From: Gemmatimonadota bacterium
GTDB lineage: Bacteria > Gemmatimonadota > Gemmatimonadetes > Gemmatimonadales > GWC2-71-9
Assembly: GCA_003220795.1 (NCBI GenBank)
Contig: QHTK01000045.1
Location: forward strand, 124,001-188,000
DNA length: 64,000 nucleotides
Reading direction: 5' to 3'
In this document: one piece after another, positions 1-64,000 of the stretch
How positions within the stretch are numbered: the stretch's first letter is position 1
How the letters are laid out: the number at the start of each line of letters is the position of its first letter
Notes under the pieces: generated by a model
What the model was told of the DNA's origin: nothing
What the model saw: only the letters and a program-made list of their open reading frames with translations
The model's database searches: none
Made by a program: the position numbers and the translations under genes

Positions 1-138
1 CCGGAGCAGCATCGGTACACCGTGGATGGGACGGAACTGCTTCGGCTCACCCGGTCCGGCGCGGACGCCGGCACCCGCGGCCACGATCACTACGCCGACG
101 TCAGGCGGCGAGGCGGTGGGCGAGCTCACCGATCCCAT
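1..138 (-). CDS. ispD: 2-C-methyl-D-erythritol 4-phosphate cytidylyltransferase, N-terminal fragment
   Basis: The gene leaves the window at base 1; only 46 residues are visible. They carry the nucleotide-binding start of IspD: a hydrophobic strand and glycine loop VVIVAAGAG, then GEPKQF and GVPML. The family makes CDP-methylerythritol from CTP and MEP in isoprenoid synthesis, in the cytoplasm. ATG at 138 lies 38 bases inside radA; a GTG at 90 would give a shorter protein with less overlap and cannot be excluded. It is the last visible gene of the operon that starts with yicC. The call rests on the N-terminal motif alone. Confidence 0.8.
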   Translation of the reverse strand, partial: MGSVSSPTASPPDVGVVIVAAGAGVRAGPGEPKQFRPIHGVPMLLR

Positions 139-1459
139 CCACCCCGACCACGTCGAGGTCGGCGACGCTGCCGCGCGAGCGCGCCGACAGGAAGACGCGC
201 CGGAATCCCTGGCGGGCCGCTTCTGCGAGGCGCCGCTCCACGCCCGCCACCGGCCGGACCTCCCCGCCCAGCCCTACCTCGCCCAGAAATAGCGCATCTG
301 CCGGCAACGCCCGGTCCCGCACGCTCGACAGCAGCGCGGCGGTCACGGCCAGGTCGCTGGACGGCTCGAGCAGCCGCACGCCGCCGGTCACGTTGACGAA
401 CACGTCCAACGCAGCGAACGGCACGCCGCCGCGGCGCTCGAGCACCGCGAGCAGGACGGCGAGCCGGCGGTGATCGAGTCCCGTCGCCACGCGCTGCGGC
501 GTGCCGAACCCGGTCTTCGCGGCGAGCGCCTGGATCTCGACCAGCATGGGCCGCGTCCCCTCCATCAACGCGGTGACGGCGGAGCCGGAGACGCCGGTCG
601 CCCGACCCGCGAGGAAGGTCGCGGCCGGGTCGGCCACCGGCTCGAGTCCCGCGCCGGTCATCTCGAACACGCCGATCTCGTCCACGGAGCCGAAGCGGTT
701 CTTCGCCGCCCGCAGGATGCGGTGATCGAGCGAGCTCTCCCCCTCGAAGTACAACACCGTGTCGACGATGTGCTCGAGCGTCTTGGGACCGGCGATGCCG
801 CCGCCCTTGGTGACGTGGCCCACCAGGAACACGGCGGGTCCCGCCTCCTTGGCGAACCGCATCAGCCGCGCGGCGCAGTCGCGCACCTGGCCCACGTTCC
901 CAGGCGCGCCTTCCAGGTCCTCGGTGTACGTCGTCTGGATCGAGTCGACGAACACGACTCGGCTGCCGAGCGCCTGCGCATGATGCAGCACCGCCTCGAG
1001 CCGCGTCTCACCCAGCACGTGCACTCGGCCGGCGTCGACCATGAGGCGGTCGGCGCGGAGCCGCACCTGGTCGGGTGACTCCTCGCCCGAAACGTACAGC
1101 GTGGCAATCCCGGCCTGCTCGAGCCGGGCGGCGCACTGCAGCAACAGGGTGGATTTGCCGATCCCGGGCTCGCCGCCCACAAGGGTGACCGATCCGGGGA
1201 CGATGCCCCCGCCGAGCACGTAGTCGAACTCGGTCATGCCGGTGCGCCAGCGCTCTGGGCGGACGGTTGGAAGGTTGGAAAGTTGGACGGGGGTGGCGTC
1301 CGTTTCTTGGGCCTTCCAACCTTTCGACATTCCAACCTTCCGCCCGACTACTTCTTCTACCAGCGTATTCCACGCCCCGCACGCCTCGCAGCGTCCGCCC
1401 CATTTCGGCTGTTCCGCGCCGCAGTCGGTGCAGCGGAACACCGAGCGGGCTTTACCCAC
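101..1459 (-). CDS. radA: DNA repair protein RadA
   Basis: A 452-residue protein of normal RadA length, acting in recombination-intermediate branch migration. An N-terminal C4 zinc finger (Cys10, 13, 24, 27) is followed by a RecA-like ATPase with Walker A GEPGIGKST near residue 96, the RadA-specific KNRFGS motif, and a C-terminal Lon-protease-like domain. It overlaps dnaB by 8 bases, so the two are co-translated. Oddly, the linker at about residues 39-67 is encoded by a palindromic GGAAGGTTGGAA repeat and reads as low-complexity peptide; it lies between the zinc finger and the ATPase and should be tolerated. Confidence 0.96.
   Translation of the reverse strand: MGKARSVFRCTDCGAEQPKWGGRCEACGAWNTLVEEVVGRKVGMSKGWKAQETDATPVQLSNLPTVRPERWRTGMTEFDYVLGGGIVPGSVTLVGGEPGIGKSTLLLQCAARLEQAGIATLYVSGEESPDQVRLRADRLMVDAGRVHVLGETRLEAVLHHAQALGSRVVFVDSIQTTYTEDLEGAPGNVGQVRDCAARLMRFAKEAGPAVFLVGHVTKGGGIAGPKTLEHIVDTVLYFEGESSLDHRILRAAKNRFGSVDEIGVFEMTGAGLEPVADPAATFLAGRATGVSGSAVTALMEGTRPMLVEIQALAAKTGFGTPQRVATGLDHRRLAVLLAVLERRGGVPFAALDVFVNVTGGVRLLEPSSDLAVTAALLSSVRDRALPADALFLGEVGLGGEVRPVAGVERRLAEAARQGFRRVFLSARSRGSVADLDVVGVDGIGELAHRLAA
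1265..1341. repeat. Inverted GGAAGGTTGGAA element inside radA
   Basis: GGAAGGTTGGAA at 1269-1280 recurs as its reverse complement at 1330-1341, 49 bases apart. Further partial copies (GGTTGGAAGG at 1265, CCTTCCAACC at 1312) sit in both arms. The composition is purine-rich on one arm and pyrimidine-rich on the other, unlike the surrounding codons. It is in frame with radA and adds residues to the linker after the zinc finger. This looks like an intergenic-type palindromic repeat that inserted without breaking the frame. Confidence 0.65.
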
Positions 1460-2864
1460 GACTGGCCTCGGTGGGTGCCTCGCGCGACGTGTAGTTGTCG
1501 AAGCGGGTGTACTCCTTCTTGAAGACCAGCTTCACGGTGCCGGTGGGGCCGTTGCGCTGCTTGCCCACGCTGAGCTCCGCCAGCCCCTCGATGCTCTCGT
1601 TGGTCTTGGGGTCCACCGGGCCGTCGTAGAACTCCTGCCGAAAGATGAAGCAGACGACGTCGGCGTCCTGCTCGATGGCGCCCGATTCGCGCAGGTCCGA
1701 CAGCTGAGGTCGCCGATGCTCGCCGCCGCGCTGCTCCGGCGCGCGGGACAGCTGCGACAGGGCGAGCACCGGCACGTCCAGCTCCTTCGCCAGCGCCTTG
1801 AGCGAGCGGGAAATGAACGAGATCTCCTGCTGGCGGCTCTCCGAGTCGGTGGGGCCCTGCATCATCTGCAGGTAGTCGACCACGACCATGCCGATGTCGT
1901 GCTCCGCCTTGAGCCGCCGCGCCTTGGAGCGCATCGCGAGGGGGGTGAGCATGGCGGAGTCGTCGATCCAAATCGGCGCCGTGCCGAGCAGGCCGGCCGC
2001 GCGGGCGAGCTTGGGGTAGTCGTCGTCGCGCAGCTGGCCGCGGCGCAGCCGTTGCGCGTCGACCAGGCCCTCTGAGCACAGCAGCCGCTGGACGAGCTGC
2101 TCCTTCGACATCTCGAGCGAAAAGATGGCCACCGGAACGTTGTGCTCGATCGCGGCGTGCTGCACCACGTTGAGCGCCAGCGCCGTTTTCCCCATCGACG
2201 GCCGCGCGGCGAGGATGATGAGATCCCCGCGCTGGAACCCGGCGGTGAGGCGGTCCAGGTCGGTGAAGCCGCTCGCCACGCCCGTGAGCGCTCCCTGCGT
2301 CGTGTGGAGCTGCTCGATCCGCTCCATCGTGGGCCAGATCAGCTCCTTCAGCCGGATGAACTCCTCGGCGCGCTTGAGCTGGGCCACCTGGAAGACGCGA
2401 TGCTCGGCGTTGTCGAGCAGCTCCGCCGAGGTCGTGCGCCCGTCGTACGCGTCCTGGATGATCGCGGTCGCCGCCTCGATCAGGCGGCGCAGCACCGCCT
2501 TGTCGCGGACGATCCGTGCGTGGTAGTCGATGTTCGCCGCGGTCGGCACGACATCGATCAGTGCGCCGATGTACTCCATCCCGCCGGCGCGATCCAGGTC
2601 CCCGCGGCGCACCAGCTCGTCGCGCAGGGTGACCGGGTCGATCACGTCGCCGCGCTCGGTCAGGGCGATCATGGAGCGGAACAACAGCCGATGGCCCTCG
2701 CGATAGAACGTCGTATCGTCGAGAACTTCGGCGGCCTTGAGGGCGGCATCCTGGTCGAGCAGCATGGCGCCGAGCACCGCCTGCTCCGCTTCGTTGCTCC
2801 AGGGAACTTGGCGGCCGGCGAACTCGCGCTCAGGCGAGGAGACGGCGGGCGATGCGGACGTCAT
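1452..2864 (-). CDS. dnaB: Replicative DNA helicase DnaB
   Basis: A 470-residue DnaB of standard length with no intein. The N-terminal helical domain begins at VPWSNEAEQAVLGAML, which mediates hexamer and primase contacts. The C-terminal RecA-like motor has Walker A ARPSMGKTAL, Walker B VVVDYLQMM and the LSQLSRAPE motif with an arginine finger region. It unwinds DNA ahead of the replisome. It overlaps the upstream uracil-DNA glycosylase gene by 35 bases and the downstream radA by 8, tying replication and repair genes in one transcript. Confidence 0.97.
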   Translation of the reverse strand: MTSASPAVSSPEREFAGRQVPWSNEAEQAVLGAMLLDQDAALKAAEVLDDTTFYREGHRLLFRSMIALTERGDVIDPVTLRDELVRRGDLDRAGGMEYIGALIDVVPTAANIDYHARIVRDKAVLRRLIEAATAIIQDAYDGRTTSAELLDNAEHRVFQVAQLKRAEEFIRLKELIWPTMERIEQLHTTQGALTGVASGFTDLDRLTAGFQRGDLIILAARPSMGKTALALNVVQHAAIEHNVPVAIFSLEMSKEQLVQRLLCSEGLVDAQRLRRGQLRDDDYPKLARAAGLLGTAPIWIDDSAMLTPLAMRSKARRLKAEHDIGMVVVDYLQMMQGPTDSESRQQEISFISRSLKALAKELDVPVLALSQLSRAPEQRGGEHRRPQLSDLRESGAIEQDADVVCFIFRQEFYDGPVDPKTNESIEGLAELSVGKQRNGPTGTVKLVFKKEYTRFDNYTSREAPTEASRG

Positions 2865-3588
2865 CCCAGGTCGGTTTCTTCCAATTGGGGTTCCGGAGCA
2901 GGGCGGCCGGATGGTACGTAACGATAACCGGGACGCCCCGAAACCGGTGGATCTGGTTGCGGAGCGCGCCCAGCGATTGCTTGGTATTGAGCAGCGTCTG
3001 CGCCGCGGTGCCGCCCATCGCCAGGATCACCTGCGGCTTCAGAACGTCGATCTGGCGGAACAGGTAGGGGACGCACGCCGCGATCTCGTCGTACTGCGGC
3101 ACGCGGTTCTCGGGCGGCCGGCACTTCACCACGTTGCAGATGAACACCTGCTCGCGCCGCAGCTCGATCGCGGCCAGGATCTTGGTGAGGAGCTCGCCGG
3201 CCGGTCCCACGAACGGCCGCCCCGTTGCGTCTTCCACCCGGCCGGGGCCTTCGCCCACCACCACGAGACGCGCGTCGCGCGGTCCCTCGCCCGGCACGGT
3301 GTGCCGGCGCCCTTCGCACAGCCGGCACTTGGTGCAGGCGGCCACCAGCGTGGCCACGGCGTCGAGCGAGGCCGCCTGGTGCAGCGGATCGGCGCTGAAC
3401 AGGTCGCCGCCGGGGGGGTCGTAGGAGAGGCCGGCAGGGGGAAGGTCGGACCCCTTGTGCGCGAGTCCAGTTTCGGATTTCCCCGGGCGCGAGCCCGGGG
3501 TGGGACCATCCGTCAAAATGATCGGGTCCCCCCCCAGCAGCCGCTGCTGTTCCAGGAATTCGCGCGCCAGTGCCCGCCCGTCGCTCAC
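2830..3588 (-). CDS. Uracil-DNA glycosylase, family 4 (Fe-S type)
   Basis: A 252-residue family 4 UDG, which removes uracil from DNA. CTKCRLC plus later cysteines (in ICNVVKC and AACVPY) fit the four ligands of a 4Fe-4S cluster. The active-site motif appears as GEGPGRVED, where GEAPG is commoner, followed by GRPFVGPAG. The second motif is the TYHPAALLRNP segment with its catalytic-site His. The first 80 residues are a Pro/Gly-rich extension without family similarity, encoded across a GC palindrome. It overlaps coaBC by 4 bases. Confidence 0.92.
   Translation of the reverse strand: MSDGRALAREFLEQQRLLGGDPIILTDGPTPGSRPGKSETGLAHKGSDLPPAGLSYDPPGGDLFSADPLHQAASLDAVATLVAACTKCRLCEGRRHTVPGEGPRDARLVVVGEGPGRVEDATGRPFVGPAGELLTKILAAIELRREQVFICNVVKCRPPENRVPQYDEIAACVPYLFRQIDVLKPQVILAMGGTAAQTLLNTKQSLGALRNQIHRFRGVPVIVTYHPAALLRNPNWKKPTWDDVRIARRLLA
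3481..3500. repeat. Perfect GC hairpin within the UDG gene
   Basis: CCCCGGGC and GCCCGGGG flank a GCGA tetraloop: an 8-bp perfect stem. It lies in the N-terminal linker coding region of the glycosylase gene, outside the catalytic domain. It may be a palindromic insertion like the one in radA, or chance in a GC-rich gene. Confidence 0.5.
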
Positions 3589-4778
3589 GTCAGAGCCTGT
3601 TCCACCGCGTCGAGGATCTTTTCCGCCACGTCGCGCTTGGTGAGGAGCGGGAGCTCGATCGGCTCCCCGCCCTTCCCGATGATCGTCACGCGATTCGTGG
3701 CAACTTCGAACCCCGCGCCGGGCTCGAGCGCGTCGTTCAAGATGACGAAATCCAGGGCTTTATCTTGCAGTTTCTTCCGCGCCCGCGCAACGCCGTCGCC
3801 TCCCGCCTCGAGGGCGAAGCCCACCACGACGCAGGGCCGCGGCCGCTCCAGCGTCGCGAGGATGTCGGGCGTCGGTTCGAGCTCGAGCGTGAGCGTGCCG
3901 CTGCCGCGCGACCGCTTGGTCGGGGAGGCGGTCGTGGGGCGGTAGTCAGCGGGCGCGGCCGCCATGATGAGGACGTCCGCCTGCTTCACCAGCGCCCCCA
4001 CTGCGCGTTGCATCTCGGCGGTGGTTTCGACGCGGTGCGTCGTGACGCCGAGCGGTAGCGGCAGCTCCGTGGGCCCGGCCACGAGCACCACGTCGGCGCC
4101 GCGCGCATACGCCGCCGCGGCGAGGGCATAACCCATCCGGCCGCTGGATGGGTTGGTGATGACGCGCACCGGATCGAGATGCTCTCGCGTCGGCCCGGCC
4201 GTGACCACGACGGTTTTCCCCGTGAGACGGCCCCCGGTCACGAGCAACCGGGCCGCCGCAGCTTGGATGGCTTCCGGCTCGCTCATGCGCCCCGGGCGAT
4301 CGCTCGGGCCCTCGGCGAGCGCTCCGGTGTCCGGGCCGATGAAGTGCCAGCCGCGCGCCGCCAGGGTCTTCAGGTTGGCGAGCGTCGCTGGGTGCGCGTA
4401 CATCGCGTCGTTCATGGCGGGCGCGGCGAGCACGGGGCCGCGCCGCGCCAGCAACAGCGCCGTCAGCAGGTCGTCCGCCATTCCCAGCGCGGCGCGGGCG
4501 AGCAGGTGCGCGGTCGCCGGGGCGAGGATCGCGAGGTCGGGCTGCTTGGCGAGCCCGATGTGCGCGAGCGCCCGGTCCCGCTCCCACAAGGAGGTCAGGA
4601 CCGGGCGCCCGGTGAGCGTCTCGAAGGTGACCGGCCGCACGAACTCGGCGGCGGACGCCGTCAGCACCACGTCCACCACCGCCCCGTCCTCGGTCAGCCG
4701 CCGGGCGAGCGTGCAGCTCTTGTAGCACGCGATCCCGCCCGACACGCCGAGGACGACGTGCCGGCCGGCGAACGGCAT
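3585..4778 (-). CDS. coaBC: Bifunctional phosphopantothenoylcysteine decarboxylase / phosphopantothenate-cysteine ligase
   Basis: A 397-residue two-domain enzyme making 4'-phosphopantetheine for coenzyme A. The CoaC flavin domain shows GVSGGIACYK, the catalytic His in LAHIGLAK and the substrate motif PAMNDAMY. The CoaB domain has TAGPTREHLDPVRVITNPSSG. Unusually, the CoaC substrate flap reads GALAEGPSDRPGRM: the family normally has A-C-G there, and the cysteine that reduces the enethiol intermediate is replaced by Glu. The protein is otherwise complete. It overlaps rpoZ by one base. Confidence 0.94.
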   Translation of the reverse strand: MPFAGRHVVLGVSGGIACYKSCTLARRLTEDGAVVDVVLTASAAEFVRPVTFETLTGRPVLTSLWERDRALAHIGLAKQPDLAILAPATAHLLARAALGMADDLLTALLLARRGPVLAAPAMNDAMYAHPATLANLKTLAARGWHFIGPDTGALAEGPSDRPGRMSEPEAIQAAAARLLVTGGRLTGKTVVVTAGPTREHLDPVRVITNPSSGRMGYALAAAAYARGADVVLVAGPTELPLPLGVTTHRVETTAEMQRAVGALVKQADVLIMAAAPADYRPTTASPTKRSRGSGTLTLELEPTPDILATLERPRPCVVVGFALEAGGDGVARARKKLQDKALDFVILNDALEPGAGFEVATNRVTIIGKGGEPIELPLLTKRDVAEKILDAVEQALT

Positions 4779-4990
4779 CAGCTCTCTTGCCGCCGCCGCC
4801 GGACCAGCCGGTACTTGAGCCGCGCCCGCACCAGCTCGTCCAGGGCGCGCGTGGTGAGCTTCTGCTCCAGGTCGACCGACCGGTCGCGCGGGAACTCGTT
4901 CACGAAGCGCGCGAACTTGGCGGCGACCAGCACGCCCAAGTACTTGTTCTGGGTTTGCGTGGCGACTTCGCTGGGGGTCACAATGCGCAT
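4778..4990 (-). CDS. rpoZ: RNA polymerase omega subunit
   Basis: A 70-residue protein starting MRIVTPSEVATQTQNKY. It keeps the omega pattern of an N-terminal helix with KY and AAKFAR, followed by TTRALDELVRARLKYR, and assists assembly of the beta-prime subunit. The ATG at 4990 is preceded by AAGGAG at good spacing, and shares one base with the gmk stop (TGATG). The longer frame upstream is gmk in another frame. The position beside gmk is conserved in many bacteria, which supports the call despite the short length. Confidence 0.9.
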   Translation of the reverse strand: MRIVTPSEVATQTQNKYLGVLVAAKFARFVNEFPRDRSVDLEQKLTTRALDELVRARLKYRLVRRRRQES

Positions 4991-5676
4991 CACGTGCTCC
5001 TTCTGGCAGATGGTCTCAGTTGCCCGGCTTCCTGCTCCAGCTCTCGCACGAAGTCTGCGAGCCGTGCGGCCATGTCCGGGACGGGCCGCCCCGCTTCGCG
5101 CGCGTCCGCCCACTCGATGACCCGGTTCACGGCCGTGTCCAGGTCGTCGTTCACGAGAATGTGGTCGAACACGCGGCGTACCGGAACATCCGCCCGCGCC
5201 GTCTCGACCTCTCGCACCGCGATCGCCAGCCGTTCGCGCAGCTCCTGCTCCGACTCGGTGCGCCGCTTGCGGAGCCGCTCGATCAAGACGCGCGGCGACG
5301 GCGGGATGACGAAGATGCTCACCGACGCCGGGCGCGGGTACACCGTGCGCACCTGCTGCGCACCCTTCACTTCGATGTCCAGTACGACGTGCTTACCGCC
5401 GGCCAGAACCCGCGCCACCTCCGCCTGCAGCGTGCCGTACAGCTCTCCCGCGTACTCGGCCCACTCCAGAAAGTCCCCTGCCCGCACGCGGCGCTGGAAC
5501 TCCTCGCGCGTGAGGAAATAATAGTCTTCCCCGTCGCGCTCTCCGGTACGCGGCTTCCGCGTCGTCGCGGACACCGAGTACCCGAAGATCGTCGGGAGGC
5601 GGCGGCGCAGCTCGTTGGCGATGGTCGTTTTGCCGCCGCCCGAAGGGGCGGCGAGCACCACGACCCGCGGCGTCAC
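4990..5676 (-). CDS. gmk: Guanylate kinase
   Basis: A 228-residue kinase phosphorylating GMP to GDP. The P-loop is APSGGGKTT at the N-terminus, followed by the GMP-binding SVSATTRKPR and GEDYYFLT segments and the lid region RLRKRRTES. The start is GTG at 5676, which overlaps the yicC stop in a GTGA tetranucleotide; an upstream extension would be out of family and lies within yicC. A 30-residue C-terminal tail goes slightly beyond E. coli Gmk. It is co-transcribed with yicC and rpoZ. Confidence 0.95.
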   Translation of the reverse strand: MTPRVVVLAAPSGGGKTTIANELRRRLPTIFGYSVSATTRKPRTGERDGEDYYFLTREEFQRRVRAGDFLEWAEYAGELYGTLQAEVARVLAGGKHVVLDIEVKGAQQVRTVYPRPASVSIFVIPPSPRVLIERLRKRRTESEQELRERLAIAVREVETARADVPVRRVFDHILVNDDLDTAVNRVIEWADAREAGRPVPDMAARLADFVRELEQEAGQLRPSARRST

Positions 5677-6548
5677 TCCAGGTTCTCGAGCTGCTCTCGA
5701 AACTTCTCGAGCTCGCCTTTCATCGCGATCACCGTCTGGGTCATGGTCGCGTCGTTGGCCTTGGACCCGAGGGTGTTCACCTCGCGCAGCAGCTCCTGCG
5801 CGAGGAAACCGAGCTGCTTGCCGACCGCCCCTTCCCCGCCGAGCGCCTCTCGGCACGCGGCGAGATGGGTACGCAAGCGGACCAGTTCCTCGGTGATGTC
5901 CACCCGATCCGCCAGTAGCGCGATTTCCACCGCGAGCCGCTGCTCGTCCACCGGCACGCCGGCCGCGAGCTCCGCCACCGCCTGCTTGAGGCGGGCCAGC
6001 TCGGCCGCGAGCCGCGCCGGTGCCCGCTGCGCGACCGCGGCCGCGCCCGCCTCCAGGGCCGCGAGCCGCGCGGTCAGGTCCGTCGCCAGGGCCCGCCCCT
6101 CGCGCGCCCGCATCGCGAGGACCTCCTGCGCCGCCTGGGCCACGATCGGCTCCACCTCGCTCCACGCCGCCGCGACGGCGCCGTCGGTGTGGGTGCTCAG
6201 CACGTCCGGCTGCCGGGCCACGAACCCGAGGTCGATCTCGCCCTTGAGCTTGAGCTTCTTCTTGAGCTCATGCGCCGCCGCCACCACCTGGCGGGCCCGC
6301 GCGAGGTCCACGGCTACGGCACCATCGGTGGGCGGTGGCTCGACCCACCGGGCCGTCACCACGACGTGGCCGCGCTCCAGCAGCTGGCGCAGCCGCTCGC
6401 GGAGCTGGCCCTCGACGCCGCCGAGCTCGAACACCAGCTTGAGCTGGGGATTGTAATAGCGATGGTTCACGGTGCGGATCTCGACCCGCAGCCGCCCGCC
6501 GAGCACCGTCCCGTCGGCCGAGCCGAATCCCGTCATGCTTCGCGGCAC
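5673..6548 (-). CDS. yicC: YicC family endoribonuclease-like protein
   Basis: A 291-residue protein with the YicC N-terminal signature SMTGFG and VEIRTVNHRY. Its C-terminal DUF1732 domain contains GKQLGFLAQELLREVNTLGSKAN. Members are RNA-binding endoribonucleases implicated in small-RNA and stationary-phase control. The start is GTG at 6548, four codons before the conserved SMTG; the internal ATG at 6536 is an alternative. The -10 box ends 9 bases upstream, so the mRNA is probably leaderless or nearly so. It is the first gene of the housekeeping operon. Confidence 0.93.
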   Translation of the reverse strand: MPRSMTGFGSADGTVLGGRLRVEIRTVNHRYYNPQLKLVFELGGVEGQLRERLRQLLERGHVVVTARWVEPPPTDGAVAVDLARARQVVAAAHELKKKLKLKGEIDLGFVARQPDVLSTHTDGAVAAAWSEVEPIVAQAAQEVLAMRAREGRALATDLTARLAALEAGAAAVAQRAPARLAAELARLKQAVAELAAGVPVDEQRLAVEIALLADRVDITEELVRLRTHLAACREALGGEGAVGKQLGFLAQELLREVNTLGSKANDATMTQTVIAMKGELEKFREQLENLE

Positions 6549-6567
6549 AGACTATAAGCATAGTCTG
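6548..6567. repeat. Palindrome over the yicC -10 region
   Basis: CAGACTAT and ATAGTCTG form a perfect 8-bp inverted repeat around a 4-base centre. It covers the -10 box and the predicted start of transcription. A repressor site or a 5'-end hairpin is possible; no protein is assigned. Confidence 0.5.
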
Positions 6568-6585
6568 GAAAACAACTTACGTCAA
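6557..6585 (-). promoter_or_regulatory. Sigma70-type promoter of the yicC-to-ispD operon
   Basis: Reading the minus strand, TTGACG (6585-6580), a 17-base spacer and TATGCT (6562-6557) form a near-consensus promoter. The expected start is about 6550, immediately before the GTG of yicC at 6548, and no Shine-Dalgarno sequence fits in between. An 8-bp perfect stem (CAGACTAT/ATAGTCTG, 6548-6567) overlaps the -10 and could be an operator. The -35 context GTTGACGTAAGT is repeated in the promoter at 37133. Confidence 0.75.
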
Positions 6586-6595
6586 CTCGCGCCGC

Positions 6596-8383
6596 TCAGT
6601 TCGTGAACAACCAGCGCACGCCGTAGAACTGGTAGCGGCGCGGATAGTCGAGACCGGGCACGTAGCTCCCCCGCATGCCGTTCATGTTGCGCTGGATCCA
6701 GAAGATGGTGACGCCCGCGATCCGCACCTCGACGTTGGCTTCCATGAACGTGGCCCCAGAAAGCGCCAGCACGTTCCCGCTGGTGTCGAGGCCTGCGGTC
6801 CCGCGGCTCCACGACTCCATCGCGATCTCGCCGCGGAGCGCGAAGATCCCGCTCTTGTAGACGCGCCAGAACTTGGAGTAGAAGGTGGCGGAGACGCGGG
6901 CGTGATACGGCGGCTCGAAGTCGTTGCCGCCCGCCACGTAGGGATCGAAATACCAGCCGGCCAGGTGGAGTCCGGGGAGGGGCTCGAGCGCGGCATGCAC
7001 GGTGAGATACCGGGTCGCCTGGGTCGGGCCGAGACCGCCCAGCGGTCGGAGGCCCGTGGGACGTCCGAGCGGCACGAAGGAGTCGCGCCGCGCCAGGCCG
7101 ACCTCGACCGAGACGCGGTGCCGGTCCCAACGGAGGGCGCCTGAGACGTCCGTCGTTCGCTGCGCGGTGTCGGACGCGAGCGCGGGGGCCTCGAGGTCGT
7201 TCGCCCACGCGATGTCGCCGCGCGCAGTCAACCCGAGCGGCAACGCGAGGCCGGCTGCGAGATGGAGCCGCTCGCCGCTCCGCGAGTTCCCGTAGCGCGC
7301 GCGCCGCGCGTCGGCGGCGAGCGTGAGCGGCCGCAGCGGGATCCATGCGGCGGACCCTTCGACCTGCCACGGCCGATCCTCGTCCTGAGACCGGAACGTC
7401 ACCCGGACGTGCCCGTGCCCCCAGCTCGAGCCCAGCGCTAGTGCGCCTTGGGACAGCGAGCGCCCGAGCGCCGCCGTGTCGGCGGACACGGTCGTCGTGA
7501 CGAAGGCGAGGTCGACGCGCGGTCCCAGGCCGTCCTCGCGCGCTGCGGCGAACAATCGAAAGATCCCGTCGCGGCGCTTGTATTCGAAGTGATCGACGAG
7601 GCCCGCTGGGTCCGAGGGGCTGCGTTTCCAGGCCGAGCTCGCGATCTGATAGGACACGCCGACTCGCGGCGTCGGGAGGTACTCGGCGTTGAGCCACAGG
7701 TCCACGCTGTTGAAGGCGGTGCTCGAGCTGCCGCCCACGCCGTCGTTGTTGTTGTAGTCGGCGACGAGCGACAGGCCGAGCCCCGAGCGCCAGCGCCGCT
7801 CGTACGACCCGCGATAATTTGCCGTCCTCGCCTGCCCCGTGGCGATCCGCACCTGCGAGGCCGTTGCGGTCGACTGCTGTCGCGCGGTGACGAGATAGAC
7901 GCGCAGTGTAGCCGGAAGGACCAGGACGTCGACGCGCTCGAGCGGCGCCAACGAGATCCTCCCGAGATCGAGGTAGACCGAGTCGCGCCCGAGCGGCAGG
8001 TAGGGGACACCGTCCCAGTACACCTCGACGCCGGCGGGGCCGCGCCCGCCGTACAGCACGATTTCCGCCTGTCCGTAGATCCCGCCCCGCGCGACGTACA
8101 CCCCGGGGACGTGGCCGAGCAGATCGGCGAGGGTCTGCGCGTTCGATAACGCGAACGAGTCGGCGGAAAAGGAGTAGCGCGTGCCGCGCGGCGTCGGCCC
8201 CTCGGGGCGCGCCGCCGCGAACGCGGGGAGGTAGGCGGGAGTGGTGTCGGGTCGGGCGATCGAGTCGCGCCGCGCGGTCGTGTCGCGCCGCGCCGTCGTA
8301 TCGCGCGCCGTCGTGTCAACCTGGGCGGCGACGCCTCCTGCGAGCGCGAGCAGCGCGGCCGCGCCGAGGAGCCCGCGGGTCAC
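6596..8383 (-). CDS. TonB-receptor-plug-like outer membrane protein
   Basis: A 595-residue exported protein with signal peptide [20 protein letters not shown]. Next comes a low-complexity stretch repeating DTTARR (about residues 23-45). A plug-like domain follows (TLADLLGHVPGVYV, LYGGRGPAGVEVYWDGVPYL, PLERVDVLVLP). The rest is rich in alternating aromatic/polar strands, as in a beta barrel. No TonB box was recognised. It overlaps pepA by 4 bases. The substrate is unknown. The DTTARR repeat is encoded by imperfect 15-18-base DNA repeats at about 8243-8319 and may vary in copy number. Confidence 0.7.
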   Translation of the reverse strand: MTRGLLGAAALLALAGGVAAQVDTTARDTTARRDTTARRDSIARPDTTPAYLPAFAAARPEGPTPRGTRYSFSADSFALSNAQTLADLLGHVPGVYVARGGIYGQAEIVLYGGRGPAGVEVYWDGVPYLPLGRDSVYLDLGRISLAPLERVDVLVLPATLRVYLVTARQQSTATASQVRIATGQARTANYRGSYERRWRSGLGLSLVADYNNNDGVGGSSSTAFNSVDLWLNAEYLPTPRVGVSYQIASSAWKRSPSDPAGLVDHFEYKRRDGIFRLFAAAREDGLGPRVDLAFVTTTVSADTAALGRSLSQGALALGSSWGHGHVRVTFRSQDEDRPWQVEGSAAWIPLRPLTLAADARRARYGNSRSGERLHLAAGLALPLGLTARGDIAWANDLEAPALASDTAQRTTDVSGALRWDRHRVSVEVGLARRDSFVPLGRPTGLRPLGGLGPTQATRYLTVHAALEPLPGLHLAGWYFDPYVAGGNDFEPPYHARVSATFYSKFWRVYKSGIFALRGEIAMESWSRGTAGLDTSGNVLALSGATFMEANVEVRIAGVTIFWIQRNMNGMRGSYVPGLDYPRRYQFYGVRWLFTN

Positions 8384-9879
8384 GCCCCCGCGCGCTTGAG
8401 GATGAATTCGGTGAAGAGGCGGACCCCGACGGCCGTCGGGCCCTTGGTTTGATGGGGCGGCTCGGCATCGGTGTACGCGGTACCGGCGATATCGAGATGC
8501 ACCCAGGGGAACCCGTCGACGAACTCACGCAAGAACCACCCGCCGGCGATCGTGCCGGCGCCGCGGCCGCCCGAGTTCTTGACGTCCGCGATGTCGGACT
8601 TGAGGAGCTCGCGATACTCGTCCCACAGCGGCAGCGGCCAGCAGCGCTCGCCCGCCCGTTCCCCGGCCTCCCGCACCTCGGCGAGCAGGGCCTCGTCATT
8701 GCCCATTACACCGATCGCCACATGGCCCAGCGCCACGACCACGGCGCCGGTGAGCGTCGCCGCGTCCAGCACCGCGGCGGGCTTGAACCGTCGCACGTAG
8801 GACAACGCGTCGCACAGGATGAGCCGGCCCTCGGCGTCGGTATTGATGACCTCGATCGTCTTGCCGAGGTGGCTCTTGATCACGTCGCCGGGCTTGACCG
8901 CCGTGCCCGACGGCAGGTTTTCGGTGGACGGGATCAAGCCGATGACGTTGATCTTGGGTCTCAAGCGGCCGAGCGTCTCAAACGTTCCGAGCACCGCGGC
9001 CGCGCCCGACATGTCGAACTTCATGTCTTCCATGTTCTGTGCCGGCTTGATCGAAATGCCGCCCGAATCGAACGTGACGCCCTTGCCGATGAGTGCCAGG
9101 GCCGCCCCGTCAGTGGCCCGGTACTCGAGCACGATGAACCGCGGCTCCTGCACGCTGCCCTGGGCCACGGCGAGCAGCGCGGCCAGGCCTTCCTTTTGTA
9201 GCGCGGCGCGGTCCAGCACCGTGAGGCCGAATCCATAAGCCGTGGCAAGCTGCTGTGCGCGGTCGGCGAGGTAGCTCGGTGTGCAGACGTTCCCGGGCTG
9301 CATCTGCAGGTAGCGCGCGAGCCGGTGGCCCGCCGCGATGCCGTCGCCGACCTTCTGGCCGGCGGCAACCTGGGTGGCCTCCTTTGGGTCACACACGATG
9401 GCCACCGTCTCCACGTCCGGTTTGGGATCGTCCGGAGCGGCCTTGAGCTCGGTGAACGTCCACGCGCCCTGCCCGGCGCCCTCCACGATCACCTGACCGA
9501 GGTCCTTGGCCGCGAGGTTGTTGCGCGCCTCCGGGGCGACCGCAAACGCGAGCTGCGTCGCGCCGAGCGCCCGCGCGCGCTTCGCCGCCACCGCGGCGGC
9601 CCGCCGGATGCTCGAGCGCGTCACCTCGCCGCTCTTCCCGACGCCCACCAGCAGGATGCGCTGGGCCTTGCCGCCGCTCGGGTAGAGCAGCAGCGAGTCG
9701 TCCCGCTTCCCCTTGAAGTCTCCGCTCGCGATGGCGCGGGCCAGCCCTCCGCCGGCTGCGCGGTCGAGCTCGGCGAGAGAGGCGGGTAGAGCCGGGCCCT
9801 GCGCCAGCGCCACCGCAAGCAAGGGAGTCTCGACCTGGGCGAGCGGCGCCGTGGCGAGCGTGCTGGTGATCTCAGACAT
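8380..9879 (-). CDS. pepA: Leucyl aminopeptidase (M17)
   Basis: A 499-residue cytosolic M17 metallo-aminopeptidase that removes N-terminal residues from peptides. The C-terminal catalytic domain has the metal and catalytic motifs [16 protein letters not shown] (active-site Lys and metal Asp) and the family signature [10 protein letters not shown]. Length and the N-terminal macro-like domain are typical. It overlaps icd by 8 bases upstream and the outer-membrane plug gene by 4 bases downstream. Confidence 0.96.
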
Positions 9880-11074
9880 GGTCGATTATGCACTCGGCGA
9901 ACTGCGAGGTCGAGACTTCGGTGGCGCCCGGCATCTGGCGCGCCAGGTCGTACGTGACGCGCCGCGCCGCGATCGCGCCCGAGAGCCCGCGGATGATCGC
10001 GTCCGCCGAGTCGCTCCACCCGAGCTCCTCGAACATCATGGCGCCCGAGAGCAGCACCGCCCCGGGATTCACCTTGTCGAGGCCGGCGTACTTGGGGGCG
10101 GTGCCGTGCGTCGCTTCGAACACGGCGAATCCGTCGCCGACGTTGCCGCCGGGCGCCATGCCGAGGCCGCCGATTTGCGCGACGCAGGCGTCGGACAGGT
10201 AGTCGCCGTTCAAATTCGGCGTGGCAATCACCGAGTACTCCTCGGGGCGGAGCAACACCTGCTGGAACATCGAATCGGCGATGCGATCCTTGATCACCAC
10301 CCTTCCCGCTGCCCCCTTCCCCTTTGTCGTCTCTGCTTCGGAGACCGTCTTGTCGCCGAACCGCTCCTTCGCGACCTCGTAGCCCCACTCGCGGAACGCC
10401 CCTTCGGTGAACTTCATGATGTTGCCTTTGTGCACGAGGGTGACCGAGGGGCGGCGCGCCTTGATCGCGTACTCGATCGCCTTGACGACGAGGCGCTGGC
10501 TGCCGAACCGGGACATCGGCTTAATGCCCAGGGCACTCCCTTCGCGGATCTTGGCGCCGAATTGGTCGCGCAGAAACACGAGCAGCCGGGTCGCCTCGGG
10601 GCTTCCGGCGGCGTACTCGACCCCGGTGTACACGTCTTCGGTGTTCTCGCGATAGACGACGACGTCGAGCTTCTCGGGTTCCCGCATCGGGCTCGGCACC
10701 CCGGCGAAGTAGCGCACCGGCCGGATACAGGCGTACAGATCGAGCAGCTGGCGCAGGGCCACATTGAGCGAGCGGATGCCGCCGCCCACCGGGGTCGTGA
10801 GCGGACCCTTGATGGCGACGCGGTAGCGGCGGATGTTTTCGAGCGTCTCCTCGGGGAGCCAGTTGCCCGTCTGCTGGAACGCCTTCTCCCCCGCGAGCAC
10901 CTCCAGCCACTCCACCCGGCGCTTGCCCCTGGAGACTTTCTCGACCACGGCGTCGAACACGCGGCGCGATGCGCGCCAGATGTCGGGCCCGGTGCCGTCG
11001 CCCTCGATGAATGGGATCACGGGCCGGTCGGGCACCACCCAACGGCCATCGCGAAAGTCGATGCGGTCCCCCAT
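9872..11074 (-). CDS. icd: Isocitrate dehydrogenase [NADP]
   Basis: A 400-residue TCA-cycle enzyme converting isocitrate to 2-oxoglutarate. Conserved pieces include [14 protein letters not shown], the substrate-binding serine in [10 protein letters not shown] (the residue phosphorylated in E. coli Icd), [14 protein letters not shown] and the NADP-discriminating HGTAPKYAG. The ATG at 11074 is preceded by GGAG. The gene is divergent from the operon at 11144 across a 69-base gap. Confidence 0.96.
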
Positions 11075-11105
11075 AGAGGCTCCAGTCTACACGGCCCAGC
11101 CGGGG

Positions 11106-11135
11106 TTGCGCCAGCCGAACGCACGCACGTAGACT
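11106..11135 (+). promoter_or_regulatory. Promoter for the 11144 envelope operon
   Basis: TTGCGC (11106-11111), an 18-base spacer and TAGACT (11130-11135). The start codon follows 8 bases after the -10, with no Shine-Dalgarno, which predicts a leaderless transcript. It lies in the short divergent gap with icd, so the two directions may compete. Confidence 0.55.
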
Positions 11136-11143
11136 TGCAACTC

Positions 11144-11482
11144 ATGCGACGCGCCGCCGCTCTCTCGCTCTACGCCTTCGCCGCCGCCTGCTGGCTCGCG
11201 GGCGGCCCGGGCGGCGTGACGCTCGACGCGATGCTCGCCTGCCGCCACCAGACGCATCACACCCACGGTGGCCACGCGGGCACGCCGCCGGACGGTCCAT
11301 GTTTTTGCAGCGAGATGACCAGCGGCTCGGATGTAGCGGTCTCGGTCGCTGTACCGGCGCCGCTCGCGACGCACCTGGTCGTCACGGTTGCGCGTCGCGT
11401 CGCCGCCCACCCTTCCCCCTTCCCCCTTCCCCGTTCCCCGTCCTTCGCTCCCGAATCCCCTCCGCCGAACGCGCTCGCCTGA
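11144..11482 (+). CDS. Small secreted Cys/His-rich protein
   Basis: A 112-residue protein not assigned to a family. An N-terminal signal segment (MRRAAALSLYAFAAACWLAGG) precedes a short metal-ligand-rich stretch, CRHQTHHTHGGHAG then CFCSEM. The C-terminal part is Pro/Ser-rich and ends in a low-complexity PSPFPLPRSP region. The Cys and His pattern suggests metal binding outside the cytoplasm, in keeping with the Met-rich membrane protein three genes on; this is inference. The ATG is chosen because the -10 lies 8 bases upstream. It could be overcalled, since it is short and GC-rich. Confidence 0.55.
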   Translation: MRRAAALSLYAFAAACWLAGGPGGVTLDAMLACRHQTHHTHGGHAGTPPDGPCFCSEMTSGSDVAVSVAVPAPLATHLVVTVARRVAAHPSPFPLPRSPSFAPESPPPNALA

Positions 11483-11524
11483 CCTGATCCCGCAGCGTCT
11501 CACACAATTGAGAGGAGGATCATC

Positions 11525-12583
11525 ATGCGCAGCGCGCTGTGCAGCGCTCTGCTTTGCGGCGTGGCGTTCGGGGCCGCGGCGCAGGAGCGGGTAGTCACAT
11601 TCGAAGAGACGCCGCCCGTGACCGTCACGGGGTTCGCCGTGGGCCGGGCGGACTACGATCGCCTTGTCCGCACCAACAGCTTCACGGCCGGGAAGATCGG
11701 GGTGAGTCTGTTCAAGCCCGCCGGCGACGCGTACCTGTTCGCGCAGTTGACCACGGCGCTGGACGGCGGCGGCGAGGCCGCCACGGAGATCGATAACCTG
11801 CTGGTGAGCTGGACGCCGCGGACGGCGAATCAGTGGACCGTGGCGTTCGGCCGCTTCGACTCACCCATCGGCTTCGAGCGTGATGACGAGCCGCTCAACC
11901 TCATCCCGACGAATTCGTTCAACTTCACCTTCGCGCGGCCCGGCAAGCTCACCGGGGTGCAGGTGCATTACACCGCGTCGCCGCGGCTCGATGTGTGGGG
12001 CATCGCGGCGAACGGCTGGGACGTGGGGGTGGACAACAATCGCGGCAAGACCGCCTTGGCGCGTGCCCAATTCATTCCGATACCCTGGGTCACCGTGGGA
12101 CTCGCAGGCGTCTACGGCCCCGAGCACGCCTCCACCGACGCGCAACAACGCTCCCTGCTCTCGGGCGACCTCACCATCGACCGCGGGCGGGTGATTCTGG
12201 GCGCCGAGCTGAACCTTGGCCGGGAGCGTACCGGCGGAAGCGGCGACGTGACGTGGCGGGGCGCCGCCGGCACGGTGTTTGTCCGCCTGGCGCGCAACCT
12301 AGGTGTGACTGCGCGGTACGATCAAATGGAAGACACCGACGGCCTGCTCACCGGCACGCCGCAAATCCTGCGCTCCGTGACCGTCGGCCCGATGTGGTAC
12401 TTCAGTAGCGCGCGCGAAGGAATCTTCAGCAACGTCGAGCACACGCGCTTCCACCTCCCGCAAATCGCGCTGCGCGCCGCGGTTCGGGCCGATTGGTCGT
12501 CCCAGCCGTTCTTCGCGGACGCGGGCGGTGCGCTGCAGGGCTCGAATACCACGGGCGTCCTCGAGCTCGTGTACGTCTTCTAG
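11525..12583 (+). CDS. Outer membrane beta-barrel porin-like protein
   Basis: A 352-residue exported protein with a signal peptide ending GAAAQE. It has no plug domain. Alternating hydrophobic strands with aromatic girdles run throughout, such as VTGFAVGRADYDRL, QWTVAFGRFDSPIGF, VQVHYTAS and LDVWGIAANGWDVG, and it ends in the barrel terminus VLELVYVF with a final Phe. This fits the OmpL/bbp2-like or phosphate-porin-like class. It has a strong ribosome site, GAGGAGG, 8 bases before ATG. It heads the overlapping run of envelope genes to 14184. Confidence 0.72.
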   Translation: MRSALCSALLCGVAFGAAAQERVVTFEETPPVTVTGFAVGRADYDRLVRTNSFTAGKIGVSLFKPAGDAYLFAQLTTALDGGGEAATEIDNLLVSWTPRTANQWTVAFGRFDSPIGFERDDEPLNLIPTNSFNFTFARPGKLTGVQVHYTASPRLDVWGIAANGWDVGVDNNRGKTALARAQFIPIPWVTVGLAGVYGPEHASTDAQQRSLLSGDLTIDRGRVILGAELNLGRERTGGSGDVTWRGAAGTVFVRLARNLGVTARYDQMEDTDGLLTGTPQILRSVTVGPMWYFSSAREGIFSNVEHTRFHLPQIALRAAVRADWSSQPFFADAGGALQGSNTTGVLELVYVF

Positions 12584-12596
12584 GCGGAGGGACCCT

Positions 12597-13148
12597 ATGT
12601 CGTACGACCTGCGACGCGCCGACGCCCGCATCAAGTGGCTCGTCACCTGCCTGCTCGCGACGCTCGGCCTGTCCTACGTGTTCGGCGCGTTGATGGTCTC
12701 GTTGTACGCGGGCTTCACGCCCGAGCGGGTGGCCGCCACCTACGCCGGTCCCGAAATGACGATGCCAATGCCGCCCGAGACCACGATGGTCGTGACGCGT
12801 CCCATGTCCATGACTGATTTCGCCCGGCCCGAGACCCATGCGGTGGACACGAACCTGTTGATTCAGGACACGCACGTACACGTCCCGATGTACGGGGTGA
12901 TCGCGGCCGCCCTGGCGCTCGTGGTCGCGGGGTTGTCGCTCCAGCGGGCGTGGGCGCTCGGCCTCATTACCGTGCTCTTCGCGGCGCCGTGGCTCGACTT
13001 TGCCGGCATGTGGCTCACCAAGTTCGCGTCACCCCATTTCGCGATCGCGACGCTGGTGGGTGGCTGGGCCATGGGCGCGGGCTACACCGTCGTAACGGCG
13101 CTGGCCGTGAAACAGATGTGGTTTCCCACGAAGGGAGTCGACCGATGA
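12597..13148 (+). CDS. Four-helix membrane protein with Met-rich loop
   Basis: A 183-residue inner membrane protein of unknown family. TM helices are at about residues 13-36, 98-118, 122-142 and 150-172. Between the first two is an external loop rich in Met (PEMTMPMPPETTMVV, RPMSMTDF), followed by THVHVPM. Such Met/His clusters are typical of copper- or silver-handling proteins, but no named family was recognised. It begins 13 bases after the porin and overlaps the next gene by ATGA, so the three are likely one functional unit. Confidence 0.65.
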   Translation: MSYDLRRADARIKWLVTCLLATLGLSYVFGALMVSLYAGFTPERVAATYAGPEMTMPMPPETTMVVTRPMSMTDFARPETHAVDTNLLIQDTHVHVPMYGVIAAALALVVAGLSLQRAWALGLITVLFAAPWLDFAGMWLTKFASPHFAIATLVGGWAMGAGYTVVTALAVKQMWFPTKGVDR

Positions 13149-13699
13149 AGCAGTTGATCCTCACCGCCGCGCTCGCAGCCGTCCTGCACATCACTCCAGC
13201 CGTGGTGCTCGTCAAACGCCCGGACGCCGTGCAGGCGCTGCTCCCCGGGGCCGATGCCTACCTCGCGCGTGAGGTGCACTTGAGCAACCTCGACGCTCAG
13301 CGGCTCCACCAGGTCGTGGACTGGAGCCCGGAAGACGGCGTGCTGACGCTGTACACCGGCAAGGCGGGGGCGACCGCCGTCGGCGCGCTCGAGTTCGTGC
13401 GCGTGGACACGCCGCACGGGCCGATCGAGGTGGCGGTCGGGTTTACGCCGCAGGGCACGGTGCGCGGCGTGATCGTGACGAAGGCGACGGTCGAGATGAA
13501 GCCGTGGGTGCTCGAAGCCGTCGCCGCCGGCCTCACCAACCACTACCGGGAGCTCAAGCCCGGGGAGGTGCCGCGCGGCGCCGCCGCGCTCGCCGGTCAT
13601 ACCGGCAGCCTCGCCGAATACATCGCGGGAGAGGTGGATAAGGGAGTGGCCCGGGCGCTCGCGGCCTACGGGACCTTCTACCGGACGGCGAAGACGTGA
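13145..13699 (+). CDS. Exported FMN-binding-domain-like protein
   Basis: A 184-residue protein with an N-terminal signal (MKQLILTAALAAVLHITPA). The central part matches the layout of FMN-binding domains of the RnfG/NqrC type: GPIEVAVGFTPQGTVRGVIV, then a glutamate-containing helix, then LAGHTGSLAEYI where those proteins carry the S/T-GAT flavinylation site. The canonical SGAT is not intact, so covalent flavin is uncertain. It overlaps both neighbours by 4 bases. Possible role: periplasmic electron transfer to a metal or to the Met-rich partner (inference). Confidence 0.6.
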   Translation: MKQLILTAALAAVLHITPAVVLVKRPDAVQALLPGADAYLAREVHLSNLDAQRLHQVVDWSPEDGVLTLYTGKAGATAVGALEFVRVDTPHGPIEVAVGFTPQGTVRGVIVTKATVEMKPWVLEAVAAGLTNHYRELKPGEVPRGAAALAGHTGSLAEYIAGEVDKGVARALAAYGTFYRTAKT

Positions 13700-14184
13700 A
13701 CATTGCCGCTCGCCGGGGCGTACACATACTGATGATGAGACGCGTCTACCTCGGCATCGCCCTCGTCGCCGCCGGCACCGCCGCGTGCCCCGGTCCCGAG
13801 CTGCTCGGCAACCGCGGCATCGCGATCGGCCACACCGGCGGCGCGACGAGCGACGTGCTGGCCTTCAGGGTCCGGCCCAGCAGCGTCACCGCGGGGAACG
13901 TGATCACGCCGGCGTTACAGGTTCAGCTACAGGACACGCTGGGCAATGTGGACACGAGCTTCACCGCCAGCGTGACCCTTGCGATCGGCACCAATCCATC
14001 CGGCGGGAGGCTCTCCGGCACCACGTCCGTGGCGCCGGTCAACGGCGTCGCATTGTTCGGGGATCTGAGCATCGACAAGGCCGGGACGGGCTACACGCTG
14101 ACCGCGTCGGCGCCGGGAGCGACGGGCGCGAGCAGCGCCTCATTCGACGTCATCGCGGCCACAGGGAGCGCCCCCGCGCGATAG
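13696..14184 (+). CDS. Lipoprotein with one Ig-like domain
   Basis: A GTG start at 13696 overlaps the previous stop (GTGA); tandem ATGs at 13732 and 13735 give the tidier signal peptide MRRVYLGIALVAAGTAAC with a lipobox cysteine. The mature part is one immunoglobulin-like fold resembling bacterial Ig/invasin-type repeats: LQVQLQDTLGNVDTSFTASVTLAI, GVALFGDLSIDKAGTGYTLTASAPG. It probably sits on the periplasmic face of a membrane or on the cell surface. Function unknown; it closes the envelope operon. Confidence 0.65.
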   Translation: MNIAARRGVHILMMRRVYLGIALVAAGTAACPGPELLGNRGIAIGHTGGATSDVLAFRVRPSSVTAGNVITPALQVQLQDTLGNVDTSFTASVTLAIGTNPSGGRLSGTTSVAPVNGVALFGDLSIDKAGTGYTLTASAPGATGASSASFDVIAATGSAPAR

Positions 14185-14205
14185 CGGGGCGCGATTCCAC
14201 GGGTC

Positions 14206-14565
14206 CTACGCGCTGGCGAGGTAGGGCTCGTTCCAGGCGATCTCGAACAATCCGTTGCAGCGGTGGCACCGCATGCTCGGCACCTGGCCTTCCAGTCGCG
14301 CGCGGTCCCGGCAGTTCGGACACACCGCGTAGCGGGGGCCCCACGTTGCGGGGAAGCGCGGCGCATTCTTGGGCGCCGGCACCACCGTCCAGCGCTGCGC
14401 CGCCGTGGGCGAGAGCTGCAGCTCCCCACGGGGAAGGGAGATCGGCTTCCCCTTCACGTCCAGCGTTGCCTCGCTCGACGTGAGCTTGAGGATACGGTAC
14501 CACGCGCCGCGGCGCAGCGGCGTCTCCACGTTTTCCTTGAGGCGGGCCCACTGAAACGCTGGCAT
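14206..14565 (-). CDS. Zinc-ribbon protein of the LRRGAWYR family (copy A)
   Basis: A 119-residue protein of no named family. An N-terminal WAR is followed by LRRGAWYR (residues 17-24), a small beta domain with ISLPR and WTVV, then WGPRYAVCPNCRDRARL and MRCHRCNGLFEIAW. The two CxxC pairs look like a zinc ribbon. Copies B (15011) and C (50021) have the same order of motifs. No signal peptide, so probably cytoplasmic. A nucleic-acid- or protein-binding adaptor is plausible but unproven. Convergent with the envelope operon. Confidence 0.7.
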   Translation of the reverse strand: MPAFQWARLKENVETPLRRGAWYRILKLTSSEATLDVKGKPISLPRGELQLSPTAAQRWTVVPAPKNAPRFPATWGPRYAVCPNCRDRARLEGQVPSMRCHRCNGLFEIAWNEPYLASA

Positions 14566-14598
14566 CGTGCTGCCTCGGGCTCTCTAGAGGGCATAAGA

Positions 14599-14614
14599 TA
14601 GCTTGGCGAAGCTA
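14599..14614. repeat. Short palindrome upstream of copy A zinc ribbon
   Basis: TAGCTT and AAGCTA flank a GGCG centre, a perfect 6-bp inverted repeat 34 bases before the start codon of the zinc-ribbon gene. It could be an operator or part of a leader hairpin. Confidence 0.4.
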
Positions 14615-14695
14615 CGTTAGGCGGGCAACCCCTGCGGACGCGGTGGCCTGGCTCACGCTGAGGGCGGCGCCGGACGTGCAGCGGGTGCCGTCAGG

Positions 14696-14778
14696 TGCCC
14701 GAGGAGAGAGTCGAACTCTCACGGGGTTGCCCCCGGGGGATTTTGAGTCCCCTGCGTCTGCCATTCCGCCACTCGGGC
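14696..14778 (-). tRNA. tRNA-Leu (anticodon CAA)
   Basis: The minus strand folds as a class II tRNA of 83 bases. The acceptor arm is GCCCGAG/CTCGGGC with discriminator A. The anticodon stem GGGGA/TCCCC encloses the loop CTCAAAA, giving CAA, and the T arm carries GTTCGAC. A long variable arm, as in leucine tRNAs, lies between them. The terminal CCA is not encoded (the next bases are CCT). Confidence 0.95.
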
Positions 14779-15010
14779 GCGTTTTTGCCCGGACTAACTT
14801 AGCCGCGGGCGCGGCTCAACGGCACCCTCACGGCTGCCCCTCTGCCACGGTGGATAGTTGCCTTGCAGTGGCTACAACAGATGAACGGAGCCGTGGTGCC
14901 GCGCGTCACAGTGCGGGAGCGTCAGACGCGCCATCATGTGTCGCCCGGCCCACGAGGCTCCGGGGGCGCCCTACGCCGACACTCGCCTCTTCGTCCCTCG
15001 GGAGGGCGTC

Positions 15011-15463
15011 ATGCTGAATTTGGAACAATGGGCCAGAGTCCGGGCTCGAACGAATTGCCAGCTGCGCCGCGGCGCCTGGTATCGCGTCGTGGAGCTCGCG
15101 CCGCTCGATGTCGTCCTCGAAGTCAACCGGCGGCCGCTGCGCGTGCCGCGGCCCTTCGTCCAGGTCATCCCGATCCGTCCCCGCCTCTGGTCGGTCGTGG
15201 CGCGACTGCGGAACGCCGCCGCCCCCCCGCAGGACTGGGGGCCGCGCTACGGCGTCTGTCCCCGTTGTGCCAGCCGCGCGCCGCTCTCCGAGCGATCCAT
15301 CAGCATGCGCTGTCCGGCGTGCGACGTGGTGTCCGTAATCGGCTGGTCCGACTCGCATTGGCGGGTATTCGAGATACTCTCGGCGACGCCCGCCGGCAGA
15401 CTGATCGCCAAGGCGCACGGCGCGGCCAAGCGACTGCGACTGGGCGGCGTCGGAGAGCGATGA
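15011..15463 (+). CDS. Zinc-ribbon protein of the LRRGAWYR family (copy B)
   Basis: A 150-residue paralogue of the genes at 14206 and 50021. It has WAR, LRRGAWYRVVEL, the beta segment with LRVPR and LWSVV, then WGPRYGVCPRCASRAPL and MRCPACDVVSVIGW. It carries a 30-residue basic C-terminal extension (GRLIAKAHGAAKRLRLGG) absent from the others, which could bind nucleic acid. The ATG follows GGGAGG at ideal spacing. The 230 bases before it, back to the tRNA, show no other gene. Confidence 0.7.
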   Translation: MLNLEQWARVRARTNCQLRRGAWYRVVELAPLDVVLEVNRRPLRVPRPFVQVIPIRPRLWSVVARLRNAAAPPQDWGPRYGVCPRCASRAPLSERSISMRCPACDVVSVIGWSDSHWRVFEILSATPAGRLIAKAHGAAKRLRLGGVGER

Positions 15464-15464
15464 G

Positions 15465-16001
15465 CTAGGGTCGCCGGCGCGCCCCCCGCCTGGGCCCCAT
15501 CCCCTGCTGGCGGCGCTGTGGCTGGCGGTGGCGGATCAGCTCGGCCACCTTGTCCTGAAAGCGCCGCCGCTCCTCCTGATAGCGGGCGTGCTGCACCGGC
15601 GTGAGATAGCGCTGCATCTCGCGATCCTCGTCGCGATTGATCTGCTGCAGCTTGAGCTGGTTCTCTTGCCGCGCGGTCATCAGCTGCTTCACGCGGTCTT
15701 CGTTGGGCGTTCCCGCGGACAGCTCGGCGTTCAGGGTCTGGTTGATCTGGCGTTGCCGCGCGCGCACCGGCTGGCGCTGCTGCTCGAACCGCTGCTCGGT
15801 GGCCTGCACCTGCCCTGTCTGGTCGTCGCTCAAACCCAGCGTCGAGCGCACATGCTCGTTCCAGCGCTGCCGGATCTCGCGACGCAGCTGCTCCGCTTGC
15901 GCCGCGTCCGCGTTGGGGAGCGCGCCCGAGTCGCTCTGCTCCTGCGCCCCGAGCGCCGGCGCCAACGCGATCATGAGCATCCACCCGAGCCGCCGCATCA
16001 C
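15465..16001 (-). CDS. Spy/CpxP-like periplasmic protein
   Basis: A 178-residue exported protein (signal MMRRLGWMLMIALAPALGAQ) that is almost wholly helical and charged. Two LTxxQ-type motifs mark the Spy/CpxP family: LGLSDDQTGQVQ and YLTPVQHARYQEE. These proteins act as periplasmic chaperones or sensors in envelope or metal stress. It overlaps the anti-sigma gene by 4 bases, making it the likely effector of that sigma factor. The C-terminal tail is Arg-rich. Confidence 0.78.
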   Translation of the reverse strand: MMRRLGWMLMIALAPALGAQEQSDSGALPNADAAQAEQLRREIRQRWNEHVRSTLGLSDDQTGQVQATEQRFEQQRQPVRARQRQINQTLNAELSAGTPNEDRVKQLMTARQENQLKLQQINRDEDREMQRYLTPVQHARYQEERRRFQDKVAELIRHRQPQRRQQGMGPRRGARRRP

Positions 16002-16417
16002 CCCTCCAGGGACCGGAGCAGCTCGCGCAATTGGGGAGCCGTCAGGTCATCGAGGCTCGCGTCCGGAGGATAGACCGGCGCCGCCCCGTCCGCCGGTGTA
16101 TCGACGACCTCGAGCAACTGTTGCAGCTGATCGGTCGACAGGTCGTTCAGGCCGGCGGCGGCCGCCTCGCCGCCCGCCGGGGCGAGCGCCTGCGGGCGCC
16201 ACAGCGCCTTCGTCACGGCGCCCGTGCCCAGCAGCAGCACCACGGTCGCGGCCACCTTGAGCCACGCCGACTGCATCCACAGCCGCGTCACCACGCTCAC
16301 GCGCGGCGCTTCCCGCAGTCGCGTGACAACCGCCTGCGCGGTCCGCTCGACGTCCAGCTGCTCGGCCGCTCGAGCACCGAGTCGCTGCGCCAGTTTTTCC
16401 AGCTCGTGTTCGTTCAC
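15998..16417 (-). CDS. Anti-sigma factor-like membrane protein
   Basis: A 139-residue protein starting at GTG 16417, which overlaps the sigma-factor stop (GTGA). The cytoplasmic N-terminus (about 1-50) is followed by one TM helix (WLKVAATVVLLLGTGAVTKALW). A periplasmic tail holds two similar short motifs, LSTDQLQQLLEVVD and LTAPQLRELLRSLEG. Gene order and topology indicate an anti-sigma factor; no zinc-binding HxxxCxxC was seen, so it is not a ZAS-type. Confidence 0.75.
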   Translation of the reverse strand: MNEHELEKLAQRLGARAAEQLDVERTAQAVVTRLREAPRVSVVTRLWMQSAWLKVAATVVLLLGTGAVTKALWRPQALAPAGGEAAAAGLNDLSTDQLQQLLEVVDTPADGAAPVYPPDASLDDLTAPQLRELLRSLEG

Positions 16418-16965
16418 GCCAGGTACTCCTTCAACCGTTTGACGGCGTGGTGGTAGTGCACGCGCGCAGCGCCGGGCGAAGTCCCCAGGGCCGCCGCGAT
16501 CTCTTCGTACGCGAGTCCCTGCTGGGCCCGCAGCAGAAACACCTCCCGCTGCATCCGCGACAGTCGCCCGAGGCCCGCCAGCAGTCTCCCCTCGGCTTCG
16601 CCCGCGACCGCACGCTCGTGCGGATCGCCGTCGGTGGCCCGCAGCTCTTCGTGCAGCGGCACGACCTTGGCGCGTCGCGCCCGCCGGGCCGCGTCCTTGA
16701 GGACGTTGCCGCCGATCGTCAGGAGCCACGTGCGGAATCGGCACTGACCCCGGAACCGGTCCACGCCGCGGAACGCCCGGATGAACGTTTCCTGCACCAG
16801 ATCGTCGAGATCCCCGTCGGGCGCGCCTGCGCTCGCGAGAAAGCGCGCGAGCGCACGGGCGTGCCGACGGACCAGTTCGGCCGCGGCCTGCTCGTCACCG
16901 CCCTGCCAGGCGGCGATCAGCGCCGCATCGGTCGGCACCGCGGCGACGGGCTCGGCGTGGGGCAT
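16414..16965 (-). CDS. ECF-family RNA polymerase sigma factor
   Basis: A 183-residue sigma factor. Region 2 reads DDLVQETFIRAFRGVDRFRG and FRTWLLTIGGNVLKD; region 4 has LSRMQREVFLLRAQQGLAYEEIAAALGTS with a helix-turn-helix. It directs polymerase to stress promoters and is controlled by the overlapping anti-sigma gene. ATG at 16965 is preferred because GGAG lies just upstream; the open frame runs further but has no family similarity. It is divergent from the TetR gene. Confidence 0.92.
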   Translation of the reverse strand: MPHAEPVAAVPTDAALIAAWQGGDEQAAAELVRRHARALARFLASAGAPDGDLDDLVQETFIRAFRGVDRFRGQCRFRTWLLTIGGNVLKDAARRARRAKVVPLHEELRATDGDPHERAVAGEAEGRLLAGLGRLSRMQREVFLLRAQQGLAYEEIAAALGTSPGAARVHYHHAVKRLKEYLA

Positions 16966-17033
16966 GGCGCTCCGGACGGTGGACGCGGGGGTGAGGTAAA
17001 TATTAAGCCTCGTGGAGGTTGTGGCGGTCGCCC

Positions 17034-17085
17034 TTGAATTCCTCTGCGCCAACGAGTACTTTCGAAATTCGAACAACTGTTCGAA
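17034..17085 (+). promoter_or_regulatory. TetR-gene promoter with palindromic operator
   Basis: TTGAAT (17034-17039), a 17-base spacer and TACTTT (17057-17062) predict transcription from about 17069. An inverted repeat TTCGAAC-AACT-GTTCGAA (17068-17085) covers that start, with an extra TTCGAA half site at 17061-17066. A palindrome of this size at the +1 of a TetR gene is the usual autorepressor operator, so the downstream catabolic operon is probably repressed by the TetR product until a CoA-thioester ligand binds. Confidence 0.72.
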
Positions 17086-17089
17086 CCCC

Positions 17090-17683
17090 ATGCGCCCCTA
17101 CGACGAGCGATTGGAGCACCTGCTGGCCCGGGCGGCGAAGGTGTTCGCCGAGAAGGGCTACCACTCCACCACGATGCGGGACCTCGCGGCGGCGAGCGGG
17201 ATGTCGCTCGCCGGCATGTACTACTACGTGCGCGGCAAGGAAGAGCTGCTCGCCCTCGTGCAGGAGCGGTGTTTCGCGCGCGTGCTGGCCGGCGCCGAGC
17301 AGGCGATGGCCGTCGCCGGCGATCCCGTCGAGCGGCTGCAGGGCTTCATCCGCCACCATGTCACGTTCTTCGCGGCGAACCTGGCTGAGATGAAAGTGTT
17401 GTCGCACGAGGCGAACTCGCTCACGGGCGAGCGCCACCGCAAGGTGAATGCGATCAAGCGGCGGTACGTGGACATGCTGGAGCGCCTGCTGAAGGACGTG
17501 GCGCCCGAGGAGCCGCGGGCCGAGCGCAGCGCCGCCGCGTACGCGTTGTTCGGCATGATGAACTGGATCTACAACTGGTACGACCCTGCGGGCGAGATCG
17601 ATTCGGATCGTCTGGCGGGGCTCATCGCGCGCATCTTCGTCGGCGGCTTCGCCGAGGCGCGTTCCACGGTACAGGGAGGCTGA
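17090..17683 (+). CDS. TetR/AcrR family transcriptional regulator
   Basis: A 197-residue repressor. The N-terminal HTH domain has AAKVFAEKGYHSTTMRDLA, AAASGMSLAGMYYYVRGKEEL. The C-terminal helical ligand domain resembles the TetR_C regulators of fatty-acid and phenylacetyl-CoA genes (FadR/PaaR type). ATG 17090 sits 5 bases after its predicted operator. It heads the CoA-thioester degradation operon, with 6 bases to the next gene, and an acyl- or aryl-CoA is the likely effector (inference). Confidence 0.9.
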   Translation: MRPYDERLEHLLARAAKVFAEKGYHSTTMRDLAAASGMSLAGMYYYVRGKEELLALVQERCFARVLAGAEQAMAVAGDPVERLQGFIRHHVTFFAANLAEMKVLSHEANSLTGERHRKVNAIKRRYVDMLERLLKDVAPEEPRAERSAAAYALFGMMNWIYNWYDPAGEIDSDRLAGLIARIFVGGFAEARSTVQGG

Positions 17684-17689
17684 CGCATC

Positions 17690-18505
17690 ATGGCGACGCT
17701 GACGGAACCCAAGGCGGAGAAGAAGACGCTGGTCCATTACCTGGTCGAAGGCGGCGTGGCGATCATCGAGCTGGACGATCCGCCGGCCAACACCTACACC
17801 TACGACATGATGCACCAGTTGGACGAGGCGATCCTGCAGGCGCGCTTCGACGACACCGCCCATGTGATCGTGCTGCGCGGCCACGGGGAGAAGTTCTTCT
17901 CGGCCGGCGCGAACATCGCGTATCTGAACAGCATTACGCCCCGCTACAAGTACTTCTTCTGTCTGCACGCCAACGAGACGCTCAATCGCCTCGAGCACAC
18001 GCCGAAGCTCACGATCGCCGCGCTCAACGGCCATACCGTGGGCGGCGGGCTCGAGATCGCGATGGCGTGCGACCTGCGGCTGGCGAAGGAGAACGCGGGA
18101 AAGATCGGGCTCCCGGAAGTGAACCTGGGGGTGCTTCCCGGGACCGGCGGCACGCAGCGCCTGGCCCGCATCGTGGGCAAGGCACGCGCCATCGAGATGA
18201 TGGTCAAGGGCGAGACGTTCTCGTTCGACAAGGCGAAAGAGCTGGGTCTCGTGAACGAGGTCTTCCCGGCCGACGACTACTGGGAGCAGATCATGCTGTA
18301 CGCCAAGCAGTTCACGCCGCCCCACAAGGCCTCGAAGGCGGTCGGCCTGATCAAACGGGCGGTCCAGTCCGGCGCCGAGGTGCCGTTCGAGTCCGGCCTG
18401 ACGCTCGAGCGGGAGCTGCAGCAGCAGCTGTTCCAGTCGGACGATGCCAAGGAAGGCATCGCGGCGTACGTCGAAAAGCGGGTCGCGGAGTTCAAGGGCC
18501 GGTGA
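17690..18505 (+). CDS. Enoyl-CoA hydratase
   Basis: A 271-residue crotonase-fold enzyme hydrating an enoyl-CoA. The oxyanion-hole segment is FFSAGANIAYL. Both catalytic glutamates are present: GGGLEIAMACD and GLPEVNLGVLPGTGGTQRL. The N-terminal 15 residues are a short extension. It is the first enzyme of the operon and probably acts after ring opening, as a PaaF-like hydratase (inference from context). The stop overlaps the next GTG start. Confidence 0.9.
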   Translation: MATLTEPKAEKKTLVHYLVEGGVAIIELDDPPANTYTYDMMHQLDEAILQARFDDTAHVIVLRGHGEKFFSAGANIAYLNSITPRYKYFFCLHANETLNRLEHTPKLTIAALNGHTVGGGLEIAMACDLRLAKENAGKIGLPEVNLGVLPGTGGTQRLARIVGKARAIEMMVKGETFSFDKAKELGLVNEVFPADDYWEQIMLYAKQFTPPHKASKAVGLIKRAVQSGAEVPFESGLTLERELQQQLFQSDDAKEGIAAYVEKRVAEFKGR

Positions 18506-19929
18506 AGACCGATCTGCTGATCGGCAACGAGTGGCGCGCCGCGGGGAAGCGCTATTGCCTCACGAACCCCGCGACTGAGGAGCCGCTGGCCGAGGTGGCC
18601 GAGGCGGGCGAGGCGGAGATCGACGCGGCCGTGCAGGCCGCCCGGGCCTGCCTCGACTCGAAGGAGTGGCGGGACCTTCCCGCCCGCAAGCGGGGCGCCC
18701 TGCTCTTCCGGCTCGCCGACCTGCTGGAGCAACGCTCCAAGGAGCTCGCCGACGTCGAGACGAAGAACAACGGCAAACCGCTGTTCGAGTCGAAGATCGA
18801 CGTGGCGATGGCGATCGAGACCGTGCGCTACTACGCCGGCTGGGCGGACAAGCTGACGGGCGACACGCTCCCCGTCAGCGGCAACTTCTTCACGTACACG
18901 TTGCGGGAGCCGGTCGGCGTGGTCGGCGCGATCGTCCCGTGGAACTTCCCGCTCAACCTCGCCACGTGGAAGGTGGCTCCGGCGCTGGCGGCGGGCTGCA
19001 CCGTGGTGCTCAAACCGGCGCACGAGACGCCGCTCACCGCGCTGCTGCTCGGCGAGCTCGCCGTCGAGGCCGGGCTCCCTGCCGGCGCGCTGAATGTGGT
19101 CCCGGGGCCCGGCGCCACGGCCGGCGCGGCCCTGGTGCGGCACCCGCTGGTCGACAAGATCGCCTTCACGGGCTCGACCGAGGTCGGCCAGTGGATCATG
19201 CGCGAGGCGGCAGGCACGGTGAAACGCGTCACCCTCGAGCTGGGCGGCAAGAGTCCGAACATCATCTTCGCGGACGCCGACCTCGCGGCCGCGGTGCGCG
19301 GGGCGCAGGCCGGGATCTTCTACGGCAAGGGCGAGGTGTGCGCCGCCGGCTCCCGCCTGCTGGTCGAGCGGGCCGTGCACGACCAGGTCGTCGAGCAGCT
19401 CGCCGAACGGGCCAAGAAGCTCACGCCCGGTGATCCGTTCGACAAGAACACCCGCCTGGGCGCGATCGTCTCCAAGCGCCAGCAGGACACGGTGCTCTCC
19501 TACATCGCGGCCGGGAAGGAGGAAGGCGCCCGGCTCGTGGCGGGTGGCAACCCTGCCAAGGTCAACGGCAAGGGTTTCTATGTCGAGGCGACCGTGTTCG
19601 ACGGAGCGAAGCCGGGGATGAAGATCGTGGACGAGGAAATCTTCGGCCCCGTGCTGTCGGTCTTGACCTTCGAGAACGAGGACGAAGGCGTCCGCCTGGC
19701 AAACCGGTCCATGTACGGGCTCGCAGCCGGCATCTGGACCAAAGACATCCAGCGGGCGCACCGGGTCGCCCGCGCGATCAAGGCGGGGACAGTGTGGGTC
19801 AATACCTACAACTTCTATGATCCCGCGGCCCCGTTCGGGGGCTACAAGTTTTCGGGGTTTGGGCGCGACCTCGGCAAGGAGGCGCTCGACAACTACACCG
19901 AAACCAAAACGGTCTGGATCGGTTTGTGA
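18502..19929 (+). CDS. NAD(P)-dependent aldehyde dehydrogenase
   Basis: A 475-residue ALDH. It shows the cofactor-binding VPWNFPLNLATWK, FTGSTEVGQ, the catalytic Glu in LELGGKSPN and the nucleophile in GEVCAAGSRLL, where GQxCxAGS is usual. In CoA-linked aromatic routes an ALDH oxidises the ring-opened semialdehyde (the role of BoxD or of the PaaZ aldehyde domain), and that is the likely job here. The GTG start at 18502 overlaps the hydratase stop; residues before it belong to another frame. Confidence 0.92.
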   Translation: MKTDLLIGNEWRAAGKRYCLTNPATEEPLAEVAEAGEAEIDAAVQAARACLDSKEWRDLPARKRGALLFRLADLLEQRSKELADVETKNNGKPLFESKIDVAMAIETVRYYAGWADKLTGDTLPVSGNFFTYTLREPVGVVGAIVPWNFPLNLATWKVAPALAAGCTVVLKPAHETPLTALLLGELAVEAGLPAGALNVVPGPGATAGAALVRHPLVDKIAFTGSTEVGQWIMREAAGTVKRVTLELGGKSPNIIFADADLAAAVRGAQAGIFYGKGEVCAAGSRLLVERAVHDQVVEQLAERAKKLTPGDPFDKNTRLGAIVSKRQQDTVLSYIAAGKEEGARLVAGGNPAKVNGKGFYVEATVFDGAKPGMKIVDEEIFGPVLSVLTFENEDEGVRLANRSMYGLAAGIWTKDIQRAHRVARAIKAGTVWVNTYNFYDPAAPFGGYKFSGFGRDLGKEALDNYTETKTVWIGL

Positions 19930-21110
19930 CTGACGCGTTCATCTGCGCTGCGCTCCGTACCCCCGTCGGCAAGCACGGTGGGGCGCTGGCGTCCGTGCGC
20001 GCCGACGATCTGGCGGCGATCCCGATCAAGGCGGTGGTCGAGCGCACGGGCATCGAGCCGGCGAGCATCGACGACGTGATCCTCGGATGTACCAACCAGG
20101 CGGGCGAGGATAACCGCAACGTCGCCCGCATGGCGTCGCTCGTCGCCGGCCTGCCGGTCGAGGTGCCGGGCCAGACGGTGAACCGGCTGTGCGGCTCGGG
20201 GTTGCAGGCGGCGGCGAGCGCCGCCCAGGCGATCAAAGCGGGTGAGGGGGAGGTGTTCGTCGCGGGCGGTGTGGAGAACATGACCCGCGCGCCGTACGTG
20301 CTGCTCAAGGCGGGGGCCGCCTGGAGCCGTACGGCCCCGGAGATCGCCGACACCACGGTGGGGTGGCGGTTCCCAAACCCACGCTTGAAGCAGGAATGGA
20401 CGGTCTCGCTGGGTGAGACCGCCGAGCTGGTCGCCGAGCGTTACCAGATCGGCCGCGCCGAGCAGGATGCGTTCGCCGTGGAGAGCCAGGGGCGCGCCGC
20501 GCGCGCTCTCAAGGATTGCGTGTTCACCGACGAACTGGTTCCCGTCCCCCTTCCCGACGGGACGACGTTCGCCAAGGACGAGTATCCCCGTGCGGGCACG
20601 ACCCTCGAGGCCGTCGCGCAGCTCAAGCCGGCGTTTCGCAAGGGCGGCACCGTCACGGCGGCGAGCTCGAGCGGGATCAATGACGGCGCGGCGGCGCTCC
20701 TCGTGGTCGGACGAGCGGACAGCCGGACGGGCGGACCGAGGCCCCTCGCGAGGATCCTGGCGACGGCGGTGGCGGGCGTGGACCCGAGTTGCATGGGCTT
20801 GGGCCCGATTTCAGCCACCCAGAAAGTCCTGCAGCGGGCCGGATTGACCATCGATCAGATCGATCTGGTGGAACTGAACGAAGCGTTCGCAGCCCAGGCG
20901 ATCGCGTGCATCCGCGAGCTCAAGCTCGACCCGAGCCGGGTCAACATCTACGGCGGCGCGATCGCACTCGGCCATCCGCTCGGCGCGACCGGCGCGCGCG
21001 TGTTGACGACGTTGGTGCACGCCTTGCGCCGGACGAAGACGCGTTACGGTTTAGCGACGATGTGCATCGGCGTGGGCCAGGGGATCGCCATGATCGTGGA
21101 ACGGGTCTGA
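19926..21110 (+). CDS. Beta-ketoadipyl-CoA-type thiolase
   Basis: A 394-residue thiolase. The nucleophilic Cys is in NRLCGSGLQA, with His in GGAIALGHPLGATG and the C-terminal Cys in CIGVGQG, where CIGGGQG is standard. DTTVGWRFPNP resembles a stretch I associate with PcaF/PaaJ beta-ketoadipyl-CoA thiolases and not with acetoacetyl-CoA thiolases. It would cleave beta-ketoadipyl-CoA to succinyl-CoA and acetyl-CoA, the end of the pathway. GTG start overlapping the ALDH stop. Confidence 0.88.
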   Translation: MTDAFICAALRTPVGKHGGALASVRADDLAAIPIKAVVERTGIEPASIDDVILGCTNQAGEDNRNVARMASLVAGLPVEVPGQTVNRLCGSGLQAAASAAQAIKAGEGEVFVAGGVENMTRAPYVLLKAGAAWSRTAPEIADTTVGWRFPNPRLKQEWTVSLGETAELVAERYQIGRAEQDAFAVESQGRAARALKDCVFTDELVPVPLPDGTTFAKDEYPRAGTTLEAVAQLKPAFRKGGTVTAASSSGINDGAAALLVVGRADSRTGGPRPLARILATAVAGVDPSCMGLGPISATQKVLQRAGLTIDQIDLVELNEAFAAQAIACIRELKLDPSRVNIYGGAIALGHPLGATGARVLTTLVHALRRTKTRYGLATMCIGVGQGIAMIVERV

Positions 21111-21865
21111 TGGCGGCGTACGACTGCGTGATGGTGGAGATCGCGGGCGGCATCGGGACGGTGACGCTGAACCGACCCGGCAAGCTCAACGCATTCGATG
21201 GACCGATGTGCCGAGAGCTGAGCGCAGCGCTGCGGATGCTCTCCGGCAGCGATGCGGTGCGGGTGATCATCCTGATCGGAGCGGGCCGGGCGTTCTGCGC
21301 CGGTGCCGACCTGAGCGTGCTTGGGGAGGACGGCACCTCCCTCGTGGCGGCGGGAAAGGACGTGGCGCTGACGATCCGTGCGGCGCCGCAGCCGGTGCTG
21401 GCGGCCGTGAACGGGCCGGCGGCCGGGGGGGGCGCGAATCTCGCGCTCGCCTGCGATTACCGGATCGCCTCCGATCAGGCATCGATCGGCCAGGTGTTCC
21501 ACACGCTCGGGCTCGTGCCCGATTGGGGGGGGAGCTTCTTCCTCCCCCGCCTGGTCGGGACGTCGCGGGCGCTCGAGCTGGTGTGGAGCGCGCGGATGGT
21601 CCCCGCCGCCGAAGCGCTCGCGCTGGGGTTGTTCGACCGGGTGGTGCCGCACGCCGAGTTGGGAGTGGAGACCCGTCGACTCGCCGAGCTGTGGGCCGCC
21701 CAGCCGGTGGCGGCCGTGCGCCGGGCCAAAGAAGCGCTGTACCGGAGCGAGGCGAGCTCGCTCGCATCGATGCTCGACCTCGAGATCGCGCACCAGAACG
21801 AACTGTTCGCCACCGCCGAGGCGCGCCAGCGCATCGGGGCGGCCCTGTCCAAGAGGAGTCACTGA
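21110..21865 (+). CDS. Crotonase-family isomerase (PaaG-like)
   Basis: A 251-residue crotonase-fold protein. The oxyanion segment FCAGADLSVL is present, but the two hydratase glutamates are replaced: GGGANLALACD and QVFHTLGLVPDWGG. The Asp in LVPDWGGSFFLPRLVG matches the catalytic Asp of PaaG-type isomerases, which rearrange epoxyphenylacetyl-CoA or shift double bonds. An isomerase is therefore more likely than a hydratase. It shares one base with each neighbour. Confidence 0.85.
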   Translation: MAAYDCVMVEIAGGIGTVTLNRPGKLNAFDGPMCRELSAALRMLSGSDAVRVIILIGAGRAFCAGADLSVLGEDGTSLVAAGKDVALTIRAAPQPVLAAVNGPAAGGGANLALACDYRIASDQASIGQVFHTLGLVPDWGGSFFLPRLVGTSRALELVWSARMVPAAEALALGLFDRVVPHAELGVETRRLAELWAAQPVAAVRRAKEALYRSEASSLASMLDLEIAHQNELFATAEARQRIGAALSKRSH

Positions 21866-22989
21866 TGGTTCGCAAGCTCCACAACTTCGACGAGTGGATC
21901 GACTACTTCCGCTACTGGCAGGACTCGATCGGTCTCCCCCAGGGGGAGCTGCGCGACTTCAAGTTCGAAGCCAAGTTCGGGGACCAGGAGGTGCCGCACA
22001 TCGAGTTCGGGCATTACAAAGGCCAGCGCAAGTGGCCGACGGTGATGCACATCCCCGACCAGCGGATCCGCGACGCGCTGCTCAACCTCATCGTCTACCA
22101 GGGCGACACCGAGTTCGCGTCGGTGGAGCAGCAGCGGACACTACTGCAGCACGCGCCCTCGGATTACGACCTGCTCTCGCTCATGCGCGTGATGACCGAG
22201 GAGATGCGGCACGGCTGGCAGATGTCGTACCTGTTGTGCGCGCACTTCGGGGACGAAGGCAAGCGCGAGGCCGCGAAGCTGCTGGAGCGCCGCGCCGACG
22301 AGGGCGAGCGGCTGCTCGGGTCGTTCAACGAGCTGGTCGACAATTGGCTCGACTTCTTCACCTACACGCAGTTCATCGACCGCGACGGCAAGTTCCAGCT
22401 CACCATGCTCTCGACCTCGGCGTTCGACCCGCTGTCGCGCTCGATGATCCCCATGCTCAAAGAAGAGTCCTATCACCTGGGAACCGGAAACAACGGCCTG
22501 CTGCGGATCGTGAAGGCCGGCCGGATGCCCCCCGAAATCATCCAGCGCTTCTTCCATAAGTGGATTCCCACGGCGTTCGATCTGTTCGGCACCGACAACT
22601 CGTCTTCGGCCCACTGGGCGTACGTGTGGGGGCTGAAGGGGCGCTACGACGAGCGCGACAACCAGACCGAGCCCGAAAAACCGCGGCTCAACGAGTACGG
22701 CCGCGAGCTGTACCGGCAGGAGATCACCAAGCTGGTCGAGCGGTTGAATCTCTTCATCCCGGAGCGCGAGCGGCAGCTCAGGGTTCCGGACGCGAAGTTC
22801 AACCGTAAGATCGGGATGTACGGGCACCAACTGTACACGGTGGACGGCGTGCCCATGGACGACCCGGTGAAGTATCAGGAGTACCTGAAGGCGGTGCTTC
22901 CCCAGCCCGAGCACTATACGATCGTGCACGACATCGAAAAACAGCCGGGCTGGATCGAGCCCAAGAAGGCGGACAGCCTGCTGCAGTGA
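21865..22989 (+). CDS. BoxB/PaaA-family di-iron aryl-CoA epoxidase subunit
   Basis: A 374-residue ferritin-like protein of the phenylacetate/benzoyl-CoA epoxidase family. The central block YQGDTEFASVEQQR, MRVMTEEMRHGWQM, FIDRDGKFQL, FDPLSRSM and LKEESYH follows the order I recall for BoxB, with E/ExxH pairs as iron ligands. It is about 100 residues shorter than BoxB and longer than PaaA. No BoxA or PaaE reductase and no PaaBCD subunits lie nearby, so its electron donor is encoded elsewhere. The substrate (benzoyl-CoA, phenylacetyl-CoA or another) is unknown. Confidence 0.85.
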   Translation: MVRKLHNFDEWIDYFRYWQDSIGLPQGELRDFKFEAKFGDQEVPHIEFGHYKGQRKWPTVMHIPDQRIRDALLNLIVYQGDTEFASVEQQRTLLQHAPSDYDLLSLMRVMTEEMRHGWQMSYLLCAHFGDEGKREAAKLLERRADEGERLLGSFNELVDNWLDFFTYTQFIDRDGKFQLTMLSTSAFDPLSRSMIPMLKEESYHLGTGNNGLLRIVKAGRMPPEIIQRFFHKWIPTAFDLFGTDNSSSAHWAYVWGLKGRYDERDNQTEPEKPRLNEYGRELYRQEITKLVERLNLFIPERERQLRVPDAKFNRKIGMYGHQLYTVDGVPMDDPVKYQEYLKAVLPQPEHYTIVHDIEKQPGWIEPKKADSLLQ

Positions 22990-23681
22990 GCAAGCCGCTG
23001 GTCATCGCCCACCGGGGCGCTTCGGGATACGAATACGAGAACTCACGGGCGGCCTTCCGGGCGGCCCGTGTGCGCGGGGCGGACGCCGTGGAGCTCGATG
23101 TGCACGCCGCCGCCGACGGCGTGTTGTTCGTCCACCACGACGAGGTCGTGAGCGGCACCCACATCACGCGCTCGAGCGCGGCGCAGATTCGCACGCTGCG
23201 GCTCCCGAACGGTGAGTCCGTGCCGACGCTCGACGACGCGCTGGCGGCGATCGATGCGGCGCTGCACGTGTTCGTCGAGGTGAAGTCGCTGCCGCCGTCG
23301 TGCGACGACCGGTTACTCGCGGCGCTCGAGGGGGACGGCGGCGCCCACGGCGGCCGCTGTGCCGTGCACAGCTTCGACCACCGGATCGTGCAGCGACTCG
23401 GGCGCGCCCGGCCGACGCTGGCGCGGGGCGTGTTGCTCGCTTCCTACCCGCTGCGCCCCCTGGACGCGCTCGAGGATACCGGTGCGACCGTTCTGTGGGA
23501 GGAGCAGACCCTGATCGACGCCGCGCTCGTCGACACCCTGCATCGGGCGGGACGCCGGATCTACGCCTGGACGGTGAACGACCCCGACGACATGCGCCGA
23601 CTGGTCGCGCTCCGGGTCGACGGTCTGTGCGGCAACGTCCCGGATGTCGCGCGCCGCGTGGTAGACGCGAGCCCGGCATGA
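22986..23681 (+). CDS. Glycerophosphodiester phosphodiesterase family protein
   Basis: A 231-residue TIM-barrel GDPD. Catalytic motifs are present: IAHRGASGYEYENS, AVELDVHA, FVHHDEVVSG, VFVEVKS and the late YAWTVNDPDDM. The family releases glycerol-3-phosphate from glycerophosphodiesters. There is no signal peptide, so it is cytoplasmic. It lies inside a CoA-catabolic operon with 4-base overlaps on both sides, where no role is obvious; it may be a passenger. Confidence 0.9.
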   Translation: MSKPLVIAHRGASGYEYENSRAAFRAARVRGADAVELDVHAAADGVLFVHHDEVVSGTHITRSSAAQIRTLRLPNGESVPTLDDALAAIDAALHVFVEVKSLPPSCDDRLLAALEGDGGAHGGRCAVHSFDHRIVQRLGRARPTLARGVLLASYPLRPLDALEDTGATVLWEEQTLIDAALVDTLHRAGRRIYAWTVNDPDDMRRLVALRVDGLCGNVPDVARRVVDASPA

Positions 23682-24535
23682 CGGCGCGGCGCGTCGCGGT
23701 CGTTGGCGCGGGCACCATGGGGCACGGGATCGCGTACGTCGCGACGCTCGCGGGCTGCAGCGTCGCGCTGACTGACAGCCGCCCCGAGGCCATCCCCCCC
23801 GCCATCCGGCGCATCGGGGACCTGCTCACGGGCGGCGTGCAGCGCGGCAAGCTCGGCGAAGCGGACGTCGCCGCCGCCGCCGCGCGGTTGCGAGCGGATC
23901 GCGACCTGGCCTCGGCGGTGCGTGAGGCCGACGTCGTGATCGAAGCCGTGGTCGAGGATCTCGGCGTCAAGCAGCGCCTCTTCGCCGAGCTCGAGCGCGC
24001 GGCGCCGGCGACCGCGCTGCTCGCCACGAACACCTCCTCGCTCTCGGTCGGCGCGATCGCATCCGCAGTCCGCGACCCGGGGCGCGTCCTCGGGCTGCAC
24101 TTCTTCAACCCGGTGCATGCGATGAAGCTCGTCGAGGTCGTGACGCACGAGCGCACCGGAGCGGGGACCGTAGACCGGGCCCTCGCGTTCGTGCGGCAAC
24201 TTGGCAAGGAGCCGATCGTGGTGAAGGACGCGCCGGGCTTCGCGTCGAGCCGGCTCGGCGTGGCGCTCGGGCTCGAGGCGATGCGGATGCTCGAGCAGGG
24301 CGTGGCCAGCGCCGAGGACATCGATCGGGCGATGGAGCTCGGCTACAACCATCCGATGGGCCCGCTCAAGCTGACCGACGTGGTGGGGCTCGACGTGCGG
24401 CTCGCGATCGCCGAATACCTGTACCGCACGCTGGAAGAGCCCCAATTCGAGCCGCCGAGCATCCTGCGGGACAAGGTGGCCAAGGGAGAGCTGGGGAAGA
24501 AGACGGGAAAGGGGTTCTACATCTGGAGCGCGTAG
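23678..24535 (+). CDS. 3-hydroxyacyl-CoA dehydrogenase (3-hydroxybutyryl-CoA type)
   Basis: A 285-residue NAD-dependent dehydrogenase. The Rossmann fold opens VAVVGAGTMGHGIAYVA; then NTSSLSVGAIA, the catalytic His in LHFFNPVHAMKLVEVV, and a C-terminal domain with LGYNHPMGPLKLTD and GKKTGKGFYIW. It oxidises the hydroxyacyl-CoA made by the hydratase, as PaaH does with 3-hydroxyadipyl-CoA. A 68-base copy of part of a gene like this lies at 26329. Confidence 0.93.
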   Translation: MTARRVAVVGAGTMGHGIAYVATLAGCSVALTDSRPEAIPPAIRRIGDLLTGGVQRGKLGEADVAAAAARLRADRDLASAVREADVVIEAVVEDLGVKQRLFAELERAAPATALLATNTSSLSVGAIASAVRDPGRVLGLHFFNPVHAMKLVEVVTHERTGAGTVDRALAFVRQLGKEPIVVKDAPGFASSRLGVALGLEAMRMLEQGVASAEDIDRAMELGYNHPMGPLKLTDVVGLDVRLAIAEYLYRTLEEPQFEPPSILRDKVAKGELGKKTGKGFYIWSA

Positions 24536-24580
24536 GGCCGCCGTGACCGTTCCCGGCAGCCCCGCGTGCTCCCTGCCCGC

Positions 24581-26032
24581 TCAGAGGCCCGAACAGATCG
24601 TCGGACCTGCCGTTTGCGTCGCGATGGCGGTGTGATCGTCTCGCCCGTTGTTCCCGGGCTGGTCGTCGCTGTAGGTGATGGAAGCCAGGCCGGTCGTCGG
24701 ACTGACCGCGATGCCGAAGTCGTCGAACAGGTCCCGGTTGCCGGTGCACGACACGCCTCCCTCGCACACCCCACCGAAGTGGATCACCGGCGTGGCCGCG
24801 GCCTGCGTGAATGTGCTGCCGACGGTCGCCGCGTTGAGGTTCTGGGCGAAGAACACCTGCCACGTCGCCGACGGCGGGTAGTTGTCCGGCGCCGTTGCCC
24901 CGTCAAAGAACGCAGTCCCGTACCACACGACGTTCAGCTGGCCCGGGTCGCAGGCCACGCTCCACGGCATGACCGCCGTGGCGGATGGCGCCTGGTTCAC
25001 CTGGATCGGCCCGGTCCACGTGTCCCCTCCATCCTGCGAGAAGCTGTAGAAGAGGTTGTGATCGTCGGTGTACACGGCGTAGACCGTACCGGCCCGGTCC
25101 ACGCTCACGTTGACGAACTGGTGGCCGTACGAGACCGAGTTGTCCGGATTCACGTAGACGGGATTGTCGGTGAACGTCACACCGCCGTCGCGCGAGACTG
25201 CGATCCACACGGCATGAAAACGGGCGGGCAGGACGGCCTCGGCGGCGTTCGCGATGCCGCTGAACACCTGGTAGATGACGTGCGTGTTGGGGTCGATCGT
25301 CAGGTTTCCGATCTCGTTGTCGTCGATCAGGAAGGCGTGTGCGGCGTCGATCGCCGAACCCAACTGGGTGAAGCTGGCGCCCGCGTCGAAGCTGCAGTTG
25401 ACGTCGATGTTGAACGTCACGATGTCGTGGTACGAGATGCACACCTTGGTCGCCTGGTCGGCCGCGATCCACTCGCGGTCGTCGATGGGAATTGTGGCGC
25501 TGGTGACGTTCTTGCTCCAGGTCTTCCCCCCATCCTGGCTGGTGCTGACCGTGACGTTCGCCAGACTGAGGCTCGCCACATAGACGTTGTGGATGCCGCT
25601 GGCGTTCGCTTGGGGCGCGGTGCTCAAGTCCGTGTCGCCGCCCCCCGGCCCCACTCCGCCGGCGGCCTGGGAGAGCTGGTTCGGGGATTCCAGCGCCGTG
25701 TAGTGCAGGCCGCCATCGGTCGACTTCCAGGCGAGTGTGCCCGCGGAGAGACCGAGCTCGGAGGAGACGTAGAACGTCCCCGTGTTGTCGGCGCGAATCG
25801 CGGGCTCTGCGGCGCCATTGGTGCATGCCGACGAGCCCGGGCAGACCGTCCCAGGCGCGGCGCCGAGCTGGAAGTTCTCGAACGTGAACGGCCCCGCATT
25901 GATCGCCTGCGCCGCCGGCACGCCACTCCCCCGAGCGGGTGACGAAGGGTGGTTGCCCCCGTCGCAGGACGTTAGGAGCAGGATGCATCCCAGGACGGTC
26001 GCGCTGCCCGGGCTCGAAAGGTCGATCCTCAT
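24581..26032 (-). CDS. Sialidase-like (BNR-repeat) lipoprotein
   Basis: A 483-residue exported protein. The signal peptide ends in the lipobox LLLTSC (MRIDLSS start). Asp-box repeats typical of sialidase/BNR propellers follow: STDGGLHYT, SQDGGKTW, SRDGGVTF, SQDGGDTW. Two cysteine pairs (TVCPGSSAC, GVCEGGVSC) may form disulfides. Activity on glycans is not assured, since the Asp box is structural and an active-site Arg triad could not be assigned. ATG 26032 has GGAGG upstream; the longer open frame is noncoding. Confidence 0.8.
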   Translation of the reverse strand: MRIDLSSPGSATVLGCILLLTSCDGGNHPSSPARGSGVPAAQAINAGPFTFENFQLGAAPGTVCPGSSACTNGAAEPAIRADNTGTFYVSSELGLSAGTLAWKSTDGGLHYTALESPNQLSQAAGGVGPGGGDTDLSTAPQANASGIHNVYVASLSLANVTVSTSQDGGKTWSKNVTSATIPIDDREWIAADQATKVCISYHDIVTFNIDVNCSFDAGASFTQLGSAIDAAHAFLIDDNEIGNLTIDPNTHVIYQVFSGIANAAEAVLPARFHAVWIAVSRDGGVTFTDNPVYVNPDNSVSYGHQFVNVSVDRAGTVYAVYTDDHNLFYSFSQDGGDTWTGPIQVNQAPSATAVMPWSVACDPGQLNVVWYGTAFFDGATAPDNYPPSATWQVFFAQNLNAATVGSTFTQAAATPVIHFGGVCEGGVSCTGNRDLFDDFGIAVSPTTGLASITYSDDQPGNNGRDDHTAIATQTAGPTICSGL

Positions 26033-26400
26033 GTGGGTAGCCTCCGCTTCTTGGCGAGGGTTCTTGTTCCGACGAGCGCGGTGGGCAGCGTCGGACGGAG
26101 GAGACGCACGAAGCGCATCACGCCGGCGGCAAGTTCCGCACCTCTCTGCTGCACGCTGGCCACGGGGTGGCTGTAGGGGATTTCGCGGGTGCTCGCCGAT
26201 CGTCAGACTGTGCGTGGAGCCCGGGAGGCGGCACAGGGCACGTGCATGTCGCGGTCGCGCCACTCCTCGGTGTGGCGGCTGCTCGGCACCCCAAGCTCAC
26301 GCGTCCCATGTGGTATTACTCCGGCTCCGCGTCGAGCCGCCTCGGTGTGGCCCTCGGGCTCGAAGCGATGCGGATGCTGGAGCCAGGCGTGGCCAGACTG
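26033..26400. other. Decayed intergenic stretch
   Basis: No intact gene of normal appearance. It contains the dehydrogenase relic (26329-26396) and two similar short segments, TGGTATTACT at 26311 and at 26421; the second is part of the toxin-antitoxin promoter. This suggests duplication and loss, perhaps around insertion of the toxin-antitoxin pair. Confidence 0.5.
26329..26396 (+). pseudogene. Relic of a 3-hydroxyacyl-CoA dehydrogenase gene
   Basis: Sixty-eight bases match 24242-24309 of the dehydrogenase gene at 61 positions by eye. Both encode SSRLGVALGLEAMRMLE. Five of the seven differences are silent, so the ancestor was under protein-level selection before it broke. Nothing else of the gene survives on either side. 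It is a fragment of a paralogue, or of an older copy of the operon end. Confidence 0.7.
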
Positions 26401-26438
26401 TTGACCAAGAAGTCATACTCTGGTATTACTTTAGTATG
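26401..26438 (+). promoter_or_regulatory. Toxin-antitoxin promoter and operator
   Basis: TTGACC (26401-26406), a 17-base spacer and TATTAC (26424-26429). The antitoxin ATG starts 7 bases later, so the mRNA should be leaderless. An inverted repeat CATACT (26414-26419) and AGTATG (26433-26438) brackets the -10 and overlaps the start codon. This fits autorepression by the RHH antitoxin. Confidence 0.7.
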
Positions 26439-26702
26439 ACCAAACGTCGGAAGATCGCCGTCAGCGTCTCAGCGGAAGCGCTCGCGGCGGCCGAGCGGTT
26501 GCGGAAGCACACCGGGGAGAGCCGGAGCGCGGTGTTCGAGCGGGCGCTGCACGGTCTGGTCGCCGCCGCGGGACTGGCGCAGCAGACGCGCCGGTACGTC
26601 GAGGGATATCGCCGGCGCCCGGAGCGCCGCGCGGAGGTAAGAACCGCCCTCGCGACCGCCCTCACCGCGCTGGCCGGAGCGCCTTGGGATGAGACGCGGT
26701 GA
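26436..26702 (+). CDS. Ribbon-helix-helix antitoxin
   Basis: An 88-residue protein. The N-terminal RKIAVSVSAEALAAAERLRKHTGESRSAVFERAL is a ribbon-helix-helix DNA-binding unit; the C-terminal basic tail would clamp the toxin. It overlaps the MazF gene by 14 bases and is preceded by an operator-like repeat. The upstream continuation of the frame has no coding character. Confidence 0.88.
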   Translation: MTKRRKIAVSVSAEALAAAERLRKHTGESRSAVFERALHGLVAAAGLAQQTRRYVEGYRRRPERRAEVRTALATALTALAGAPWDETR

Positions 26703-27003
26703 GGTGTGGTGGGCGCAGCTGCCCCCGCCGGTCGGTCGCCGGCCGGTGGTCCTCGTATCGCGTGACGAGGCCTATGCGATCCGCGAGCTCGTCACGGTCG
26801 TCCCGATCACCACGCAAGTCCGTGGGATCCCGGTGGAGGTTCCGCTGGGCCGCGACGAGGGTTTGCCGCGCCGCTCGGTCGCCAACACGGATACCCTGAC
26901 GACCATTCCCAAGCGGACGCTCAGGCAATACGCCGGCGTGTTGAGCGGAGATAAGGCCGCGGCCCTCGATGCCGCGCTGCGCTTTGCCTTGGGGCTCGAG
27001 TGA
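26689..27003 (+). CDS. MazF/PemK-family endoribonuclease toxin
   Basis: A 104-residue toxin. It begins MRRGEVWWAQLPPPVGRRPVVLVSRD, with the PemK core RPVVLVSR, then VVPITTQ and the late NTDTLTTIPKRTL segment. The family cleaves mRNA at short sequences. The partner is the RHH antitoxin immediately upstream. Its stop overlaps the GTG of an amidohydrolase, so the pair may share a transcript with the metabolic genes to 34673. Confidence 0.9.
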   Translation: MRRGEVWWAQLPPPVGRRPVVLVSRDEAYAIRELVTVVPITTQVRGIPVEVPLGRDEGLPRRSVANTDTLTTIPKRTLRQYAGVLSGDKAAALDAALRFALGLE

Positions 27004-27887
27004 CGGGCCCGCACCCACCGACCCTGAGCACGCTCCGTATCACCGACGTCCACATCCACATCCAGCCGTGGCGCGAGCTCAAGCCACAGGTGCTCGCGGT
27101 AATGTGGCGCGACAAAGAGGCCGAGCGCGACCGGATGATCCAGGTCATGGAGGATCCGCACGCCCTGCTCGAAGTCATGGACCGCACGGGTGTCTGGCGC
27201 GCGGGGCTCGTCAACTACCCGTCGCCCGACATCATGGGCTTCACCAACGCCACCAACACGTTCGCCGCCACGTACGCCCGCACGAACCCCGAGCGCCTGC
27301 TCCCCTACGGAGGCGTGCACGCCCGCTTCACCAAGGACGCGCGCGGCGACGTGGATCGGCTCGTCGACCTGGGCATCCGGCTCCTCAAGATCCATCCGCC
27401 CCATCAGGGGTTTCCGGCCAACGCCTACGCCGAGGGGCTGGAGGCGCTGGGGGCGATCTACCGGCGGTGCGAGGAGCGCGGGCTGCCGGTGATGATCCAC
27501 ACCGGCACGAGCGTCTTTCCCGGCGCCCGCTCCAAGTACGGCAACCCGATGGAGCTCGACGACGTGGCGATCGATTTCCCGGATCTGCCCCTCGTCATGG
27601 CGCACGGGGGCCGGCCGCTGTACATGGCGGAGGCGTTCTTCATTCTGCGACGCCACCGCCACGTCCGGCTCGACATCTCCGGGATTCCGCCCGCCCGCCT
27701 GTTGGAGTACTTTCCGCGCCTGCCCGAGGTGGCCGACCGCGTCTTGTGGGGAACCGACTGGCCGAGCCCGGGAGTCAGGGACATGCGCCACAACCTCGAT
27801 CAGTTCCTGGCGCTCTCGCTCGAGGACTCGCATAAGAAGGCGATTCTGGAGACCAATGCGCTGGCTCTGTTCCCTGCTGCTCGCTAG
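27000..27887 (+). CDS. Amidohydrolase-2 family metal-dependent hydrolase
   Basis: A 295-residue TIM-barrel protein of the amidohydrolase_2 / ACMS-decarboxylase-like group. It has the metal pair DVHIHIQPW, the strand MIHTGTSVFPG, the second His in VMAHGGRP and the Asp in LWGTDWPSPG. These enzymes are hydrolases or decarboxylases of small carboxylates; the substrate is unknown. The GTG at 27000 overlaps the toxin stop. It overlaps the next gene by 32 bases. Confidence 0.85.
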   Translation: MTGPHPPTLSTLRITDVHIHIQPWRELKPQVLAVMWRDKEAERDRMIQVMEDPHALLEVMDRTGVWRAGLVNYPSPDIMGFTNATNTFAATYARTNPERLLPYGGVHARFTKDARGDVDRLVDLGIRLLKIHPPHQGFPANAYAEGLEALGAIYRRCEERGLPVMIHTGTSVFPGARSKYGNPMELDDVAIDFPDLPLVMAHGGRPLYMAEAFFILRRHRHVRLDISGIPPARLLEYFPRLPEVADRVLWGTDWPSPGVRDMRHNLDQFLALSLEDSHKKAILETNALALFPAAR

Positions 27888-28602
27888 CTCGCTCGCCGCA
27901 CAGTCTCGAGACCCACCGAAGCCGCTCCGGTTCGCTCTCACGGACTTGGTGGCGCGGCGCGACTCGTTCGTATTCATCTTCCGCGGTGCCGAGCGGGGCT
28001 ACGCGGTGTGGCAATACGAGGTCCGGCAGCTCGAAATGACCCAACAGCTCCTGTACACGGCGCACTCCGAGTTTCGGCCGGTGGAGGAGGAGCAGATGCG
28101 CGTCGTCCTGAACCGCCTGACGGGCGAGCCGATCGCGACATTCCACCACATCGACCTGTTCTCGCCCACGAGCGACACCGTCATGGTGGAGCACGACCTC
28201 GACGTGAAGGGCGGCGAGATCGCGGGACGCCGGCGCGTGGGCACGCGCAGCGGCGCGGTGCAGATCATCCCCGTGAGCCGGGCGCTCCCCCGGGGGGCCG
28301 TGCTGTCCGATTACATCTTCATCGCCGCCGCGGTGACGAACGCGGTGCCGGGCGATTCGCTCGCCATTCCGGCCTACAGTGAGTTCGGCGACTCGATCGC
28401 GACGCTCAGCTTCGTCGCCCTGCCGCCGGTCACGATCGCGGTGCCCGCGGGCCGCTTCGAGGTCTTGCCGCTCCGGAGCGGCGCGTTCCGTGTGTTCATC
28501 GCGCGCACCGGCGTGCGCCGCGTCGTGAAGGGCGAGACGCTGGACGGCGACTTCTCGTTCCAGCTGGCCGCGACGGGCCCGGTCGTGCCGTCCCCCGAAT
28601 GA
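27856..28602 (+). CDS. Exported DUF3108-like protein
   Basis: A 248-residue secreted protein (signal MRWLCSLLLASSLAAQ). It is all-beta, with a final PPVTIAVPAGRFEVLPLR and a TGVRRVVKGE segment. This closely parallels the C-terminal extension of the second M16 peptidase in the same operon (VVVPAGTFQAYHI, TAPRRVVRTE). Both look like the DUF3108 beta-barrel domain, of unknown function. Probably periplasmic. Confidence 0.65.
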   Translation: MRWLCSLLLASSLAAQSRDPPKPLRFALTDLVARRDSFVFIFRGAERGYAVWQYEVRQLEMTQQLLYTAHSEFRPVEEEQMRVVLNRLTGEPIATFHHIDLFSPTSDTVMVEHDLDVKGGEIAGRRRVGTRSGAVQIIPVSRALPRGAVLSDYIFIAAAVTNAVPGDSLAIPAYSEFGDSIATLSFVALPPVTIAVPAGRFEVLPLRSGAFRVFIARTGVRRVVKGETLDGDFSFQLAATGPVVPSPE

Positions 28603-29939
28603 GCGCGCCCGTGATTGCGCTGGTCGCCGCCCTGCTGGCCCTCCAGGCCGGTCACGTGAGCTACGAATCGTTCGCCCTGCCCAACGGCCTGCGCGTGCTC
28701 TACTCCGCGGACCACTCGACGCCGGTGGTGACGGTGGACCTGTGGTACTACACGGGCGCCCGCAACGAGCGTCCCGGCCGCTCCGGCTTCGCGCACCTGT
28801 TCGAGCACATGATGTTCCAGGGGTCGGCGCACGTGAAGAAGAGCGAACACTTTCAGCTGGTGGAGCGCGCCGGCGGCACGCTGAACGGCTCCACGCATGA
28901 CGACTACACGAACTACTACGAGACGATTCCGTCCAACCGGCTCAACCTCGCCCTCTGGCTCGAAGCGGACCGAATGCGCTCGCTCGCCGTCACGCAGGAG
29001 AACCTGGAGAACCAGCGGGCCACGGTCAAAGAGGAAAAGCGGCTGCGCGTCGACAACCAGCCGTACGCGCCGACCTTCCGCAGCGCCATCCTCTGGCCCT
29101 TCGACAGCGCGACGTGCTTCGCCTACGCGCACTCCACCATGGGCTCGATGGAGGATCTCGATGCCGCGCGGCTGGAAGACGTCCAGGCGTACTTCCGGAC
29201 GTACTACGCGCCCAACAACGCCACCCTGGTCGTCGTAGGTGACTTCCGGCCGGTCGAGCTGCGCCGGCTCGTGAACCAGTACTTCGCCGACATCCCGAGC
29301 CAGGCGGCCCCGCCCGCGGCGCAATGCGCGTACCGGCTGGTCCCCGGGATGGTGCGGCGCGAGGTCGAAGATGCGCACGCCAACCTGGCGGCGGCGTTCC
29401 GCGTCTTCCGGCTGCCGCCCCACACCGATCCCGACATTCCCGCCATCGAGCTGTTGAACGTCATCTTCGGCCAGGGCGAGAGCTCCCGGTTGAACGTCGG
29501 CGTGGTGCGGCGGGACCGGGCCGCGCTGCAGGCGGGGATGTTCGCGCTGACCGAGCGGCGCGGCCCCGGGGTGCTGGTCGCCTTCGGGATCGCGAACCAG
29601 GGGGTCGCCGTGCAGGCGCTCGACAGCCTGATCGGCGCCCAACTGGACAGCGTGCGTCGGGTCGGCGTCACCGCCGACGAGCTGACGCGGGCGCGCAATG
29701 CCTTCCGCGCCGACTTCATCCACGAACGGGAGACGACCTTCGGCCGCGCGGAAGCGCTACAGCACTACAGCCTGTTCCACGGGTCCGTTGCGGAAATCAA
29801 CAGCGACTTGGACCGCTACCTCGCGGTGTCCGCGGCCGACGTCCAGCGCGCGGCCACGAAGTACCTGGACCCGGCGAACTCGGTGGTGGTGATCGTGCGA
29901 CCGAAGGCGGCGCCGGCGGATTCGGGGGCGGCGAAATGA
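28599..29939 (+). CDS. M16 zinc peptidase, catalytic member
   Basis: A 446-residue pitrilysin-family peptidase with a short signal-like N-terminus. The inverted zinc motif is HLFEHMMFQG, and the distal Glu is probably in TVKEEKRLRV. The C-terminal M16_C half has GQGESSRLN. It forms a pair with the next gene; M16 proteins of this type work as active/inactive heterodimers that degrade peptides in the periplasm. 4-base overlaps join it to both neighbours. Confidence 0.9.
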   Translation: MSAPVIALVAALLALQAGHVSYESFALPNGLRVLYSADHSTPVVTVDLWYYTGARNERPGRSGFAHLFEHMMFQGSAHVKKSEHFQLVERAGGTLNGSTHDDYTNYYETIPSNRLNLALWLEADRMRSLAVTQENLENQRATVKEEKRLRVDNQPYAPTFRSAILWPFDSATCFAYAHSTMGSMEDLDAARLEDVQAYFRTYYAPNNATLVVVGDFRPVELRRLVNQYFADIPSQAAPPAAQCAYRLVPGMVRREVEDAHANLAAAFRVFRLPPHTDPDIPAIELLNVIFGQGESSRLNVGVVRRDRAALQAGMFALTERRGPGVLVAFGIANQGVAVQALDSLIGAQLDSVRRVGVTADELTRARNAFRADFIHERETTFGRAEALQHYSLFHGSVAEINSDLDRYLAVSAADVQRAATKYLDPANSVVVIVRPKAAPADSGAAK

Positions 29940-32017
29940 GGGCGTTGGTCCTGGTCGTCGTTCTTTCCATCGGTCCATCGTTCCGCCTGTCCGCCCAAGC
30001 CTTCCCCGCGAAGCCTCCCCGCCCCACCCCGCTCTCACCGGTGCGCTTTCCGCCGTTCAAGGAGGCGACGCTCGGGAGCGGCCTGCAGCTCGTGCTGGTC
30101 GAGCACCACGAGCAGCCCGTGGTGTCCGTGAGCCTGAGCTTCCGCGCCGGCGAGACTTACGACCCGCCCGGCAAGGAAGGCCTGGCGGAGCTGGTCGCGG
30201 AGCTCCTCAGCAAGGGCACGGCGAGCCGCTCGGCCGAGCAGATCGCCGCGACGATCGAAGGGGTGGGTGGCAGCCTCTCCGCGTCCGCGAGCGAGGACGT
30301 TCTCACGATCTCGGCCGACGCGCTGAGCGATCAGCTGGGGCTGGTGTTCGACCTGCTGGGGGACGTGACGCAGCACGCGGCGTTCCCGGAGAGCGAGCTG
30401 GCGCTGGCGCGCACCCGCGCGCTCTCGGCACTGGCCCTGTCGCTCTCCCAGCCCGCGTCCGTCGCCGCCCGGATCTTCGGCAAGGAGATCTATGGCCCGA
30501 ATCCCTACGGACGCAGCGCCACTCGCGAGAGCTATAACGCCGTCACGCGCGACGACGTCACGAGGTTCGCCGCGGATCGGCTGCGCCCCGCCGGCGCCCT
30601 GCTCGTCGTGGCGGGAGACGTCACCGAGCGGCAGGTGGACGCGCTCGTCGAGCAAGTCTTCGCCGGCTGGCGCGGGAGCCCCCCGACGGCGCGCCCACCG
30701 CCGCCCCCTCCCGCGACGGCGGCCACGGACATCCTGCTGGTGCATCGGCCCGGCTCCTCTCAGGCGAACATCGTGCTCGGCAACACGACGATCCTGCCGG
30801 CGGATCCCGTCTACTACGCCGGGCGCATCGCGACCCAGGTGCTCGGCGGCGGCGCCGACTCCCGGCTATTCCTCATGCTGCGCGAGCGGAAGGGCTGGAC
30901 GTACGGTGCGTACGCCAACCTGCAGCGCTACCGTGGGCTCGGGTACTGGCAGGCGACCGCTGAGGTGCGCACCGAGGTCGCCGACAGCGCGTTGAGCGAG
31001 CTGCTGCACCAGATCGAGCGGATCCGGACCCAGGCGATCGCGGACTCCGAGCTCGCCGCGGCGAAGGGATTCCTGGTGGGCTCGTTTCCCCTCACGATCG
31101 AGACGCCGAGCCAGATCGCCGCCCAGGTGGCGAACGCCAAGCTGTTGGGCCTGGGGGACGACTACCTGCGACTGTACCGGGAGCGGTTGGCGGCCGTCAC
31201 GCCGGCCGCCGCGCGCGCGGCAGCGGCCCGGCTGTACCGGCGCGGGGCGCTCACGATCGTGGTCGTGGGGGACGCGACGCAGCTGTACGATCGTCTCAAG
31301 GCGATCGCGCCCGTCCGGCTGGTGGATGGTGACGGCAATCCGCTGACCCCGGCCGAGCTGAGCCCGAAGGCCGCGCCGGTCGCGCTCGATCCGGCGCAAC
31401 TCGCCTCGCACACCGACAGCTCGCGCGTGCTGTTCCAGGGGAACCCGGTCGGCGCCAGCGTGTCGGCGCTGCGGCGCACGGCCGATTCGCTGGTTTACAC
31501 CGAGCAGAGCAACCTGGGCGGGGGCGCGTTCCAGCAGACGGTCACGCTGGTGCTCGACCCCGCCGACGGCTCGAGCCGGCGGCTCGACCGGGTGACGATC
31601 CAGCAGGGACAGCGCAGCGAAGCGCACCTCACCTACAGCGGGGGACGGGTGAAAGGGCGGAGCGCCATGCCGCAGCAGGACGGGACCACCAAGCCGTTCG
31701 ACATCGACACGGTGCTGCCGCCCGGCACGATCGACGAGGATGCAGTCCCGTTTTCCGTTCCGGCGTTTCCGCTTGAATCGGGAAAGAGCTTCACGGTGAG
31801 CTTCTTCTCTCCCAGCGACGGCGCGGTGAAGCTGCTCACGTTCAAGGTCGGCGCGGAGGAGAGCGTGGTCGTCCCGGCCGGGACGTTTCAGGCGTACCAT
31901 ATCGCCGTGACGGGCTCGCGCGTGCCGTTTGTGATGTACGTGAGCACGACGGCGCCGCGCCGCGTGGTGCGGACCGAATACGTCGGTCAACCCCTCGTCG
32001 TCGAGCTCGTCAAGTGA
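29936..32017 (+). CDS. M16 peptidase-like partner with C-terminal DUF3108-like domain
   Basis: A 693-residue exported protein starting at ATG 29936. The N-terminal M16 halves are intact in fold (YGPNPYGRSATRE, GGGADSRLFLMLRERKGW), but where HxxEH should be the sequence is ELVAELLSKGT, so zinc is not bound. It is the non-catalytic partner of the preceding gene. From about residue 480 a second, beta-rich domain follows (SLVYTEQSN, VVVPAGTFQAYHI), similar to the protein at 27856. This fusion is unusual for M16 partners. Confidence 0.85.
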   Translation: MRALVLVVVLSIGPSFRLSAQAFPAKPPRPTPLSPVRFPPFKEATLGSGLQLVLVEHHEQPVVSVSLSFRAGETYDPPGKEGLAELVAELLSKGTASRSAEQIAATIEGVGGSLSASASEDVLTISADALSDQLGLVFDLLGDVTQHAAFPESELALARTRALSALALSLSQPASVAARIFGKEIYGPNPYGRSATRESYNAVTRDDVTRFAADRLRPAGALLVVAGDVTERQVDALVEQVFAGWRGSPPTARPPPPPPATAATDILLVHRPGSSQANIVLGNTTILPADPVYYAGRIATQVLGGGADSRLFLMLRERKGWTYGAYANLQRYRGLGYWQATAEVRTEVADSALSELLHQIERIRTQAIADSELAAAKGFLVGSFPLTIETPSQIAAQVANAKLLGLGDDYLRLYRERLAAVTPAAARAAAARLYRRGALTIVVVGDATQLYDRLKAIAPVRLVDGDGNPLTPAELSPKAAPVALDPAQLASHTDSSRVLFQGNPVGASVSALRRTADSLVYTEQSNLGGGAFQQTVTLVLDPADGSSRRLDRVTIQQGQRSEAHLTYSGGRVKGRSAMPQQDGTTKPFDIDTVLPPGTIDEDAVPFSVPAFPLESGKSFTVSFFSPSDGAVKLLTFKVGAEESVVVPAGTFQAYHIAVTGSRVPFVMYVSTTAPRRVVRTEYVGQPLVVELVK

Positions 32018-32037
32018 TCTCCGTCCGGAGCGATGCG

Positions 32038-33468
32038 ATGCGAACACTCCTGTATCTGACCCTCGTGCTGTCGGCCGGCTGCGCCGCGGCCGGGGCCCGC
32101 CAGGCCACGCCGGGGAATCCCCCCGCCCCCGCCCCCGCCGCGGCGTCGCAGGCCGCCGCGGAGAGCATGAGCGTCGATCGGGCGCAATATCCGTCGACCT
32201 ATCGGCGCCACGCCAATCCACCGGTGCTGATCCGCAACGCGACCATCATGACGGCGACCGGGCAGGAGATCCGCAACGGGTCCATCCTGCTCAGGGATGG
32301 GCGGATCGTCGCCGTCGGGGAGAAGGTGGAGGCGCCGGCCGACGTGGCCGTAGTGGACGGGACCGGGAAGTACGTCACCCCCGGCTTGATCGACGACCAC
32401 TCGCATCTGGGCGTGTACGCGGCGCCGGGCACCGAGGCCGAATCGGACGGCAACGAGGCTACGAACCCCGTCACGGCCGAGGTCTGGGCGGAGCATTCGT
32501 TCTGGCCGCAAGACCCGCAGATCCCCCTCGCCATCGCGGGCGGGATCACCACCATCCAGGCGCTGCCGGGGTCCGCCAACCTGATCGGCGGGCGCAGCGC
32601 CATCCTGAAGCTCGTGCCGGCGCGCACGGTGCAGGAGATGAAGTTCCCCGGCGCCCGCTACGGTCTGAAGATGGCGTGCGGCGAGAACCCCAAGCGGGTG
32701 TACGGGCGGCGCGGCGGCCCTGCGACCCGGATGGGCAACATGGCGGGCTACCGCAGCGCGTTCACGCAGGCGGAGACGTATCGCCGCCGGTGGGACACGT
32801 GGCGCAAGGACCACAAGGGCGATCCGCCCGAGCGCAACCTGCGGCTCGAGACGCTCGCGGAGGTGCTGCGCGGCAACATGTACGTTCAGAACCATTGCTA
32901 TCGGGCCGACGAGATGGCCCAGATGATCGATTTGGCGCACGAGTTCGGCTTCAAGATCCGGTCCTTCCACCACGCGGTCGAGTCGTACAAGATCGCGGAC
33001 CTGCTCGCGAAGGAGGGGACCTCGGTGTCGGTGTGGGCGGACTGGTGGGGGTTCAAAGAAGAGGCGATGGACGGGATCCAGCAGAACGCGGCGCTCAACC
33101 AGCAAGCAGGTGGGCGGCCGCTGATTCATTCCGACAGCCCGAGCGGGATCCAGCGCCTGAACCAGGAGGCGGCGAAGGCGATGTACGCGGGCCAGCGGGC
33201 CGGGATACCGATCACGCGCGACCAGGCACTGCGCTGGGTCACGGTCAATCCCGCGTGGACGCTCGGGCTCGACTCGATCGTCGGCACGCTCGAGCCCGGT
33301 AAGATGGCCGATGTGGTCGTCTGGTCGGGCGACCCGTTCTCCATCTACTCGAAGGCCGTGCAGGTCTACAACGACGGTTGGCTCGTGTACGACCGCGCCG
33401 ACGCGGCGCACCAACCTCGCACCGATTTCGAGCTGGGCCGGGCACCGGCTCCCGGAAACGACCGATGA
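32038..33468 (+). CDS. Amidohydrolase lipoprotein, metal-binding form
   Basis: A 476-residue amidohydrolase_1/imidazolonepropionase-like protein. The signal peptide ends at lipobox LVLSAGC, followed by a Pro/Ala linker. The barrel has the first metal motif DDHSHLG, later His residues (QNHCY, SFHHAVE), and DSPSG for the final Asp. It ends with [22 protein letters not shown] at 32014 overlaps the previous stop and is an alternative start, but ATG 32038 gives the better signal peptide. Confidence 0.82.
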   Translation: MRTLLYLTLVLSAGCAAAGARQATPGNPPAPAPAAASQAAAESMSVDRAQYPSTYRRHANPPVLIRNATIMTATGQEIRNGSILLRDGRIVAVGEKVEAPADVAVVDGTGKYVTPGLIDDHSHLGVYAAPGTEAESDGNEATNPVTAEVWAEHSFWPQDPQIPLAIAGGITTIQALPGSANLIGGRSAILKLVPARTVQEMKFPGARYGLKMACGENPKRVYGRRGGPATRMGNMAGYRSAFTQAETYRRRWDTWRKDHKGDPPERNLRLETLAEVLRGNMYVQNHCYRADEMAQMIDLAHEFGFKIRSFHHAVESYKIADLLAKEGTSVSVWADWWGFKEEAMDGIQQNAALNQQAGGRPLIHSDSPSGIQRLNQEAAKAMYAGQRAGIPITRDQALRWVTVNPAWTLGLDSIVGTLEPGKMADVVVWSGDPFSIYSKAVQVYNDGWLVYDRADAAHQPRTDFELGRAPAPGNDR

Positions 33469-34673
33469 TCGCGGTGCTGCTGGCGCAGACGATCGCCATC
33501 ACGGGCGGCACGGTGTACCCCGTGTCCGGCCCCAAGATCAGCAACGCGACCGTGCTGATCCGCGACGGCAAGATCGCGGCAGTCGGCACCGGGGTGGCCG
33601 TCCCGTCCGACGCCACGCGCATCGACGCGGCGGGCAAGTGGGTCACGCCGGGGCTGATCGACGGCGGCGGCCAGCTGGGTCTGGTGGAGATCGGCGCCGT
33701 CGCGGCGACGCGCGAGGCAAGCCTCCAGGGCGACACCATCGCCGCCGCGTTCAACGTCACAGAGGGGATCAACCCAGCGTCCGCGGTCATTGCGGTCACT
33801 CGGATCGAGGGAATCACCACCGTGCTCGCCACCCCGACCGGCAACCTGGTCAGCGGGCAGGCGGCACTGATCGACCTCGATGGCGCCACCATCGAACAGA
33901 TGGTCGTGAAGTCGCCGGCCGGGATGGTGCTCGACGACTCCGAGAGCGGGAAGGACTACGCCGGCGGCTCGCGCGCGGGGTTGGCGGATCGCCTGCGCCG
34001 CGTGTTCCGCGACGCGCTCGAATACGAGCGCCGCAAGGCGGACTTCAGTCGCGCCCAGATGCAACCGCTGTCGGCGCCGGCCCGCGACCTTGAGGCGCTG
34101 CTGCCCGTGCTGCACGCGCAGGAGCCGCTCATCGCTTACGCGAACCGGCGGAGCGACATCGCGACGGCGCTGCGCCTGGCGCGTGAGTTCAAGCTCAAGC
34201 TCGTGCTGGCAGGCGCCCAGGAAGGCTGGGAGGTCGCGCGCGACATCGCGGCCGCCGGCGTTCCCGTGCTGGTGGAGCCGCTCGACAATATTCCTTCGTA
34301 CGACGCGCTCGGCATCCGGTACGAGAACGCCGCGCTGCTCGCGCGCGCCGGCGTGAAGGTCGCGCTGATGGAGACGGACACCCACAACGCGCGCAACCTG
34401 CGCCAGCAGGCGGGCAACGCCGTGTCCTATGGGATGTCGTGGGACCAGGCGCTACGGGCCGTCACGCTCGCTCCCGCGGAAATGCTCGGTGTGGCGGATC
34501 GGTACGGGTCGCTCGAGTCGGGCAAGGTCGCGAACGTCGTGGTGTGGTCGGGAGATCCTTTCGAGTTCACGACCGGCGTGGAGCACGTTTTCATTCGCGG
34601 GAAGGAGATGCCGCTCACCAGCCGGCAGACGGAGCTGTTCGAGCGCTACAAGAAGCTCCCCCCCACCTACTAG
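33465..34673 (+). CDS. Amidohydrolase paralogue lacking the first metal motif
   Basis: A 402-residue protein with the same domain plan as its upstream neighbour: an N-terminal [19 protein letters not shown] sandwich and a late [20 protein letters not shown]. The D-x-H-x-H that binds metal is replaced by [11 protein letters not shown], and other expected His residues are missing. It is therefore probably catalytically dead or uses another chemistry, and may be a partner of the 32038 product. The N-terminus ([11 protein letters not shown]) is a short hydrophobic signal. Its stop overlaps rpmA's stop tail to tail in CTAG. Confidence 0.8.
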
Positions 34674-34942
34674 GCGGCCGGGGCGCCCGCCTTCGGGTGG
34701 ACGCTGACCTTGAAGCGCTTCTTGTTTTTGTGCTCGAACTTCACCACGCCGTCGACGACCGTGAACAGCGTGTCGTCCGACGCCCGGCGCACGTTCAGCC
34801 CGGGGTGGAACTTTGTGCCGCGCTGTTTGACGAGGATGCTCCCCGCCGTGACGAACTCTCCGGCGAAGCGTTTCACGCCCAAGTATTTGGGACCGGAATC
34901 GCGGCCGTTGCGGGAGGAGCCGACGCCTTTCTTGTGGGCCAT
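34670..34942 (-). CDS. rpmA: 50S ribosomal protein L27
   Basis: A 90-residue L27 beginning [16 protein letters not shown] with the conserved [10 protein letters not shown](A)GE and [15 protein letters not shown]. It sits near the peptidyl-transferase centre and has no N-terminal cleavage extension. It lies 8 bases downstream of rplU, the standard order. Confidence 0.98.
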
Positions 34943-34950
34943 ACGTTCCC

Positions 34951-35271
34951 TCAGTCCTTGAGCTTCACGTCGGCGATCTTGACTTCGGTGAACGGCTGGC
35001 GATGTCCGGCGTGACGCCGGTACCCGGTACGGCGGGCGAAGCGGTAGATCCGGATTTTCTTGCCCTTGCCGTGACGCACCACTTCGGCCGTCACCTTGGC
35101 GCCCTTCAGCACCGGCTTGCCGGTGTGCACGTGCGTGCCGTCGCTCGCGAGCAGTACGCGATCGAACGTCACCTTGCTCCCGGGCTCGCCCTGGAGCAGC
35201 GGGACCTTGATCGTGATGCCGGGCTCGGCCCGGTACTGCACGGCGCCGATGGAAAAGATGGCGTAGGACAT
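34951..35271 (-). CDS. rplU: 50S ribosomal protein L21
   Basis: A 106-residue L21 starting [18 protein letters not shown], with the family core [14 protein letters not shown] and the basic [20 protein letters not shown] segment. ATG 35271 is chosen over an in-frame upstream extension because the latter precedes the family N-terminus. A promoter with near-zero leader lies immediately upstream, so it can be made independently of rng. Confidence 0.97.
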
Positions 35272-35281
35272 GGGGCCGCGA

Positions 35282-35310
35282 ACTCTAACTGGGACTTGGG
35301 GTTCCGTCAA
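35282..35310 (-). promoter_or_regulatory. Promoter of rplU-rpmA
   Basis: Minus strand: TTGACG (35310-35305), 17-base spacer, TAGAGT (35287-35282). The ATG is 10 bases beyond the -10, leaving about four leader bases and no Shine-Dalgarno. It gives the ribosomal genes a start separate from the rng transcript. Confidence 0.7.
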
Positions 35311-35333
35311 GGTGCGCCGTGCTCCTTCTGCTG

Positions 35334-36923
35334 TCACGCCACCGCGTACTGCTCCGTCACGTCCCGCCCCGCCGGCTGGGCCACCATGCGGAACTCGTCG
35401 AGGCGCATCATCGGGTCGTCGCGCACCTCGAGCTCGAGCCCGGTCTGCTTCTCGAGTTGACGCAGGAAGTTCGGCTCCTGCTCCACGAGATACAGCGCCA
35501 CTTCGGGGTGCAGCCGCACTGCGAGCTGGCGCTCCTTATGCTCGGCGCCAGCGCGCTTGAGCGAGCGCTCCATCCGCCGCACGACCACCTCGGGGCGAAA
35601 CACCCGGCCGGTCCCGTTGCAGGTGGGGCATTCGGCGGTCATCGAGTGCCATAGCGACGGGCGCACCCGCTGGCGCGTCATCTCGATCAGCCCCAGCTCA
35701 GAAACGGCGAACGCCTTGGTGCGCGCGCGGTCGCGACCGAGATGGGTCCGCAGCTCCTGCAGCACCTTATCGCGGTTGCCGCGCGACTCCATGTCGATGA
35801 AGTCCACCACGATGATCCCGCCGATGTCCCGCAGCCGCAGCTGGCGCGCCACTTCGCGAGCCGCCTCGAGGTTCGTCTTGAGGATCGTGCTCTCGGGGTC
35901 CTTCTTGCCGGTATAACGGCCGGTGTTCACGTCGATCGAGGTCAACGCCTCGGTGGGCTGGATGATGAGGTATCCGCCGGTCGGCAGCTCTACCCGCGGG
36001 ATGAAGAGCTTGCGGACCTCCGCTTCGATGTCGTACTCGTCGAACAGCGAGGCCTCGGCCGCGTGCAGCTTCACGCGCTCGATCAGATCCGGGTCGATCT
36101 GCTTCAAGTACTGCACGACCTCGTTGTGCAACATCTTCGAATCGACGAGCAGCGAGTCGACCTTGTCACTGAAGAGGTCGCGGATGATGCCGCGGGTGAG
36201 GCTGGTCTCGCGCTGCAGCAGCGCCGGCGGGCGCGCCGAGCTGGCCTTGCGCTTGATCTTCTTCCACATCTCGTACAGGTGGTCGATCTCGTGCTTGGAG
36301 CTCTGCTCGGTCAGATCTTCGGCCACCGTGCGGATGATCCAGCCGCCCGAGTCTTTGGGGACGAGCTTGGCGACCATGTCGCGGAGCTTGGCGCGCTGGT
36401 CGCGGTTCTCGATTTTGCGGGAGACGCCGACCTTCGAGGCGAACGGCATGTAGACCAGAAACCGGCCGGCGAGCGACACCTGCGCCGTGACGCGCGGTCC
36501 CTTGGTCCCGATGGGCTCTTTGATGACCTGGACGAGCTTGGCCTGACCCTTTTTCAGCTCGTCGGCGACGTTCGGCAGACGGCGTCGCGACCGGCCTCCT
36601 CCCCCCCCACCCCCTCTTTCTCCTCCCCCGCCGTTCGAGCCGCCATTGCCGTTGTCGGTGTCGTCGTCCGGATCGCGCGGCTCGTCTTCGTCCTCCGATT
36701 CGATCAGATCGGAGGCATGGAGGAAGGCGCTCTTTTCCGCGCCGATGTTGACGAAGGCCGCCTGTATCCCCGGCAGGACCGCGTCCACGGTGCCGAGGTA
36801 GATGTCACCCACCATGCGGCGGGCGTCGGGACGATCCACCAGGAGCTCAACAAGGCGGTCGTCCTCCAGGATGGCCACGCGGGTCTCCCGCGGGCTCCCG
36901 CTGATCAATATTTCCCGTTTCAA
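35334..36923 (-). CDS. rng: Ribonuclease E/G family endoribonuclease
   Basis: A 529-residue RNase G-like enzyme for rRNA maturation and mRNA decay. The S1 domain (GDIYLGTVDAVLPGIQAAFVNIG) is interrupted by an acidic, then Gly- and Arg-rich insert (about residues 75-117). The DNase-I-like catalytic core has TSIDVNTGRYTG and IGGIIVVDFIDM with both metal aspartates. The Zn-link is CPTCNGTG. The likely start is TTG at 36923 (KREILIS follows), with GAGG 9 bases before; an in-frame upstream extension has no similarity. The insert is encoded over a C-run at 36599-36608. Confidence 0.92.
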   Translation of the reverse strand: MKREILISGSPRETRVAILEDDRLVELLVDRPDARRMVGDIYLGTVDAVLPGIQAAFVNIGAEKSAFLHASDLIESEDEDEPRDPDDDTDNGNGGSNGGGGERGGGGGGGRSRRRLPNVADELKKGQAKLVQVIKEPIGTKGPRVTAQVSLAGRFLVYMPFASKVGVSRKIENRDQRAKLRDMVAKLVPKDSGGWIIRTVAEDLTEQSSKHEIDHLYEMWKKIKRKASSARPPALLQRETSLTRGIIRDLFSDKVDSLLVDSKMLHNEVVQYLKQIDPDLIERVKLHAAEASLFDEYDIEAEVRKLFIPRVELPTGGYLIIQPTEALTSIDVNTGRYTGKKDPESTILKTNLEAAREVARQLRLRDIGGIIVVDFIDMESRGNRDKVLQELRTHLGRDRARTKAFAVSELGLIEMTRQRVRPSLWHSMTAECPTCNGTGRVFRPEVVVRRMERSLKRAGAEHKERQLAVRLHPEVALYLVEQEPNFLRQLEKQTGLELEVRDDPMMRLDEFRMVAQPAGRDVTEQYAVA

Positions 36924-37098
36924 AGCATGTGCCCTCGATCCCGGACGGCCAGCAGCCCGTCGGGATCCGATTGTTGTCCCAGCAAGCACTCATTCCGAGC
37001 CGATGGACGGAGGAGGAGTTGACCCGATTGGATGGACCACCCGATCGTGGCGCACCGAAGGTGCTCAACGCGGCGAGCAGTCCGGAAGCCCAATGCAT
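36924..37098 (-). other. Long leader of rng with possible leaderless ORF
   Basis: From the promoter at 37133 to the TTG of rng lie about 175 bases. An 83-codon frame (37098-36847) opens with ATG exactly at the predicted transcription start and runs into rng in another frame. It has no recognisable similarity. Either it is a regulatory leader peptide or the leader is an RNA element, as in E. coli rne, which autoregulates through a long 5' end. Confidence 0.35.
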
Positions 37099-37104
37099 TC
37101 TCTA

Positions 37105-37133
37105 AATCTAAGTGGGCTTGCGACTTACGTCAA
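37105..37133 (-). promoter_or_regulatory. Promoter of rng
   Basis: Minus strand: TTGACG (37133-37128), 17-base spacer, TAGATT (37110-37105). The 12 bases around the -35, GTTGACGTAAGT, are identical to those at the yicC promoter. The predicted start is near 37098, leaving a 175-base leader before rng. Confidence 0.68.
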
Positions 37134-37153
37134 CAGCCCCGAGATTTCCTCCT

Positions 37154-39319
37154 ATGCTGCATGCACACAACGGCTTTCTGTATGCGGGGGTACTCCTGAC
37201 AGGCATGTTGCTCGGTGGGGCCGCCGAAGCGGCGCCCGGCCAAACGATCCAATATCCACCGGCGCGCCACAGCGACGTGGTGGAAGACTACCACGGCACG
37301 CGAGTGCCGGACCCGTACCGCTGGCTCGAGGAGCCCGACGCGCCGGAAACGCGCGCCTGGATCGAGGCGGAGAACCGGGTCACGGAATCGTACCTGGCCC
37401 AGATCCCGCAGCGGGCGACCCTCCGCCAGCGGCTCACGCAACTGTGGAACTATCCCAAATACGGCGCGCCATTCCACAAGGCGGGGCGGTTCTTCTTCTT
37501 CAAGAACGACGGCTTGCAGAACCAATCGGTGCTGTACAAGCAGGCGTCGCTCGTGGCCGATGCCGAGGTGCTGCTCGACGCGAACGTGCTGTCGCCGGAC
37601 GGGACCGTCGCGCTCTCCACGCTGGCGGTGTCGGAGGACGGTCGGCTGCTCGCCTACGGCACTTCGGCGAGCGGGTCGGATTGGGAGGAGTTCCACGTGC
37701 GCGACATCGCGACGGCGCGCGACCGGTCGGACCACCTGCGCTGGATCAAGTTCTCGGGCGCTTCGTGGACGCACGACGGCCGCGGGTTCTTCTACAGTCG
37801 CTACCCGGAAGCCGCCGAGCAGGCGTTGACGAGCGTCAATCGGTTCCAGAAGGTCTACTATCACCGCCTCGGCACCGATCAGGCGCAGGACGTGCTCGTG
37901 TACGAGCGTCCCGATCAACCGGACTGGGGGTTCGGCGCGGCAGTGACCGACGACGGCCGGTACGTCGTCCTGCACGTGTGGCTCGGCACCGACCGGCGGA
38001 ACCGCGTGTATTGTCTCGACCTGCGGAGCGCCACGCGCCCCAAGGTGACGGGCGCGGTGACGCGGCTGCTCGACGATTTCGACGCGGGCTACGGCTTCAT
38101 CGGCAACGATGGACCGGTGTTCTACTTTCTCACCGACCTGAATGCCCCGAAGAAACGCGTGATCGCCATCGACACCCGGCAGCCGGAGCGCGCGCGCTGG
38201 CGCGAGATCATCCCGGAGAGCGAGGACGTGCTCGAGGGCGTCCAGATCATCCACGATGAGTTCGTCGCGCACTACATGCACGATGCCCATTCGCGGCTGC
38301 GGCTGTTCGCGCTGGACGGGCGATTTCTCACGGACGTGGCGCTGCCGACGCTGGGTGCCGTGGCGTCGATCTCGGGGGAGCGCAAGGACGACGCGATGTT
38401 CTACGCGTTCACCTCGTTCCTGTACCCCACCACGATTTTCCGTTACGACTTCAGGCAAGGCACGTCGAGCGTCTTCAAGGCGCCGGCCATCGACTTCGAT
38501 CCGTCGGGGTACGAGACGAAACAGGTGTTCTACACCAGCAAGGACGGCACGCGTGTCCCGATGTTCGTCACCCACAAGAAGGGCATCAAGCTCGACGGCT
38601 CGAATCCGACGTATCTCTACGGCTACGGCGGGTTCAACATCAGTCTCACGCCGAGCTTCTCGGTGAGCGTGCTCGCGTGGCTCGAGCTGGGCGGTGTATA
38701 CGCCATGCCGAACCTGCGGGGCGGCGGTGAGTACGGCGAAGCGTGGCACCAGGCGGGAATGCACGAGAAGAAGCAGAACGTATTCGACGATTTCATGGCC
38801 GCCGCGGAGTATCTCATCGCGCAGGGTTATACGTCGCCGGCGAAGCTCGCGGTCGGGGGCGGCTCGAACGGGGGCCTGCTGGTAGGCGCGGCAATCACGC
38901 AACGCCCCGAGTTGTTCGGCGCGGCCCTGCCGGCGGTCGGCGTCATGGACATGTTGCGGTTCCACAAGTTCACGATCGGCTGGGCCTGGGTCACCGAGTT
39001 CGGCTCGGCGGACAGCGCGGCGCAGTTCCCGTATCTCTACAGGTACTCGCCGCTGCACAATCTCAAGGCCGGGACGCGGTATCCGGCGACATTGATCACG
39101 ACCGCCGATCACGACGATCGCGTGGTGCCGGGGCACTCCTTCAAGTTCGCAGCTGCCCTGCAGGCGGCGCAGGCGGGTCCCGCGCCCGTGCTGATCGAGA
39201 TCGAGACCAAGGCCGGGCATGGCGCCGGCAAGCCGACCAGCAAGGTGATCGAGGAGCAGGCGGATCGGTGGGCGTTTCTGGTGCGCAACCTGGGAATGGA
39301 GGTTGGTGGAGATCGGTGA
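37154..39319 (+). CDS. Secreted prolyl oligopeptidase (S9A)
   Basis: A 721-residue serine peptidase cutting short peptides after proline. The signal peptide ([19 protein letters not shown]) is followed by the S9A cap [14 protein letters not shown] and a seven-blade propeller. The hydrolase domain has the nucleophile in [11 protein letters not shown], Asp in [12 protein letters not shown] and His in [12 protein letters not shown] 37154 is preferred over GTG 37112 because of the signal peptide. A weak TTGCGA-N17-GAGATT ends 7 bases before that ATG. Confidence 0.92.
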
Positions 39320-39342
39320 AGGCTGGTGCAGGTTGCTTTTAG

Positions 39343-40563
39343 CTAGTCGACCAGGTCCCCGAGGAGCTGGCGGGCGATCACAATCCGCTGGATCTCGCTC
39401 GTGCCTTCGCCGATCTCGCAGATCTTGGCGTCCCGCATCATCCGCTCCACGGGATAGTCCGTGGTGTAGCCGTAGCCACCGTGCAGCTGGACGGCCTTGG
39501 TCGTGGCGCGCATGGCGAGCTCCGACGCGTACAGCTTCGCCATCGCGGCCTCCTTCTTGAACGGCTGGCCCGTCTGCTTGAGCCACGCCGAATGGTAGAC
39601 CAGGTGGGTCGCGGCCTCGATCTCGGTCGCCATGTCCGCGAGCGCGAAGTGCACGCCCTGAAAGCTCGCCACCGGCCGCCCGAATTGCTTGCGCGTGGCG
39701 GTGTACTGAAGGCACTCCTCCAAGGCCCCCTCCGCTAGCCCGAGCGCCAGCGCGCCGAGGCCGATGCGGCCGCCGTCCAGCGTGTGCAGGAATTGACGGA
39801 AGCCGTTGTTCACCGGTCCCAGCACATTTTCGCGGGGCACGACCGCGTCCTGGAACACGAGCTCCCGCGTGTCGGAGGCGCGCCAGCCCAGCTTGTCCTC
39901 CTTCTTGGCCGCCGCGACGCCGGGACACTTCGGAAGCGACGGGTCGTGACCGATCCCGACGCGTCTCGTTTCCTCGAGGTCACAGGTGTCCTTGGTGACG
40001 ATGAACGCGGTGATGCCGTGCGTCTTCTGGGCGGCGGGATCGGTGCGGGCGGTGACGACGAAGACCTCGCCCACCCCGGCGTGCGTGATGAAGATTTTGG
40101 AGCCGTTCAGGACATAGTGGTCGCCCCGGGCGACCGCCGTGGTCTTGGTGCCCCCGGCGTCCGAGCCGGCCCCGGGCTCCGTCAACCCGAAACCACCCAG
40201 CACCTTGCCGGCCGCCAGCAGCGGGACGTAACGCTGCTTCTGCTCGCCCGTCCCAAAGTCCATGATCGGTGAGGTGCCGAGCGTGGTGTGCGCGCTGACC
40301 GTGATCGCGTGGCTCGCATCGACCTTAGCGAGCTCGTGGATCACGACGATGTACGAGAGATAGTCCATCCCCGAGCCGCCGAGCTCCTCCGGCCAGGGGA
40401 TGCCGAACAGACCGAGCTCGGCCATGCGCTTCACGTTGTCCCAGGGGAAGCGGCTCTCGAGATCGTACGCCCTCGCGCTAGGCCGGATCACCTGGCTCGC
40501 GAAGTCGCGCACCATGTCGCGAACCTGGCGGTGCTGGTCGGTGAAGTAGAGGCTGTCGTGCAT
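39343..40563 (-). CDS. Acyl-CoA dehydrogenase
   Basis: A 406-residue flavoenzyme. It has [14 protein letters not shown] and the C-terminal [22 protein letters not shown] followed by EGTSEIQR, with the catalytic Glu region. It is nearest in pattern to short-chain acyl-CoA dehydrogenases; the true substrate is unknown. It follows ppc by 17 bases in the serine-cycle operon, so an acyl-CoA of glyoxylate regeneration or ordinary beta-oxidation are both possible. A TAGATT box ends 7 bases before the ATG, suggesting a second, leaderless start. Confidence 0.88.
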
Positions 40564-40580
40564 GGGTGGGAATCTAGCTC

Positions 40581-43316
40581 CTAGCCCGTCGTCCCGAACC
40601 CCGCGGCTATGCAGTTGATCGACAGGAGCAGCCCCGCCAGCGCGTCTTCTTGCCCCGCGCGGTAGCGCCGCAACAGCTCGATCTGTTGGTGGTTCACCTG
40701 GTTCAGCGTCGGCAACCGGCGGGAGAGCCGTTCCCGGAACTGTGGGAACCGCTCCGCCAGCACGCTCTCGCCGCTGAGGCGCCGCACCGCGTCGACGGTG
40801 CGGTGGTATTCGTCGGCGACCAGGGAAGCCAGCTCGTTCCGTACCCAGGGGTCGGCGACCAGATCAGCGTACGCGCGGGCGATATCGAGATCGACGTAGG
40901 CGAGCGTCTTCTCGGCCTCGTCCACGATCAGGCGGAACAGGCGGCAGCCGGCGAACATCCGCCCGAGCAACGCCGCTCCGCGCGCGCCCCGCACGTCGAG
41001 GAAGGTCGCGAGTCCAGTGCCGACCCCGTACCACCCGGGAATGCAGTGACGGTTCTGGGTCCACGCGAACACCCACGGGATCGCACGCAGGTCGCCGAGC
41101 GTGCGTGCGCCGAACCGTCGCGTGGGGCGCGACCCGATGTTGAGCAGCGCGATCTCCTCGAGGGGGCTCGCCGCCTGGAAGTACGTGACGAGATGGGGGT
41201 GCTCGATCAGCCGGCGATAGGCGGCGTGCGCTGCGCCGGACAGCGCTTCCATGGCCTCATCGAACTCGGCCGTGGGTACGAGCGCGTCCTCCCGCTCGGA
41301 CTTGAGGGAGTGCTCGAGCACGCTCGCGGCCAACAGCTCCGTCTGGTAGGCTGCCGTACCGCGGTTGGCGTACTTGAACGACACGACCTCCCCCTGCTCG
41401 GTGATGCGCAGGCGTCCGGCGATCGAGCCGGCCGGCTGCGCCGCGATGGCGCGCCCGGTCGGCGCCCCGCCCCGGCTCACCGATCCGCCGCGCCCGTGGA
41501 AGCACGCGATCGGGACGCCGCACTCTCGGCCGAGCCGCGTCAGCTTGAGCTGCGCCTTCGCCAGCTCCCAGTTCGACGTAAGGAAACCCCCGTCCTTGTT
41601 CGAGTCGGAATACCCGATCATGACCTCGTAGACGCCCCCCTGCGCGCGGATACTGCGCCGTATCAGGGGCACCTGCAGCAGGTCGTGCACGATCTCCGGC
41701 GCGCGCCGCAGGTCGTCGACGGACTCGAACAGCGGCACAATTGGCAGCGTGCAGCTCTCGGTGCCCGCCGCGTCGGCGAACAAGCCGGCTTCCTTGGCGA
41801 GCAGGCACGCGCCCAGCACGTCGGCCGCGTCGTGGGTCATGCTGAGGATGAAGGTGCCGATCGCCTCGCGGTCGAGCTCGTCCCGCAGCTCGCGGATCAA
41901 CCGGAACATGCCGAGCGTCTCGGCCGCCTCGGGGGGGAGCGTGGGCGGCGGGCAGTCGGCGGGGGGCCGGAGCGGGCGGGTGAGCTCGCCCTGCAGCCAG
42001 GCCGCCCAGGCGGGCGACTGGGGCGCGGGGGCCTGGGAGTCGCCGGGGTGCCGCGCGCGCCACAGCGCGGTGAGCGCGGCGGTGAGTCGCGTGGTGTTTT
42101 CCCGCACGTCGAGTCGGAAGGTGCTGAACCGAAACGCCTCCACCTCGCGTCGCACCGGCCGCACGAGCCGCGCGGCGGCGTGCGCGGCGCGGGCATCGGC
42201 GAGGCCCGACTCGAGCGTCTGCAGGTCGGCGATGAGCTCGTCCGCCGCGCGGTAGCCCGCGGCATCCGGGGAGGGGGCCGTCGTGCCGTGCTCCGCGCAC
42301 GTGAGCGTGGCGTCCAGGCGCCGCAGCATGCACGCGACGTACTGGCGGAACACCTCGCCGGGGTTGCGCGCGGCGATGTGCTCGCCGGCCCCGCTCTGGT
42401 CGACCTGGCGAGCGAGGGCCTCCCGGAACTCGAGGCTGATCCGGGCCGCGCGCTCAGTGGCGGAGAGCGCCCGCAACAGCTCGCCCAGCCGTTGCCGGTA
42501 GCGGCGCAGACTCGCGACGCGATTGTCGTACACGGTCCGGCGCGTCACCTCGTTGGTGACGAAGGGATTGCCGTCACGGTCGCCGCCGATCCACGACCCG
42601 AACTGGAAAAATGACGGCACCTGAAACTGCCCCTCAGGATAGGCCTGGCGCAGCGCGCGCTCGAGCTTGTCCACGAGGTCGGGGACGACGTCGAACAGGT
42701 TCTCCGTCACGAAGTACAGTCCCCAGGCGAGCTCCTGGGCGACCGTGGGCTTCTCCAGTCGCAGCTCGCCGGTGAGCCACAGCAGCTCGATCTCCGTTCG
42801 CACGGCGTTGATCAGGTCGCTCCGCTCGCGCGGGGTCCAGCGCGGCGCTTCGAGCTCGACCAGCCGGCGGTAGATCCGGCGGTGCTTCTCGAGCACGGTG
42901 ACGCGTTTGGCCTCGGTAGGATGGGCGGTGATCACCGGTCGGACGCGCAGGCGTGCCACGAGCGCCCGCATCTCGTCTGCCGAGACCCCCTGGGCGGCGG
43001 CGGCGCTCACGACCTGAGCGAACGTGCCCCGCAGCTGCTCGGGGCCCCGCTCCACCTCCGCCTGGCGCCGCTGGCGCATCGCGGCGTTCTGTTCGGCGAT
43101 GGAGAGCAGCTGGAACCACGTCCCCTGCGCCTGGATGGCGCGCGCGATCAGCTCGGGGGACGCTCCAGCAGCCGTGGGCTGGCCCCGCAGCACTGGCTCG
43201 AGCTCCGGCTGATGCGCGCGGATCACATCGAGAAACTGGTCGAACAACAACTCCGCCACATCGTCGAGGTACTCGGAGGCGGTGAGGGCGGCGGAGACGA
43301 GACGGTTGTCGCTCAC
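40581..43316 (-). CDS. ppc: Phosphoenolpyruvate carboxylase
   Basis: A 911-residue full-length enzyme fixing bicarbonate onto PEP to form oxaloacetate. It carries the catalytic His in [27 protein letters not shown] and the glycine loop [12 protein letters not shown]. The C-terminus (AAGFGTTG) is close to the usual AAGMRNTG. In the serine cycle this step makes the C4 precursor of malate, and its position between hprA and the dehydrogenase supports that role. It overlaps hprA by 4 bases. Confidence 0.97.
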
Positions 43317-44293
43317 ACCACGCGATCGCGCGGGGCGGATCCGGCGAAGAACGCCGCGAGGTTGTCCAACGCCCGCATGCCCATGGCCACACGCGTCTCT
43401 TGGGTGGCGCTGCCCAGGTGCGGCAGCAGCACGACGTTCTCCATGGTCAGGAGAGCGGGCGTCACGTGAGGCTCCTGCTCATACACGTCGAGCGCGGCCC
43501 CGGCGATCTGCCGGCGCTCGAGCGCGGCGACGAGCGCCGCTTCGTCCACGATGTCGCCGCGGGCGGTATTGATGAGGAAAGCGGTGGGCCGCATGAGGGC
43601 GAGCCGCTCGGCGTTCATCAGGTGGCGGGTTTCGGGCGTGGCCGGGGAATGCAGCGACACGAAGTCGGCTTCGCGCAGCACGTCTTCCACCGTGGCCTTC
43701 GGCTCGGCCGCGAGATCGGCGACGACGTTGGCGGGTGGCGGATAGGGGTCGTGAAACACCACGTGCATCCCAAACCCCTGATGGGCACGGCGCGCCACCG
43801 CCCGGCCGATCCGACCCAGTCCGATCAGTCCCAACGTCTTGCCGCTGACCTTGGTGCCGAGCATGTGCGTGGGTCGCCACCCCGTCCACGTGCCGCTCCG
43901 CACATGCCGCTCCCCTTCCCCCGCGCGGCGCGCCACCATGAGCATGAGCATGATGGCGTCGTCCGCGGTGTCGTCGGTGAGGACGTCGGGCGTGTTCGTG
44001 ACGACGAGGCCGCGGGCTTTGGCGGCGGCGACGTCGATGTGATTGTATCCGACGCCGAAATTCGCGAGGATCCGCGCCCGCAGCGGCTCGACGGCGAGCG
44101 TCTGGGCGGTGATGCGGTCGCTCACCGTGGGCACGAGGGCATCCGCGCCGCGCAGCGCCTCGCGCAGTTCCGCGGTCGTGAACGAGTGGTCGTCCTGGTT
44201 CACGCGCGCGTCGAATTCCTGCGCCAGCCGCTGCTCCACGGGCGCCGGGAGCCGTCGCGTCACGACGACCGTCGGCCGGCTCCGCCCACTCAC
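43313..44293 (-). CDS. hprA: Hydroxypyruvate reductase / D-glycerate dehydrogenase
   Basis: A 326-residue D-2-hydroxyacid dehydrogenase. The Rossmann motif is [13 protein letters not shown]; catalytic residues are Arg in [11 protein letters not shown], Glu in YEQEP and His in [13 protein letters not shown]. The N-terminal substrate domain includes [11 protein letters not shown]. In a serine cycle it reduces hydroxypyruvate (from the Sga reaction) to glycerate. The GTG start overlaps mtkB (GTGA). The symbol rests on operon context; the sequence alone gives the broader family. Confidence 0.86.
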
Positions 44294-45204
44294 GGCGAGA
44301 CCATCACCCGGCGGGCGGGCTTTCGCGCCAGCGCCTGGGCGACGGTGGCGCCGAGGTCGGCGGGACTGGGCGCGACGACGAGGCCCGCCGAGCGCATGAT
44401 CTCGGCCTTCTCGGCCGCGGTGTCACCAAACGCCGAGATGATCGCGCCGGCGTGCCCCATGCGCCGGCCCTTCGGCGCCGTGAGGCCGGCGACGTACCCG
44501 ATCACTGGCTTGGTCATGTGCTCCTTGACGAAGCGGGCCGCGTCCGCCTCCTGCGGGCCGCCGATCTCGCCGATCATCATGACCGCGTCGGTCTCCGGAT
44601 CCTCTTCGAACAGCGCCAGCAGGTCGACAAACGAGCTCCCGTTGATGGGATCGCCGCCGATCCCCACGCTCGTCGTAATGCCGACGCCGAGCGCCTGCAT
44701 CTGTGCGGCCGCTTCATAGCCGAGGGTGCCGGAGCGCGTGACCACGCCGACGGCGCCGCGCGTGTAGATGTGACCCGGCATGATTCCCATCATGGCCTTG
44801 CCCGGGCTGATCACGCCGGCGCAGTTGGGGCCGATCAGGCGGGTACGCCGCTCCTTGGCGTAGCGCCACAGGTACCGCTTGACGCGCATCATGTCCTGGG
44901 CGGGGACGCCGTCGGTGATCGTCACGACGAGCCGGATGCCGGCGTCGGCCGCCTCCATGACGGCATCGGCGCAGAACGGGGCCGGCACCAGCACGAGCGA
45001 GGCCACGGCGCCGGTGGCCGCGACCGCCTCCTTGACGGTATTGAACACCGGCCGCTCGAGGTGCGTGGCGCCGCCCTTCCCCGGCGTCACGCCGCCCACG
45101 ACGTGCGTGCCGTAGGCGATCATCTCTTTCGCGTGGAACGTGCCCTTGTCGCCCGTGAAGCCCTGAACGATGACGGGGGTGCGCTCGTCCAGCAGGATGC
45201 TCAT
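44290..45204 (-). CDS. mtkB: Malate-CoA ligase subunit beta (succinyl-CoA synthetase alpha-like)
   Basis: A 304-residue CoA-binding ligase subunit. It has the CoA site [12 protein letters not shown] and [14 protein letters not shown], with the phosphorylated His in [14 protein letters not shown]. Sequence alone would also fit succinyl-CoA synthetase alpha. The neighbours (mtkA-like partner, malyl-CoA lyase, Sga, HprA, Ppc) make malate thiokinase the better call: malate + ATP + CoA to malyl-CoA. ATG 45204 overlaps the mtkA stop. Confidence 0.88.
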
Positions 45205-46376
45205 GCCGCTCGCGCCCCGTCGCGCGCCGCCACCACCCGGTCGGCCGCTTCCGCGAGCGTGTCGGTCGTGATGATCGGCAGCCCGCTCTCCTTCAGGATG
45301 CGGCGGCCTTCCTGCACGTTGGTCCCGGCGAGCCGGACCACCAGGGGGACCGTGACCTGGACCTCGCGGACCGCCTGCACCACGCCCTGCGCGACCCAGT
45401 CGCACCGGTTGATGCCGGCGAACACGTTGACGAGGATGGCGCGCACGTTCTTGTCCGAGAGCACCAGGCGGAACGCGGCGGCCACCCGGTCGGGCGAGGC
45501 GCCGCCGCCGATGTCGAGGAAGTTGGCCGGCTCGCCCCCGGCGTGCTTGATCATGTCCATGGTGGCCATCGCGAGCCCCGCCCCGTTGATGATGCAGCCG
45601 ATATCCCCGTCCAGCGCCACGTAATTGAGCCCGTGCTGAGCGGCCTCGGCCTCACGCGGATCCTCCTGCGCGTAATCCCGCAGCTCGGCCACATTGGGCC
45701 GGCGGAACATCGCGTTGTCGTCGAAGCTCATCTTCACGTCGAGCGCCAGCACCCGCCCGTCCGCGGTGACGACGAGCGGATTGATCTCGACCATGGTCGC
45801 GTCCAGTTCCCGGAACGCGCGATATGCCCCGAGGATGACGACGACGGCCTGATTCACCTGTGCGGGTGCGAGACCCAGCCCGAACGCGAGCTCGCGCGCC
45901 TGGAACGCCTGCATGCCGACCGCAGGCTCGACGACTTCGCGGAGGATCGCCTCGGGCTCGCGCTGGGCGATCTCCTCGATCTCCATACCGCCGTGCGGGT
46001 GCGCGACGACGACGATGCGCTCGCGCCCGCGGTCGAGGACGAGCCCGAGGTACAACTCGCGCGCGATCGGCAGCGCCTCTTCGACGAGCAGGCGGTGGAC
46101 CGGGAGGCCGTCCGGCCCGGTCTGGGCGGTCACGAGCGTTTTCCCCAGCAGCTCCTTGGCTGCCTGGCGGACGTCGACGTCCCCGGCGCAGAGCCGGACG
46201 CCGCCCGCCTTGCCGCGAGCGCCCGAATGGATTTGGGCCTTCACCACCCAGCGGCTGCCCCCGATCTCGACGGCGCGATACACGGCCTGATCCGCGCTGT
46301 AGGCGACCCCGCCCTTGGGCACGCCAACCCCGAACCCGGCCAGCAGCTCCTTCGCCTGGTATTCGTGAATATTCAC
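45201..46376 (-). CDS. mtkA: Malate-CoA ligase subunit alpha (succinyl-CoA synthetase beta-like)
   Basis: A 391-residue ATP-grasp ligase subunit. It begins [21 protein letters not shown] with the nucleotide-binding [14 protein letters not shown]. The stretches [29 protein letters not shown] and [13 protein letters not shown] follow MtkA of Methylobacterium closely as I recall it. The GTG at 46376 lies 3 bases from the mcl stop. With mtkB it forms malyl-CoA for the lyase encoded upstream. Confidence 0.88.
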
Positions 46377-46379
46377 GGG

Positions 46380-47354
46380 TCAGACTCGCGTCGCGGCCAG
46401 GGGAGGGGCGACGCGCTCGCGGGCGGCGATGGTCGATGCGATCGCGACGATGTTGCGCGCCATGCGCGCCGACGCCGCGTCGATCATGCGACCGTCGAGC
46501 TGCGCCGCGCCGCGGCCCTCGCGCGCCGCCTGGTCCAGCGCGTCGAGGATGCGCCGCGCCCGCTCCAGCTCCACCGCCGGCGGCGTAAAGACCTCGTTCG
46601 CGAGCGCGATCTGCGAGGGGTGGATCGCCCACTTCCCCTCGTAGCCGAGCGCCGCGGCCCGCCGGGCGGCAGCGCGAAAGCCCTCCGGATCCTTGAAGTC
46701 ACCGTACGGCCCGTCGATCGGTCGGAGCCCGTAGGCGCGGCACGCCGTGACCATGCGCGACAATGCCGCATGCCATTGATCGCCGGGGTAGTCCGGGTTG
46801 GGGCCCCCGATGCTCACGGTTCGAGCGCGCAGGCTCGCCGCGAGATCGGCCACTCCGAAGTGCATCGCCTCGAGGCGGCGGCTGGCCTGCGCGATGGCCT
46901 CCACGTTGGCCATGCCCAGGGCCGTCTCGATCAGGACCTCCACACCGATGCGGTGGGGGAGGCGGCGCGCGGCCTCGATCTGCGTGAGCAGCGCGTCCAC
47001 GAGGTAGACATCGGCGGGGACGCCGACCTTCGGCAGCAGCACGACGTCCAGCCGGTGTCCCGCCTGTTCCACGACGTCCACCACGTCGCGGTACATGTAG
47101 TGGGTGTCGATGCCGTTGATGCGCACGCTGACCGTCTTGCCACGCGCGCGCCAGTCGTGCTCCAGCAGCCCGGCAATGACGTTCTGGCGCGCCTGCTCCT
47201 TGTCCGCCGGCGCGACGGCGTCCTCGAGGTCGAGGAATACGACGTCCGCATCGCTCGCGAGCGCCTTCGCGAACAACGCCGGTTGCGAGCCGGGCACCGC
47301 GAGCTCACTGCGCTGCAGCCGGGACGTGGCCGGCTCGTAGCGCGTCAGGCTCAT
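46380..47354 (-). CDS. mcl: L-malyl-CoA lyase
   Basis: A 324-residue HpcH/HpaI-type CitE-like lyase, the same length as Methylobacterium MclA as I recall. It has FLDLEDAVAPADKEQAR with metal Glu/Asp, IETALGMANVEAI and GKWAIHPSQIALANEVF. It splits malyl-CoA to acetyl-CoA and glyoxylate; glyoxylate then returns to Sga. ATG 47354 overlaps the sga stop. Citramalyl-CoA lyase is the main alternative, but the adjacent mtkAB favours malyl-CoA. Confidence 0.9.
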   Translation of the reverse strand: MSLTRYEPATSRLQRSELAVPGSQPALFAKALASDADVVFLDLEDAVAPADKEQARQNVIAGLLEHDWRARGKTVSVRINGIDTHYMYRDVVDVVEQAGHRLDVVLLPKVGVPADVYLVDALLTQIEAARRLPHRIGVEVLIETALGMANVEAIAQASRRLEAMHFGVADLAASLRARTVSIGGPNPDYPGDQWHAALSRMVTACRAYGLRPIDGPYGDFKDPEGFRAAARRAAALGYEGKWAIHPSQIALANEVFTPPAVELERARRILDALDQAAREGRGAAQLDGRMIDAASARMARNIVAIASTIAARERVAPPLAATRV

Positions 47355-48628
47355 GCCCGCACGGCGGCGCGCGAGGCCAAGGAACCGGGCTTGCCGCCTG
47401 GGGGCTGGGGCTGGGGCTGGGCGTCGGCCGAGGGCGCCGCCACGGCGCGCGGCGGCAGCGGGGCCGCGCTGCCGCGGTAGTGCTCGGCGGCCGCCGCGAC
47501 GCCGGCTCCGAGCGTGACCTTGATGCCGACGTCGCGCATCGCCATCTCCGTCCCGGCGATGGCGCCGAGCAGCATGAGCTCGTTCAAGTCGCCCAGATGG
47601 CCGATGCGGAACAGCTTGCCGGCCACGCGGGCGAGCCCAGCGCCCAGCGCGAGGTTGTAGCGCCGGAACGCGACATCGATGACGTCCGCCGCGTTGAACC
47701 CGTCGGGCACCAGGATCGCGCTCACGGTGTCCGAATGCCATTTCGGCGCCCGGGCACACAGCTTCAAGCCCCAGGCCCGCACGGCAGCGCGCACGCCGTC
47801 GGCCAGGCGGCGATGACGCGCGAATACGTTGTCCAGTCCCTCCTCGAACAGCATGGCGAGGGACTCGCGCAAGCCGTGCAACAACGGGAGTGAGGGCGTG
47901 TAGGGGAAGTAGCCCGTCGCGTTGGCCTTGCTCATGTCGCCGAAGTCGAAGAACACGCGCGGACACTTCGCCTGATTGCCGGCGGCGAGCGCTCTGGGAC
48001 TGGCGCACACGAGGCCGAGCCCGGGGGGCAGCATCAGCCCCTTCTGCGACCCCGTGATGGCGAGGTCCACCTTCCACTCGTCCATGCGGAAGTCGATCGC
48101 ACCGATCGAGCTCACCCCGTCCACATAGAGCAGCGCCGGGTGTCGGGCGGCGTCCATCGCCCGCCGCACGGCGGCGAGGTCGCTCGTCACGCCGGTCGCG
48201 GTCTCGTTGTGAACGATGAGTACACCCTTCACTTCGTGCTGGGTGTCCGCGGTGAGGATCTCCTCGATGCGCTCGACCGGTGCGCCCTCGCCCCAATCGA
48301 CGTCGATGATGTCCACTCGCAGGCCGTGCCGCTGGGCGAGGTCGATCCACAGGTGGCTGAACTGGCCGTACCGCGGGGCGAGGACGCGGTCTCCCGGCGA
48401 CAACGTGTTGACGAGCGCCGCCTCCCAGCCGCCGGTGCCCGTGGCCGGGAAGATGAACGGCTGACCGGCGGTGGTTTTGAAGACGCTCTTCAGGTCGCGC
48501 AGCAGCCCGGAGGCGAGCGCCGGAAAGGCGGAGGACCGGTGATCTTCCATGGCGCGGTCCATCGCGCGAAGGATCCGGTCGGGCACGTTCGTGGGACCGG
48601 GAACGAACAAGAAATTGCGGCCGGCCAT
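47351..48628 (-). CDS. sga: Serine-glyoxylate aminotransferase
   Basis: A 425-residue class V PLP aminotransferase. It opens FLFVPGPTNVPDRILRAM and has the PLP region GVSSIGAIDFRMDEW with the Schiff-base Lys in ITGSQKGLMLPPGL. It converts serine + glyoxylate to hydroxypyruvate + glycine. A Pro/Gln-rich tail of about 40 residues (AQPQPQPPGGKPG) exceeds the family length. It is first in the operon, preceded by a GAGG ribosome site and a weak promoter. Confidence 0.92.
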   Translation of the reverse strand: MAGRNFLFVPGPTNVPDRILRAMDRAMEDHRSSAFPALASGLLRDLKSVFKTTAGQPFIFPATGTGGWEAALVNTLSPGDRVLAPRYGQFSHLWIDLAQRHGLRVDIIDVDWGEGAPVERIEEILTADTQHEVKGVLIVHNETATGVTSDLAAVRRAMDAARHPALLYVDGVSSIGAIDFRMDEWKVDLAITGSQKGLMLPPGLGLVCASPRALAAGNQAKCPRVFFDFGDMSKANATGYFPYTPSLPLLHGLRESLAMLFEEGLDNVFARHRRLADGVRAAVRAWGLKLCARAPKWHSDTVSAILVPDGFNAADVIDVAFRRYNLALGAGLARVAGKLFRIGHLGDLNELMLLGAIAGTEMAMRDVGIKVTLGAGVAAAAEHYRGSAAPLPPRAVAAPSADAQPQPQPPGGKPGSLASRAAVRA

Positions 48629-48701
48629 GGCGGTCGTCCTCGAGGAGAGAGGGAGTGTGGCGATGCGAGAGCGGTGGGCTCGCGCCCACGCTATCCGGGC
48701 A

Positions 48702-48729
48702 AAGCTATTTCGACCGCCTCACCCCGCAA
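48702..48729 (-). promoter_or_regulatory. Possible promoter of the serine-cycle operon
   Basis: Minus strand: TTGCGG (48729-48724), 16-base spacer, TAGCTT (48707-48702), 74 bases before sga. Both hexamers are only moderate matches and no operator was recognised. The whole 9-kb operon has no better candidate upstream. Confidence 0.35.
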
Positions 48730-48757
48730 CTGGACGAACGGGTAGGCGTTGCCCTGC

Positions 48758-49942
48758 CTAACTGGCGGAGGGGGAGGGGGGGCGCGGGCAGCGGTCGCAG
48801 CCGCTGCAGTGTCGCACCGCCTCGCCGAAGTAGGCGAGCAGCATGCGGCGGCGGCAAACCGGACGGGCGATGTAGGCCCGCATCTCGGGCGCGCACTCGG
48901 CCCACGCGAAGTCGGCCGGGCTCCACAGGATCAGGCACTGCGCCGCCGCGCCATCCCGCCCCGCCCTGCCAGCCTCCTGGTAATAGCTTTCGAGCGTGCG
49001 CGGCGTCCCCCAGTGCAGCACCTGGCGCACGTCCGGCTTGTCGATCCCCATGCCGAACGCGCTGGTCGCGACCACCACCGGCACTCGGTCGCGCAGGAAC
49101 TCGATCAGCACCTCGCGCCGCGTGGCGGCGCACAGCCCGGCGTGATAGGGGGCGGCCCGCACACCCATGCGCAGCAACGCGCGGGTCACGAGCTCGGCGA
49201 GACGGCGGGTCGGCGTGTACACGATGGTATGCCCGGGGACGTCGCGGATCAGGCGGCGGATACGCGCGAACCGGTTCCGGTCGTCGCTCACGCGCTCGAC
49301 CGCGAACGCGAGGTTCGGCCGATCGAATGAGGTCATCACCACCGCCGCCTCCGGCAGGCGCAGCACCCGCAGAATCTCCGCGCGCGTGGCGGGCGTCGCG
49401 CTCCCCGTGAGCGCCAAGGTCGGGGGATGCTTCAGGAGGTAGCGGTACTTGCCGAGCTGGCGGTACACCGGCCGAAACTCGTTCCCCCACTCGACGATGC
49501 AATGCGCCTCGTCGACCGCGAGCAGCGAGACCGAGCCGCCCGCCTGCCGCAGGGTTCGCACCAGCGAGCCGAGCCGCTCGGGCGCGCAGTACAGCAGCCG
49601 AATGCTCCCGTCGAGCGCCGCATCGAGGATGGTGCGTCGCTCGGCGGCGGTGAGCAGGCTGTTCAAATAGGCCGCGGCGACTCCGCGGCGCCGCAGCCTG
49701 CTCACCTGATCTTGCATCAGCGAGATGAGGGGCGAGACGACGAGTGTCAGACCCTCGGTCATGAGCGCGGGTAGCTGGTAACAGAGCGACTTGCCGGCGC
49801 CCGTGGGGAGGACCGCGAGCACGCTCTGGCCCGCGAGCAGCGGGCCCAGCACCCGGACTTGATGGGCGCGGAACACGGGATGGCCGAATCGCTCGGCCAG
49901 CAACGCGCGGGCGCGGGGGAGCCCGCCGGTGAACGGGGACAT
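48758..49942 (-). CDS. RecQ-family DNA helicase, short form
   Basis: A 394-residue helicase. Motifs are Q/I (FRAHQVRVLGPLLAGQSVLAVLPTGAGKSLCYQLPA), II VDEAHCIVEWG, III TGSATP and VI YYQEAGRAGRDG. It has a shortened RecQ zinc region CRRRMLLAYFGE with CSGCDRC. The winged-helix and HRDC domains of E. coli RecQ are absent, so it is a minimal 3'-5' helicase. ATG 49942 follows a Gly/Pro-poor start; an upstream in-frame ATG is less likely. Confidence 0.9.
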   Translation of the reverse strand: MSPFTGGLPRARALLAERFGHPVFRAHQVRVLGPLLAGQSVLAVLPTGAGKSLCYQLPALMTEGLTLVVSPLISLMQDQVSRLRRRGVAAAYLNSLLTAAERRTILDAALDGSIRLLYCAPERLGSLVRTLRQAGGSVSLLAVDEAHCIVEWGNEFRPVYRQLGKYRYLLKHPPTLALTGSATPATRAEILRVLRLPEAAVVMTSFDRPNLAFAVERVSDDRNRFARIRRLIRDVPGHTIVYTPTRRLAELVTRALLRMGVRAAPYHAGLCAATRREVLIEFLRDRVPVVVATSAFGMGIDKPDVRQVLHWGTPRTLESYYQEAGRAGRDGAAAQCLILWSPADFAWAECAPEMRAYIARPVCRRRMLLAYFGEAVRHCSGCDRCPRPPSPSAS

Positions 49943-50020
49943 GGGCCCAAAGAAAGCGAGCCCCGGCGTCCGCACCGGGGCCCGAATCGCGCGACCTGGA
50001 TCTGAATTAGGCGATCGCCC

Positions 50021-50338
50021 TCAACCCCGATCGGTCCAATCCACGCCGAAGCTGTTGCCGCACTCGTGGCATTTCACGTCCTTGGGCTGGCCCGACACGT
50101 ACTGGCGCCTGTGGCACCCCGGGCACACGAGATGCGGCTCGTGCACCACGCTCCAGGACTTCGGCCGGTCCTTTCGGACGTCGACGTTGTCTCTGGGCAC
50201 GCGCACTTCGACTTGGTGCACATCCAGCACCACCCATTCCTTACCATGGTCTTCCACGATCCGGTACCACGCGCCCCGCCGCAGGCCTTCCTTCTCCGCG
50301 CGGTTGCCGTGGCTCCGGGCCCATCCGATGTCGGCCAT
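50021..50338 (-). CDS. Zinc-ribbon protein of the LRRGAWYR family (copy C)
   Basis: A 105-residue paralogue of the genes at 14206 and 15011: WARSHGN, LRRGAWYRIVED, VRVPRDNV, WSVV, then LVCPGCHRRQYV and VKCHECGNSFGVDW with the two CxxC pairs. It is the most compact version and lacks the WGPRY motif. It begins 3 bases after the GroES-like gene, so the two are translated together; this suggests a role near protein folding or quality control (inference). Confidence 0.72.
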   Translation of the reverse strand: MADIGWARSHGNRAEKEGLRRGAWYRIVEDHGKEWVVLDVHQVEVRVPRDNVDVRKDRPKSWSVVHEPHLVCPGCHRRQYVSGQPKDVKCHECGNSFGVDWTDRG

Positions 50339-50341
50339 GCG

Positions 50342-50725
50342 CTACTCCACTTCCTCGGGGGTCGCTTCCCGCACGAGCACGAGGATCGCCGCCTGCGGTA
50401 TGACAAGGTACTTCTTGCCTTCGAACGTGATCTCGACGGCCGCCTTCCGGAAGAACAACCCGTAGTCGCCGACCTGGGCCTGCATGGGGAGGTACTTCAC
50501 GTCCGGGCCGTGGATCTTCCACGGCTCGTCGTCCATGCTGGCGGGCTCGGTCATGGGCGTCCCCGGCCCGGTCGCGACGATGCGACCGCCCTGGACCTGT
50601 CGGCTCTCGAGCGCCGTGGGGGGGAGATACAGCCCGACATTGGTGCGCTCCTCCCCCTCTTCCGGGGAGATCAACACCCGGTCGCCCACGACGATCAGGC
50701 GTTTGGGAGTTTCGTCGTCGCGCAT
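50342..50725 (-). CDS. GroES-like co-chaperonin family protein
   Basis: A 127-residue chaperonin-10-fold protein. It has KRLIVVGDRVLISPEEGEE, a mobile-loop-like NVGLYLPPTALES, GGRIVATGPG, VGDYGLFFRKA and a late ILVLVRE. It is longer than GroES because of an insert (PMTEPASMDDEPWKIHGPD). No groEL is adjacent. The ATG 50725 is 7 bases after a strong -10 box and has no Shine-Dalgarno, so translation is probably leaderless. Function as a true co-chaperonin is not assured. Confidence 0.78.
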   Translation of the reverse strand: MRDDETPKRLIVVGDRVLISPEEGEERTNVGLYLPPTALESRQVQGGRIVATGPGTPMTEPASMDDEPWKIHGPDVKYLPMQAQVGDYGLFFRKAAVEITFEGKKYLVIPQAAILVLVREATPEEVE

Positions 50726-50732
50726 GGGCAAC

Positions 50733-50761
50733 AGTATACGTCCGAGGGGCAAAGCTGTCAG
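50733..50761 (-). promoter_or_regulatory. Promoter of the GroES-like gene
   Basis: Minus strand: CTGACA (50761-50756), 17-base spacer, TATACT (50738-50733), one of the best matches in the window. The ATG begins 7 bases after the -10, so transcription and translation starts coincide. Confidence 0.75.
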
Positions 50762-50792
50762 CCCTGTTTGTGACGCAGATCACCGGCGCCGC

Positions 50793-50820
50793 TTGACACG
50801 GCGGAGACGGTCACTATCAA
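50793..50820 (+). promoter_or_regulatory. Promoter of the membrane protein / vWA operon
   Basis: TTGACA (50793-50798), 16-base spacer, TATCAA (50815-50820). The -35 is perfect; the -10 lacks the last T. It leaves an 80-base leader before ATG 50908, which has its own GGGAG ribosome site. Confidence 0.6.
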
Positions 50821-50907
50821 TGTGTCCCGGCCGCTCGGGCGTCCGGGTGCGCCGTCGGTTCCCACGACCGCCAATCCCGGTTCCCACCCCAGTGAGGGAG
50901 CACTGAC

Positions 50908-52137
50908 ATGCAACAACCGCTAGGCACTGCCCAGACCGAGCAGTGGAGCTGGATTCTCCAGACGGTGTGGGGCTGGATCTGGGCGGGCCTGTCCTGGATC
51001 CTCGATTGGCAGGCGCTGGTGTTCCGCACGGTGCTCTCGGGTGATTCCTTCTGGCAGATCGTGGGGAAGTTCTTGTTGCTCTTCTTCCCGGCGACGGTGC
51101 TGGTGGCGGGCGTCTGGGGCACGATGGTCTCGCTCTACACCATTCCGTTCCGCTCGGGCCGCGGACGCTTTCTGGCGGCGCTGCTCATGTCCTGGTGGGA
51201 CGCGGTCCGCATGGCGTGGTTTTACTGGTTCGGCCTGGCGCGCTTCCTCCTCGTGTTCGTGGGCTGGATCTGGGGTCTGCTCCGCCTTGGCGTCGGGCTG
51301 TTGTGGCGGACCCTGAAGAACCTGGTCACGTCGCCCTTCGCCATGCTGGATTCGAGCTCGCGCCAGCCGGGGGTGCCGTGGATCGCGTTCATGCTGCTGC
51401 TGTTCTGGTCCGCCATCGAGGCCACGATCTTCACCTTCACGCTGCGTCCGACGATGAGCGAGCTGCTCTCGGACTTGACGGGCTACCAGGTGAACGCGCT
51501 GGCCCTCGTCGTGCTCCTGTGGTTCTTTCTGTTCATCATCATCGGGGGCAGCTTCGCCTGTATCCAGGTGCTGAACGAGGCGATCAAGACTCGCGCCATC
51601 GGGCAGATCGTCTCGATGGTGCTGGTCGAGTTGGCGGTTGCCCTGTTCGAGGTGCTCTTCTTGTACCGCGAGCTGATCGACGCCATCACGCCGTGGCTGG
51701 CCCAGCAGGGGTTCCAGTTGGGGATCGTCGGGACCCTGGGGCTGGCCCTGCTGGGGTGGGTGGGCGTGCGCGGCATGACCTGGTTCCTGTTCGGGCGGTT
51801 CGGGACGCCGGCGCTGCTCGCCATCCTGGGCCGGAAGGCGATGGAAGGCGTGGGCGCCGTGCGGGCGGCCGCGACCGCGGACGTGGAGTTCTGGCGCGGT
51901 CCGATCAACGCGCTCAAGGCCGAGCACGAGTGGTTCAAGAAGGAGGCCCAGCACCTGATGGAGCTCTTGACCCTGCCGGTGCTGCAGTTGGTCGCCAGCG
52001 GGTTCAACTTCCTGGTCGTCGTCATCATGGGCAAGCCGCACTTCAACCTGCCATTCCGGTCGCTGGACCAGGTGCTCACCAGCACGCCGATCTTCCACAC
52101 CGGCAAGACCCACACGGTCGAGGGAGGTGCGTCATGA
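50908..52137 (+). CDS. Polytopic membrane protein, unknown family
   Basis: A 409-residue protein I do not recognise. The N-terminal 35 residues are strikingly Trp-rich (WSWILQTVWGWIWAGLSW). TM helices lie at about 52-78, 100-132, 157-178, 195-220, 231-254 and 270-290. A charged soluble tail (about 300-409) contains EFWRGPINALKAEHEWFKKEAQHLMELL, then a final hydrophobic patch. The stop overlaps the start of a vWA lipoprotein gene, so the two probably form a complex across the inner membrane. Confidence 0.7.
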   Translation: MQQPLGTAQTEQWSWILQTVWGWIWAGLSWILDWQALVFRTVLSGDSFWQIVGKFLLLFFPATVLVAGVWGTMVSLYTIPFRSGRGRFLAALLMSWWDAVRMAWFYWFGLARFLLVFVGWIWGLLRLGVGLLWRTLKNLVTSPFAMLDSSSRQPGVPWIAFMLLLFWSAIEATIFTFTLRPTMSELLSDLTGYQVNALALVVLLWFFLFIIIGGSFACIQVLNEAIKTRAIGQIVSMVLVELAVALFEVLFLYRELIDAITPWLAQQGFQLGIVGTLGLALLGWVGVRGMTWFLFGRFGTPALLAILGRKAMEGVGAVRAAATADVEFWRGPINALKAEHEWFKKEAQHLMELLTLPVLQLVASGFNFLVVVIMGKPHFNLPFRSLDQVLTSTPIFHTGKTHTVEGGAS

Positions 52138-52889
52138 GGCGTCGCGTCGCGGCCCTGGTCCTGGCGCTCGGCGTCGTAGCGTGCTCGCCGTCGCAACGGG
52201 CCGAGACGCCCAGGTCGACGCTGGTGATCGGCCTCGATATCAGCGGCTCGTTCCGGCGCAATCCCAGTTTCAACGGGGCGATCGAGTTCGCGTCGCTCTA
52301 CATCTACGGCCATCTGAACGGGGTCGGCGGGCTACAGCCGAACACGGCGATCTTCGTCGGGGAGCTGGGCGGGGAGCGCACCGGCCAGGCCAAGGTGTTC
52401 CACCCGATCCAGGATCTCTCGGGCAAGTCGCCCGCGCAGATTGCATCGGACCTGCGAGCGTGGTTCCCGCAAGAGGACCCGATCACCGATTTCAACGCGT
52501 TCTTCCAGCGCGCGGCCCTGCATGTGAAGCGCAACAATCTGGTGCTGGCGCCGCTCAACGTCGTGCTGTTCTCCGACGGCGAGCCGGACTATCCGGGGGC
52601 GGGCCGGCTGTCCGTGGAGGACAAGTACAAACGGGTGGACCTGAGCCCGCTCGAATACCTGTCGCGCAACGTGACCGTGCGTCTGTTGTACGCCGACCCG
52701 CCCATCGCCCAGTTGTGGGAGAACAAGGTGCCGCGCAAGCGCGTGCGCCTGTGGACGCAGGACTCGGAAGTGATGAAAGGGTGGCGGCGCCACGTGGTGG
52801 AAAGCGTGCCGATCGAGCGGCAGGACTCGCTCTGGTCCTGGGTGGAGCACGTGGTGGACATGCGGGTACGGCGGGAGCGGGTTTTGTGA
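52134..52889 (+). CDS. von Willebrand factor A-domain lipoprotein
   Basis: A 251-residue exported protein. The signal peptide ends at LGVVAC (Cys17). The fold opens TLVIGLDISGSF, where DISGS (35-39) is the DxSxS of a metal-ion adhesion site; FSDGEPD supplies the later Asp. No TPR or von Willebrand partner domain is attached. It is coupled by ATGA to the polytopic membrane protein upstream. It could bind a ligand or substrate at the outer face of the membrane for that protein. Confidence 0.75.
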   Translation: MRRRVAALVLALGVVACSPSQRAETPRSTLVIGLDISGSFRRNPSFNGAIEFASLYIYGHLNGVGGLQPNTAIFVGELGGERTGQAKVFHPIQDLSGKSPAQIASDLRAWFPQEDPITDFNAFFQRAALHVKRNNLVLAPLNVVLFSDGEPDYPGAGRLSVEDKYKRVDLSPLEYLSRNVTVRLLYADPPIAQLWENKVPRKRVRLWTQDSEVMKGWRRHVVESVPIERQDSLWSWVEHVVDMRVRRERVL

Positions 52890-52910
52890 GACGTCAGACG
52901 TCAGACGTCA
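52890..52910. repeat. Triple GACGTCA direct repeat
   Basis: Three perfect head-to-tail copies of GACGTCA between convergent genes. The methyltransferase stop lies inside, so its last residues are encoded by the repeat. Related AGAAGTCAG units recur near 59751-59766. Each unit is nearly self-complementary (GACGTC), so the array could bind a dimeric protein. Confidence 0.6.
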
Positions 52911-53643
52911 GCTGTGCCCACGTTTCCGGATCCGCGCCCCCGTGCGGCACCAGGGCGCGCTGTAGCTTGTAGCGCAGTTTCGCAACGCCCCGGAGGTCAC
53001 GCCCCCGCTCGGACAGCGGGATGAGCCGCGCGGCGCGACGCGCCAAGGCGCCCCGGGCCTCGCGAAACCGTGCCGATGCGCCGTCCACCGGTCGATGCTG
53101 CGCCCAGCCGATCGATCCGCAGCACCCCGCCGGCCCATAGCGGTCCGACCCCAACACGTCCTCCACGAACACGCGGATCGGGCCCGCGAAGTTGTGGAGC
53201 ACGTCGTGGAGGGCCACGACGCCGCCCGGAGCCAGGTGCGGCGCGAACAGGTCCAGGTCCTGCTTCGCGCCCGGGTAGGTGTGGTCGCCGTCGATCCAGA
53301 GCAGCCGGATCGGCCGGTCCCAGCGGGTCGCGAGCTCATGTGAAAACTTGCGGTGCACCTCGACGTGATCGGTCAGGCCGGCTCGGGTGAGCGTATGCCG
53401 AAAATCGTCGAACGACGACGCCTGGCCGCCGAGGCCCGGATCGGTGCTCGACGGCGCGGTATGCGGGTCCACGGCGACGACTTTGCCGAGGCGGTAGCGG
53501 GCGGCGACCGAGGCCAGGCCGACGGTGGATTTGCCTTTGAAGCTGCCGATCTCGAGGATGACCCCCTGCGCCGGCACGCAGGCGGCGGCCAGGGCGAGAA
53601 AGCGGGCTTCCCGTTCGGTGAGGAAGCCAGGCGCCGCGCTCAC
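52894..53643 (-). CDS. Class I SAM-dependent methyltransferase
   Basis: A 249-residue methyltransferase of the TylF/Methyltransf_24 kind. It has GVILEIGSFKGKSTVGLA (SAM loop), VVAVDPHT, LLWIDGDHTYPGAKQDLDL and GGVVALHDVL. Target unknown. Upstream in frame, about 18 more codons look coding (FSAAADEAWRLV) but have no ATG/GTG/TTG, so GTG 53643 is taken as the start with reserve. It follows the bacilliredoxin by 50 bases. Confidence 0.82.
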   Translation of the reverse strand: MSAAPGFLTEREARFLALAAACVPAQGVILEIGSFKGKSTVGLASVAARYRLGKVVAVDPHTAPSSTDPGLGGQASSFDDFRHTLTRAGLTDHVEVHRKFSHELATRWDRPIRLLWIDGDHTYPGAKQDLDLFAPHLAPGGVVALHDVLHNFAGPIRVFVEDVLGSDRYGPAGCCGSIGWAQHRPVDGASARFREARGALARRAARLIPLSERGRDLRGVAKLRYKLQRALVPHGGADPETWAQLTSDV

Positions 53644-53693
53644 GAGCCGCCAGGCCTCATCCGCCGCGGCGGAGAAGTCCGGTGGGAGCGGGC

Positions 53694-54131
53694 TCAGTCG
53701 CAGTAGCGGTCGAACGCGGCGGTAAGATCGGTCGCGATGTCCGCCGCGGCCCGTCCTTCGATGTTCTTCCGCTCGAGCATGAAGACGAGCTTGCCGTCCT
53801 GGAAAAGCGCGATCTGCGGCGACGACGGCTGGTAGCCGGTGAAATAGCTGCGAGCCCGCGTGGTCGCGTCGGCGTCCTGGCCCGCGAACACGGTCAGGAG
53901 CTGCCTGGGTCGCTTGGCGTGCTGGATCGCGATAGCGGTCGCGGGGCGCGCGTTACGCGCCGCGCAGCCGCACACCGAGTTCACCACCACGAGCGTCGAG
54001 TCCGTCGTCTTTCCGAGCACGGCGTCCACCGCGTCCGGCGTGCGCAGCTCCTGAAAGCCGATGCGCGTGAGCTCCTCGCGCATCGGCTGCACGAGGCGGG
54101 GGTCGTACAGCGGCACGTTGAGGTTGGCCAT
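53694..54131 (-). CDS. Bacilliredoxin (BrxA/BrxB family)
   Basis: A 145-residue thioredoxin-fold protein of the UPF0403 family. The hallmark is the CGC active site in VVVNSVCGCAARNARP, with PSSPQIALFQDGKLVFMLER after it. Members reverse S-thiolation with bacillithiol in Firmicutes and related reductions elsewhere. It has no signal peptide. The ATG lies 6 bases from a TATTAT -10 box, so it is probably leaderless. Confidence 0.93.
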   Translation of the reverse strand: MANLNVPLYDPRLVQPMREELTRIGFQELRTPDAVDAVLGKTTDSTLVVVNSVCGCAARNARPATAIAIQHAKRPRQLLTVFAGQDADATTRARSYFTGYQPSSPQIALFQDGKLVFMLERKNIEGRAAADIATDLTAAFDRYCD

Positions 54132-54137
54132 GGATCA

Positions 54138-54166
54138 ATAATAGCTCGGCCCCGCGTTCAGGCCAA
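54138..54166 (-). promoter_or_regulatory. Promoter of the bacilliredoxin gene
   Basis: Minus strand: TTGGCC (54166-54161), 17-base spacer, TATTAT (54143-54138). The ATG begins 6 bases after the -10 and has no ribosome site. Confidence 0.68.
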
Positions 54167-54183
54167 CCTATGCTCGATCTGGT

Positions 54184-54477
54184 TCAGGGCAGCGACGCAA
54201 CGATCTTGCGGTATTCGGCCTCCGAGAACGCTCGCAGCGTTTCCAACCGGACGTTGCCTTGGGCGGCGATCGCCAGCGCCATGCGCGCGCCCGTCACGTC
54301 GTCAGGCACCTCGAGGATCGCGAGGGCGTCGTACGGGCCCATCAGGAGATAGAAGGCTTTCATTTCCGCGCCCGCGCGCCGGAACGCTTCCTTGGCGGCG
54401 TCGAGTCGCGCCGGGCCGTTCTTGGCGTCCATGATGCCCTGCTGGGTGTAGCGGAGCAACGAGATGTAGGTGGGCAT
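54184..54477 (-). CDS. GYD-domain protein
   Basis: A 97-residue member of the GYD family: MPTYISLLRYTQQGI, a ferredoxin-like alpha/beta fold, and the signature MGPYDALAILEVPDD, where the family usually has GxYD. The domain is of unknown function and occurs as a small cytoplasmic protein. A GGAG ribosome site precedes ATG 54477. Confidence 0.88.
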   Translation of the reverse strand: MPTYISLLRYTQQGIMDAKNGPARLDAAKEAFRRAGAEMKAFYLLMGPYDALAILEVPDDVTGARMALAIAAQGNVRLETLRAFSEAEYRKIVASLP

Positions 54478-54510
54478 ACCTATCTCCAGGGGTCGGGGTC
54501 AGAAATCCAT

Positions 54511-56598
54511 TCACGGAATCGTCGACACCGCGACGGGCGTAAGCTGGTCGACGGTGGTCCCGTTGCCAAGCTGCCCGCTCGAGTTCGCCCCCCAGCAGTA
54601 CGCGGTGTTCAGGGTGGGAGCGTTCGCGATGGCGCAGGAATGGAAGCCGCCGGCGCTCACAGAAGTGAAGCTCACACCCGCCGGGGCGGAGACCAGCCCC
54701 GGTGTCGGGCTATCGGTCGTCGTGCCATCGCCGAGCTGGCCGTTGCTGTTCGACCCCCAGCAGTAGACGCTCCCAGTGGTCGCCACCGCGCACGCGTGGA
54801 AGCCGCCTGCGCTGACCGTGGTGAACGTCACCCCCGCCGGCGCGGCGATCGGCACCGGGAGGAAACTGCTCCCTCCCACCGATCCGGTACCGAGCTGACC
54901 GCCGAAATTTGCTCCCCAGCAATACACGGCGCCCGAGAGGCCAACCCCGCACGAGAATTGGACAAACTCTCCTCCGGCGCTTACTACACTGAACCCGGCG
55001 GAATCGGTCACAGGCAACGCCACCGCGACGGGTGCTGGTTCGATGTAGTTACCCGACGAGCCATTGCCCACAGCGCCCTCGGAATTCCAGCCCCAGCAGT
55101 AGGCTCCGCCATTCGGGGTCAGGGCACACGCGTGGCCGGAGTCGGAGATGACCCCGCCCACGCTGACGGCCGAGAAGCTGACTCCGGCAGGTGTGGCGAT
55201 CAGTTGTGGCGTTGTGAAGAGTCCGCCGACCGACCCGATTCCCAGCTCTCCGGCGATGTTGATGCCCCAGCAGTATCCCGTCCCGAGCGTGTCGGCGGCG
55301 CACGATGCGTTCTGTCCCACGTCCACCGTGACGAAGTGCACTCCCGGCGCCGCTACCAACGTCGGCGTCGAGCTGGCGTCAGTCGTTCCGTCGCCCAGAG
55401 TACCCGCGCCCCAACAGTAGGCCTGACCATTGACGGCGACACCGCAGGCGCGCGCCGACCCCGCGTTCACCACGCTGAAGCCGATGCCCGGGGGAGTGGA
55501 CACCGCCGTCGGGGTGGTGCCGATGCCTCCTGTCGTGCCGTTGCCGAGCTGGCCGATGCCGTTGTCACCCCAGCACACCGTGGTGCCACTCGTCCCCATG
55601 CCACAGCTGAACGCGCCCCCCGCGCTCAGCGACGCGGAGGCGAGCACCCCGTAAGTGCTGAAATGGCTCATTCTGCCCATGACCACGTGCGTCGCGGTGT
55701 TCACCCTGCTGCCTGGCACGAGGAACCAGCGGCCCTGGATCAGCGTGAAGAGCCGCAGCGCCGACTCGGCCGTCCCGCCTGGGAGCTGCGCAGGGCTGTA
55801 CTGCAGGGTGACCGCCACGGGCGACGCGAACATGGTCCCTGTCGGTCCAAAGTCATACGCCGTCCCACCGACGAGCGCGCTGGTGCTCGTACCGGTTGGG
55901 AGCATGGCCGGCACGACGGTGATGCCGGTGAGCTGCGACAGCCCGCCTGCCGGAATGACGAGCTGGACGCTGCTCCCGGCGGCCGTGACCGGCGTCTGAA
56001 TCATGAGCGGTTGGGTGCTCGGCCCCGCGACGAACACGGCTCCTTGCTCGATGCGAAACTTGACCGGCAGCGTTCGGCCGTCGACGAGCGGGAAGAGTTC
56101 GCCGGTGTTCACGTTCTTCGCCTCGTGCTGACTCGCCACCACTTGGACGTCCGCATGTCCCAGCTCGGTGCTCGCCACGAGCACGCGAATCCGATACACG
56201 TTGCCCGACGGCAGCGTGCACGGCCCCGTGGTGCATTGGTCGGTCTGCCAGTTCACGATGTAGAGCTGGCTTGTGGCGTCCACGCGCACCACTGCCGAGG
56301 CGGTGCCGGTGGTCATGGAGAACTGGGCGACGACTGGGCCGCAGTCCGAGCCGGCCAATTGGCACACGGTCACGCCGGGAACTTGCGTCGCGTCGAAGCT
56401 GCCCGTCGCGTTTGGGGTCGCGACGATGGGCGGCAGGAAATAGAAGTGCGGGTTGCCGCTGTTATGGGCTCCGTCGCGGATCTCGAAGCGTGGTGCGTCC
56501 AGGGGTCGAGCTGCGATGGGGGCGTTCACCCTCTCAACGCAGCCGACGAGGACGAGGCTTGCAGCTGCGGTGGCGACCGGCGGGATCATGCGGTGCAT
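54511..56598 (-). CDS. RCC1-repeat lipoprotein with HFYFLPP domain
   Basis: A 695-residue lipoprotein (lipobox SLVLVGC). Residues about 40-190 form a domain shared with the protein at 57644: NPHFYFLPPIV, CQLAGSDCG, YRIRVLV, GHADVQVV, LVDGRTLPVKFRIE. Next is a ZU5-like segment (SVQLVIPAGGLSQLTGITV and MSHFSTYGVL). The last 360 residues are about seven RCC1 propeller blades, each with a YCWG (G..GQLG.G) core and paired cysteines. It is presumably surface exposed. It has a strong ribosome site, AAGGAG. Confidence 0.82.
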   Translation of the reverse strand: MHRMIPPVATAAASLVLVGCVERVNAPIAARPLDAPRFEIRDGAHNSGNPHFYFLPPIVATPNATGSFDATQVPGVTVCQLAGSDCGPVVAQFSMTTGTASAVVRVDATSQLYIVNWQTDQCTTGPCTLPSGNVYRIRVLVASTELGHADVQVVASQHEAKNVNTGELFPLVDGRTLPVKFRIEQGAVFVAGPSTQPLMIQTPVTAAGSSVQLVIPAGGLSQLTGITVVPAMLPTGTSTSALVGGTAYDFGPTGTMFASPVAVTLQYSPAQLPGGTAESALRLFTLIQGRWFLVPGSRVNTATHVVMGRMSHFSTYGVLASASLSAGGAFSCGMGTSGTTVCWGDNGIGQLGNGTTGGIGTTPTAVSTPPGIGFSVVNAGSARACGVAVNGQAYCWGAGTLGDGTTDASSTPTLVAAPGVHFVTVDVGQNASCAADTLGTGYCWGINIAGELGIGSVGGLFTTPQLIATPAGVSFSAVSVGGVISDSGHACALTPNGGAYCWGWNSEGAVGNGSSGNYIEPAPVAVALPVTDSAGFSVVSAGGEFVQFSCGVGLSGAVYCWGANFGGQLGTGSVGGSSFLPVPIAAPAGVTFTTVSAGGFHACAVATTGSVYCWGSNSNGQLGDGTTTDSPTPGLVSAPAGVSFTSVSAGGFHSCAIANAPTLNTAYCWGANSSGQLGNGTTVDQLTPVAVSTIP

Positions 56599-56648
56599 AT
56601 GAGCTCCTTTATGACAACTCCACTTGGTTGCGAGACACCGCGATAGCG

Positions 56649-57623
56649 TTAGTGCCTGGTCCAGGCGGCTTCTCCATCCACCGCGATGTTGTCGGTCAGC
56701 CGGGTGACTCCGGTCCCATCCGCGTTCATGACGTAGATGTCGTTGTTGAAGGCGGCGTCACGGTTGCTCTCGAACGCGATCTGCTCTCCGTCGGGCGACC
56801 AGGCCGGCCTGAATGAATAGAACAGGACGCCGTTGGTGAGCCGGGTGACTCCGGTCCCATCCGCGTTCATGACGTACACGTTGTTGTTGCCGTCGCGGGT
56901 GCTCGCGAACGCGATTTGGTTGCCGTTTTGGCCGTTGGGCGACCAGGCCGGATCGGAGTCAAACGCGAGCGTGTTGGTAAGCCGAGTCACTCCCGTCCCG
57001 TCGGCGTTCATGACGTAGATGTTGTAAGGGCCATCCCGGTTGCTTTGGAAGGCCAGTTGCTGACAGGTGGGCGACCAGGTGGGTTCCGCGTCGTTGGCGT
57101 TGTCGTTAAACCGCGTGACCCCGGTCCCGTCGTCGTTCATCAGGTAAATGTTGACAGGCCCGTCGCGGTTGCTCTGCCACGCTATGTGATGGCCGCACCA
57201 GGCGGGCGCGAAGTTGCTGACGGGGCTCTCAGTGCTCGTGAGCTGGGTGACTTCGCTCCCGTCCGCGTTCATGATGTAGATCTCGTAGTTGCCGTCGCGG
57301 TTGCTGGCGAACGCGACCTGCTTGCCGTTGCGCGACCACGCAGGATCAAAATGCCCGACGGGGGGCGTAGTGTTGGTGAGGGGGGTGACTCCGCTCCCGT
57401 CCGGGTTCATGACGTAGATCTCGTAGTTGCCGTCGCGGTTGCTCACGAACGCGATCGTGCCTTCGGGGTCGTCGCCGGCAGACGACCTGAACTGCGGTGC
57501 GTCAGGCGCAAGCGGTGTCTTGGAGTGCTCGCAGCTTGCCTGGACGACGACGAAGGCAACGCCTGCCACAGCGAGTAGTCCCGTGGCACGTGCCGGTGAG
57601 CGAGGAGTAGCTGACGGGTGCAT
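56649..57623 (-). CDS. PD40 (TolB-like) beta-propeller lipoprotein
   Basis: A 324-residue exported protein. The signal ends at VVQASC, followed by a short linker. Six PD40 blades repeat the core SNRDGNYEIYVMNADGTGVTRLT with PAWSPDG. The repeats are so alike that they look recently duplicated in DNA. It lacks the N-terminal TolB domain, so it is not TolB itself; it is a binding platform. It is transcribed with the flanking lipoproteins. Confidence 0.85.
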   Translation of the reverse strand: MHPSATPRSPARATGLLAVAGVAFVVVQASCEHSKTPLAPDAPQFRSSAGDDPEGTIAFVSNRDGNYEIYVMNPDGSGVTPLTNTTPPVGHFDPAWSRNGKQVAFASNRDGNYEIYIMNADGSEVTQLTSTESPVSNFAPAWCGHHIAWQSNRDGPVNIYLMNDDGTGVTRFNDNANDAEPTWSPTCQQLAFQSNRDGPYNIYVMNADGTGVTRLTNTLAFDSDPAWSPNGQNGNQIAFASTRDGNNNVYVMNADGTGVTRLTNGVLFYSFRPAWSPDGEQIAFESNRDAAFNNDIYVMNADGTGVTRLTDNIAVDGEAAWTRH

Positions 57624-57643
57624 GGTGTCCTCCCGGTTGTCCC

Positions 57644-59068
57644 TTAGAGGCCGATGGCGTGAAGGATGTCGGCGATCACGCTGACGCCGAGCTGGAACAC
57701 GTCTTTCAGCACCGCCGTGATCTCGCCGACCCCGTATCCTAGGTTCTTCAGTATCTGGGCCGTGTCTTGCGGGCCGAGTTGGAATGCGCTCTGCACACCC
57801 TGAGCGATGTCGCTGGGGCCGAACCCGACATCCTTCAGGAGTTGCGCCCCTGCGTCCTGCAGCACATTGAACGACGCACGTAGGGCGGTCAGGATACCGC
57901 CGGGGCCGATTCCCAGATCTTTGAGTATCTGCGCGACATCAAGCGACGCGATTTGGAACTCGACAGCTAGCGCGCGAGCGATCTCCGTCGGATCGATCCC
58001 AAGATCGTGGAGGATCTTGGCCACGTCCCGATCCAGGAGCTGGAATTGCGTGTGAAGCACGCGTCCGATGGCATCAGGATGGTACCCGACCTCCTTGAGC
58101 ACGCGGGCGATCTCAGCAACGGTCAATCGATATTCGTCGTGCAGCCCCTGGGCGATTGCGGCCGGATCGGACGCGAGGTCTTTGAGGATCTCCGCTACCT
58201 GACCGGGCGACAGTCGGAACTCGACGTCCAGCGCGCGCATGATGCCGAGGGGGTCGATACCCAGGTCCTTCAAGATCTGCGCGACGTCAGCCGCCAGCAG
58301 GTGGAATTCCGCGTTCAGAGCTTGCGCGATTGCCTCGGGGTTGAACAGGAGGTCTTTCAGAATTTGGGCGACCTCCGGTGCCGCGAGTTGAAACGCCGCT
58401 TGCAGACCACGCGCGATCGCGCTCGGGTCGAAGCCGACGTCCTTGAGCAGCTGAGCGACGTCCTTGGCCACGAGACGAAACTCCACCTGCAGGGCCTGGG
58501 CGACCGCGCCCGATTCGAATGCAAGGTCCTTGAGGATCTGCGCGACTGCCTGTCCCACGAGCTGGAATTCGATGTGGACCGCGCGGGCGATCGGAGTCGC
58601 GTCGAAGCCGACATCCTTGAGAATCTGCGCGACGTCGCGGAGGGTCAGCTGAAGCTCCATGTGCAGGCCGCGCGCGACTTCTTCGGCGGGAAAGCCCACG
58701 TTCTTGAGGATTTGCGCGAGGGCGGTAGCAGGCTCGTGGAACACGGTGCTCAGCGCGTCGGTCACCTCGTTCACGGTGAACCCCACAAACTTGAGCAACC
58801 CGGCCGCCTGCGCCGAAGTGTGTTGGTAGACGCTCTGTAACGCCGCTCCCACTCCGGCGACATCGAAGCCGGCAGTTTTGAGGATCAGCGCAGCGTCGCC
58901 TGAGGCGACATTGAAGACGTCCTTCAAGGCTTGGCCGACGTCCACGCCAACGTAGGATTCGCCGAATAGGATCGTTGCCGATGCTTGGGCGCCGAGCCCG
59001 AAATCGCGTTGCAAGACAATCGCTACCTGTCCGGCCGTGTAGTTCTGACTGTGGAGCACGTGCGCGAT
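57644..59068 (-). repeat. Tandem 87-base coding repeat (16 copies)
   Basis: The array is 1425 bases: 16 x 87, plus 30 for the partial last unit, plus the stop codon, with no insertion or deletion anywhere. Outer copies (first four) have drifted; the central ones (VAQILKD start) are nearly alike in protein but differ in silent positions. So the register is under selection and not just recently expanded. Confidence 0.85.
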
Positions 59069-59635
59069 GATCGCCGGATCTCGCTCGATGCGAAACTTGA
59101 TCGGGAGCGTGCGGCCGTCGAGCAAGCCGACGAACTCGCCGGTCTGGACGTTCTTGAGCTCGCTCCCGCTTTCCACGACGTCGACGTCGGCGTACCCGAT
59201 GGTGAGGCCGGCCACGCTGACGCGGATGCGGTACGTCTGGCTGGGGTCGAGCGCCGCCGCTTTCGTATTCCAGTTGACGCTGTACCACTCGGCTGCCGCA
59301 TCCAGTCGAACGCTCGCGGACGTGGCGCCGCCGCTGGAGGTGAAGCTCGCAATCAAGGGTGTGACGCAAGCACCGGCATCCACCCGGCAGACGTCGACGG
59401 CTAGCAGAGGGCCGAGGGTGGGATCGAACGTGCCGCTGAAACTCGGGTTCGGCACAAGGGGCGGCAGGAAGTAGAAATGGGGATGCCCCACGCCGTGTGC
59501 GGCGTCGGCAATCGTCATGGTGGGACGGGCCGGAGGCGTCGGGATCGGCGGGATGGCCGTAGGATGGTCGCACCCAGCGAGGAGCACCACGACTGCCACG
59601 CCGCAGAGTTCCAGCCCTCTCATCTCGTTTCTCAT
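57644..59635 (-). CDS. Lipoprotein with HFYFLPP domain and sixteen 29-residue helical repeats
   Basis: A 663-residue lipoprotein (lipobox VVLLAGC; ATG 59635 has GGGGGA upstream, ATG 59647 is an alternative). The N-terminal domain matches the RCC1 protein: HPHFYFLPPLV, CRVDAGAC, YRIRVSV, YADVDVV, LLDGRTLPIKFRIE. Directly after it, sixteen exact 29-residue repeats and a final 10-residue cap run to the stop. The consensus is VAQILKDLGFDPxAIAxAL then EFQLxxxD, predicting two helices per unit in a solenoid. I know no named family with this repeat. Confidence 0.8.
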   Translation of the reverse strand: MRNEMRGLELCGVAVVVLLAGCDHPTAIPPIPTPPARPTMTIADAAHGVGHPHFYFLPPLVPNPSFSGTFDPTLGPLLAVDVCRVDAGACVTPLIASFTSSGGATSASVRLDAAAEWYSVNWNTKAAALDPSQTYRIRVSVAGLTIGYADVDVVESGSELKNVQTGEFVGLLDGRTLPIKFRIERDPAIIAHVLHSQNYTAGQVAIVLQRDFGLGAQASATILFGESYVGVDVGQALKDVFNVASGDAALILKTAGFDVAGVGAALQSVYQHTSAQAAGLLKFVGFTVNEVTDALSTVFHEPATALAQILKNVGFPAEEVARGLHMELQLTLRDVAQILKDVGFDATPIARAVHIEFQLVGQAVAQILKDLAFESGAVAQALQVEFRLVAKDVAQLLKDVGFDPSAIARGLQAAFQLAAPEVAQILKDLLFNPEAIAQALNAEFHLLAADVAQILKDLGIDPLGIMRALDVEFRLSPGQVAEILKDLASDPAAIAQGLHDEYRLTVAEIARVLKEVGYHPDAIGRVLHTQFQLLDRDVAKILHDLGIDPTEIARALAVEFQIASLDVAQILKDLGIGPGGILTALRASFNVLQDAGAQLLKDVGFGPSDIAQGVQSAFQLGPQDTAQILKNLGYGVGEITAVLKDVFQLGVSVIADILHAIGL

Positions 59636-59776
59636 GTCGTCCCCCATGTTCGGTCGATCGTCGCCGACATCGCGGTCGTTGCAACGTGAGACGCGTGCGC
59701 CTTAGTTGCACTTCCTGGCCACGGACGTTATTCGTCTTGGAACAGCCAGAAGTCAGATAGAAGTCAGCAGGGGTCT

Positions 59777-62665
59777 ATGCCCTTCAGACTAAGGACCTTC
59801 GGCGGGCTCTCGCTCACCGGTGAGAGCGGTCCGGTCACCGGGGCGGCGGCGCAGCGCCGCAAGCTGGCGCTGCTCGCCGTGCTCGCGACGGGGGGAGAGC
59901 GGGGTGTCAGCCGCGACCGCCTGCTCGCCCTCTTCTGGTCCGAGAGCGACGCGGAGCACGCCCGGCATGCGCTGACGCAGTCGCTGTCCGCCCTGCGTCG
60001 CGAGCTGGGCTCCGACGACCTCTTCCTCGGCTCCGCCGACTTGAGCCTCAACCCGGCCCTTATCGATAGCGACGTCGCGGATCTGGAGACCGCGCTCGCC
60101 CGCACGGAGCTCGAGCGCGCCATCGCGCTGTACGTCGGCCCGTTCCTCGACGGCGTTCACCTCGACCATGCGCACGGATCGCCCGAGTTCGAACACTGGG
60201 TCGATGCAGAGCGCGCCCGGCTGGCCGGGCTCATCGCCGATGCGCTGGAGCGTCTCGCCGTCGGCGCCACGGAGCGTCGCGAGCATCGGCGCGCCGTGGA
60301 GTGGTGGCGGCGGCTGGCGGCGCTTGACCCGTACAGCTCGCAGATTGTCTCCGGTCTCATGAGGGCGCTGATCGCTGTCGGCGACAGCGCCGGTGCGCTC
60401 CGGCAGGCGGAAATTCACGCTACGCTGCTGCGGGAAGAGCTGCACATGGAGCCCGATGAGACGGTGCTCGCGATCGTGCGACAGATCCACATTGGTTCGC
60501 CGCCCCCGCGAGACGCAGCCCCCCGCCCCCAGGCCGATCTGACACGCGGGCCAATCGCTTTCGCCGAGGCCGTGGTGCCCTTGGCTCGGCCTCCCGGACC
60601 GAGGCACCGCGCTGCTCGCAAGGGGCGGTGGGTTCTAGCCGTCGGCAGTGGGCTCGCGGCGGCCGCGGCAGCGCTCGGAGCGTTGTCCATCTCGCGGTCG
60701 CACGCCCGTGCGGCCCTTGACCCGAACCTCATCGCGGTGGCGCCGTTTGACGTGTTCGACCCGAAGCTCCAGCTGTGGCGCGAGGGGCTCGTGGATGTGC
60801 TGTCACGCGATCTGGACGGCGCCGGTCCGCTGCGGACGGTATCTCCGACGGTCGTCATCCGGCGGTGGCGCGGCCGGGGCGATCCCGAAGCGGCAGCGAC
60901 TCTCGGTCGCGCAACGGGAGCACGCCTAGCGGTCTTCGGTACGGTACTCACGGCCGGGCAAGACTCCATCCGTCTCACGGCGACACTCTTGGATGTCGCC
61001 GGCAATGAGGTTCTCGGAGAGGTTCAGGTGAAGGCCAGCGTAGATCGGATGGACCTCGTTACGGATTCCATCACGCGAGGTGTGCTAGACGAGCTCAACC
61101 GCAGACGCCCCATTGCCGCAAACTCCTACGCGTCTGTCGGTTCCAAGTCGGGGCCCGCCCTCAAGGCGTTCTTGCGAGGAGAACAGTTCTATCGTCGCAC
61201 CGCCTGGGATTCGGCTGTCGCGTATTACCGGCGGGCGATCGCCATCGACAGCACCTTCGCCCTCGCGCTGAGCCATCTGAGCCAAGTGGACGCCTGGGCC
61301 GAACCCACCAGCGAGCACCCGGCCCAAGCGTATGCGTTTCGCAGCGCGGCCTTCAACAAGGGCCTGGCGCCGCGCGACAGCCTGCTGATTGTCGCCGACT
61401 CGCTGTTCGAGGCGCTCCGTAGCTTCACCGACGACGCGGCGTGGTGGGCACAGAGCCACCGACTGTTCGCCACTCTCGCCACTGCGGCCGAGCGCTACCC
61501 GGACGATCCCGAGGTGTGGTTCCAGTTGGGAGACGCGCGAACGCACTTTGGGTACTGGGAGGGCATCACGCGCGGTGAGGCACTGGCGGCGTTCGACCAC
61601 GCCATCGCACTCGACTCGGGATTCGCTCCCGCGTACCTCCACCCGATCCGGATCGTCGGCGAACTGTACGGGCCCGCTGCATCGCGCCGCTATGTCGCGG
61701 CGTACCTGGCGCTGAGCCCCGGGGACATCGATGCAGAAGGCATCCGGCTCGCTTCGCGCCTGATGGCTCTGACAAGCACGCGTCCCCCTGCCCTGGGGAG
61801 CTTGCTGAACAGCGCTTCGAGCGACGTGCTGATGAGTGCGCTCGACGCCCTACCCGAGGGCGCGGATTCCACAGAGCCCGAGCTGGAAGTGGTCCGCCTC
61901 ATTGTCAGTGACCGCCTGACGACCAACACCCGCACGCGGGACCCGACCGTGCTGGACCCGGTGTTCAGGCGGTCTCTGATGTCAAATGCGCAGGCATTCC
62001 GCGGGCATGGGGCGGCGGCCTATCAGATAGCAGGCAATCGGTTTCCGGACCTGTTTGGAGAGCTGGTAGCCCTCGGCGCGGTTCCCGACGATTCCGCCCG
62101 CGCGCAGTTCGAGCGCTGGCTGGCTCATCGGGTCGCGCCGGCTGCCGCTGTAGGACTTCCGTGGTGGGCGGCCAAGGGCGACACGGCCTCCATCCGGCGA
62201 TTCGTCGCCCTGAGCGATTCCTTGGCAGAGGCGGGGTCGGCGCAGGAGCGGCGGCTGCGCCTCTACGACGCCGCCCGAGGAGGCGCCTACCTCGCCTTGG
62301 CGCAACGAGACACGGGCGCGGCCCTACGCTCGTTCGAGACGTTACCCGACTCGCTGTGCGGAGGGTGCCGGGAGGCGTTTCCCTGGACTCACCTGACCAG
62401 GGCCGAACTGCTTACCGCAGGAGGCCGCGCCGAGGAAGCGCTACAGCTGCTCGCTCCGGGCGTGCCGTGGTGGCCGAGACCGCTCAGCGTGTTGACGGCG
62501 CTCGCACAGGCTCGAGCCGCCGATCGAGTCGGCGACCGCGATGAGGAAATTCGTGATTATCGTTTCGTCGCCTCAGCGTGGGCTCACGCCGACGTCGAGC
62601 TCAAACCGGTCGTCGCGGAGGCAAACGCGGCGGTCGTCCGGCTTGCCGGGCAGCACTCGCGCTAG
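59777..62665 (+). CDS. BTAD-domain regulator with membrane helix and TPR-like region
   Basis: A 962-residue protein. The N-terminal winged-helix/BTAD part (FRLRTFGGLSLTGE, LLALFWSES, ARHALTQSLSALRRELG) is followed by bacterial activator repeats. One TM helix lies near residues 280-303. An external CpcR/adenylate-cyclase-like segment (NLIAVAPFDVFDP, GLVDVLSRDLDGAGPLRTVSP) and a long TPR-like tail (AVAYYRRAIAIDSTFALALSHL) follow. It is divergent from the lipoprotein island and is its likely regulator. The DNA-binding and sensing parts lie on opposite sides of the membrane. Confidence 0.8.
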   Translation: MPFRLRTFGGLSLTGESGPVTGAAAQRRKLALLAVLATGGERGVSRDRLLALFWSESDAEHARHALTQSLSALRRELGSDDLFLGSADLSLNPALIDSDVADLETALARTELERAIALYVGPFLDGVHLDHAHGSPEFEHWVDAERARLAGLIADALERLAVGATERREHRRAVEWWRRLAALDPYSSQIVSGLMRALIAVGDSAGALRQAEIHATLLREELHMEPDETVLAIVRQIHIGSPPPRDAAPRPQADLTRGPIAFAEAVVPLARPPGPRHRAARKGRWVLAVGSGLAAAAAALGALSISRSHARAALDPNLIAVAPFDVFDPKLQLWREGLVDVLSRDLDGAGPLRTVSPTVVIRRWRGRGDPEAAATLGRATGARLAVFGTVLTAGQDSIRLTATLLDVAGNEVLGEVQVKASVDRMDLVTDSITRGVLDELNRRRPIAANSYASVGSKSGPALKAFLRGEQFYRRTAWDSAVAYYRRAIAIDSTFALALSHLSQVDAWAEPTSEHPAQAYAFRSAAFNKGLAPRDSLLIVADSLFEALRSFTDDAAWWAQSHRLFATLATAAERYPDDPEVWFQLGDARTHFGYWEGITRGEALAAFDHAIALDSGFAPAYLHPIRIVGELYGPAASRRYVAAYLALSPGDIDAEGIRLASRLMALTSTRPPALGSLLNSASSDVLMSALDALPEGADSTEPELEVVRLIVSDRLTTNTRTRDPTVLDPVFRRSLMSNAQAFRGHGAAAYQIAGNRFPDLFGELVALGAVPDDSARAQFERWLAHRVAPAAAVGLPWWAAKGDTASIRRFVALSDSLAEAGSAQERRLRLYDAARGGAYLALAQRDTGAALRSFETLPDSLCGGCREAFPWTHLTRAELLTAGGRAEEALQLLAPGVPWWPRPLSVLTALAQARAADRVGDRDEEIRDYRFVASAWAHADVELKPVVAEANAAVVRLAGQHSR

Positions 62666-62736
62666 GCATGGCGCCGCCGAACTCGGCCGCTCCCGGGAAG
62701 CCACAGGATCGTAGCCGGAGCCCCTTTGGCGCGACC

Positions 62737-62853
62737 ATGCCATCGGTTGCAATCCTTTCTTCAGCTCGCGTTTTGATCGTGGAGGACGACCCGAGCTCAC
62801 CGCGCTGCTGCGCGACGGGCTGCGCGCGCAGCGGGGCCGTGCCGTCACCGCCA
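62737..62853 (+). pseudogene. Truncated, frameshifted response-regulator remnant
   Basis: ARVLIVEDDP, the start of a REC receiver domain, is read from ATG 62737. One base later the expected ELTALLRDGLRAQR appears in the +1-shifted frame. A single-base deletion near 62790 explains it. Nothing resembling the rest of a 120-residue receiver follows, so the gene is both shifted and truncated. It lies in the 239-base gap before the radical-SAM gene. Confidence 0.6.
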
Positions 62854-62904
62854 TCCCCCCGCTTCCCGCTCCACAGAGCCAACCTGGCTCTCCGTCGGCT
62901 CCGC

Positions 62905-64000
62905 TCAGCAAAACCACGGCTCCGTGAGCCGGGCCGGAATCGGCCGCTCGGGAGGCGGCGCGACTCCACCGGCCGTCGGGGGCAACGCAGCGCGCTCCTC
63001 GGCCAGTGCCCGCAGGCGATAGAACGTCGTCCACGCATCGTCGCTCGCGCGGGCCGCTCGCTCCACCAGCGCGCTCGCCTCGCGCTGCAACTCGTCCATG
63101 CGCGGATCGGGATGGGTCCACCGATAGGTGAATGCCGCCGGGTCGACGGCACCGAGAAACGGCCGAATCGCCGGGCGCGAGAGGAGCAACGAGCCGGGCG
63201 GAATCAGCAGCCGGATCGTGTATTGCACGGGATCCACGTGATCGATGAGCCCCTCCGCCGCGACGAAGCTCAGCAGCTCGAGATAGTCGTCGAGGGTACT
63301 CCACGGCGTGAACGGTACGAAGGATGGCCGCAGCGGAATCCCCGCGGCGCGCAGGATGGCGAGCGCCACGATGACGTCGGCTTTGGTGTGCCCCTTGTCG
63401 AGGTGTGTGAGCACGGTGTCAGACAGCGATTCGACCGCCGAGACGACGAAGGCGCACCCCGTCGCGCCGAATTCGGGGAACAACCGCTGCTGCTCGAGCA
63501 CGTGCTCGATCTTTGCGGTGAAGTCGTAGCTCACGTGCGGGAATTCGTCGTGCAGCGCCCGGACGAGCTTCACGGCGTGGCCGGGACCGTTCAAGAAGTC
63601 GGGGTCGCCGAAGGTGATGTGCCCTGCGCCGGCCGCGACCAGCCCGCGGATGTCCGTCAGCACGACGTCCCGCGGGACGATAAAGAAACGTCCGCCGTAC
63701 ACGGCCGGGACGGGACAGTGCAGGCAGGTATGCAGGCAGCCGCGACTCGCCTCCACGTAGCCCGCCGGCACGAGGTCCCGGCCGCGCGCCAGGCTCGCAT
63801 ACCGGGTAAGCGCCGGCAACCCCACCCGGCTCGGCGGCGGGAACGGGAGTCGCTCGAGCGCCGGCCGCGGCTCGATCGCGGGCTCCCCGCCCGCGTCCCA
63901 GTGCCGCACCAAAGCGACGAGCTCCTGCTCTAGCTCGCCTCCCAAGACCGCGTCGGCGCCGTGGGCCCTCAAGTACTCCGCATTGAGCAGCGCATACAGG
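62905..64000 (-). CDS. Radical SAM protein (B12-binding type), partial
   Basis: The reading frame passes beyond the right edge (LYALLNAEYLRAHGADAVLGGE), which is the end of a B12-binding-like domain. The visible 364 residues include the radical SAM cysteines in SRGCLHTCLHC, with CPVPAVYGGRF and ITFGDPDFLNGP after them. The C-terminal part (RLLIPPGSLLL, AAFTYRWTHPDPRMDEL) is characteristic of a lineage whose products I cannot name. Substrate unknown. Confidence 0.82.
   Translation of the reverse strand, partial: LYALLNAEYLRAHGADAVLGGELEQELVALVRHWDAGGEPAIEPRPALERLPFPPPSRVGLPALTRYASLARGRDLVPAGYVEASRGCLHTCLHCPVPAVYGGRFFIVPRDVVLTDIRGLVAAGAGHITFGDPDFLNGPGHAVKLVRALHDEFPHVSYDFTAKIEHVLEQQRLFPEFGATGCAFVVSAVESLSDTVLTHLDKGHTKADVIVALAILRAAGIPLRPSFVPFTPWSTLDDYLELLSFVAAEGLIDHVDPVQYTIRLLIPPGSLLLSRPAIRPFLGAVDPAAFTYRWTHPDPRMDELQREASALVERAARASDDAWTTFYRLRALAEERAALPPTAGGVAPPPERPIPARLTEPWFC

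Follow-up and report, generated by a model that had tools for sequence, protein, structure and literature searches.

A two-gene unit in the genome of a Gemmatimonadota bacterium encodes a tryptophan-rich polytopic inner-membrane protein, here called A, and an exported lipoprotein, here called B, with a predicted VWA fold and an intact MIDAS. The pairing of A with B is near certain, recurring with complete linkage in at least five phylum-level groups, and A is a new family. The best explanation of the data as a whole, which stands at about an even chance, is that the two proteins are subunits of one inner-membrane complex working by the mechanism proposed below. In the window, that is, the whole stretch of 64,000 nucleotides that was analysed, gene A (409 amino acids, without a known family according to sequence and profile searches) occupies positions 50908-52137 of the plus strand, and gene B (251 amino acids) occupies positions 52134-52889 of the same strand, both as given in the preliminary description of this DNA.

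The stop codon of A and the start codon of B share a four-base ATGA overlap. Two Shine-Dalgarno-like sequences can be read directly: GAGGGA in front of A (50894-50899, +), for which a GAGGG-type motif is retained in relatives, and GAGGGAGGTG in front of B (52120-52129, +), which lies within gene A. The coordinates, the overlap and the position of GAGGGAGGTG inside A bear out the earlier claim of two coupled adjacent open reading frames. In comparisons with six relatives, dN/dS amounts to 0.11-0.27 for A and 0.10-0.35 for B, and conservation of each protein reaches down to about 40% identity across phyla; judged by these low ratios and by this conservation, both genes are under purifying selection and are not chance reading frames. 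An Rfam search of positions 50400-53100 returned no matches, and a terminator search around the unit found none. Directly after the stop codon of B, the 7-mer GACGTCA occurs in tandem repeats (52891-52912).

In all 80 loci retained from named genomes, A is immediately followed by B in the same orientation, with an overlap of the ATGA type in 68 and of the TGATG type in 5. These loci are labelled as Gemmatimonadota, Nitrospirota (including Nitrospira and Manganitrophus), Rokubacteria, Aminicenantes, Acidobacteria gp22 and FCPU426, and the pair is also retained in a more distant branch of Acidobacteriota. In the 61 nearest genomes, the order relatives, B is present in 14 and A adjoins it in all 14; in the 395 Gemmatimonadota genomes, A stands beside B in 45 of the 45 that have B, no B without A was found, and the sole clear A without B (G002) is truncated at the end of a contig. 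The preliminary description had proposed co-occurrence as the check on the pair and had named unlinked genes in most genomes as the refuting outcome; what was found is linkage in every genome with B, which supports its view of the pair as genuine, coupled and undescribed. Occurrence is patchy, with full matches in 46 of 395 Gemmatimonadota, 14 of 296 Nitrospirota and 9 of 297 Acidobacteriota genomes, and in 36 of 95 genomes of the Rokubacteria phylum when the B-less paralogues described below are counted in. Neighbouring gene families are common within a phylum and not between phyla, and no third gene family conserved around the pair across phyla was found. Since the neighbours differ in this manner, A and B are, by gene context, a self-contained two-gene unit. 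The neighbours of the pair in the window, a GroES-like protein and a RecQ-like helicase, are uninformative on function. One locus labelled “Terrabacteria group ANGP1” (L051) nests within Gemmatimonadota and has Gemmatimonadota neighbours, which suggests a mis-binned contig.

A natural fusion of A and B was encountered in Rokubacteria AR26 (L103, positions 9941-11857 of that locus, a reading frame of 639 amino acids). A DNA alignment with five close relatives, all of which keep A and B as separate genes, traces it to one deletion of 86 bp across the stop codon of A and the start codon of B in a single metagenome assembly. Little weight was given to this fusion, because a deletion seen in one assembly has about a one-in-three chance of being in frame. 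The relatives already lack the lipobox, so the loss of the lipobox cysteine was not caused by the fusion. The fusion was also rejected as a basis for a structure of the pair, since the mixed alignment matched most B rows, in their N-terminal part, to columns of A.

Protein B is recognised neither by Pfam and NCBIfam nor by a sequence-profile search of PDB, where nothing credible was returned, and the Pfam VWA models match none of 63 members of the B family at E <= 0.01. The AlphaFold model built with 63 homologues (pLDDT 87.5, pTM 0.83) predicts an alpha/beta Rossmann-like VWA fold, and the Foldseek matches of this model in PDB, among the matches listed, are VWA domains or proteins containing one, with E down to 7.6e-7 and a probability of 1.00. 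The predicted fold thereby confirms the VWA/MIDAS identity of B, which is placed in the VWA fold and not in any Pfam VWA sequence family. The lipoprotein with an intact DISGS metal site that had been read from the single sequence is likewise upheld by 117 B proteins. The first MIDAS motif, DISGS (residues 35-39; 52236-52250, +), has D35, S37 and S39 in all 117; T118 (52485-52487, +) is threonine in 116 and serine in one; and D148, within SDG (52575-52577, +), is again present in all 117. In the B protein of the transglycosylase-A-B locus L172/L206, DATGT stands in place of DxSGS. In its predicted fold and its DxSxS...T...D site, B resembles integrin I-domain-like VWA/MIDAS proteins, such as ITIH1, complement C2a, CMG2, RGLG and the VWA domain of NorD; it differs from them in having no detectable sequence relation to them and in conserved features of its own family, namely GG at 79-80, R183, W195, W217 and W236.

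The signal peptide of B in the window, MRRRVAALVLALGVVAC, carries a VVAC lipobox with the cysteine at residue 17 (52182-52184, +). The lipobox is present in most clades; in several clades of Rokubacteria the cysteine is gone and an ordinary signal peptide remains. A scripted count gave 40 B proteins without a lipobox, a figure that includes some with non-standard lipoboxes. Because an export signal is kept where the lipobox is lost, these signal peptides indicate that export of B is retained and that its lipid anchor is replaceable.

Protein A had been described as an unfamiliar six-helix, tryptophan-rich protein. Its polytopic nature and its richness in tryptophan (24 residues) stand, and the number of helices proved approximate: over the family there are seven hydrophobic cores (54-72, 108-127, 161-174, 201-219, 238-252, 278-286 and 357-374) in addition to an amphipathic helix at the N-terminus, in a topology derived from hydrophobicity and charge only. 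Many of the tryptophans are invariant, including W97, W158, W167, W263, W284, W292 and W342, and the conserved charged or polar residues in or beside the predicted helices comprise E171, E241, E248, R254, E255, D258, R288 and N367. There is no family match above the cut-off in Pfam or NCBIfam, and a sequence-profile search of PDB gave no match. The overall arrangement in the structure model of A is not reliable (pTM 0.49), and a Foldseek search with this model gave no match at E <= 0.001; the GPCR and ABC proteins at the top of its results were discarded as noise from a helical model of low pTM. There is weak similarity to DUF2304 (PF10066): A of the window scores 15.2 bits over two helices only, below the Pfam gathering cut-off of 25.5, and 7 of 63 A proteins show the similarity over about 65 residues, with a best E of 2.3e-4. 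Membership of A in DUF2304 was accordingly rejected. In a few assemblies A appears to be frameshifted or split (L079, positions 9991-11893; G213, G668, G396 and G108), and these cases are probably assembly errors or decaying copies.

The first hint of the job of A comes from its paralogues. Many Rokubacteria carry a second, divergent A, of which 18 loci were examined. In 16 of the 17 B-less Rokubacteria paralogues, a lytic transglycosylase (SLT) gene lies immediately upstream of A, and in 9 of the 17, all of them SLT-linked, a gene for a MurC-like ligase overlaps A downstream; this ligase is called MurC-like only, as it scores below the NCBIfam cut-offs for both MurC and Mpl. A conserved operon of SLT, divergent A and MurC-like ligase with no B beside it is seen in Rokubacteria at L190, L191, L193-L196, L202, L204 and L205. 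The gene order of L206 is transglycosylase-A-B. In a quick tree, the B-less branch stands beside the Rokubacterial A proteins of A-B pairs, and L206, with its B, is nested inside the branch, a placement from which we infer that B was probably lost in the paralogue branch. A B-less Acidobacteriota paralogue (L216) is also adjacent to an SLT gene; it belongs to a different phylum and its position in the tree is unsure. Five genomes (G459, G461, G463, G480 and G855) encode such an A and have no detectable B anywhere in their assemblies, which may be incomplete; on the evidence of these gene inventories, A can work without B. A search with the proteins of L169 found a transglycosylase or Mur ligase gene beside none of the 80 ordinary A-B pairs. 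The neighbourhood of the B-less versions of A, in which a lytic transglycosylase is often joined by a MurC-like ligase, suggests tentatively that the work of A may concern peptidoglycan turnover, for example the handling of wall fragments or the control of lytic transglycosylases, all of the evidence for this link coming from A paralogues.

The same paralogues point to a candidate docking site for B on A. Codons 253-276 of A (51664-51735, +) encode a predicted extracytoplasmic loop between helices 5 and 6, the outside location of which is predicted from its low content of lysine and arginine. Two acidic residues of this loop, E255 (100%) and D258 (98%), are retained in the A proteins of A-B pairs, and in most B-less paralogues they are lost or the loop is shortened. 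Among the 61 positions that A-B pairs conserve, the B-less transglycosylase-linked group retains 50 and lacks 11; the lost positions make up 4 of the 6 in the region 255-276 (E255, D258, G272 and T276) versus 7 of the 55 elsewhere (Fisher P 0.008, for a region picked afterwards). The loop stretch measures 26 residues in 12 of 16 transglycosylase-linked B-less proteins, instead of 31-34. L206, which lies within the B-less branch and has B, keeps E255, D258 and a stretch of 32 residues. The correlation is imperfect, as the B-less L197 and L198 keep both E255 and D258. Loss of B together with a change in the loop of A nevertheless supports, at the level of sequence, a contact between the two proteins. 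The metal of a MIDAS usually has its coordination completed by an acidic residue that the partner contributes. In the calcium channel CaV1.2, the VWA-bearing alpha2-delta subunit is anchored by acidic residues on an extracellular loop (PMC5655503). Taken together, the pattern of loop loss, this rule and this precedent make E255 or D258 plausible as the best candidate for the ligand of the metal of B, and single these residues out for mutation.

In the mechanism that we propose, A and B would be likely to bind each other in the periplasm. The divalent metal at the MIDAS of B may be completed by the invariant acid E255 or D258 in the loop between helices 5 and 6 of A, a step for which the case falls a little short of even. 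With the arguments about evenly balanced, A could be the working part of the complex, acting through its buried conserved residues E171, E241, E248, R288 and N367, and B could recruit, sense or gate; the preliminary description had pointed to MIDAS lipoproteins as frequent regulators or feeders of a membrane partner, and B may act on A in such a way. That A is a membrane core tied to peptidoglycan turnover is a more doubtful element, put forward with reserve. It would be a decidedly speculative extension to regard A as a new class of peptidoglycan-turnover membrane machine, either a wall-fragment permease or a transglycosylase-controlling platform, with an interchangeable periplasmic partner: the VWA subunit in most phyla and, in the Rokubacteria branch, the lytic transglycosylase, with the MurC-like ligase inside.

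Several other explanations fit part of these data. B might be the binding protein of an importer, capturing a solute or a wall fragment and passing it to A as a secondary permease. The order of a lipoprotein gene and a permease gene is common, conserved charged residues are buried in A, and a release and reuse of wall fragments would suit the lytic transglycosylase and the MurC-like ligase next to the paralogue; we consider such an importer unlikely all the same, as the ligands of VWA/MIDAS domains are proteins or matrix in far more cases than small solutes, an ATPase gene is absent and A shows no resemblance to transporters in Pfam or PDB. There is a small chance that the partnership is one of assembly: B would help A to assemble or keep it stable, or A would do so for B, and the helper would play no role in the final activity. 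Maturation of complexes is a known task of VWA proteins, NorD and ViaA among them, the NorD VWA domain is among the fold matches of B, and the translational coupling of A and B would suit this role; the known cases, however, use a cytoplasmic MoxR-type AAA protein, whereas B is an exported protein and the pair has no conserved third gene next to it.

An ion channel or mechanosensitive pore formed by A and tuned by B as an alpha2-delta-like subunit is suggested by analogy, given the similar outline of a lipid-anchored VWA/MIDAS ectodomain beside a polytopic protein and the precedent for docking on an acidic loop (PMC5655503); in A, however, there is no pore motif and no match to a channel fold, and the transglycosylase and MurC-like neighbours of the paralogue would be left unexplained, which renders this option improbable. 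That the genes form a mobile defence or toxin-immunity pair is hardly credible, even if the patchy occurrence in Gemmatimonadota, Nitrospirota and Acidobacteriota given above might be read so: PADLOC gave no match, the pair is usually present in a single copy and without conserved mobile genes around it, purifying selection on A and B is strong, and the neighbourhood is kept within families. The reading of A and B as two subunits of one inner-membrane complex is the one followed here.

The general arrangement of a VWA/MIDAS ectodomain with a polytopic partner is of a known sort, and A itself is new. CaV with alpha2-delta likewise combines a lipid-anchored extracytoplasmic VWA/MIDAS protein with a polytopic partner that has a conserved acidic loop (PMC5655503), but A is not homologous to channels and B is without the cache domains of alpha2-delta. 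The pairs of a MoxR AAA ATPase and a VWA cofactor, RavA-ViaA and NorQ-NorD, share with A-B a VWA/MIDAS partner protein and differ in that B is exported and that no AAA gene family is shared beside the pair across phyla. No description of a VWA/MIDAS protein paired with such an inner-membrane partner was found in the open-access literature that was searched, in agreement with the earlier remark that no pair of this form had been described. The pair occurs in several phyla, whose members are mostly uncultured bacteria of soil and sediment, and both proteins are outside Pfam and NCBIfam, so annotation pipelines presumably leave them unnamed. Should the complex prove real, bacteria would offer a minimal example of a MIDAS ectodomain that acts on a polytopic protein, with an outline like that of alpha2-delta and calcium channels, and the paralogue operon offers a concrete handle on function through peptidoglycan turnover.

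Upstream of A, a -35 element TTGACA (50793-50798, +) can be read directly and does not vary among 13 aligned upstream regions; it is followed, after a spacer of 16 nt, by a probable -10 element TATCAA (50815-50820, +), which reads TATTAA in most relatives and belongs to a conserved block TAT-x-AATG. The preliminary description had deduced strong expression from a consensus -35. The -35 is indeed an exact match; TATCAA is a weak match to TATAAT, is not reported by a consensus scan and is not a strong sigma-70 -10. About 23 nt 5' of the -35, measured from start to start, lies the palindrome GTGA-N6-TCAC (50770-50783, +), the half-site pattern of CRP/FNR regulators, which is conserved 5' of A in Gemmatimonadota pairs. 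Among 114 upstream regions, 21 contain it exactly and 17 with one mismatch, the exact form being expected in 0.13% of shuffled upstream regions; all 21 exact and most (about 10) of the one-mismatch palindromes belong to Gemmatimonadota or to loci that group with them. The window has a single instance of the palindrome with TTGACA 8-12 nt further downstream, where none is expected, and the whole genome has two of a slightly looser form. The Gemmatimonadota unit probably has a promoter of its own and, judged from the motif alone, is probably controlled by a regulator of the CRP/FNR type.

The intergenic region that contains the palindrome also holds a promoter-like site on the minus strand (50761-50733). 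Divergent from the A-B unit are the gene of the GroES-like protein (50342-50752, -), which has 136 amino acids and scores below all GroES cut-offs, and a gene for a small CxxC zinc-ribbon protein (50021-50338, -). On the other side of the pair, the window encodes a secreted-looking protein with RCC1-like repeats of the form CAV..YCWGxNxxGQLGDG (54511-56598, -).
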